IMG/VR virus record: IMGVR_UViG_3300013137_000097
Location: 1 to 23,512 of that record
DNA from: a virus
Length of the DNA stretch: 23,512 bases
Reading direction: 5' to 3' (one strand)
Positions 1-23,512 of this stretch are shown piece by piece. Under the pieces are notes generated by a model. That model saw nothing but the letters and a program-made list of their open reading frames with translations, had not been told where the DNA came from and did no database searches. The position numbers and the translations under genes were made by a program. Numbering within the stretch: position 1 is the stretch's first letter; each line of letters opens with the position of its first letter.

Positions 1-245
1 AAGCTAACTGGAGATGCTTCCATTGAAACTCTACCAGGGAGTTTACTTGCCTTCTGAAGATTTGCTGAATCTGAGCTAGTAACTTTATTTTTTGGCATTA
101 CCTTGTCGTTGAATGGAGAGACTGAAGATGTTTTTTTTACGATGGGAGAAAGATTTCTACTCCCCTGTTGAAACGTTCCCCCACTAAATGGTTTCTCGGT
201 TTTAGCAACCTTGACTAGGGGCTTAAGGTTTTTGTCGTAATCCAT
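1..245 (-). CDS. Hypothetical protein, cut by the left window edge
   Basis: This reads from an ATG at 243-245 toward the left edge with no stop, so only the first 81 codons are present. The ATG follows an AGGAGA ribosome binding site seven bases upstream, which fixes the start. The visible part is rich in Lys, Ser, Pro and Asn and has no hydrophobic segment or recognisable motif, so it looks partly disordered. It lies downstream of the capsid gene and of two head-completion candidates, so a virion structural role is the natural guess. That rests on position only. I do not recognise the family. Confidence 0.7.
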   Translation of the reverse strand, partial: MDYDKNLKPLVKVAKTEKPFSGGTFQQGSRNLSPIVKKTSSVSPFNDKVMPKNKVTSSDSANLQKASKLPGRVSMEASPVS

Positions 246-282
246 ATAAATATCTCCTAATTAACTAATATGTTTAGTTGAA

Positions 283-304
283 CAAACTAATGTCTAAATG
301 TCAA
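283..304. repeat. Imperfect direct repeat, left copy (flanks HNH gene)
   Basis: These 22 bases match 964-985 at 18 of 22 positions without gaps. The copy covers the last codons of the HNH gene at 294-881. The partner copy lies just past the end of the next gene upstream, so the pair brackets the endonuclease gene. Confidence 0.5.
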
Positions 305-881
305 ATTTTTTATTATGTTCCCAGACTGCCCCACATAATGAGATAAAATCGTCATCTGATAAATTATTTTTCATTTTTTGGATTCTTTTATCCACCCATT
401 GGATATTCCCAAGCTCATATCCCTTACTAGAGTCTATTCTATCTAGTGATGCTGATTGCATATGTATATCGTGTTGAGTTTTGCCAAGGGTTATAGGAAG
501 ACCAGAAAGGGCGCATTTGGGTGGAGTAGGCCATATTTTTTGTAAGTCTTCTAGTTTTAAACTAAATTTTTTTGGGCTTGTTCCATTTGAACGTTTGCCA
601 GTAACTCGATTAACAAATGTCGCATGGGTTTTATAATAACCAAGGTGGGTATCGTTGGGAGCTAATACAAATTCTGGTGACCTTGTCCTCTGATGATATT
701 TGGCTTTATTTTTAGTATTGACTATGTCTTGGTTTTTATAATAATACTGTAAATGTGCTTTATTATCACATTTTTTACACCGAGAATTTAAGCCATATTT
801 TCCCCCCCTGTTCCTATAAAACTCCTCCAGCTCCTTAATCTCTTTACATTTACTACATTTTTTAACCTGGGCAGGTTCCAT
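294..881 (-). CDS. HNH/His-Me-finger homing-type endonuclease
   Basis: A 195-residue protein with two parts. Residues 9-38 form a zinc-binding CxxC...CxxC unit (C9, C12, C35, C38) followed by basic and aromatic residues, as in many free-standing phage endonucleases. Residues 123-172 carry a CALSG turn, SLDRID at 145-150 and a GNIQWV segment with N172, the layout of phage His-Me-finger nucleases. The expected activity is site-specific DNA cleavage that promotes spread of its own gene. The start is set by an AAGGAGC site just upstream. It sits among virion genes, separated from both neighbours, and is flanked by imperfect direct repeats. This suggests insertion. Whether it is active is unknown. 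Confidence 0.8.
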   Translation of the reverse strand: MEPAQVKKCSKCKEIKELEEFYRNRGGKYGLNSRCKKCDNKAHLQYYYKNQDIVNTKNKAKYHQRTRSPEFVLAPNDTHLGYYKTHATFVNRVTGKRSNGTSPKKFSLKLEDLQKIWPTPPKCALSGLPITLGKTQHDIHMQSASLDRIDSSKGYELGNIQWVDKRIQKMKNNLSDDDFISLCGAVWEHNKKFDI

Positions 882-901
882 ATAAGCTCCTTAAAATGGA
901 A

Positions 902-946
902 AGAGCCACCCCCAATCGCCTAAGGGCAGCTCTCACCATGCGATTG
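902..946 (-). other. Nested or alternative hairpins upstream of the HNH gene
   Basis: On the minus-strand RNA, 933-924 pairs with 911-902 (10 pairs, two of them G-U), and 946-940 pairs perfectly with 919-913 (7 pairs). The second partner lies in the loop of the first stem, so the two stems form a pseudoknot topology or alternative folds. The 3' stem is followed by a broken U-rich tract, so it may be a weak terminator after the gene at 989-1291. It also lies just before the ribosome binding site of the HNH gene. Confidence 0.4.
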
Positions 947-963
947 ATATAATATAAGGAGAT

Positions 964-985
964 CAAACTATTCTAAAAATGTCAA
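964..985. repeat. Imperfect direct repeat, right copy (flanks HNH gene)
   Basis: Partner of 283-304, 18 of 22 identical and ungapped. It begins three bases past the stop codon of the gene at 989-1291. In minus orientation both copies start with TTGACATTT and end with TAGTTTG. Confidence 0.5.
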
Positions 986-988
986 TAA

Positions 989-1291
989 TTATGGTAGGTT
1001 TAAGTACAGCAGCCGTCTATTTTCATTCTCATATTTTGATGGAACAACCGATAACTCGGCGACTGCCTGTTCCCATAATTGATATTCTCCTGGAGTGCCA
1101 CTATTGTCAGTAATAACTTTTTTTAAAAAACGATTCTCTAATTCTTGGAATCCAATAGTAGGACCAGCCTGTATTCCAAGGTATTGTGCATAAAACATTC
1201 TCCTCATTTGGTTAATGGGGGTCTGGGCAGAAACTCCAGTTAACCTGGATGTAAGAAATTCTCTCTCTATTTGGTTTAAACTTTTTGCCAT
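989..1291 (-). CDS. Hypothetical protein, head-completion candidate
   Basis: A 100-residue soluble protein with a basic N-terminal half (RMRRMFYAQYLGI-like helical region) and no cysteine pairs, signal peptide or membrane segment. An AGGATTG sequence just before the ATG is a weak ribosome binding site. It follows the gene at 1325-1747 after a gap of about 33 bases and lies two genes downstream of the capsid gene. In many tailed phages this position holds adaptor, head-closure or neck proteins. I do not recognise the family, and the role is inferred from position only. Confidence 0.65.
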   Translation of the reverse strand: MAKSLNQIEREFLTSRLTGVSAQTPINQMRRMFYAQYLGIQAGPTIGFQELENRFLKKVITDNSGTPGEYQLWEQAVAELSVVPSKYENENRRLLYLNLP

Positions 1292-1324
1292 CCAATCCTG
1301 TATATCCCACCAATACTATTGTTA

Positions 1325-1747
1325 TCAAGTATTCTCTGCAATTTTAAATGCGGGGTACCTCTTACTAAACTCTCTATAAAAACCACTATTAAATGGAAGT
1401 TCTTCTGGTTTATATTGTGTGCGAATTAAAGATTGAAGGGAAGTTGGGAAAAGAAGTGTAAACCTTCTTTCCATGTCTTTCCCACCCATAGTTGTGCCAT
1501 ATTTTTTATCAATAAGCATTTCCCTTTGGTCGCTGACATCAATTTTAACCGCCTTTACTTCTTCTGGTGAACGCCTAAGCCAAGCCTGAATTAATAAATC
1601 TATTACTTCCCACGGACCCTTAGCCCTCGCTTTAATAATACTATCCGCAAGCTCTAAGTCTTCTGAACTTCTTATTTTCCCATTATCCAATATCAACATA
1701 TTTAATGTACGGTGGGAACCGAGTATCCCCAATCCCCACCGTCCCAT
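1325..1747 (-). CDS. Hypothetical protein downstream of capsid gene
   Basis: A 140-residue protein, mainly soluble. Residues 26-70 look helical and charged; a YGTTMGGKDMERRF segment near residue 84 and a GFYREFSKRYPAF segment near the C-terminus are its most distinctive stretches. The first ATG has no clear ribosome binding site, and an internal Met at residue 17 is an alternative start. A spacer of about 135 bases without a gene separates it from the capsid gene upstream. Its place in the virion block suggests a structural or head-tail joining role. I do not recognise the family. Confidence 0.65.
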   Translation of the reverse strand: MGRWGLGILGSHRTLNMLILDNGKIRSSEDLELADSIIKARAKGPWEVIDLLIQAWLRRSPEEVKAVKIDVSDQREMLIDKKYGTTMGGKDMERRFTLLFPTSLQSLIRTQYKPEELPFNSGFYREFSKRYPAFKIAENT

Positions 1748-1882
1748 ATTTTTTTATGTATCTAGCCGCTTGTGGCAAACCCTAGATGCCTGTTTCTCTA
1801 TCTGTCAGAGGTAGTGGAGGGAGAAAGCCTCTCACGTTTTTTGTTTCCTCTCTAGCCTGAAACCATCACTCCCTAGCGGTTA

Positions 1883-2791
1883 TTAACCGTTTAAGTTGTA
1901 TCCAGTTCTCTTAAGGTCTGCTTTCTCGTTGAGTACTTCGAGCGTAAACTCTGTTACCCAGTGTCCGCGATCAGCGTCTCCAACCTTGCCGAGTTCCTCA
2001 AACATTGGTTTGTCAAGGTACGCGACTTTGTGAAGCTCTTCACGAAGACCGTAAACAGTGGTAGAACCAGCTGAATTACGAACGTCTCTGTGATGCATGA
2101 CTCTGTGAGAGCCAACTGCTGAGTCGTAAACGAGGACGTCCTTAACAAGTCTGCGTTCTGCTGCTGTGATGTAACGAGTTGAGTTACCAGAGAATCCAGC
2201 AATTGCTTGCTTGATCTTGACGGTACAAAGTATCATATCGAATACCTTGTCTGCAGAAACTGTGTTGTATGCATCAGCTGCCATGTCATTAAGTTCTTGC
2301 TCAGAGTAGGAAGTACCTGAGTTACGAGCTGTAACAACGGAAGTAATGAATGCATCAATACCAGTCATCTGACGGGCAACGCCTGATGATCCTGATGCCG
2401 CAGTAGAATTAAGGATAGCGTACTCCATCTTAAGTTTAAGTTGGCGTAGTCCATCTGCTTTCTGGAATGCGTAAGGGTCACCGATTGCTGCAACGTTTAC
2501 ACGACGTTCAGTACGGGAAACTTGGATTGGTTGCTTGATGATGTGAGTCTTGTTGGTTACGCGGCTAGGAGCTGTGAGGTCGCTGAATGAAGTGTCTGCA
2601 CCTTCAACATCTGATGAAACAGAAGAAGGACGAGAAATGTTGTAAGTTAGCCATTCATGTAGGGTACCGCGAGCGGTGCTTGTGCCGAAGAGTGTAAGTA
2701 ACGGAGTCTCATCTGGTGAAACGTCTGCAAGGACGTCCATAAGATCTTCACGACGTGAAGCGTCATCATAGGTTATTAATCCCCATGCCAT
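1883..2791 (-). CDS. Major capsid protein, SU10/DUF5309 type
   Basis: A 302-residue protein that I recognise as the SU10-like major capsid family (DUF5309). The N-terminus has the family's TYDDASRREDL start followed by SPDETPLLTLFG. A conserved core follows: HEWLTYNISRPSS, then EGADTSF, then an ISRTERR-like stretch (here VSRTERR) and a DPYAFQKADGLRQLKLKMEYAIL helix region around residues 105-127. The C-terminal part has the usual region ending near NEKADLKRTGY. It would form the icosahedral shell with an HK97-like fold. A strong GGGAGGTGA ribosome binding site sets the start, as expected for the most abundant virion protein. It follows the scaffold candidate, with a 9-bp hairpin between them. 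Confidence 0.9.
   Translation of the reverse strand: MAWGLITYDDASRREDLMDVLADVSPDETPLLTLFGTSTARGTLHEWLTYNISRPSSVSSDVEGADTSFSDLTAPSRVTNKTHIIKQPIQVSRTERRVNVAAIGDPYAFQKADGLRQLKLKMEYAILNSTAASGSSGVARQMTGIDAFITSVVTARNSGTSYSEQELNDMAADAYNTVSADKVFDMILCTVKIKQAIAGFSGNSTRYITAAERRLVKDVLVYDSAVGSHRVMHHRDVRNSAGSTTVYGLREELHKVAYLDKPMFEELGKVGDADRGHWVTEFTLEVLNEKADLKRTGYNLNG
2744..2760. repeat. 17-bp repeat with 7-bp inverted arms, copy in capsid gene
   Basis: An identical 17-base sequence occurs at 4259-4275. Its last 15 bases are a palindrome with arms CTTCACG/CGTGAAG around one central A. Both copies encode the residues SRRED in the same frame relative to their genes. Confidence 0.7.
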
Positions 2792-2828
2792 ATTTATCTA
2801 TTCACCTCCCTTTAGTTTAGGTCCATGT

Positions 2829-2857
2829 CCGTACCTGTATAATTTCCCCAGGTACGG
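2829..2857 (-). other. 9-bp perfect hairpin between scaffold and capsid genes
   Basis: CCGTACCTG at 2829-2837 and CAGGTACGG at 2849-2857 are perfect inverted arms around an 11-base loop. It lies between the scaffold stop and the capsid ribosome binding site. There is no T-run after it in the minus direction, so it is not a classical terminator. It may stabilise or process the capsid mRNA. Confidence 0.55.
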
Positions 2858-2870
2858 GGTACAGACCGTA

Positions 2871-3836
2871 CTAGGAGATGTCCGCCTGGTCTTTACGGGT
2901 ATGATCCGTCATAGCCAAACGTCGAGCGAGAGCCTCTTGGGAACCCTCACGGGTTGCCCTAACTAACGCAGCGCGGTCAACATTGTCAAATTGTGTTTGA
3001 CGTTGTGGTTGGGGTTGGCCCTGAGCTGAAGCTGCTGCTTGAGCTTTAATAGCCTGAGCTTGATCTAACATTGCCTGATCTACTCCTGCTGGTGCCCCTG
3101 TACCAACTACCGCTGGAGATGGTTGATGAGCTGGTGCAGGTTGTACTGCTGGTGCTCTAGAACCTCTCTTACTAGCTGATGTCACAAATTCGGCTGCGTC
3201 CTTAAATGAAAGGGGACGACCACCGTAATCCTGTGGGTTGATGAGGGAGTCATAAATCTGTGCTCTTACCTGATTACTAAATGCCACATCGAATTCTACG
3301 CTGTGGGGATCTAGCTCTGGAAAGACACGATATGCCTCTCTACTCTGGCGTTCAGCCTCTCTCTCCTCAGATACTTGCATGTATCTGGTAATCGCCTCCT
3401 GTGCTTGAGTTGCCTTTCGGTTTAACTCTTCAATCTTTGCCTGCAACTTATCTTCATTAACGTATCTTTCGTTAGTGACTGGGTCGACCTCAATAAAGTC
3501 TTGAGGGCTAACCTGTGCTGGCCTAGGTTGTTGCACTGGTGGTTGATTAATTGGAGCAAATTGCTGTGAAGCCATTGCCCTATCTGAAAGTTCTTTTCTA
3601 AGTAATTCATTAGCTTGATAAAGCTTTTGATTGCTCATTAAGAGCTTTTCAAATTGTTCTGACGTTCTATCACTCGCTGGCTGTGGCGCTGGTGCTACTG
3701 GCACTGGAGCTGGAGCTGGAGCTGGTGCTACTGGAGCAGGAGCTGGCTGTAGTTCAGGTGCTGGTGCTGATGCTGGCACGGCCTGAGGATTAATTGCAGA
3801 AACTTGTGCATCACCTTGTGCTGGTGTGTTTTCCAT
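2871..3836 (-). CDS. Candidate capsid scaffolding protein
   Basis: A 321-residue protein encoded directly before the capsid gene, where scaffold genes usually lie. The N-terminal region (about residues 13-55) is a Pro-Ala-rich low-complexity tract with repeated APAP and VAPAP units. Two charged helical segments follow at about 58-90 and 125-175, the latter containing EELNRKATQAQEAITRYMQ and EEREAERQSREAYRVF. A Pro/Gln/Ala-rich linker and a basic C-terminal end (near RRLAMTDHTRKD) complete it. Scaffolds typically use a basic C-terminus to bind capsid protein. The start has a perfect AGGAGGTGA site. No protease is fused to it. The function is inferred from position and composition, not from a domain match. 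Confidence 0.7.
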   Translation of the reverse strand: MENTPAQGDAQVSAINPQAVPASAPAPELQPAPAPVAPAPAPAPVPVAPAPQPASDRTSEQFEKLLMSNQKLYQANELLRKELSDRAMASQQFAPINQPPVQQPRPAQVSPQDFIEVDPVTNERYVNEDKLQAKIEELNRKATQAQEAITRYMQVSEEREAERQSREAYRVFPELDPHSVEFDVAFSNQVRAQIYDSLINPQDYGGRPLSFKDAAEFVTSASKRGSRAPAVQPAPAHQPSPAVVGTGAPAGVDQAMLDQAQAIKAQAAASAQGQPQPQRQTQFDNVDRAALVRATREGSQEALARRLAMTDHTRKDQADIS

Positions 3837-3921
3837 GGTTCACCTCCTAATAAATAAATGCCCTGTTGCGTTGGGGAGCTCGAGCATCTCTCCCGCGGGT
3901 TGTGAATCCGTTATTAACTTG

Positions 3922-4203
3922 TTAAATCTCTATCGGCTCTCCTTTATAAAAAAGTTTTCCTTTAGAGATTTCAAAAATTCCGAGAAAGCCGATATGACAC
4001 TTTTGACATTCGACTCCGCTATTTTTAGCGATAAAATAATGCTCACACTTAGGGAAATCAGGTATTTCTTCGCGGACAATATTTGCTTTGTCCCAAAAGT
4101 CTCTTGCTTTAACATCGTAGTAATAGTCTTTCTTATTCCATTCCAAACTCTTTGGATCGCTTGCTGGTAGTGGTGGTAAAACTGCTTCTCCATGGTCTGC
4201 CAT
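3922..4203 (-). CDS. Small zinc-ribbon-like protein in the virion block
   Basis: A 93-residue protein. Residues 53-70 contain a KCEHYF...ECQKCHIGF segment (C-x-H followed by CxxCH), a plausible zinc site. The rest is charged and soluble, with several aromatic residues (YYYDVKARDFWDK). It starts one base past the stop of the basic micro-gene at 4205-4303 and precedes the scaffold candidate. No good ribosome binding site stands before the ATG, so translational coupling is likely. I do not know its role; location suggests a capsid- or portal-associated protein. Confidence 0.65.
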   Translation of the reverse strand: MADHGEAVLPPLPASDPKSLEWNKKDYYYDVKARDFWDKANIVREEIPDFPKCEHYFIAKNSGVECQKCHIGFLGIFEISKGKLFYKGEPIEI

Positions 4204-4204
4204 T

Positions 4205-4303
4205 TTATTTTAGTTTTTTAGACTTTTTCTTTCTCCTCGTGGGAGTTTTTATTTTAATATCTTCACGACGTGAAGAATCTTGATAAGTGGTATATCCGTT
4301 CAT
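4205..4303 (-). CDS. 32-residue basic micro-protein resembling the capsid N-terminus
   Basis: A short frame between two phage genes. Its first 16 residues (MNGYTTYQDSSRREDI) resemble the start of the capsid protein, which has TYDDASRREDL at the equivalent position. The second half is strongly basic (TRRKKKSKKLK). It starts ten bases after the stop of the gene at 4313-4642 and ends just before the start of the next, so it fills the gap exactly. There is no clear ribosome binding site. It could be a partial duplication of the capsid gene's start, a scaffold-docking peptide or a decoy. Expression is uncertain. Confidence 0.45.
   Translation of the reverse strand: MNGYTTYQDSSRREDIKIKTPTRRKKKSKKLK
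4259..4275. repeat. 17-bp repeat with 7-bp inverted arms, copy in micro-gene
   Basis: Identical to 2744-2760 in the capsid gene. See the entries for the capsid gene and for the micro-gene at 4205-4303. Confidence 0.7.
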
Positions 4304-4312
4304 AATAAAATA

Positions 4313-4642
4313 CTATCGGATTGCCATTGACTTCCTTTGTATCTCGCCAATTCGTACCTTGTCAAGATACTCACTACGAGAGATGGATTTTTCAATGTTT
4401 TCTAAAATTTCTTTAGCATTATTGGCAGCATGAAAGGCATTAAGTTCTTGCCATTCCCATTGCTCTTTATTTTCTGTTTGACGAGGATCTACCCATGAAT
4501 GAAATGCCATCCCCTCAAGCATACTTTTAACTATTTTCCAACCAGAACTACTCTTTTCCATTTCATATAATGCTCTTCCAGCTTCTAATTCTTTTATTTC
4601 TTCTTCATTCAACAAAACAACATCTTCTTTTTTATCCTGCAT
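4313..4642 (-). CDS. Hypothetical acidic helical protein after portal
   Basis: A 109-residue, largely helical, acidic protein with no cysteine and no membrane segment. A central segment has MAFHSWVDPRQTENKEQWEW. The start follows an AGGAGA site that lies inside the 3' end of the portal gene; the portal stop ends two bases before the ATG, so the two are probably translated together. Its position between portal and scaffold suggests a virion assembly role. I do not recognise the family. Confidence 0.7.
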   Translation of the reverse strand: MQDKKEDVVLLNEEEIKELEAGRALYEMEKSSSGWKIVKSMLEGMAFHSWVDPRQTENKEQWEWQELNAFHAANNAKEILENIEKSISRSEYLDKVRIGEIQRKSMAIR

Positions 4643-4644
4643 TT

Positions 4645-6804
4645 TTATTCTCCTGTCCCATATTTATTAACTAACTTGTTATACATTGTTGGATTTGGCT
4701 CACTAATCGTTTGTTCTGGTGTTGGTTGCTGTTCTGTTGGTGGAATAATCTTTGACATTTGGTTAGCCCCCGTCCCTTCATTTACTTGTCCAGGCGCTCC
4801 ACCTGCTCCTGGTCCTCCTCCTCCGAGCATTTTTGCCATTTCACCCATTTGATCTGGAGAGCCGCTCTGACCAGGCGTTCCCTGTTGTACTTGTGCATTC
4901 TCAAAGAATTTTTCAGCATCATTAAATCCAAGATCTTCAAGCCAAGTAATAAACAACTCTTTAAATTTAGGACGAATACCCTCTTGTTGAAGAAGGGCAA
5001 GAATATTTGGATTAGAAACAAGAAGCGAAACCGCTGTTTGACGAGCCTGACGACGTTCTTCATCCGCAGTGACTGTCATTGACTCAACGTCAATACTAAA
5101 ATCATACTGTCCCTTAATGTCTTCTGGTTCTACATAAATTGTTGCCCCGTCGGTTCCTTCGATGTTTAATTTTGGAACCAATTTTGGTTTTTCCTTAGAA
5201 CCAATATTAACTGGGAATTTGGGCATTAGATGTTGATCTGGAAGAATACCATTATTTGCCAACTGACTCATATCTCCACCATACGATATGTCAGACTGGG
5301 CAGACATTAAATCGTTTGCCTCTTGCGGAATTTGCATTTGATCCATGCCCTGGTTTTGGAAATATTTAATTGCATCTTTACCAACAATTCTAATAATATA
5401 TGATTGTTTTTCTGGATCTGAGAATAAAAGAAGTTGATTCATGGTATGCCAAAGCATGAGCTGTCGCTTCATAGACTCGGCAAGCATGAGTTGGTTGTAG
5501 TTGTCGCGGGCGTTGCGTTGAAGTTGGAGTGCTTTAACTTCAGTAGCCGTCTTATCATTTTGATATGGCTGGATGTTTGAAACTCCAAGAGATGATTCCC
5601 CAAGGGCGTTCATCATTGCTGAAACAAGAACTGAATAGGTGTTGTTAAAGAACTGTGCGGCGTTTGAACGAGATTCTACAAGTCTGAAGTCGGTCATTGG
5701 GTTGTTCATAATCCAACGAGCACCCTTGCCCCATTCAAGTGTGTGTTGACGGACACCTGGTCCTATAGCAATTGGAGAGTAAAGATTCTGGTTAATTTCA
5801 TCAACATACTGACAAAGAAGAGCATTAATAGCTTTTTGAAGACCCTTAATCGGCTCAATCTCTGAAAGGCCATATAAATCGTCGTCAATTGCAAGATAGC
5901 GAAGCATTACAACTGGTAGTTCATTGTTCTGATATGGATTTTCAATATCTCTTAAAACAACTCCATGTTTTGGCGCAAAAGTAATCCACCTATCGCGACG
6001 GTATTCGGTAATGATTTCCACGGTTTTGAAAACAATGTCTTTACCCATCGGGTCTGTTTCAAGATGAGAGATTTGACGGTTCCTAGAAATCCAGTTAACA
6101 GCACGAGAATCTCCTCCGTTTCCAGTAGTAGAATCGGAGCCAATAGCTTGCCTGAGGGTTGCTAAGTTTTTGTAAACTGGTTTTGCCCTGGCGTAGTCAT
6201 TAACTCTCTCCAATTCCTGGAAGGTAACATATTGTCTTACTTGAATCCAGTTACAGTTTTCAATAGAGGTCGCAGTTAGGTCGTGGGCAATATCTCTATT
6301 ATTAAGGACTTCCATTTCTGGACCATCAAAAAGTGGTTTACCACGTTTATCTATTTCATATCTCCACTTTGTTAGGGCAAAAGCTGCGCCATATTTACGA
6401 GTGTTAATATCCATGAGAGCCCACTTAGCAAGCATTGAACCGCCGTTGGTAGCCATGTCCCATTGATAATCTAGAAGAGCATTATTAATTTTTGCAGAAA
6501 GAGTGTCTGCTCCTTCGCGGGGGATGAGTTTAGCTTTTGGTTTATTTGCAATGAGACGGGAAGTTTTTTCAAAGATAAAGGTAAAAACGCGTGGGTCAAA
6601 AAGGAGAGCATCATAAGGCCATTTCCCCTCATCAATATATGAGCGGAAAAGCTCGTCTGCTTCGTCAAAAGAAATTGATCCAACACGACCAGTCCCAGTA
6701 GAGCGACGGTCCGTTTCATCAAACCCAATATCTGCGTGGTGTTTTACTTCGTGGAATATTTGTTCTTCTGTTCTCTTGGTTGGAGAAAGGTCTGTTATTG
6801 CCAT
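4645..6804 (-). CDS. Portal protein
   Basis: A 719-residue protein with the length and layout of a podovirus/SU10-like portal. Portals form the twelve-subunit ring at the capsid vertex through which DNA enters and leaves. The N-terminal third has alternating helices (FDEADELFRSYIDEGKWPYDALLF and the RVFTFIFEKTSRLIANKPKA region). The middle contains NNELPVVMLRYLAIDDDLYGLSEIEPIKGLQKAINALL, typical of portal wing/stem regions. Next is a long helix around LQLQRNARDNYNQLMLAESMKRQL. The last 70 residues are rich in Gly, Pro and Gln and probably flexible. It lies between terminase and scaffold/capsid genes, the usual order. The ATG has no ribosome binding site and follows a terminator-like hairpin, which is odd for a virion gene. 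Confidence 0.88.
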   Translation of the reverse strand: MAITDLSPTKRTEEQIFHEVKHHADIGFDETDRRSTGTGRVGSISFDEADELFRSYIDEGKWPYDALLFDPRVFTFIFEKTSRLIANKPKAKLIPREGADTLSAKINNALLDYQWDMATNGGSMLAKWALMDINTRKYGAAFALTKWRYEIDKRGKPLFDGPEMEVLNNRDIAHDLTATSIENCNWIQVRQYVTFQELERVNDYARAKPVYKNLATLRQAIGSDSTTGNGGDSRAVNWISRNRQISHLETDPMGKDIVFKTVEIITEYRRDRWITFAPKHGVVLRDIENPYQNNELPVVMLRYLAIDDDLYGLSEIEPIKGLQKAINALLCQYVDEINQNLYSPIAIGPGVRQHTLEWGKGARWIMNNPMTDFRLVESRSNAAQFFNNTYSVLVSAMMNALGESSLGVSNIQPYQNDKTATEVKALQLQRNARDNYNQLMLAESMKRQLMLWHTMNQLLLFSDPEKQSYIIRIVGKDAIKYFQNQGMDQMQIPQEANDLMSAQSDISYGGDMSQLANNGILPDQHLMPKFPVNIGSKEKPKLVPKLNIEGTDGATIYVEPEDIKGQYDFSIDVESMTVTADEERRQARQTAVSLLVSNPNILALLQQEGIRPKFKELFITWLEDLGFNDAEKFFENAQVQQGTPGQSGSPDQMGEMAKMLGGGGPGAGGAPGQVNEGTGANQMSKIIPPTEQQPTPEQTISEPNPTMYNKLVNKYGTGE

Positions 6805-6818
6805 AATATTTTTATACT

Positions 6819-6864
6819 AAAAAAGCCACGGCCAAAACTCTTAATACTGAGTTATATCGTGGCT
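6819..6864 (-). terminator. Terminator-like hairpin before the portal gene
   Basis: On the minus strand, AGCCACG (6864-6858) pairs with CGTGGCT (6830-6824). An inner AACTC/GAGTT stem (6853-6849 with 6840-6836) gives a bulged two-part hairpin. A run of T follows directly (6824-6819). This is a good intrinsic terminator or attenuator between the terminase-side genes and the portal. A TTGACA sequence lies upstream at 6921-6926, but no convincing -10 accompanies it. Confidence 0.6.
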
Positions 6865-6931
6865 CCGAGGTTTTTCCTCTAAAACCGATTAAGTTCAAGT
6901 TATCAGTTCAGTTTAGTTATTGTCAACATAA

Positions 6932-7276
6932 TTAGGCCACTGGATACTTTTGTAAAAGAAGAGATTCGTTAAGCTTTGTGGACTCCTCTCCCCTAACAAA
7001 GGTAACAACCCCATCTTCAATATGGATAGTAACAGTCCCATATTTACTCCCCATCGCAATATTATTTGCATGGCGAATAGCTTGAAAAACAACGAGTGGA
7101 TTAAAATGAGTTCTATCTAGAATGTCCATTAAAACGTAAATATCTGGACGAAGCATTCTTATAGTCTCTTTAAAAACGTACTCATTATTTGACACTTCCC
7201 TGTCATATGGAGCCATACTAGACGACTCTTCACTGGGAGGGTTTACTATTTTTTTAGTGATCTTTTTTGTTGCCAT
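6932..7276 (-). CDS. Hypothetical protein between terminase and portal
   Basis: A 114-residue protein with a basic, Ser/Pro-rich N-terminal tail (residues 1-25). A compact region follows, with ETIRMLRPDIYVLMDILDRT and a beta-rich end (GTVTIHIEDGVVTFVRGEE). The start overlaps the stop of the upstream gene in a TAATG arrangement, so translation is coupled. No known motif was recognised. It ends the terminase-side transcription unit just before the hairpin at 6819-6864. Confidence 0.7.
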   Translation of the reverse strand: MATKKITKKIVNPPSEESSSMAPYDREVSNNEYVFKETIRMLRPDIYVLMDILDRTHFNPLVVFQAIRHANNIAMGSKYGTVTIHIEDGVVTFVRGEESTKLNESLLLQKYPVA

Positions 7277-7569
7277 TATTTATTTTTTTCACTAATGAGC
7301 CATTTAACAAAGTCCTCAATGGAAGCCATTGCCTCTTCTACATCCTCATCGTCTTCGTTAATTAGTGGACAACCACAGTCTTCACATGTGAGACGCCCAT
7401 CATCTATGGTTTTTTTAATCTCCATAGCAGTTCTAGCCTCAGATGTTTTTGTATAGCTTTGGCGTTCCTGAATATTAGTTTCAATCCATCGCTGTATATA
7501 TGATTTTGCCTCACTTTCAGTAAGCAACTTACTATTAAATGCGGCTATTATGTCTGGGATATTTATCAT
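7276..7569 (-). CDS. Hypothetical protein with single CxxC knuckle
   Basis: A 97-residue protein. The N-terminal half is helical (IIAAFNSKLLTESEAKSYIQRW). Residues 62-67 contain CEDCGC, a knuckle that could bind metal if paired with another subunit, followed by an acidic stretch (NEDDEDVEEAM). A very strong GGAGGAGAT site sets the start, ten bases after the stop of the terminase C-terminal gene. It may be a packaging-associated factor from its position, but I do not recognise it. Confidence 0.7.
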   Translation of the reverse strand: MINIPDIIAAFNSKLLTESEAKSYIQRWIETNIQERQSYTKTSEARTAMEIKKTIDDGRLTCEDCGCPLINEDDEDVEEAMASIEDFVKWLISEKNK

Positions 7570-7579
7570 ATCTCCTCCT

Positions 7580-8266
7580 TTATTTAAATCGCCATTTCTC
7601 GCGATGTTCTTTTAATGCTTCTGGACTATAATCTCCAAAATCGTTATCTGGTGTAAGCTGGGCAACCTGCCAAGCTCCTGCAGTGGCCATAACTAAGTCG
7701 TCGTGTTTATTTTGGGCAGCCTGAGCTCTTCCTTTGACTATTACAAATGATTTTAACTGCTTAAGTTGCTCTTGGTCATAAATAATTAATCTTCCTTGTT
7801 TAATCGCTAGTGCTAAATCATCTAACATCTTGCGACGAGTACCTTGGAGTTCTCCCCCAGATAGATGTCCAGTAGTTATCCATCCAATATCTCCCCCCTC
7901 ATGCGGTGTAATGGCTGTAAAGTCAACCATGCGAAACATATCTGGATAATTTAGTGTTTGCAAGACAAAAATAGTGGCTTGACCAGTATTGCGTTCAACC
8001 GCAAGTTTGGGGAAATTATTTGTGCGGACTTGGATATATTTCCCAAGGTTAAAAAGCTCATGACCAAACTGAGAAGACTCCATAACCTCATTAAAAACAA
8101 TTGGGAAATCATAATATTTTTTAGAGAATGCTACGGCGGCGCAGAAGTCTTGAGAATCAGCTGGATCAGCAAAAATTACAAGTTGCTCATTAACATCTAG
8201 TTGTCGATAAACTCTTGTCTGATAGTGGTTTGTAATATCAAACTTGTTAATTAAGTCGTTTTTCAT
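7580..8266 (-). CDS. Terminase large subunit, C-terminal nuclease part (split gene)
   Basis: A 228-residue protein matching the RNase H-like nuclease half of a phage large terminase. It begins with VIFADPADSQDF around residues 30-39 (D34/D37 are the likely first metal ligands). LAVERN follows in the middle with the acidic Glu, and HDDLVMATAGAW near 188-196 supplies the last Asp. This half cuts concatemeric DNA during packaging. The ATPase half is a separate gene at 8805-9722, with an HNH gene between them. I chose the ATG at 8264-8266 because it overlaps the HNH stop as ATGA; a GTG at 8306-8308 is possible but would overlap the HNH gene by 46 bases. There is no ribosome binding site, so translation depends on reinitiation after the HNH gene. 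Confidence 0.85.
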   Translation of the reverse strand: MKNDLINKFDITNHYQTRVYRQLDVNEQLVIFADPADSQDFCAAVAFSKKYYDFPIVFNEVMESSQFGHELFNLGKYIQVRTNNFPKLAVERNTGQATIFVLQTLNYPDMFRMVDFTAITPHEGGDIGWITTGHLSGGELQGTRRKMLDDLALAIKQGRLIIYDQEQLKQLKSFVIVKGRAQAAQNKHDDLVMATAGAWQVAQLTPDNDFGDYSPEALKEHREKWRFK

Positions 8267-8787
8267 AATTTTGATTTCCAGCCATAAGTCGGAGTATTTA
8301 TGTGACACTGTTTACAAATAGTTCTTCCATTATTAAGATTCCATAGGTCAGCACATAAAATTGCTTCTACTAGATTAGAAATAAAGTTTTCATTGATAAT
8401 TTTTATATATGGATGGATATGGTCTGCATGAAGTTCCCCACCTCTTTTAAGGCAAATTTGACAAGTATAGTCATCTCTTTTAAAGATTTGTTTTCTCCAC
8501 TGATAGTATTCAGGCAACTTCATAATGTTTTGTCTGAGCGTTCTATAAACTCCCCCAGACCATGATGGGTTAGACTTCCCCTCTGGGAATTTATATGCGT
8601 CTTTTGGTTTTTCCCCACCTGGCTTAAACTCTGTATCTGGACTTGCATGAATCCCCCTTCTCTTTTTTGACCACATCTCTCTAGTTTCTTGGCTATGTTT
8701 TTTCCCCAACATTCCCCTTCTCTTGAGACGCTTTTCCCTTATCGTTGGGTTTTGCCACTCTAATTTTCTTGTTTCGCTTCTATTCAT
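8263..8787 (-). CDS. HNH homing endonuclease inserted in the terminase gene
   Basis: A 174-residue protein with a NUMOD3-like DNA-binding motif at about residues 26-45 (GMLGKKHSQETREMWSKKRR) and a classic HNH domain at 95-165. The HNH domain has C109/C112 and C158/C161 as the structural zinc pair, HADHIHPY at 120-127 with the catalytic His, and an LWNLNNGR segment. It should cut a specific terminase site in relatives lacking the insertion. It starts 17 bases after the stop of the ATPase half and ends overlapping the nuclease half. A near-consensus TATAAT at 8796-8801 lies just before the ATG, so it may have its own weak, near-leaderless promoter. There is no room around it for a group I or II intron core. 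Confidence 0.88.
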   Translation of the reverse strand: MNRSETRKLEWQNPTIREKRLKRRGMLGKKHSQETREMWSKKRRGIHASPDTEFKPGGEKPKDAYKFPEGKSNPSWSGGVYRTLRQNIMKLPEYYQWRKQIFKRDDYTCQICLKRGGELHADHIHPYIKIINENFISNLVEAILCADLWNLNNGRTICKQCHINTPTYGWKSKL

Positions 8788-8804
8788 AAGTATATATTAT
8801 AGGA

Positions 8805-9722
8805 CTAAATAAAATGGCCATCGGGAGCCACCCTCCCAAACTCTACTGCGATAGCCTTTTCCTCCATCATTTTATTTAATATCGCCGCATCAAAGTATGG
8901 AGAGCCAGAAGTAATAAATGCTTCCTCTGGGGTATATGGATATTCTTGCCCTGCAAGTTTTTCGGTTGGGAACTCTTTGCGCTTTTCTTTAACCCATTCC
9001 TCTGAATAAAATTCTTGCCACCCAAAAAAACGAGGCTTATAAACACTTTGTCCATCTTCAGCCCTCTCCCACTCGGCGTGATAGAAGTTCCCCTCTCCAT
9101 TGGCGGTGGACTCAATAAATATCATCCCACGCCCTTGTGGAACCTGTTGTGCAGTAGCCAAAATCATCTCACTTGCCTTAAGCATTTCAGTGTCCTGATA
9201 GAATGCCGCCTCGGAAAAGTGAACATTGCGAGCAGAACCACCACGACCACCAACCTTGGCTCCTGCTGTTCCGATATAGAAAGTTGCGTGATTTTGTGAG
9301 TTGGTAATCATTCCTTTGTTGTCAGATCCCAACCAACTCTTTAATGTGTCGTCAGTATATGCCAACCCCTTTTCTTCTGCCCTCTTTTTTAAGTAGCTTT
9401 CTAGATAAAAACGAACCTTCTTAAAAAGAAGTTCTGTGGAGTCTCGGCGGTGGGAGATACAAATAGAAACAGAATAATCGCGCACAATAAAATCAACAGT
9501 AAATAGGGCTAATATAAAAGATGAAAATCCCTGTTGTCGGGCTTTAAGAATAATTTCTCTAATACCCTCTTGAGTTGGATGTTCATCATTTAACATTTTA
9601 AGATATTTATCTTGAACTGCATTTAGGCAAAATGGAACTGGCACTTGATCCTCTCGATCAATGACCTCAAAGTAGTGTTCTATAAATTTTTTATAGTCAA
9701 TCTTCTGAGACTTCGTCGCCAT
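8805..9722 (-). CDS. Terminase large subunit, N-terminal ATPase part (split gene)
   Basis: A 305-residue protein holding the packaging motor ATPase. The Walker A-like motif is KARQQGFSS at residues 60-68. The Walker B is NVHFSEAAF at 166-174 with E171 as probable catalytic Glu, and the coupling motif is ESTANG at 204-209. The protein stops soon after the linker that normally joins the ATPase to the nuclease (near SPYFDAAILNKMMEEK), at a TAG. Together with 7580-8266 it gives a complete terminase of ordinary size, about 530 residues. The start overlaps the small-subunit gene by 26 bases. The two halves would have to assemble as separate chains on the portal. Confidence 0.88.
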   Translation of the reverse strand: MATKSQKIDYKKFIEHYFEVIDREDQVPVPFCLNAVQDKYLKMLNDEHPTQEGIREIILKARQQGFSSFILALFTVDFIVRDYSVSICISHRRDSTELLFKKVRFYLESYLKKRAEEKGLAYTDDTLKSWLGSDNKGMITNSQNHATFYIGTAGAKVGGRGGSARNVHFSEAAFYQDTEMLKASEMILATAQQVPQGRGMIFIESTANGEGNFYHAEWERAEDGQSVYKPRFFGWQEFYSEEWVKEKRKEFPTEKLAGQEYPYTPEEAFITSGSPYFDAAILNKMMEEKAIAVEFGRVAPDGHFI

Positions 9723-10173
9723 CTATTTCTCCTTCTTCAACGATTTCTCCCTCTTCTATAAATCCCTTAAAATCATTTTTATCGTTTTGTGCGGTTAAAA
9801 TATTAACGTTAACGTTCCCTTTATTTTTAGACATAAAGTCTTCATACCCAGCTATCTTCATAACCCTGTCAAACCATTCTGGATTTTTAGCTGCCTGAGC
9901 TTTTTCCCATGCAAGCTCTAAAAGTTTTCCATAGGTTGCACCCTTTTCTTCTAGCATTAGGCGAGCTGTACCCCTTGCTTGTTTAAGGTATCTACTCCCA
10001 ATAACTGAAGCACTCGCCTTATTTTTAACGCCAAAGGCACTCATTACGGCCATTGTTGCATTGCCACCGTTTTCTAAAAACTCCTTTAAAAAAACATCAA
10101 GCTTATTGACTTGTTTTAAGTCTCCATTACGCTTCTGTTTGACTACTAAGCCCCTGGTTCGTTCTGTTTGCAT
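9697..10173 (-). CDS. Terminase small subunit
   Basis: A 158-residue protein directly before the large terminase gene. Residues 26-66 form the helix-turn-helix DNA-binding unit common to small terminases (VFLKEFLENGGNATMAVMSAFG, then VIGSRYLKQ). A helical oligomerisation region follows around 70-115 (LLELAWEKAQAAKNPEWFDRVMKIAG). The C-terminal tail is very acidic, with an EEGEIVEEGEIDGDE repeat that could contact the large subunit. It recognises the packaging site and stimulates the ATPase. The start comes five bases after the stop of the previous gene. Confidence 0.85.
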   Translation of the reverse strand: MQTERTRGLVVKQKRNGDLKQVNKLDVFLKEFLENGGNATMAVMSAFGVKNKASASVIGSRYLKQARGTARLMLEEKGATYGKLLELAWEKAQAAKNPEWFDRVMKIAGYEDFMSKNKGNVNVNILTAQNDKNDFKGFIEEGEIVEEGEIDGDEVSED

Positions 10174-10177
10174 GTCA

Positions 10178-10531
10178 TTATCTCATTGGAATAGCTGATG
10201 GTGAAAGTGGTTGTGGACTCCATTTAGAGATAATAAAAGTATCTACTCCCCTCTCAATTGTTTGATTACCATATTGAGACGCCTTATCTAATAAATCATC
10301 TAAAACACTCTCGTCACTTCCAAGAAATTCTTCTCTCCTTATTTGCCCAAGTTCGTTTTCCCATACAGTTGTTGTAACCCCAAATAGTGCCTTCTCTAAA
10401 GAATTACCATTGAGAATTTGCAAGATGTTTAGGTCGAGACGTGGGCGGGCATAGGTCTTTGCAACTAGGGTCCAAGTGTGTGGAACTTCTGATTTTTTAG
10501 TACTAAATATTTTAAAAAGATTAACTCCCAT
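10178..10531 (-). CDS. Hypothetical protein upstream of terminase small subunit
   Basis: A 117-residue protein. I start it at the ATG at 10529-10531 because an AGGAGGGA site lies five bases upstream; a longer frame beginning at 10564 lacks such a site. Features are a basic N-terminus and a soluble mixed region with VTTTVWENELGQIRREEFLG. A C-terminal stretch reads VDTFIISKWSPQPLSP. It overlaps the RHH gene by 11 bases and is followed by the small terminase gene, so all belong to one transcription unit. No family recognised. Confidence 0.7.
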   Translation of the reverse strand: MGVNLFKIFSTKKSEVPHTWTLVAKTYARPRLDLNILQILNGNSLEKALFGVTTTVWENELGQIRREEFLGSDESVLDDLLDKASQYGNQTIERGVDTFIISKWSPQPLSPSAIPMR

Positions 10532-10712
10532 TTGTCCCTCCTGACCCCCCATTTTGAGATACAAGTCTAACTTCCTGGACTTGATGTTTATAATCTAAAA
10601 CCGACCTCATTGAAAAGCGGATAAACTCTGACCTATTATATTCGTGATTTATACAATATTCGTCTACCTTAAGTAGTAGTTCATCGGGAAGGGAAATAAT
10701 AATCTTAGCCAT
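10521..10712 (-). CDS. Ribbon-helix-helix DNA-binding regulator
   Basis: A 63-residue protein with a CopG/Arc-like ribbon-helix-helix fold. A beta strand MAKIIISLPDELL at 1-13 would lie in the DNA major groove as a dimer. Helix one follows (LLKVDEYC), then the conserved turn NRSEFIRFSMRSVL at 26-39. The tail is Gly/Ser-rich. I start at the ATG at 10710-10712 because the fold begins there; the frame extends to a TTG at 10748 that overlaps the -35 box. It heads the terminase transcription unit. An inverted TGGT...ACCA lies over its own -10, so autorepression is likely. Confidence 0.8.
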   Translation of the reverse strand: MAKIIISLPDELLLKVDEYCINHEYNRSEFIRFSMRSVLDYKHQVQEVRLVSQNGGSGGTNGS

Positions 10713-10717
10713 TAATA

Positions 10718-10748
10718 TGGTATATATAACCAAGATATTGTCTGTCAA
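10718..10748 (-). promoter_or_regulatory. Promoter and operator of the RHH gene
   Basis: A consensus TTGACA (-35) at 10743-10748 is followed after 16 bases by TATATA at 10721-10726. TGGT-N7-ACCA inverted arms (10718-10732) cover the -10. The ATG of the RHH gene begins eight bases after the -10, so the mRNA would be nearly leaderless. Confidence 0.6.
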
Positions 10749-10816
10749 TAATATGGGACGTAGCAGTCTTTAAGTTAGAGTGCTAAAAGTTTAGAAAAAA
10801 TAATTATTGCGATTTA

Positions 10817-11107
10817 TCAACCCTTTTTCGAAAATCGGTACGACCACAGGTCCAACCAATTCTTTGATTCACTAGAATTAAAATGTGAAGGCGGTAATAA
10901 ACGAACTTTATTTTCAGCCAGAGGAGTTGAATTTTTAGCTGGGCAATCCTCGCGACTAGCCAAAGTAAAGTTAAAAATTCCTCTTTGTATTTCCGCAGCT
11001 TCTCTCTCCAAGCTACTAGGACTCTGCCAAAGAACAACTTCCCTTGGAGTTTCTGGTTGTATAGATTCTCTTTTTTGTCTTCTACCATGTTCATGCTCTA
11101 TAACCAT
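10817..11107 (-). CDS. Hypothetical protein
   Basis: A 96-residue hydrophilic protein rich in Arg, Glu, Ser and Pro. It includes a helix-like SSLEREAAEIQRGIFNF region and a C-terminal NWLDLWSYRFSKKG. An AGGATGGT sequence just before the ATG supports the start, which lies six bases after the stop of the upstream gene. It is probably mostly disordered and I recognise no domain. A competing frame of similar length at 10804-11094 has poorer composition and no ribosome binding site. The 68 bases between its stop and the RHH promoter contain no gene. Confidence 0.55.
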   Translation of the reverse strand: MVIEHEHGRRQKRESIQPETPREVVLWQSPSSLEREAAEIQRGIFNFTLASREDCPAKNSTPLAENKVRLLPPSHFNSSESKNWLDLWSYRFSKKG

Positions 11108-11113
11108 ACCATC

Positions 11114-11359
11114 CTAACCCTGTGGAGTTTCTTCTCCAGCATTAACATATTTTTCTATTCTGATATTGCCAATACCACGGTGTTTAGATCTATCATGGGT
11201 TTTAGCTATTTTTTCTAGGAGTTCTATTTGACCGCCGACAAAAACATGATCTGGTCCTTCGGCGTATTCTTTCCCCAGTTCGTTTCCTCCCACACTACAA
11301 GAAAAACATATTGCCCTAGCATATGGGTATCCCTGGGTAATAAATTCTTGAATTTTCAT
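11114..11359 (-). CDS. Hypothetical protein
   Basis: An 81-residue protein with CFSC at 18-21 and no second cysteine pair, so a zinc site would need dimerisation. The sequence is mixed, with GGQIELLEKIAKTHD and GIGNIRIEKYV segments. It starts seven bases after the stop of the HNH-like gene; GGAG lies at the end of that gene, somewhat far from the ATG. It probably belongs to the divergent operon reading left from 11744. No family recognised. Confidence 0.6.
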   Translation of the reverse strand: MKIQEFITQGYPYARAICFSCSVGGNELGKEYAEGPDHVFVGGQIELLEKIAKTHDRSKHRGIGNIRIEKYVNAGEETPQG

Positions 11360-11366
11360 TAGTATA

Positions 11367-11744
11367 TTATACTCCTTTTTTCTTTTTAGTTGGAGTAACT
11401 AGCAACCTGGCAATAGCATAGTCGTTTTGACACTCTTGTAGCCCAATATCCTGAGCATGTCCTTTAGCCTCCTGGTGCTGTTTCAAATGATGGGGAACAC
11501 ATAAAATTTTACCAGCATCTACCGTGTCATAAGCTGGGTCAGATTTATCATGGTTATTGTGTGCGGCATGGACCATGTCTCCATTTTGGAATGAAGCATC
11601 ACACCCCTCTTCTTGACAATGCCACTTATCTCTAGCCCCAATTGCTTTTCTAACCCCTACTGAAAATGCTAGACCAAAAGCCACAAGGGCACTTCCCGTA
11701 ACTTCTGGATTCTCTGTCATAACTTGTAAAGCTTCTTTTATCAT
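11367..11744 (-). CDS. HNH-fold protein near the terminase genes
   Basis: A 125-residue protein. Residues 43-90 have an HNH-like zinc/His pattern: C43 and C48, HAAHNNHDKSDPAYD at 59-73, then LCVPHHLKQH at 81-90. Before this, residues 15-32 (VTGSALVAFGLAFSVGVR) are hydrophobic enough to be a weak membrane segment or a buried helix. Small HNH proteins near terminase genes assist cos-site cleavage in some phages (for example HK97 gp74), so this is a candidate packaging nuclease. It could equally be a mobile endonuclease remnant. A TGGAGG site sets the start. It is the first gene left of the divergent control region. Confidence 0.55.
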   Translation of the reverse strand: MIKEALQVMTENPEVTGSALVAFGLAFSVGVRKAIGARDKWHCQEEGCDASFQNGDMVHAAHNNHDKSDPAYDTVDAGKILCVPHHLKQHQEAKGHAQDIGLQECQNDYAIARLLVTPTKKKKGV

Positions 11745-11844
11745 TTATGCCTCCAGGAATAAGTTACTATTGGCTTAATAATATTTCGCTGGGCACCTAT
11801 CGCACAAGGCAGAAAGTTTATATATCCCCTTATATTTTTTAGTA

Positions 11845-11865
11845 GTCAACTTGAAATAAGTTGAC
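11845..11865. promoter_or_regulatory. Operator candidate: 8-bp perfect inverted repeat
   Basis: GTCAACTT (11845-11852) and AAGTTGAC (11858-11865) surround five bases. Each outer arm contains a TTGAC -35-like hexamer, one reading left toward 11744 and one reading right, so a bound dimer could block both directions. Confidence 0.55.
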
Positions 11866-11890
11866 GAAGTTTAAATATACTTTGTAGTAA

Positions 11891-11920
11891 TTGACCCTAT
11901 ATGTATTTGGGACATATACT
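11891..11920 (+). promoter_or_regulatory. Plus-strand promoter with internal inverted repeat
   Basis: TTGACC at 11891-11896 and TATACT at 11915-11920 are 18 bases apart. TATATGT (11898-11904) and ACATATA (11912-11918) form a 7-bp inverted repeat between and over the boxes, a likely operator. The MazG-like gene starts 30 bases downstream with a GAGGA site. Confidence 0.6.
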
Positions 11921-11950
11921 AAAGATGATATTTGCCAGTGAGGACATAAC

Positions 11951-12319
11951 ATGCAGGAACTACAAAAGCTTGTAGGAAATTTTTTGGCTGACAGACCAGC
12001 AATGGGAAAAAACAACACTTTTCATGCCACTGTTGATTTATTGAGGGGAGAGGTTGATGAACTAGTTGAAGCACATCCCAATGGGGATAATAAAGATATT
12101 GCCCAGGAAGTAGCAGATGTATTTATCTTCGCATTGACGCTGGCAAATTTACTGGGGGTTGATGTAGATAGTGAGGTTAGAGAAAAGATTGCCTATAACC
12201 ATACTCGATATAATGCAAAAACATTTGTAGAGTTACCATACACAGAAGCAAGAGAACAATCTAGAGACTGCGTAAAAAACACACACTGGAAACAGCTTTT
12301 TTACGACATCCCAGAATAG
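11951..12319 (+). CDS. MazG-like nucleotide pyrophosphohydrolase
   Basis: A 122-residue all-alpha protein of the MazG/dUTPase-like superfamily. The metal-binding signature is present: E34xxE37 in GEVDELVE and E53xxD56 in QEVADVFIF, followed by a hydrophobic helix (ALTLANLLGVD). The usual downstream KIAYNHTRYNAK segment completes it. Such enzymes hydrolyse NTPs or dNTPs to NMP and pyrophosphate; phage versions are thought to adjust nucleotide or alarmone pools. It is the only confident plus-strand gene here. It has its own promoter and a GAGGA ribosome site, and its end overlaps the convergent phosphoesterase gene by 19 bases. Confidence 0.82.
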   Translation: MQELQKLVGNFLADRPAMGKNNTFHATVDLLRGEVDELVEAHPNGDNKDIAQEVADVFIFALTLANLLGVDVDSEVREKIAYNHTRYNAKTFVELPYTEAREQSRDCVKNTHWKQLFYDIPE

Positions 12320-12885
12320 GGTGGAGTCATTTTTGCTTCCCACTCTTTTTCTTTTTCTTCTAGCCTTCGTTGCTCTTTCCAAATAGCTAAAATTTCAAAA
12401 ATTGGCTTTGGGGTATAATCTAGAACTTCGCAACTAACATTAAAATGTCTTTTAGTTAATCCGAACTCAGTGGCTAATCCCCTATGTATGTGACCATGAA
12501 TGTTATACCAATTATCTGGTAGGCATGGAACTGGTTCGTGGGTGAGTAGAACTGGATAGGTCCCACCAGAGTTAGCAAATACTTTATAGATTGGCTCGGT
12601 AACCTTAAACCCAAGACTTTCATACCACCCCACACTGTGGTGGTCATGGTTCCCAAGAATTAAGTACTTTTCTCCCTTCATCCTCCCAACCATTTCGATG
12701 GTTTTTTCTTTCCTCGCAAAAGTTAAGTCTCCTAGAAAAACCACCTTGTCATTATCGGTAATAACCTTATTATGTCGCTTGACCAATTGTTCCATGTGAT
12801 CGGGTGGTCTTTGGGCATACTTTTCAATATTAGAGTGAAAGAAGTGGTGATCTGAAATAATAAATGTTTGTGGCGTTATCTTCAT
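12301..12885 (-). CDS. Calcineurin-like metallophosphoesterase
   Basis: A 194-residue protein with all blocks of the two-metal phosphoesterase fold: SDHHFFH at 11-17, LGDLTF at 51-56, LGNHDHH at 77-83, LLTHEPV at 113-119 and IHGHIHRG at 129-136. Substrates in this family range from nucleic acid ends to phosphoproteins and nucleotides; small phage versions of this form are common and mostly uncharacterised. A charged helix (EEKEKEWEAK) ends the chain. The start overlaps the stop of the upstream gene as ATGA. Its 3' end overlaps the convergent MazG-like gene, so antisense effects are possible. Confidence 0.87.
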   Translation of the reverse strand: MKITPQTFIISDHHFFHSNIEKYAQRPPDHMEQLVKRHNKVITDNDKVVFLGDLTFARKEKTIEMVGRMKGEKYLILGNHDHHSVGWYESLGFKVTEPIYKVFANSGGTYPVLLTHEPVPCLPDNWYNIHGHIHRGLATEFGLTKRHFNVSCEVLDYTPKPIFEILAIWKEQRRLEEKEKEWEAKMTPPYSGMS

Positions 12886-13094
12886 TCTTCTCTTGGGGTG
12901 AGCGGAGCCAAAATTTGATATTCAATAACCCCATCCTTATTTTTTTTATTAAAAATATACATACTATTAACTAAATCGTGTTTTGGTATACGATCAATTA
13001 AATCTGGGTTTAGTTTAATATGTAGATAACTATTCCCCTTTTTACTTGTCCCTTTATAGGCGGTGCCAACTCTCCTGAAATCAACTTCGGCCAT
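12882..13094 (-). CDS. Small beta-rich hypothetical protein
   Basis: A 70-residue protein. I start at the ATG at 13092-13094, preceded by AAGGAAAAG, rather than the in-frame ATGs further up that lack a site. The content is strand-like: FRRVGTAYKG, then GNSYLHIKLN, and VIEYQILAPLT at the end. This could be a small OB- or barrel-like fold, but I recognise no family. It overlaps the DUF1599-like gene by 14 bases and the phosphoesterase start by four. Confidence 0.65.
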   Translation of the reverse strand: MAEVDFRRVGTAYKGTSKKGNSYLHIKLNPDLIDRIPKHDLVNSMYIFNKKNKDGVIEYQILAPLTPREE

Positions 13095-13404
13095 TTTCTT
13101 TTCCTTCATGTTTATGCATGGACTTAAGGATAGCCATGTAGTTAATAATATCATTTATTGTATCATCAATTGTTTCGTCTTTTACCTCATTGTCTTTATC
13201 TAGGAGGTTACTTACGCGGGCGAGTTTATCCGCAACACGCACAAGGGTTGCCCTCTGCGCCGTAACTCCAACCATTTCTGATAACCTAAAATTGGCGAAG
13301 GCGTCAGATGTTTTGGCATAGTCTTTATTTTTTGTTTCGACTAGTGCTAAACAAGTATCAAAAGTGTCCTTAATATCTTTTACCAAAGTTACTCTGTCTG
13401 TCAT
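13081..13404 (-). CDS. DUF1599-like all-alpha protein (nucleotide-modification-associated)
   Basis: A 107-residue helical protein. It has ETKNKDYAKTSDAFANF at 23-39, DKLARVSNLLDKDNEV in the middle, and ETIDDTINDIINYMAILK near the end. This order (NKDY...F.NF, then DK..R...L, then DT..D...Y) fits the DUF1599 family, related to MazG-type nucleotide pyrophosphohydrolases. The acidic residues in the last helix would bind metal. I infer a role in the nucleotide pool or base modification. An AGGAAAT site sets the start, which overlaps the upstream stop as ATGA. Confidence 0.7.
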   Translation of the reverse strand: MTDRVTLVKDIKDTFDTCLALVETKNKDYAKTSDAFANFRLSEMVGVTAQRATLVRVADKLARVSNLLDKDNEVKDETIDDTINDIINYMAILKSMHKHEGKENGRS

Positions 13405-13604
13405 ATTTCCTCTCCTGTTAGTGGTACATCCACTTTAATAATTTGTTTTAATAACTCCTCTTTATTGTCTGTTGCCAGATACTTTTTCATCTGACTTGTT
13501 GCAATCTTCCGATCGTTTTCTCCAAGTTCGTTATAAACTGAGAGAACATATCCAGCCCTTGGACCGAATATTTTTCTAATCATTTTAACTGTTTTTTGGC
13601 TCAT
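13401..13604 (-). CDS. Small helical hypothetical protein
   Basis: A 67-residue basic, helical protein (MIRKIFGPRAGYVLSVYNEL, then KIATSQMKKYLATDNKEELLKQII). The start lies 20 bases inside the upstream gene and has no ribosome binding site, so it is probably translated by coupling. The stop overlaps the DUF1599-like start as ATGA. No family recognised. Confidence 0.65.
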   Translation of the reverse strand: MSQKTVKMIRKIFGPRAGYVLSVYNELGENDRKIATSQMKKYLATDNKEELLKQIIKVDVPLTGEEI

Positions 13605-13773
13605 TGCTAATCGCCGATAATTCTTGGTGTTTAGTAATGGCCTCTGCTTCTGTAGAAAACCAATATTGTGTTTGTTTTATAGTATGTTTAGACCCCATCC
13701 CAGATGTTTTTTCTAAAGTGGTAACACACCACTGATTAGCTCGTCTTACCCACTTAGGACTCGTTATCTTCAT
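13585..13773 (-). CDS. Small hypothetical protein
   Basis: A 62-residue protein with aromatic strand-like segments (PKWVRRANQWCVTTLEK and IKQTQYWFSTEAEAITKH). This has the look of small phage DNA-mimic or DNA-binding domains such as AP2-like folds, but no motif is decisive. An AAGGAGCAAG site sets the start, which lies 20 bases inside the upstream zinc-site gene. Confidence 0.65.
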   Translation of the reverse strand: MKITSPKWVRRANQWCVTTLEKTSGMGSKHTIKQTQYWFSTEAEAITKHQELSAISNEPKNS

Positions 13774-13993
13774 CTTGCTCCTTTTTGGTAAATATATCTA
13801 GCATTAATAGACTGGCACACTTTGGTCCGCATAGGGGGTATTCTCCTGCATATCCTGGATAGAAGTTAATCATTCTCTTTTTACCATCATCACTACTCTC
13901 TATTTTAGCTATTGACCTCTGCCCAAGAGTAACCATTATCTTTGGGTCAGTTATTAGTTGGTCACACCCAGCACAGTGAAATAGGTCAGTCAT
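13754..13993 (-). CDS. Small zinc-binding protein
   Basis: A 79-residue protein with a four-cysteine pattern split across the chain: CAGC at 7-10 and CGPKC around 55-59, flanking a middle segment with a basic stretch (DDGKKRMINFYPGY). This is a treble-clef or zinc-ribbon arrangement. The C-terminal tail is acidic. The start directly follows the stop of the gene at 13994-14722. Its job is unknown. Confidence 0.65.
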   Translation of the reverse strand: MTDLFHCAGCDQLITDPKIMVTLGQRSIAKIESSDDGKKRMINFYPGYAGEYPLCGPKCASLLMLDIFTKKEQDEDNES

Positions 13994-14722
13994 TTATTTT
14001 GCCTCGAGAAATAGTTCATGCATAATCTCTACTTCCTTGTCCCAGGCTCCCAAGACATGAAAGAATTTACCGAATGGAGATGTAGCTAGAAGAATTGGAT
14101 CTCTCTTTTTGTCTACTTCCTCCATCTTGTCAGCAATAATAATAAACTCTGGTTTAGTATCAGTTACTTTAGAAAATAGGTTGTAAAATGCCTCCATCTC
14201 GTCGATTGCTTCTTTTGGAAGAGCAAGGTGATATTGATTAATGTGGGCTTTTTGTAGTTTATATTTTGATAACAATTTAACTATCTTGTCTGAAGTTGTA
14301 AGTGGCCACTTGTTAAATTCATCCAACATCTTTTTACCCTTTTTACGAGCTTCCAACCATTCCAGCGCCTGATCTTCCTCAGTTGTTATAATTCCTAAAT
14401 CATCGCGCATAAAATCTCTACGCTTCTTTATGGCTTTAATCTTTTCATCTAGATTATCAAAAGAGACTTCTGGTTTATCGCCGTTCAATTCTTCCACAAC
14501 ATCTTTTGGCTTTAATTCAATACGCTTATCTTCTGGCTTCTTAACTCCCGCACCTTCTCTTTCAAACCATAGACCATTGTCATTGGCACTTACCCCAAGT
14601 CTATTGAGTTTCATGTCAACTTCTTCATAAATCCAACTTCCCCCCATTTGCATTGGGGTTGCGGCTGAAAGGTAGTTGCGCATCTGACGCTCTCTTAGTT
14701 TTTTAAAAAGTTTTTTAAACAT
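13994..14722 (-). CDS. Hypothetical 242-residue protein
   Basis: A charged, mainly helical protein. The N-terminus is very basic (FKKLFKKLRERQMRN). The middle holds acidic and basic coiled segments (DNLDEKIKAIKKRRDFMRDD and EEDQALEWLEARKKGKKMLDEF). The C-terminal third is more globular, with EFIIIADKMEEVDKKRDPILLATSPFG, which could be a nucleotide- or protein-binding fold. No membrane segment. An AAGGAGAA site sets the start. Upstream is a spacer of about 170 bases with a possible plus-strand micro-gene. I do not recognise the family. Confidence 0.7.
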   Translation of the reverse strand: MFKKLFKKLRERQMRNYLSAATPMQMGGSWIYEEVDMKLNRLGVSANDNGLWFEREGAGVKKPEDKRIELKPKDVVEELNGDKPEVSFDNLDEKIKAIKKRRDFMRDDLGIITTEEDQALEWLEARKKGKKMLDEFNKWPLTTSDKIVKLLSKYKLQKAHINQYHLALPKEAIDEMEAFYNLFSKVTDTKPEFIIIADKMEEVDKKRDPILLATSPFGKFFHVLGAWDKEVEIMHELFLEAK

Positions 14723-14768
14723 TTTATTCTCCTTGTTTTAACTATACTTAGTTGTTTAAACTTTAATT

Positions 14769-14855
14769 ATGAATGACTCCTTCATATCATTCTGCGTCGG
14801 CGTTATGGTCGGCGTTGGTATAATGATTGGTTTAATGACTATTATTTTTTCGTAG
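14769..14855 (+). CDS. Possible 28-residue membrane peptide on the plus strand
   Basis: A short plus-strand frame in a spacer between two minus-strand genes. After MNDSF it is almost wholly hydrophobic, with GVGIMIG-type small-residue spacing, so it would be a single membrane helix. The stop codon lies in the left arm of a plus-strand terminator hairpin, which argues for real transcription in this direction. Against it: there is no ribosome binding site and no strong promoter. Confidence 0.3.
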   Translation: MNDSFISFCVGVMVGVGIMIGLMTIIFS

Positions 14856-14881
14856 GTAAGGGCAGGTACCTACAAATTTTT
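14852..14881 (+). terminator. Plus-strand intrinsic terminator
   Basis: GTAGGTA (14852-14858) and TACCTAC (14867-14873) form a perfect stem with an 8-base loop, followed by AAATTTTT. The adjacent 14-bp palindrome TTTTTGGCCAAAAA (14877-14890) could form a second hairpin at the end of the opposing minus-strand gene. Confidence 0.5.
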
Positions 14882-14891
14882 GGCCAAAAAC

Positions 14892-15266
14892 CTATCTTCC
14901 TGTTGTGGTTCTAAATGTACTAACTATTAATTCAATTGCTTTAAATTCTGGATTTATAATAACCTGGATTAAGTCTGATAATGGAAGTAAAACGGCGAAT
15001 AAGCCAACTACCATAAGAAAAAGCCAGCCAAAGTAGCCCGCCCCGTCAGAACTATGACTATGTTTCTCATAATCCCAGCACTTCTTTGCTAATATAAAAG
15101 AAATAATTCCTGGGACAACCCACAACATATTCCCAATAGCATTCACATAAACTTGCTTAACAAACAAACCAAAGGTGTATTCAGCTCCCTGACCAATTTT
15201 CTCTGCCAGAGGCGCTAGTTCTTGTTTAAGTAAAGCACTTGCTGATGCGATTTGTTGTAGGTCCAT
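14892..15266 (-). CDS. Membrane protein with two to three helices
   Basis: A 124-residue protein. The N-terminal part is amphipathic (SALLKQELAPLAEKIG), followed by hydrophobic segments at about 40-60 (IGNMLWVVPGIISFILA) and 77-100 (FGWLFLMVVGLFAVLLPL). Between them is a short His/Ser-rich polar loop. It could be a holin-like or superinfection-related protein; nothing decides this, and no endolysin is adjacent, though a C39-like peptidase is two genes upstream. An AGGAGAAAA site and a strong promoter directly upstream show it heads its own transcript. Confidence 0.65.
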   Translation of the reverse strand: MDLQQIASASALLKQELAPLAEKIGQGAEYTFGLFVKQVYVNAIGNMLWVVPGIISFILAKKCWDYEKHSHSSDGAGYFGWLFLMVVGLFAVLLPLSDLIQVIINPEFKAIELIVSTFRTTTGR

Positions 15267-15294
15267 ATTTTCTCCTATTTAGGTATATATTCTA

Positions 15295-15323
15295 TATATA
15301 TCATATAGCACCATACTTGTCAA
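15295..15323 (-). promoter_or_regulatory. Strong promoter before the membrane protein gene
   Basis: TTGACA (15318-15323) and TATATA (15295-15300) with a 17-base spacer. The -35 box begins directly after the stop of the gene at 15324. It shares 22 of its first 27 bases with the promoter at 20665-20693, including ATGG in the spacer and TATATGATATA over the -10. Confidence 0.75.
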
Positions 15324-15782
15324 CTAATCCCAGAGGGCTTCGATCCACTCCGCAAAAATAGCCATCCCCTCCTTTTTAGTCTTCTCAAGTTTTTTAAATT
15401 TCTCTGGAGTAAGATTCAAAATATCAGCTATTTTGTTAACTGCCTCAAATCCTTTAGCCATCTTTTCAAGCATCTTATCCCATTCTTTTCTGGTTTTTAC
15501 TCCCGTTGGGTGAGCAGAAACAATGCTTGGATTATCTGACTTTAATTTGCGGATGGCTTCTGGCATAAAACTGGAAACATAATAACCAAGGTCCCATACA
15601 TCCACGTCTGAATAACCACGAGTACCTCGTTGGTAAAAACTCTTTATATCCTGCCAGAGTCCACGACTAATCCAATACCAAAATCTCATCAATCGGTAGT
15701 GTAGAGAATTGTCGAAGAGTTTTTTCCAGTCCTGGATGAATCCCTCGGTGAACTCCACCTTTATCTTTTTCTTTTTGGTCAT
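15324..15782 (-). CDS. Conserved-looking phage protein of unknown function
   Basis: A 152-residue protein. Residues 55-75 carry RGYSDVDVWDLGYYVSSFM, a pattern I associate with a widespread phage family of unknown role. Around it are a basic N-terminus with aromatic residues (RLMRFWYWISRGLWQD) and a helical C-terminal half (EWDKMLEKMAKGFEAVNKIADIL). A very strong AAGGAGGAA site fixes the start even though it lies 116 bases inside the upstream peptidase-like gene. Confidence 0.75.
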   Translation of the reverse strand: MTKKKKIKVEFTEGFIQDWKKLFDNSLHYRLMRFWYWISRGLWQDIKSFYQRGTRGYSDVDVWDLGYYVSSFMPEAIRKLKSDNPSIVSAHPTGVKTRKEWDKMLEKMAKGFEAVNKIADILNLTPEKFKKLEKTKKEGMAIFAEWIEALWD

Positions 15783-16266
15783 TTTTCCTCCTTACTGCCA
15801 ACATCCAACTTTTAACTATCTTGCCATATTTTGTGAGATCAACCCAACGAGAAATAAAGTTGTTGGTATCAATCTTTTTATATAATCCATCGGACGGGTC
15901 AAGAATGTCAATGGTATATCTATTTAAATGCTGGAATACAATATAGTGTCCGTCCTCCTCTAAATTATCTCCAACTAGATAATTAAAAATAATTGAATAA
16001 CCATCATATCTAAGTTTTTGTGCTAACTCTAGAGTTTCTAATCCATCTCCCCCCTCAAATACTTTGACCTCCATTCCCAATGACTCTAAAATCTCTACCA
16101 TGTCCCCGCCATCAGTCCCCATGTCCTCACTAGTTTCTAGCCGATTAGCTAAATCCTCCTGGGACATATTAATAAAGTGTTCTGCTAAAACATATTGAAT
16201 TGCGGTATTGCCACACCAGTAATCAGTCTTTTGTGGTTTCGGATTTGGGACAGGACAAATCATCAT
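15667..16266 (-). CDS. C39-like cysteine peptidase domain protein
   Basis: A 199-residue protein with the papain-like C39 triad. It has DYWCGNTAIQYVL at 15-27 (C18 nucleophile, Q12 a candidate oxyanion residue), DGHYIVFQH at 105-113 (H107) and DILDPSDG at 120-127 (D123). C39 domains mature or transport peptides in bacteria; phage versions are little studied. The domain ends near residue 160, and the last 39 residues are an extension overlapping the next gene in another frame. There is no membrane segment or ABC domain. The start overlaps the HD-protein stop as ATGA, so the two are made together. Confidence 0.78.
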   Translation of the reverse strand: MMICPVPNPKPQKTDYWCGNTAIQYVLAEHFINMSQEDLANRLETSEDMGTDGGDMVEILESLGMEVKVFEGGDGLETLELAQKLRYDGYSIIFNYLVGDNLEEDGHYIVFQHLNRYTIDILDPSDGLYKKIDTNNFISRWVDLTKYGKIVKSWMLAVRRKNDQKEKDKGGVHRGIHPGLEKTLRQFSTLPIDEILVLD

Positions 16267-16691
16267 ATATCCTTACCATCCTTCCAAAATTTTGATTTTT
16301 TAAGGTAATGTTGTCTACGCCCTTCGTCCCATGCTTCCATTCTAGATAGGTTAGAAAGTCTATCTGCGAATTTTAACAAGATTGCATCTCTAGACTTTAG
16401 TCTTGGGAAGAAGTATCCATAACTATCTTTTTTACCCTCATGAGTAACCTCATTCACCAAATCAGCAATCCTATCTCCGAAGTTTTCCCTTAACTCTTCA
16501 TGGGTTGTATCAGTATCTTCAATAGTATCGTGAAGTAGTGCGGCAGCTAGAAGCTCTTCGTCATCAGTAACCTGCCTCAAAATTTTAGCCACTTGGAATA
16601 GGTGAGAAGAGATATAAAGCTCTCCGTTGTCGTCAAGGGTGTCCCCATGTTTCTCGTATGCAAATAAAAATGCTTTGGTGATTATATTCAT
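16263..16691 (-). CDS. Small alarmone-hydrolase-like HD protein (SpoT/MESH1 type)
   Basis: A 142-residue stand-alone HD domain. The metal and catalytic residues match RelA/SpoT hydrolases in order: H30 in YISSHLFQVAKIL, H54-D55 and E58-D59 in ALLHDTIEDTDTTHEELRENFG, and D110 with N114 in LLKFADRLSNLSRM. The downstream LVNEVTH also fits that family. The likely reaction is removal of pyrophosphate from (p)ppGpp, which would blunt a stringent response in the host; hydrolysis of another nucleotide is possible. No synthetase or regulatory domain is attached. It heads a transcript from a near-consensus promoter that leaves almost no leader. Confidence 0.82.
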   Translation of the reverse strand: MNIITKAFLFAYEKHGDTLDDNGELYISSHLFQVAKILRQVTDDEELLAAALLHDTIEDTDTTHEELRENFGDRIADLVNEVTHEGKKDSYGYFFPRLKSRDAILLKFADRLSNLSRMEAWDEGRRQHYLKKSKFWKDGKDI

Positions 16692-16702
16692 ATATAACGT
16701 TA

Positions 16703-16731
16703 ATTATACTATATTTGTCCATATTAAACAA
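16703..16731 (-). promoter_or_regulatory. Promoter of the HD/peptidase operon
   Basis: TTGTTT (16726-16731), a 17-base spacer and perfect TATAAT (16703-16708). ATGG sits at the same spacer position as in the promoters at 15295-15323 and 20665-20693. The ATG follows the -10 by 11 bases with no ribosome binding site, so the leader would be about five bases. Confidence 0.7.
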
Positions 16732-16749
16732 TATGCTAAAATATTATTA

Positions 16750-17082
16750 TTAATTATTTCTCCTCGTCCTCCACATTATTAAAAATTGACATTTTTTTGA
16801 ACAAGACTTTGATGTTTTTCTTTTTGTGGCTGATGGTTTGTATTCTTTACCACACCACTCACACTTTTTAACAATCGGATATTTTTGATTATGTAAAATA
16901 CTATGTTCTTTATGGGTTAGTATTTGTAAGTTTTCTATCCTATTATCTTTTTTATTATGGTTTATGTGGTGTACAATTTCATTCTTAAACAACTTCCTAC
17001 CAAGGTGTTTTTCCATTATTATTCTATGAGCATTAACCACTTTTCCTCTATAATCTTTGGCGGCGCTATAAATTCTTGTCAT
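16750..17082 (-). CDS. HNH endonuclease with C-terminal zinc finger
   Basis: A 110-residue endonuclease. The HNH core is AHRIIMEKHLGRK at 18-30, then IVHHINHNKKDNRIENL at 36-52 with the catalytic His pair, then HKEHSILHN. Residues 74-98 add a CxxC...CxxxC zinc finger. It is compact, without the N-terminal DNA-binding modules of larger homing enzymes. Its start lies 17 bases inside the 3' end of the C5-methyltransferase gene, so it looks like a cassette placed at the end of that gene. Its core resembles that of the HNH protein at 18697-19215. Confidence 0.82.
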   Translation of the reverse strand: MTRIYSAAKDYRGKVVNAHRIIMEKHLGRKLFKNEIVHHINHNKKDNRIENLQILTHKEHSILHNQKYPIVKKCEWCGKEYKPSATKRKTSKSCSKKCQFLIMWRTRRNN

Positions 17083-18286
17083 ATAAAAATCTTTTTATAA
17101 TAGCCGTAACAACTGTAGTGCTAACAGCATTACCCATCATCATATACCTACGAGAATCAGACATTGTTTCCCCATTAACTCCTTCTAGTGTCCAACCATC
17201 TGGAAAACCCTGTAGTCGTTCGCACTCTGTAGGTGTCAACTTGCGGATTTTCATACCATCAAATATCCCATGTCGATCTTGACCAGTTAGAGTAAAACTT
17301 GGTTCTCCATCTGTTTTAAACCTTCTACCATTTTGTCTTTTAGTAACTCTATCTGGAGTTAAAACGGGGATTACAACGGCGGGGACATTACCATGAGCCT
17401 CTCTTCGGAGGGTGGGTGAGATATTTTTATCTTCAATACCATCTTTTCGAGAAGGATCGTCAACCATGTAGAGCCCAGTTTTAGCCCCAAGCCCCCCAGC
17501 CTGACTAGCTAAGGTACTTGCCACTCCACTTGATTTATACACTCGTGATCCTTGGGGAAAGTTTCTAGAAAATTGTTTCCCATTATCTAGCCACATTTTT
17601 GCTTTTTCGCTTAAGATTCCCCCAACGTACTTAAGAGCCTTTGGGTTAAAGTCGGTGAGAGGAAATATTTGGGGTCTGGGTTCTCCTCTAAGATTTCCGA
17701 CAATGTAGACGCGTTCTCGATTCTGGGGAACTCCGAAGTCTTTGCTATTAAGAACTTGCCATTGCACATCATACCCAAGGTCGGAGAGAACCCCAAGGAT
17801 TGTCGAGAAAGTTCGTCCTTGGTCGTGACTAAGTAAACCTTTAACATTTTCGAGTAGTAAATATCGTGGTTTTCTTTCTTTACAAATTCTAGCGATTTCA
17901 AAAAAGAGAGTGCCTCGGGTGTCGTCAAATCCTCCACGTTTTCCAGCCACGCTAAAAGCTTGGCAGGGAAAGCCCCCGCATAATAGGTCGAAGTCTGGGA
18001 GTTCTCCTGCTTCAACTGTTCTAATGTCTCTGATGTCACATTCTCCATAGTGCCTCCTGTATACTGAATTTGCATATTTGTCCCATTCATTGGAATACAC
18101 ACATAGTGGGGCTGACCCGTCTCTAGTGTGTAGGAATACTTCTCGCTCATCAGTGGTCCACTCCCTCCCCTGCTCGCATTCTTCCTGTTTGGGTTTCTCG
18201 CCGATATGTGCATGTTTAGAATTATAGGCTTTTTCAATCCCATATCTGAATCCTCCTACTCCTGCGAATAAGTCAATGTATTTCAT
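17066..18286 (-). CDS. DNA (cytosine-5) methyltransferase
   Basis: A 406-residue enzyme with the C5-methyltransferase motifs in order: DLFAGVGGF (5-13, SAM binding), GGFPCQAFS (104-112, C108 nucleophile), ENVKGL (146-151), QNRERVYIVG (188-197) and GNAVS near residue 386. The target recognition region lies between about 200 and 350. An extra segment of about 40 residues sits between the first two motifs (roughly 22-62). No restriction enzyme is adjacent, so it is an orphan that probably protects phage DNA from host restriction. The start overlaps the kinase gene by 14 bases. Confidence 0.92.
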   Translation of the reverse strand: MKYIDLFAGVGGFRYGIEKAYNSKHAHIGEKPKQEECEQGREWTTDEREVFLHTRDGSAPLCVYSNEWDKYANSVYRRHYGECDIRDIRTVEAGELPDFDLLCGGFPCQAFSVAGKRGGFDDTRGTLFFEIARICKERKPRYLLLENVKGLLSHDQGRTFSTILGVLSDLGYDVQWQVLNSKDFGVPQNRERVYIVGNLRGEPRPQIFPLTDFNPKALKYVGGILSEKAKMWLDNGKQFSRNFPQGSRVYKSSGVASTLASQAGGLGAKTGLYMVDDPSRKDGIEDKNISPTLRREAHGNVPAVVIPVLTPDRVTKRQNGRRFKTDGEPSFTLTGQDRHGIFDGMKIRKLTPTECERLQGFPDGWTLEGVNGETMSDSRRYMMMGNAVSTTVVTAIIKRFLYDKNL

Positions 18287-18704
18287 TATTATCTCTCAAA
18301 AATCTGTCATACATTCCCCAAATAACTTCTTCGCCCACTGGATTCATTCTTTCCATGTCCCGCTCAATGCAAGTAATAGGTTCCACCTTTGTAAAATCCT
18401 TAATCTCTAGGTGGACATTAAATTCGTCTGCCAACTTCCATAGTCTGGATTCATGTCTGGGATGAAGGTTTGTATCATCGACAAGAACACTGTATCCATC
18501 AACTAGTGCCATTCTGACAAGAGTATCCCTAACCCTTAAAACAAACTCCTCGTTCTTTTTACTCCAAACACCAGCATCCATCATGGCTCTAATGTCATCT
18601 TTATTTACTCTCTTATATTTATCTGGGTACTTGGTAATCATCCCCTTAGCGAAGGTTGTCTTACCTGAGGCTGGAAGACCTCGCAACATAACTAATTTAT
18701 TCAT
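18273..18704 (-). CDS. Polynucleotide-kinase-like P-loop kinase
   Basis: A 143-residue P-loop kinase. Walker A is GLPASGKTT at 9-17, NKDDIR at 33-38 offers an acidic base at D35 or D36, and VDDTNLHPRH is at 74-83. This is the pattern of the kinase half of T4 polynucleotide kinase, without its phosphatase half. The likely role is 5'-phosphorylation of DNA or RNA ends in repair; a nucleotide kinase is possible. The start overlaps the upstream HNH gene by eight bases and the stop overlaps the methyltransferase, so the order endonuclease-kinase-methylase is tightly coupled. Confidence 0.8.
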   Translation of the reverse strand: MNKLVMLRGLPASGKTTFAKGMITKYPDKYKRVNKDDIRAMMDAGVWSKKNEEFVLRVRDTLVRMALVDGYSVLVDDTNLHPRHESRLWKLADEFNVHLEIKDFTKVEPITCIERDMERMNPVGEEVIWGMYDRFLRDNNEIH

Positions 18705-19215
18705 ATATCTTCAACATCCTTTTAGCCCACGCTATTTTATCTTCTACTCTTTGTCCACACGGCTGAGATATGCTCCACAGCTCTAGGTTCTCAATACAAT
18801 TATCTATTTTATTTCCATTAATATGGTGTACATTTTCTTCTGGTAATAAATATCTACCAAGCTTCTCTTCCATTATCACCCTGTGTTCCTTAACATACCC
18901 AGTTTGTCTAGCATTTGGATGATTCGGCAAATATACCTCTATATATCCACCACTCTCTACCCTTTTTCCGCCCCTCCAATTTGGGTTTCTTTCTCTTAAT
19001 AACAGCTTCATCCGCTCTACTCTTAGACACCCACAGCTGGTGGTAGGACCGTCTTTTCTTCTTAATGAAGTCCCCCTTATCTCCTTTTTATTACCACAAT
19101 CGCATAAACATAAATAATAAATAACTTTATTCATATTCTTTGTATATCTATCTTTGGCACGGCCAATAACTACCAGTCTCCCAAATCTTTTCCCTATTAA
19201 ATCTATAAACTTCAT
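18697..19215 (-). CDS. HNH endonuclease with N-terminal zinc module
   Basis: A 172-residue endonuclease. Residues 6-63 hold a DNA-binding zinc module of the kind common in phage HNH proteins: GKRFGRLVVIG, then CLCDCG at 36-41 and SCGC at 60-63. A basic linker with NPNWRGGK follows, then the HNH core HRVIMEEKLGRYLLPEENVHH (111-131) and NGNKIDNCIENLELW. It begins inside the short reading frame at 19148-19279, and its end overlaps the kinase gene. This fits insertion of a homing gene upstream of the kinase. Confidence 0.82.
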   Translation of the reverse strand: MKFIDLIGKRFGRLVVIGRAKDRYTKNMNKVIYYLCLCDCGNKKEIRGTSLRRKDGPTTSCGCLRVERMKLLLRERNPNWRGGKRVESGGYIEVYLPNHPNARQTGYVKEHRVIMEEKLGRYLLPEENVHHINGNKIDNCIENLELWSISQPCGQRVEDKIAWAKRMLKIYE

Positions 19216-19279
19216 GATATTTAGTGTAACTAACTAAATAAATACTGGCAACCAAAAGGTCATCAAATAAATTAGCCAT
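19148..19279 (-). CDS. 43-residue frame, possibly truncated by HNH insertion
   Basis: It starts at an ATG with GGGAGA upstream, overlapping the stop of the previous small gene by eight bases. The first 22 residues (MANLFDDLLVASIYLVSYTK and on) look like a real helical start; the rest runs through the first 68 bases of the HNH gene in another frame and ends there. The likely reading is a gene whose 3' part was displaced or replaced by the endonuclease, or a short peptide that couples translation into it. Confidence 0.4.
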   Translation of the reverse strand: MANLFDDLLVASIYLVSYTKYHEVYRFNREKIWETGSYWPCQR

Positions 19280-19445
19280 GTTCTATCTCCCAAAGAAATT
19301 GTGCTAATGCAATAATTGGTTCTCGATTCCTAATATCTCCATCAACCCGAGCATCTTCTCCGCCGATCCATTCCTCAAAAAGCAATTCAGCGTCTTTTAA
19401 ATATTCTCGTGCGGTTACTTTAGTGCTGGGCAGAATCATAGGCAT
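19272..19445 (-). CDS. 57-residue hypothetical protein
   Basis: A short acidic helical protein (REYLKDAELLFEEWIGGEDARVDGD, then EPIIALAQFLWEIEHG). The ATG at 19443-19445 comes six bases after the stop of the preceding gene; a second ATG two codons in is equally possible. Composition and the eight-base overlap with the next start support a real gene. No family recognised. Confidence 0.6.
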   Translation of the reverse strand: MPMILPSTKVTAREYLKDAELLFEEWIGGEDARVDGDIRNREPIIALAQFLWEIEHG

Positions 19446-19451
19446 ATTATA

Positions 19452-19769
19452 CTATTTTATATTATTTAGATCAACCCCTTTTAATATTTCTTTAAATGGG
19501 GTAATTGGAGTATTCCCCCACTTGGAATAATGGGCAGGAAGACCTTGTTGTACCCTGGAACGATATTTTAGGTTAGATCGTTCCCTCAAGTAAGCTCGTA
19601 GAATCGGTTTTAAGACACGAAAAAGAACTTGATGGTACCAAGTAGCCTTTAAAGTAAATGTATTTTCTGGAACACGACCACCAATAATAATATTCTTAAC
19701 TCCGAGGAGAGAATATAGCCCCGCAAAGTCCATAGACGTTGTAATAGAAATGGGTTTGGGCAGGTTCAT
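19452..19769 (-). CDS. Hypothetical protein
   Basis: A 105-residue basic protein. The N-terminal half has alternating hydrophobic residues (ISITTSMDFAGLYSLLGVKNIIIGG), suggesting a small alpha/beta fold. The second half is basic with KATWYHQVLFRVLKPILRAYLRERSNLKYRSR. An AGGTAGAAAAG sequence stands before the ATG. It follows the 27-residue membrane peptide gene by five bases. No family recognised; a nucleic-acid-binding role is only a guess from charge. Confidence 0.6.
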   Translation of the reverse strand: MNLPKPISITTSMDFAGLYSLLGVKNIIIGGRVPENTFTLKATWYHQVLFRVLKPILRAYLRERSNLKYRSRVQQGLPAHYSKWGNTPITPFKEILKGVDLNNIK

Positions 19770-19774
19770 CTTTT

Positions 19775-19858
19775 CTACCTAAACATAAACCAAGTAAATA
19801 TTAATAATGCAAGTCCACTAAATACTGATCCAACTAGTTGATTCCAATCGGTACACAT
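19775..19858 (-). CDS. 27-residue single-helix membrane peptide
   Basis: It begins with ATG overlapping the previous stop as TAATG and ends shortly before the next gene. After a polar start (MCTDWNQ) comes a helix of about 18 hydrophobic residues (VGSVFSGLALLIFTWFMF) and a terminal Arg. Size and hydrophobicity make it a candidate membrane micro-protein, for instance an accessory lysis or membrane regulator; this is inference. Exact packing between neighbours is the main evidence. Confidence 0.5.
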   Translation of the reverse strand: MCTDWNQLVGSVFSGLALLIFTWFMFR

Positions 19859-20109
19859 TAGTTTCCTTTCTTCTGCCAAGCAGAACAACATCCATCACAG
19901 CCGTGGACCCCGTCACAGTGCCCAATGCCGTGGGGACAAATATTCTCCCAAATATCTCGATCATCCCTATAATGGCGTTTCCAACCCTTTGGAAGCTTAG
20001 AACACTCTTCACAACCATTCTCTACTATTTCAATAGTTTTATCTTTACTCATACAGCGACATTGTCCTAAGACTACCCCACAAGAGCATTTGCGAATAAA
20101 GTGTGTCAT
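19858..20109 (-). CDS. Cysteine-rich zinc-binding mini-protein
   Basis: An 83-residue protein with eleven cysteines: CSC at 8-10, CRC at 17-19, CEEC at 33-36, CPHGIGHC at 58-65 and CDGCC at 71-75, with His in the last clusters. This would hold two or more zinc ions. The middle is charged (KLPKGWKRHYRDDRDIW). A strong AAGGAG site precedes it, and the start overlaps the upstream stop as ATGA. It belongs to a run of zinc mini-proteins. The target is unknown. Confidence 0.7.
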   Translation of the reverse strand: MTHFIRKCSCGVVLGQCRCMSKDKTIEIVENGCEECSKLPKGWKRHYRDDRDIWENICPHGIGHCDGVHGCDGCCSAWQKKGN

Positions 20110-20258
20110 TTCTTTTTCTCCTTAGTTTCTCCAAAGGTTATCCCAAGAACCCTTTCCCCATCTTTTGAATTATGTAGGGTAATTGTGTCCCATCCGACAA
20201 CTTTGTGTCCAAACCAGACCCATAGCTCAAACATTTTATATGTCCACCAGATTTTCAT
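20106..20258 (-). CDS. 50-residue aromatic-rich hypothetical protein
   Basis: A small protein with many tryptophans at the start (MKIWWTYKMFELWVWFGHKVVGWD) and a basic lysine-rich end (TKEKKK). The start and stop both overlap the neighbouring genes as ATGA, which strongly supports translation. The N-terminal stretch could be an amphipathic or membrane-surface segment. No family recognised. Confidence 0.65.
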   Translation of the reverse strand: MKIWWTYKMFELWVWFGHKVVGWDTITLHNSKDGERVLGITFGETKEKKK

Positions 20259-20413
20259 TGTTTTACCTTTGCCCCAAAGAATGATTCAAACATCTCAAAT
20301 GGGTTATTAGCCTGTTTTTCTTTGGGCTTCTCTTTCTTTTGGCATTTCATACACATATCCTTAAACCAGGTTGTGATTGTCCCACAGTGTTCGCAGTATT
20401 TAGTGTGAATCAT
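20255..20413 (-). CDS. 52-residue zinc-knuckle protein
   Basis: Residues 7-24 form a zinc ribbon (CEHCG ... CMKC). A lysine-rich linker and a short C-terminal helix (NNPFEMFESFFGAKV) follow. That aromatic helix looks like a docking peptide for a partner protein. ATGA overlaps at both ends place it in the run that starts from the promoter at 20665-20693. The partner is unknown. Confidence 0.7.
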   Translation of the reverse strand: MIHTKYCEHCGTITTWFKDMCMKCQKKEKPKEKQANNPFEMFESFFGAKVKQ

Positions 20414-20655
20414 TGTTTTTTGAAGAATAACTCTTCCTCCATAAAATCATCATGTGGATTAAAAATAAATTTTCTTAATGGACAAAAATAATGTATCACA
20501 TACTGGCGTAGACCAGTGTCTCTATTAAACCTTGTGTGAGTATGGGGACAATAGCAATCCCCATATTCATATGTTCTATAGTTCTCTGCTCCAACAAGTT
20601 CTCCCTTTAGTCTCGATCCGCAGTGTGAACAAAATGTGTGGAGGGGCTTCTTCAT
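20410..20655 (-). CDS. Zinc-ribbon protein heading an operon
   Basis: An 81-residue protein with CSHCG at 9-13 and later CYCPHTHT at 34-41 and CP near 58, enough for one or two zinc sites. The rest is aromatic and strand-like (RTYEYGD and LRQYVIHYF), ending in an acidic then basic tail. There is no ribosome binding site; the strong promoter directly upstream leaves only about three bases before the ATG, so it is probably translated as a leaderless message. It heads the run of zinc mini-proteins. Confidence 0.72.
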   Translation of the reverse strand: MKKPLHTFCSHCGSRLKGELVGAENYRTYEYGDCYCPHTHTRFNRDTGLRQYVIHYFCPLRKFIFNPHDDFMEEELFFKKQ

Positions 20656-20664
20656 ATTGACTAG

Positions 20665-20693
20665 ACTATATCATATATAGCCATCTTTGTCAA
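20665..20693 (-). promoter_or_regulatory. Strong promoter of the zinc mini-protein operon
   Basis: TTGACA (20688-20693), a 17-base spacer and TATAGT (20665-20670). The -35 starts one base after the stop of the His-rich gene, and the next ATG is at 20653-20655. It closely matches 15295-15323 and shares the ATGG spacer motif with 16703-16731. Confidence 0.78.
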
Positions 20694-20694
20694 A

Positions 20695-20871
20695 TTAGTG
20701 AGAGTGGGAAGAGTCGGCACATAAATAGATCTTATCTCCCAGCCACCAAGGTCGTTGACCCCAAATCTTTTCCTCATACCCACATTCGGTGCAGTATTTT
20801 ACCCCACATTGGTAGCAATACTCCCAGTTGTGAATATGGTGATGATGGTGATGATTATGATTGTGTAGCAT
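20695..20871 (-). CDS. 58-residue zinc ribbon with natural His6 tract
   Basis: The first 14 residues include HNHNHHHHHHIH, six histidines in a row and nine in total, encoded by mixed CAT and CAC codons. Residues 19-31 form a zinc ribbon (CYQCG ... CTECG). A tryptophan-rich segment (GQRPWWLGDK) and a final His-rich end (SSHSH) follow. This should bind Zn, Ni or similar metal strongly. A strong AAGGAG site inside the end of the vWA gene sets the start, giving a 17-base overlap, so it is co-translated with the vWA protein. Metal storage or delivery to the vWA or zinc proteins is inference. Confidence 0.7.
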   Translation of the reverse strand: MLHNHNHHHHHHIHNWEYCYQCGVKYCTECGYEEKIWGQRPWWLGDKIYLCADSSHSH

Positions 20872-21517
20872 TTAACTCCTTTGTCATGTCTTTAGATCCA
20901 CTGAAAAATTCACTAGTTCCCCCTCCACCACCAGCTGAGGCCGACATTGCATAAAATGCAGTATTCTGGGCAAGAGAGCGAAGTGCCGTGGTTGAGCCAA
21001 GAGAGCTAGCTTCCCAGCTTAATGAATTACCCCTAGCAATTCCAAAGCTTTGAGCGGTTTGCCAAGCATCTTGGTTAGCGCCCATAAAGGTAAAGGTCCA
21101 ATTACCCCTTTGCTCTAGTTTCTTGATCAAATCCTTAAGACACTTCTCATCGTGCTTAACGGAAGAGTTCTCTTCTCCGTCTGTCATAATGGTAACGACC
21201 ACTGCTTTTCTACCCTTCATTTCATTAACTCGCTCGACAATGTTCTCAATGGTTTCGACTGCCGCATCATAAAGTGGGGTACCGCCGTTTGGTCTATATG
21301 TTTTATTATCTAGTGGCTTAACGTCTTTAATCGGAGTTAGAAGATATGGGGTATCAATACTAACAGTATCAAAGAGGGTGAGGGTAAACAAAATATCCTT
21401 ACTATTCTCTCCATCCTTAAGTTCTTTAATGTATGCATTAAATCCACCAATGACATCCTTTCTGATTGATTCCATTGAACCAGATTTATCCAGTATGAAG
21501 TTGACTATCGTTTTCAT
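20855..21517 (-). CDS. vWA-domain protein
   Basis: A 220-residue von Willebrand A domain with an intact metal-ion adhesion site: DKSGS at 10-14, T80 in NGGTPLYDA and D113 in TDGEENSS. Such domains bind partner proteins through Mg2+ or Mn2+. The C-terminal region carries a flexible stretch with GGGGG near residue 196. There is no signal peptide, so it acts in the cytoplasm. I start at the ATG at 21515-21517, with AAGGAGAA upstream; the frame's earlier ATG has no site and would remove nothing of the domain. It overlaps the Phd-like gene by 32 bases and the His-rich gene by 17. Confidence 0.85.
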   Translation of the reverse strand: MKTIVNFILDKSGSMESIRKDVIGGFNAYIKELKDGENSKDILFTLTLFDTVSIDTPYLLTPIKDVKPLDNKTYRPNGGTPLYDAAVETIENIVERVNEMKGRKAVVVTIMTDGEENSSVKHDEKCLKDLIKKLEQRGNWTFTFMGANQDAWQTAQSFGIARGNSLSWEASSLGSTTALRSLAQNTAFYAMSASAGGGGGTSEFFSGSKDMTKELNATQS

Positions 21518-21722
21518 TTGACGATTCTCCTTTAATTGTTGCTCTAAGAGCTGAACCCCCACCTGCGCCTCCACCTCCTCCTAAAATAGAAGAGACACAA
21601 AATACGGCTTGTCCCCTATTTGTTATTAGGGTAGCCTCTCCTGGGGCAGGAAGGTTTTGATAAATATTTTGTTGGAACTCACGGATCCCAACGGATTTTG
21701 TGTGATTGTGGTCATGAATCAT
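21486..21722 (-). CDS. Phd/YefM-like protein with glycine-rich linker
   Basis: A 78-residue protein. Residues 9-46 resemble the N-terminal DNA-binding domain of Phd/YefM antitoxins: SVGIREFQQNIYQNL, then GEATLITNRGQAVFCV. The start has a HDHNH stretch. A GGGGGAGGGS linker leads to a charged tail (RATIKGESSNENDS), in place of the usual toxin-binding helix. The next gene is a vWA protein rather than a recognisable toxin. I start at the ATG at 21720-21722, which overlaps the upstream stop as ATGA. It could autoregulate through the palindromes at 21948-21986. The family call is moderate. Confidence 0.6.
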   Translation of the reverse strand: MIHDHNHTKSVGIREFQQNIYQNLPAPGEATLITNRGQAVFCVSSILGGGGGAGGGSALRATIKGESSNENDSQLHTG

Positions 21723-21946
21723 AATACAACTTCTCCAAGTAGACATCCCTCGTGTACTAGACCCCCTTTATATATTTTGGGTTGGACAACCATTCCGCAG
21801 GCATCACATTTGAAATAACACCACCATTGGAATAATCCACACCTAGAACATCTTTTATTTTTTTCGTCGTAAGAGCATCCATAGTTAGAACAAATTAGTT
21901 TTCTAACTATCTTTATCGCCCATCGTGGTAAGTGGTTGTAAATCAT
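21719..21946 (-). CDS. Zinc-finger protein heading the vWA module
   Basis: A 75-residue protein with a basic start (HLPRWAIKIVRKL) and cysteines at C19, C24, C33, C36 (CSRCG) and then C43, C47, C50 (CDACG) and C68, enough for two zinc sites. It has no ribosome binding site, and the ATG lies about ten bases after a putative -10, again a near-leaderless arrangement. It is followed by the Phd-like gene via an ATGA overlap. The function is unknown; its position suggests a co-regulator or partner of the vWA protein. Confidence 0.68.
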   Translation of the reverse strand: MIYNHLPRWAIKIVRKLICSNYGCSYDEKNKRCSRCGLFQWWCYFKCDACGMVVQPKIYKGGLVHEGCLLGEVVL

Positions 21947-21947
21947 G

Positions 21948-21986
21948 TGTAGCTACATTGAAACATACATGTAGCTACATTGTCAA
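21948..21986 (-). promoter_or_regulatory. Promoter with two TGTAGCTACA operators
   Basis: TGTAGCTACATTG occurs at 21948-21960 and 21970-21982, 22 bases apart, which puts both palindromes on one face of the helix. TTGACA (-35) lies at 21981-21986. The best -10 is a weak TTCAAT (18-base spacer) between the palindromes. A dimer bound to each would block the promoter of the zinc-finger/Phd-like/vWA genes. Confidence 0.6.
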
Positions 21987-21990
21987 TACC

Positions 21991-22326
21991 CTAATATAAA
22001 TCTTCACTAAATAGAGTCCCCCGCATATATCCTTCTGGAGAAGCACTGGGTATTCCTGCGGCGTCCTGGAGCTTCCTACCCTCTTCTCTAGTTACATAGC
22101 GGTTGTATGAGGTAATAAAGCCCTGGTCGCCAATCATTAGCTCTTTTTGGTCTAGGTGTTCGGCAACGCCCGCATGGAAACAATCCGCATGGCGGTGACC
22201 ACGGACAACGGTCCCGTCGTTTAATTTGATGGCAGCACAGATACAAATCTCTGGTTTAAAGAAATCCCAGTAGCCATACTTCTCCCCGTATTCTTTCCAC
22301 TGGGAAACTCCCATCGGCGAGTTCAT
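21991..22326 (-). CDS. Conserved-looking phage protein, unknown function
   Basis: A 111-residue protein starting at the ATG that overlaps the upstream stop as ATGA, with GGGAGG ahead of it; a GTG 18 bases further up is an alternative. The middle has ICICAAIKLNDGTVVRGHRH, then ADCFH, and the C-terminal half has QGFITSYNRYVTREEGRKLQ and ends in LFSEDLY. I associate these blocks with a family common in phage genomes, without an assigned function. The His/Cys set (HRHADCFH) could bind metal. Confidence 0.7.
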   Translation of the reverse strand: MNSPMGVSQWKEYGEKYGYWDFFKPEICICAAIKLNDGTVVRGHRHADCFHAGVAEHLDQKELMIGDQGFITSYNRYVTREEGRKLQDAAGIPSASPEGYMRGTLFSEDLY

Positions 22327-22595
22327 ACAATATCTACCTCCCACTCGGCTTCACAAGAGATACAGTGTTTATCTTTTTTACTTAGATGGACTTCCATCCC
22401 ACAGTGGCAGTGTTTTTTAATAATATAGCTCCACGCCTCTTCCTTGGTTTTAAAAATTGGTTCGTCTGGGAAATTTTCTTCATTGGGCATATATACTGGT
22501 TGATACCCCCCACAACACTGGTCACACCAAGCTACCCTTTCGTCTGGTTGTTTGCCACAGGCTGGGCATCTATCGGATTCATCGTAAGTCTTCAT
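22323..22595 (-). CDS. Double zinc-ribbon protein
   Basis: A 90-residue protein with two cysteine modules: CPACG at 10-14 with CDQCC at 24-28, then CHCG around 63-66 with CISC at 78-81. An acidic/aromatic region containing EEAWSYIIKKH lies between. Two zinc ions are expected. GGAGAA stands just before the ATG, which overlaps the membrane-protein stop as ATGA. It is the first of the zinc mini-proteins in transcription order. Confidence 0.7.
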   Translation of the reverse strand: MKTYDESDRCPACGKQPDERVAWCDQCCGGYQPVYMPNEENFPDEPIFKTKEEAWSYIIKKHCHCGMEVHLSKKDKHCISCEAEWEVDIV

Positions 22596-22741
22596 TCTTC
22601 TCCGTCAAAATAAGCAACTAATCCATATATTCCAATTAAACCAATTATTATCATTTGAAAAGTATGGACAGATAATCCCATAAACCCAACTACCATAAGA
22701 AATAGTATTACAATGCTCTGGAGTAGGCAAAGAGTTCTCAT
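22592..22741 (-). CDS. 49-residue two-helix membrane protein
   Basis: A small hydrophobic protein with segments at about 6-24 (LLQSIVILFLMVVGFMGLS) and 28-44 (FQMIIIGLIGIYGLVAY), separated by a short polar turn, ending in an acidic DGEE. Both ends overlap neighbours as ATGA, which is strong support for translation. It could be a hairpin-type holin-like or membrane-modulating protein; nothing more specific can be said. Confidence 0.65.
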   Translation of the reverse strand: MRTLCLLQSIVILFLMVVGFMGLSVHTFQMIIIGLIGIYGLVAYFDGEE

Positions 22742-22899
22742 TTCTTCTTTTTCTCCTGGTGTTCAGCTACGTAGGTCACAAAGTCTAGGATGGCTTGTCG
22801 GGCTACTCTTTCTAAAATTAACCCAGTGTCACTAGTCTGGGAAGACAAATTAGCTTGGGCATAGGAGTTCGCCATACGCAGTAGGTACCCTATAGTCAT
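22738..22899 (-). CDS. 53-residue helical hypothetical protein
   Basis: A small protein with a helix-like start (YLLRMANSYAQANLSS), a second helix (LILERVARQAILDFVTYVAEH) and a lysine tail (QEKKKK). A strong GGAGGAAAC site and ATGA overlaps on both sides support it. No family recognised. Confidence 0.65.
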   Translation of the reverse strand: MTIGYLLRMANSYAQANLSSQTSDTGLILERVARQAILDFVTYVAEHQEKKKK

Positions 22900-23219
22900 G
22901 TTTCCTCCGATTCTAATTTTTTAAAATCCCCAGTAGCTGCCTGTGCACCACAATGTACGGCATCTTCTACAACTCCCTGGAGTTCATACAAGAACTCACC
23001 CCTTGACTGAGCAAGTCCTCCTGCTATATAACCTTTTTTGTATGCATCAATCTTTTCTGCTTGTAGTTGTGAGGAGAGGAGGTCAATAATTGCTTGTTTT
23101 GACGCTGCCTCTGTTAACATTTGGTGCCCCTCAACACCATCATGGCTTACTCTAATGCCCAAAGATATAGAGCAAAAAAGTTCATCTATCTTCTCCCGTA
23201 TCTCCTCTGTCTGTTTCAT
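22896..23219 (-). CDS. Hypothetical protein after the methyltransferase
   Basis: A 107-residue helical protein (TEEIREKIDELFCSISLGI, then ASKQAIIDLLSSQLQAEKIDAYKKGYIAG). The C-terminal part has two more cysteines and an acidic tail. An AGGAG lies nine bases before the ATG, which overlaps the methyltransferase stop as ATGA. No family recognised; it may be a partner of the methyltransferase only by position. Confidence 0.68.
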   Translation of the reverse strand: MKQTEEIREKIDELFCSISLGIRVSHDGVEGHQMLTEAASKQAIIDLLSSQLQAEKIDAYKKGYIAGGLAQSRGEFLYELQGVVEDAVHCGAQAATGDFKKLESEET

Positions 23220-23512
23220 ATCATCATCTCCTGAGTATTATTTATTCTCGCCCTTGCAATCTTAATGTATTCTTCGTTTAACTCTATTCCAATAAACTCT
23301 CGTTTTAGTCTCTTACAAACTACGCCAGTAGTACCTGAGCCAGCGAACGGATCGAGGACAGTCCCGCCGACAGGACAGCCAGCCTTTATGGGTGTTTCAC
23401 ATAATGCTTCAGGGTATGTTGCAAAGTGCGCCTCTTTGAATGGTTTTGTAGTTATACGCCAGACACAGCGTTTGTTGCGACCATTTGGCGAACCTCCAAA
23501 AACACTTGCTCT
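23216..23512 (-). CDS. DNA methyltransferase (N6-adenine/N4-cytosine type), C-terminal part
   Basis: The last 98 codons of a methyltransferase whose N-terminus lies beyond the right edge. DPFAGSGTTG near visible residues 56-65 is the SAM-binding motif I of the N6/N4 class (PF01555). It is followed by CKRLKREFIGIELNEEYIKIARARI, the usual end of this family. PFKEAHFATYPEAL before it is also typical. Motif I near the C-terminus means the catalytic (D/N)PPY motif is upstream, outside the window (beta-class order). It adds a second modification besides the cytosine methyltransferase at 17066-18286. Confidence 0.88.
   Translation of the reverse strand, partial: RASVFGGSPNGRNKRCVWRITTKPFKEAHFATYPEALCETPIKAGCPVGGTVLDPFAGSGTTGVVCKRLKREFIGIELNEEYIKIARARINNTQEMMI

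Follow-up and report, generated by a model that had tools for sequence, protein, structure and literature searches.

A clade-wide split of the phage terminase large subunit gene and an HNH endonuclease gene at its junction

Gene organization of the terminase locus

The terminase large subunit (TerL) is treated as one protein in which an ATPase domain and a nuclease domain are coupled via a linker. In the 23,512-nt stretch of viral DNA analysed here (the window), the two domains are encoded by separate genes and an HNH endonuclease gene lies between them, which raises the questions of what divided terL and whether its product is a two-chain enzyme. The reading we favour, with a probability of roughly 0.85, is that TerL of this phage clade is a two-polypeptide enzyme, and that an HNH homing gene entered a pre-existing junction between the two genes with start-stop coupling kept.

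All genes of the locus are on the minus strand. The terminase small subunit gene (9697–10173, minus strand; phrog_51, E 1e-4) is located directly upstream of the TerL ATPase gene (8805–9722, minus strand; 305 aa) and overlaps its start. The ATPase gene, whose product ends in ...GRVAPDGHFI, stops at a TAG and is followed by a 17-nt spacer (8788–8804, minus strand) and the HNH homing-type endonuclease gene (8263–8787, minus strand; 174 aa). The TGA stop of the latter and the ATG start of the nuclease gene (7580–8266, minus strand; 228 aa) share an ATGA overlap (8263–8266, minus strand); the mechanical start of the nuclease ORF is a GTG 42 nt upstream of the ATG at 8266. Two small minus-strand genes lie between the nuclease gene and the downstream portal protein gene (4645–6804, minus strand; SU10_portal, E 1e-7; phrog_1216). 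The TAG stop, the HNH start 17 nt on, the ATGA overlap, and the use of three different frames by the three ORFs had been noted in a preliminary description of this DNA and were confirmed from the ORF coordinates. The insert, put there at about 560 bases and nearly all HNH, is slightly smaller: 538 nt separate the ATPase stop from the nuclease start (542 nt net compared with the empty site of the relative L004), and 525 nt are indeed HNH coding sequence.

In PHROGs profile searches, the ATPase half was assigned to terminase large subunit (phrog_2, E 6e-12). It contains a Walker B motif (VHFSEAAF), the coupling motif ESTANG, and a deviant P-loop (LKARQQGFSS) in which ARQQGFSS has no GK. Its AF2 model (pLDDT 89) matched the ATPase domain of T4 gp17 (2o0j, E 1.9e-11) in Foldseek; a sequence search of the PDB with this half as the query gave no match, whereas the fold search succeeded. 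The absence of the usual GK[ST] from the P-loop (KARQQGFSS) is conserved clade-wide. A separate peculiarity of the ATPase was observed in L004 (3659–5626, on a contig shared with L007 and L054), where an in-frame intein-like insertion of ~340 aa splits Walker B between VHF and SEAAFYQD; an insertion in L036 is similarly placed.

The nuclease half was likewise assigned to terminase large subunit (phrog_38, E 7.7e-5). Its AF2 model (pLDDT 85) has the RNase H fold and matched the TerL nuclease of phage G20c (5m1f, E 7e-9, TMt 0.70) and the T4 TerL nuclease domain. Acidic residues D34, D40, E91, and D189/D190 are conserved, the acidic catalytic positions being retained across 56 sequences. Insertions resembling these were also seen late in the nuclease domain of L030, L032, and L034. 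The window thus encodes both domains of a TerL, on separate ORFs in differing frames with no intron or intein detected.

Since in the window the nuclease gene follows an inserted one and its Shine-Dalgarno match is weak, it could be imagined to be dying or dispensable, with packaging carried out by the ATPase gene alone or with another nuclease. This is very improbable. Between the window and its HNH-bearing sister L001, pN/pS was 0.10 for the nuclease, 0.16 for the ATPase, and 0.34 for HNH; dN/dS ratios are not given because synonymous sites of the TerL halves are near saturation. Apart from L111, in which the nuclease match is spread over two ORFs, fully covered split loci have an intact nuclease ORF, and the conservation of the catalytic positions also speaks against decay. 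From these comparisons of coding sequences, both the ATPase and nuclease halves are under strong purifying selection.

Occurrence and age of the split

IMG/VR was scanned with each half, and one further scan covered GTDB genomes; together they gave 134 loci, phage-record matches included. Profiles of close relatives were then run over every stop-to-stop ORF of the loci. After duplicate ATPase sequences were dropped, 69 loci were split and six had both domains detected in one ORF; 19 more distant loci had one long ORF and were judged fused by its length. The split is found throughout the sampled clade, even among relatives with an ATPase identity of 35–40%. A sequencing error had been considered as a possible source of the stop; it is contradicted by the presence of the same split in many independent contigs.

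Of the 64 split loci whose junction could be used, 49 carry no insert, the nuclease gene overlapping or abutting the ATPase stop, and the other 15 carry 218–1321 nt between the halves (L028 and L029 are counted separately, though nearly identical over the compared region). Both counts depend on taking, for the nuclease gene, the start codon closest to the ATPase stop. At the no-insert junctions, the nuclease gene is in one alternative frame in 33 cases and in the other in 16, the two genes either overlapping by 1–59 nt or leaving a short gap. In HNH-free L002, L004, L008, and L012, the ATPase stop and nuclease start are joined by ATGA. L004 is the closest HNH-free relative of the window; its empty site is ...CACTTTTTATGAAGAATGAC, and its junction, where the ATPase stop and nuclease start share ATGA, reads ...GGGAGGATCGCTCCCGACGGACACTTTTTATGAAGAATGAC.... 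The HNH gene of the window and of L001 is flanked by CATTTT (ATPase end) on one side and ATGA (nuclease start) on the other. No residues were lost compared with HNH-free relatives: the ATPase keeps its ...APDGHF end, followed by one residue, and MKND remains at the start of the nuclease. An alignment with unsplit terminases, proposed in the preliminary description, gave the same picture: neither half is shortened, and across the linker the split forms exceed fused TerLs such as L024 (...APDGTIERLHENATVHVYREL...) by a few residues.

Trees were constructed from the concatenated ATPase and nuclease domains, namely a quick tree of 73 rows and a careful IQ-TREE of 32 rows. In the latter, the window and L001 were sisters (94/90), followed by L004 (100/100), and the fused TerLs L024, L027, and L030 nested within split groups (branches 100/99, 96/89, and 97/88), as they did in the quick tree. 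The split is therefore old, and the fusion in L024, L027, and L030 is probably secondary, making these TerLs candidate re-fusions. In an AU test, a single clade of the three was not rejected, nor was it needed (p-AU 0.115). With the far clade, all of whose members are split, as the outgroup, the simplest history would be that terL was split early and later re-fused once or more often; rooting with truly fused outgroups leans on long branches of the quick tree and is weaker. As fused TerLs occur in this clade, linkage must be tolerated or at times favoured.

These results bear on the claim of the preliminary description that the HNH gene split terL. Such an event in a recent ancestor would resemble that in Aeromonas phage Aeh1, whose nrdA is interrupted by mobE and where the insertion reportedly created the split. 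The HNH gene does lie exactly between the halves, and the same seam houses related HNH genes in L001 and L028/L029. However, in such genes-in-pieces the endonuclease-free relatives are unsplit, whereas here they are split: insert-free relatives, including the sister L004, carry both genes, the split predates HNH in the tree and is clade-wide as against an HNH family in three lineages, and fused forms are nested inside split ones. Because HNH-free relatives were already split, HNH did not cause the split in the window lineage, and a splitting insertion in a recent ancestor is improbable. The split may go back to a far older splitting insertion that was later lost.

One member of the far clade, L116, is a contig of a Candidatus Roizmanbacteria MAG. 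When 380 genomes from the phylum of this MAG were scanned, a further split TerL was found (L150). It lies on a contig of 151 kb (G160 contig 13; also L153), with RecT and a TerS-like gene just upstream. The region is probably a provirus, since the contig also carries RNase J, tRNA-Leu, restriction genes, and CBASS-type genes including a SMODS gene. Among the INPHARED isolates, which match weakly, no split TerL of this kind was found, and TerL was in one ORF in the four records examined, including Roseobacter phage CRP-7. Altogether, it is likely, albeit less so than the reading given at the outset, that the packaging motor was ancestrally built from separate ATPase and nuclease polypeptides in a large clade of tailed phages, most of them uncultivated and with this provirus among them, that a few members re-joined the two genes, and that homing and cargo genes have repeatedly landed in the seam. 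Phages of this kind may go unnoticed or be truncated in annotation pipelines and TerL-based phage trees.

The HNH gene and other genes in the seam

The HNH ORF matched many HNH PHROGs (best E 7e-11) and Pfam HNH (E 4e-4), and the motif CQIC...HADH...NNGRTIC..CH is intact in the window protein. It is free-standing, as the motif lies in an ORF outside any intron or intein, and occupied (window and L001) and empty (L004) alleles of one site exist. Relatives of the window HNH were obtained by an alignment-based scan of viral contigs; a single-sequence scan gave none. All the close ones sit at the terL junction, in L001 (67% identity) and L028/L029 (47%). No such TerL was found in the fetched stretches of the remoter relatives L138–L145. 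Synonymous divergence between the window and L001 is similar for HNH (pS 0.63) and the terL halves (0.75), which fits a long residence of HNH. The 17-nt spacer contains TATAAT, but neither a full promoter nor a Shine-Dalgarno match was found in it. A promoter of its own for HNH was considered and discarded: no sigma-70 site was scored, and promoter-like matches were no commoner than in shuffled sequences.

The window carries four other HNH/endonuclease VII-like small genes, all on the minus strand (294–881, 11367–11744, 16750–17082, and 18697–19215). Two of them again sit at gene junctions: 16750–17082 (minus strand) overlaps a DNA cytosine methylase-like gene at its end, and 18697–19215 (minus strand) a kinase-like gene at its start.

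Besides the window-type HNH, the seam holds an HNH_3 protein in L085/L087, an N6_N4 DNA methylase (1.3 kb) in L067, a methyltransferase-like protein in L059/L060, a nucleotidyltransferase (NTP transferase) in L089, and a weak GroES-like match in L061. Small unknown proteins encoded in the seam of L025 (3664–3981), L032 (1414–1653), and L034 (3288–3602) are related by eye, sharing YIEWEDAIANTGWM...IVKQVGW; two of them were scanned and gave no Pfam match, and one weak PHROG match, of unknown function, was obtained. Judged from gene content, the terL seam is a recurrent landing site for unrelated cargo genes across phages, and a seam between co-dependent cistrons can thus serve mobile genes in this way.

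From its family, position, and sporadic distribution, we infer that HNH is a selfish homing element. It would cut HNH-free alleles at the seam, and recombination would copy it in. Alternatively, HNH could be a working partner of the terminase like gp74, the HNH packaging cofactor of phage HK97. Its place inside a packaging operon would suit such a role, and HNH proteins beside terminases can be packaging cofactors according to the part of PMC10448857 that discusses HK97. A gp74-like cofactor would be conserved with the terminase; however, HNH is missing from L004 and most relatives, unrelated genes fill the same seam in other phages, and HNH is under weaker constraint than terL. We regard the cofactor role as unlikely, if slightly less so than a recent splitting insertion.

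Expression of the two halves and comparison with known systems

Interrupted terL genes are known in which a single protein is restored by introns or inteins (PMC10448857, PMC12363816, PMC3322345). A group I or II intron containing the HNH gene could likewise restore one TerL frame, as in ICP1 and the Jug phages, where splicing of terL is documented (PMC10448857, PMC12363816). No recognisable ribozyme was found: a permissive Rfam search near the window junction gave no intron match, and nothing was found at the gathering level in the window, L001, L004, L028, and L024. In addition, the HNH ORF takes up all but about 17 nt of the 538-nt insert. Relatives are split without any insert, so excising the insert by splicing would still leave two ORFs; a spliced TerL is hardly credible here. 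An intein or split intein was also rejected, since the ATPase ends in GRVAPDGHFI* as in relatives and the nuclease starts with MKNDLIN, with no extra domain. The earlier statement that neither an intein nor a full intron fits is in accord with these results.

The L004 junction bears T TTT TTA TGA, in which T TTT TTA is a textbook slippery heptamer, and frameshifting near the ATPase stop could yield some fused TerL in no-insert relatives. Because the no-insert junctions use both alternative frames and many overlap lengths, one conserved programmed frameshift is disfavoured. Frameshifting cannot fuse TerL in the insert-bearing phages; therefore, two chains would be the sole product there, barring an undetected intron. 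The idea of a conserved RNA hairpin (GGGAGG..CTCCC) at the 3′ end of the ATPase gene was dropped, as folding z-scores (-0.2, -0.65, and 0.2) were not beyond chance. The view that a two-chain TerL is the necessary product agrees with the presence of two complete half-genes in differing frames.

Shine-Dalgarno-like matches of at least 4 nt precede 31 of 64 nuclease starts versus 223 of 845 internal ATGs (Fisher p 2e-4). The HNH gene of L001 has GGAGG in its 3′ end, 8–13 nt before the nuclease ATG; direct initiation of the nuclease is therefore also possible in this phage. At the window nuclease start the match is weak, which makes ATGA-coupled reinitiation after HNH the likelier and a plausible route there.

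We infer from the gene arrangement that two chains are made and assemble. In the two-polypeptide reading, the motor (ATPase) and nuclease domains would be adjacent cistrons divided at the interdomain linker, and a start-stop overlap would usually couple nuclease translation to that of the ATPase. In the window and its sister L001, a free-standing HNH gene would have entered the existing seam without removing a residue of either half; as the HNH stop overlaps the nuclease start in ATGA, translational coupling would have been kept. The two chains would associate non-covalently at the portal and act as an ordinary TerL. A clade in which the linker is cut, in some cases with an unrelated gene of up to 1.3 kb between the halves, offers a direct test of the need for covalent linkage, in translocation or in the switch to cleavage, and its split TerLs are a ready source of separable parts for in vitro experiments.

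Full-text searches, which reached neither subscription journals nor most preprints, brought up no account of an unspliced TerL that is split across a whole clade. T4 gp17-type TerL has the same domain order and folds, an N-terminal ATPase (Walker B and coupling motif) and a C-terminal RNase H nuclease; in the window, unlike T4, each domain has a gene of its own, the division falling at the linker. With Aeh1 nrdA/mobE, the locus shares a free-standing HNH gene between two pieces of one enzyme and the lack of splicing, but here the split is older and is present without HNH. The terL genes of ICP1 and the Jug phages are likewise interrupted, with homing endonucleases nearby or inside; however, their introns are spliced to give one protein (PMC10448857, PMC12363816), whereas the window has no detectable intron. 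In Campylobacter phage IBB_35, the interruption of terL, beside a mobE-like HNH gene, was attributed to an intein and an intron (PMC3322345), in contrast to the two lasting cistrons of the window. Finally, HK97 also has an HNH gene in its terminase operon (PMC10448857), but it is located upstream of the terminase, whereas the HNH gene of the window is sporadic and lies inside terL.

Follow-up and report, generated by a model that had tools for sequence, protein, structure and literature searches.

A small vWA protein with an intact MIDAS and a His-rich zinc ribbon, encoded by two overlapping genes, recur together in phages. This vWA/His-zinc unit is a new conserved pairing of known domains, which in the DNA analysed here lies behind an operator of known style, and it is not a new toxin-antitoxin class. 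Small vWA proteins are encoded by some 200 sequenced phages and have no known function or partner; the zinc ribbon provides a concrete partner to test.

The window, by which the whole stretch of DNA analysed is meant, is a 23,512-bp IMG/VR virus record carrying phage packaging and capsid genes. The relatives of its terminase and capsid proteins are less than 35% identical and point to no host. Four ORFs on the minus strand (Table 1) overlap by 4 (ATGA), 32 and 17 bases in 5'-3' order and encode a zinc-finger-like protein, a Phd-like protein, the vWA protein and the His-rich zinc ribbon. A preliminary description of this DNA had listed these four overlapping genes, including two for zinc proteins, one for an intact-MIDAS vWA protein and one for a Phd-like protein, behind one control region with two palindromes 22 bases apart. 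These observations are confirmed, the two zinc proteins as small Cys-rich proteins and the palindromes as exact copies of one sequence, and the interpretation that had been placed on them is partly supported. Because the next gene, with its ATG at 20655, has a promoter-like site of its own, the unit probably ends at 20695.

Table 1. Positions of the four genes, their control region and related features in the window.
Feature	Position	Strand	Remarks
Zinc-finger-like protein, Cys-rich, 75 aa	21719..21946	-	ORF; no Shine-Dalgarno sequence
Phd/YefM-fold protein (likely), 78 aa	21486..21722	-	N-terminal MIHDHNH; Gly-rich tail where the antitoxin C-terminal helix is expected
vWA protein, 220 aa	20855..21517	-	Shine-Dalgarno AAAGGAG; phrog_7371, E 3e-42; intact MIDAS; conserved C-terminal FF motif
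His-rich zinc ribbon, 58 aa	20695..20871	-	Shine-Dalgarno AAAGGAG; HNHNHHHHHHIH then CxxCx4CxxC; conserved, directly 3' of vWA
Promoter-like TTGACA-17-TATAGT of the next gene (ATG 20655)	20665..20693	-	Sequence and promoter scan
Predicted promoter	21957..21986	-	Sequence and promoter scan; -35 TTGACA 21986-21981; 18-bp spacer; extended -10 TG-T-TTCAAT 21965-21957; predicted start ~21950
Candidate operator TGTAGCTACA, copy 1	21970..21979	.	Immediately follows the -35; 22-bp distance to copy 2
Candidate operator TGTAGCTACA, copy 2	21948..21957	.	On the minus strand its first T coincides with the final T of the -10 hexamer
CopG-type ribbon-helix-helix protein	10524..10712	-	Only RHH seen in the record; ~11 kb from the operator

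The MIDAS residues of the vWA protein (D10, S12, S14, T80 and D113) are all present and are invariant in 10 relatives, and the protein looks functional. The AF2 model (pLDDT 89.5, pTM 0.87) has the vWA fold with a MIDAS of the form DxSxS...T...D, and its structural matches include an integrin I domain (Z 19.6) and the vWA subunit of TFIIH (Z 18.4). A C-terminal F/FF motif is also conserved among relatives. The match to the Pfam VWA family lies below the cut-off (18.2 of 23.8 bits), and that to phrog_7371 is strong. Matches to phrog_7371 are found in 194 annotated phage records, and many uncultured phages and some bacteria also encode relatives of the vWA protein. The window protein resembles the phrog_7371 proteins in family, size, MIDAS and single-domain layout, whereas most of them, unlike the window protein, are not accompanied by an overlapping gene for a His-rich zinc ribbon.

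The five closest vWA proteins, those of the window and of L003, L004, L005 and L006 (48-53% identity), are without exception followed by an overlapping 3' gene for a His-rich CxxCx4CxxC protein, and the His residues at the N-terminal start of the zinc ribbons are conserved. The flanks of the pair differ: terminase genes are found in L003 and L005 and glycosyltransferase genes in L004 and L006. The slot upstream of vWA is occupied by a gene for a SEC-C zinc protein in L003, by a Phd-like gene in L004 and by other genes in L005 and L006. Since the pair is kept in all five but the upstream genes vary, a two-gene cassette is conserved; the four-gene order, proposed earlier as a candidate module, is not. 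The lack of such an order in other genomes had been named as a ground for rejecting the module, and it is largely borne out. Because the His-zinc protein is a short protein rich in Cys, its spread is poorly sampled, and only five pairs are known; an alignment scan with the zinc ribbons returned only L003 and L004 and missed L006, and is thus not sensitive. After the vWA gene in about 100 more distant loci no His/Cys-rich gene was flagged, and when viral and bacterial genomes were scanned more broadly with vWA, no additional close member emerged and no host was indicated. The literature searched contained no paper that combines vWA, MIDAS and a phage-encoded protein.

No homologue of the zinc-finger-like protein was found, the best hit being a weak Pfam Zn-ribbon match (E 0.11), and Pfam, NCBIfam and PADLOC returned nothing convincing for this protein, the Phd-like protein or the zinc ribbon. 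Small Cys-rich proteins cluster round the unit between 19858 and 22595 (19858-20109, 20255-20413, 20410-20655 and 22323-22595). Because they lie all round it, zinc-protein neighbours are not special to the unit.

The predicted promoter of the four genes combines a perfect -35 (TTGACA) with the extended -10 TGTTTCAAT, whose hexamer TTCAAT is without the usual A at position 2. The 10-bp palindrome TGTAGCTACA is present in the 23.5-kb record as two exact copies, starting at 21948 and 21970, and nowhere else, which gives the minus-strand layout TTGACA-A-TGTAGCTACA-TGTATGTTTCAA-TGTAGCTACA-CATG. A 10-bp palindrome repeated within 40 bp occurred in none of 200 simulated windows, as against once in the real one. 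The ATG at 21946 lies only 10 nt past the -10 and has no Shine-Dalgarno sequence, so that the mRNA of the four genes would be nearly leaderless. At three minus-strand genes, those starting at 21946, 20655 and 19215, the ATG follows the -10 box by 10, 9 and 7 nt, respectively; their -35 is TTGACA or TTGCCA, and the first two are without a Shine-Dalgarno sequence by inspection. These short distances suggest leaderless transcripts in this phage.

IMG/VR was scanned for two copies of TGTAGCTACA within 5-30 bp, with a composition-matched palindrome as the control. Pairs were found in at least 120 stretches (L083-L202), many of them from one phage group and hence not independent, as against 5 for the control. 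Distances of 23-24 and 31-33 bp are preferred. In the 22-24 bp class copy 1 follows a TTG(C/A) -35 and copy 2 follows the -10, as in the window, and in L125 the distance is likewise 22 bp, with TATAGT as the -10. L132, L185 and L199 each carry many promoter-bracketing pairs, which suggests regulons. In L112, eight copies lie within 125 bp. Beside the pairs are genes for Arc-like repressors (phrog_6506, E 1.9e-6), an RHH_3 protein (E 0.005), BrnA (E 9e-18) and BrnT (E 2.5e-20). A double TGTAGCTACA is also seen in front of phage-associated brnTA (BrnT in L124, L163 and L178; BrnA in L166 and L176). The largest cluster of operator-adjacent ORFs comprises 44 'MAKSKPIGVRFD...' proteins that look like RHH proteins by eye only; database searches with this cluster gave no support for RHH, and a profile comparison of two RHH-looking clusters showed no relationship. 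No Phd family match was present among the families listed for representative ORFs adjoining the pairs. A literature search did not turn up any clear description of TGTAGCTACA as an operator, the matches looking like unrelated sequences.

Paired TGTAGCTACA is thus a recurrent kind of putative operator that is common in phages. Because the pair adjoins Arc, RHH or BrnA genes in other phages, the pair in the window is best read as a candidate RHH-type operator. It shares with the double TGTAGCTACA beside Arc/RHH genes and brnTA the 10-bp palindrome, the two copies, the 22-24 bp distance and the bracketing of the -35 and -10. Elsewhere, however, this class often adjoins an Arc/RHH or BrnA gene, whereas no RHH gene adjoins the operator in the window and the adjacent gene encodes the zinc-finger-like protein. 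The distant CopG-type gene (10524-10712) is preceded, within 10690-10830, by a site that resembles a TTGACA promoter and whose -10 is covered by the imperfect palindrome TTGGTTATATATACCATA; this palindrome differs from TGTAGCTACA and is probably the operator of the RHH gene itself. Since pairs of TGTAGCTACA bracket promoters in many phages, they could allow Arc/RHH-type regulons to be mapped from sequence alone.

The AlphaFold model of the Phd-like protein has a beta-alpha-alpha-beta-beta arrangement at residues 9-45, with pLDDT 79-85 in the core blocks. Antitoxins of the Phd/YefM/VapB46 type, or related ones, take the first six places among the Foldseek matches and the first 13 among the VIA matches, with modest scores (Z 4.4, E 0.19), and an independent sequence profile gave VapB46 as its best match (E 0.07). 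Taken together, the structural matches and the profile make the N-terminal fold of Phd/YefM likely, in agreement with the Phd-like character first assigned to the protein. No match to PF02604 or NCBIfam was obtained at E 10, and PADLOC reported nothing. Searches for relatives yielded none beyond that in L004, which came in via its vWA protein and has a weak antitoxin PHROG match (E 0.011). The heptapeptide MIHDHNH opens both the Phd-like protein of the window (21702-21722) and the zinc ribbon of L003 (4642-4662), and the DNA encoding it is similar, not identical, in the two. The tails of the Phd-like and vWA proteins of L004 (3745-3987 and 3974-4630) are alike, with SVNFMA...VLR, and the window pair has Gly runs. 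This likeness was not used: the comparison was chosen post hoc and its statistics are borderline, as in L004 the tails alone beat 1000 shuffles but the whole proteins failed (39 of 1000).

The Phd-like protein had been named as the natural candidate for the repressor, with the vWA protein in the slot expected for a toxin. Such a toxin-antitoxin-like unit, in which the vWA protein would be the toxin and the Phd-like protein would serve both as its antitoxin and, through the two palindromes, as an autorepressor, would agree with the fold, the antitoxin matches, the VapB46 profile and the antitoxin PHROG match of the L004 relative, as well as with the position of the Phd-like gene before vWA in the window and L004 and the TGTA half-sites of the paired palindromes in the promoter. 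It is nevertheless improbable. The tail of the Phd-like protein is Gly-rich (pLDDT ~43-50) and no toxin-neutralising helix is seen in it, although the tails of genuine antitoxins are likewise disordered when free. The neighbouring gene encodes the vWA protein and not a known toxin (Doc, YoeB/RelE-like or PIN). A Phd-like gene precedes vWA in only one of the four close relatives (L004), and no Phd neighbour of vWA was seen in the other three or in the other loci screened. In most relatives vWA has no Phd neighbour, which weakens the reading of vWA as the toxin. The blank results with PF02604 and PADLOC also speak against such a unit. R10 and R31 of YefM are essential for operator binding (PMC4803016), but the aligned residues of the Phd-like protein are Q17 and N35 (by the VapB46 alignment, with YefM placed by motif). 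The operators of YefM/Axe have TGTACA cores spaced 12 bp centre to centre (PMC7730913), from which the TGTAGCTACA pair at 22 bp differs in both core and spacing. These replacements, the different operator and the Arc/RHH or BrnA neighbours of the operator in other phages likewise argue against the Phd-like protein as the repressor. It shares the N-terminal fold of the Phd/YefM/VapB46 antitoxins but departs from them in both arginines, in having no visible toxin-binding helix and no known toxin, in the operator and in its additional MIHDHNH start. It looks like an optional extra and not like a standard antitoxin or half of a toxin-antitoxin pair. This serves as a warning that a Phd-fold gene behind a TGTA/TACA palindrome is insufficient for naming the repressor.

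Some weight must be given to the idea that four unrelated small genes share one transcript, with a functional link at most between vWA and the His-zinc protein, or none. Small Cys-rich ORFans crowd the region 19858-22595, no relative was found for the zinc finger, the Phd-like gene has one relative beside vWA, and overlap is usual in compact phage operons. On the whole this idea is unlikely, as the adjacency of vWA and the His-zinc gene in five phages with different flanks is hard to explain by chance synteny. It is rather improbable that the unit is metal-linked, the MIHDHNH of the Phd-like protein and the HxHxH of the zinc ribbon binding the same metal and so coupling zinc to assembly or expression. 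The seven residues shared with the L003 zinc ribbon fit such a link, as do the HKH of the L004 Phd-like protein, the conserved N-terminal His residues of the zinc ribbons and the metal site of vWA, but short His-rich starts arise easily and no metal-resistance or transport gene is seen nearby. A very improbable variant is a phage-encoded, zinc-dependent vWA scaffold with a dedicated His-rich zinc subunit, for which, in some phages, a Phd-fold domain with the same His-rich start would have been taken over from a toxin-antitoxin role as an assembly regulator; if this were true, an antitoxin domain would work on a vWA machine and not on a toxin.

The explanation tentatively favoured here, at somewhat less than an even chance, is an adaptor of two subunits, vWA and the zinc protein, which can take up the Phd-fold protein as an optional further subunit and is expressed from a nearly leaderless promoter controlled by an RHH-type operator. 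The core would be a two-gene phage cassette in which vWA and the His-rich zinc ribbon are co-translated from overlapping genes. We infer that the two proteins most likely assemble, the zinc protein docking onto vWA, and that together they would serve as an adaptor for some complex of the host or the phage, in the way that the zinc-finger protein ArnA acts with the vWA protein ArnB. To this core the Phd-fold protein would add an optional subunit that has lost its antitoxin features. Expression would start from the nearly leaderless promoter, the -10 of which is bracketed by the two TGTAGCTACA sites. These most likely would bind a ribbon-helix-helix (Arc/BrnA-like) repressor, encoded outside the record or by the host, which would hold the unit silent until it is lost.

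A vWA protein is combined with zinc modules also in TFIIH and Sec23/24. The motility regulators ArnA and ArnB of Sulfolobus, in which a zinc ribbon is likewise partnered with a vWA protein, are a precedent for such a complex (PMC12852372; PMC6509490), and for binding to ArnB the zinc ribbon of ArnA is enough by itself (PMC12852372). However, the FHA domain and RanBP2-type ribbon of ArnA, like the beta-sandwich and helical bundle of ArnB, are not seen in the window pair. The vWA protein of the window consists of a single vWA domain and a short tail, and its 58-aa partner is too short for an FHA domain.

Elsewhere in the window, the large terminase appears to be split (7580-9722). Its N-terminal part (8805-9722) and C-terminal part (7580-8308) are separated by a gene for an HNH endonuclease (8263-8787), as though a homing endonuclease had inserted itself.
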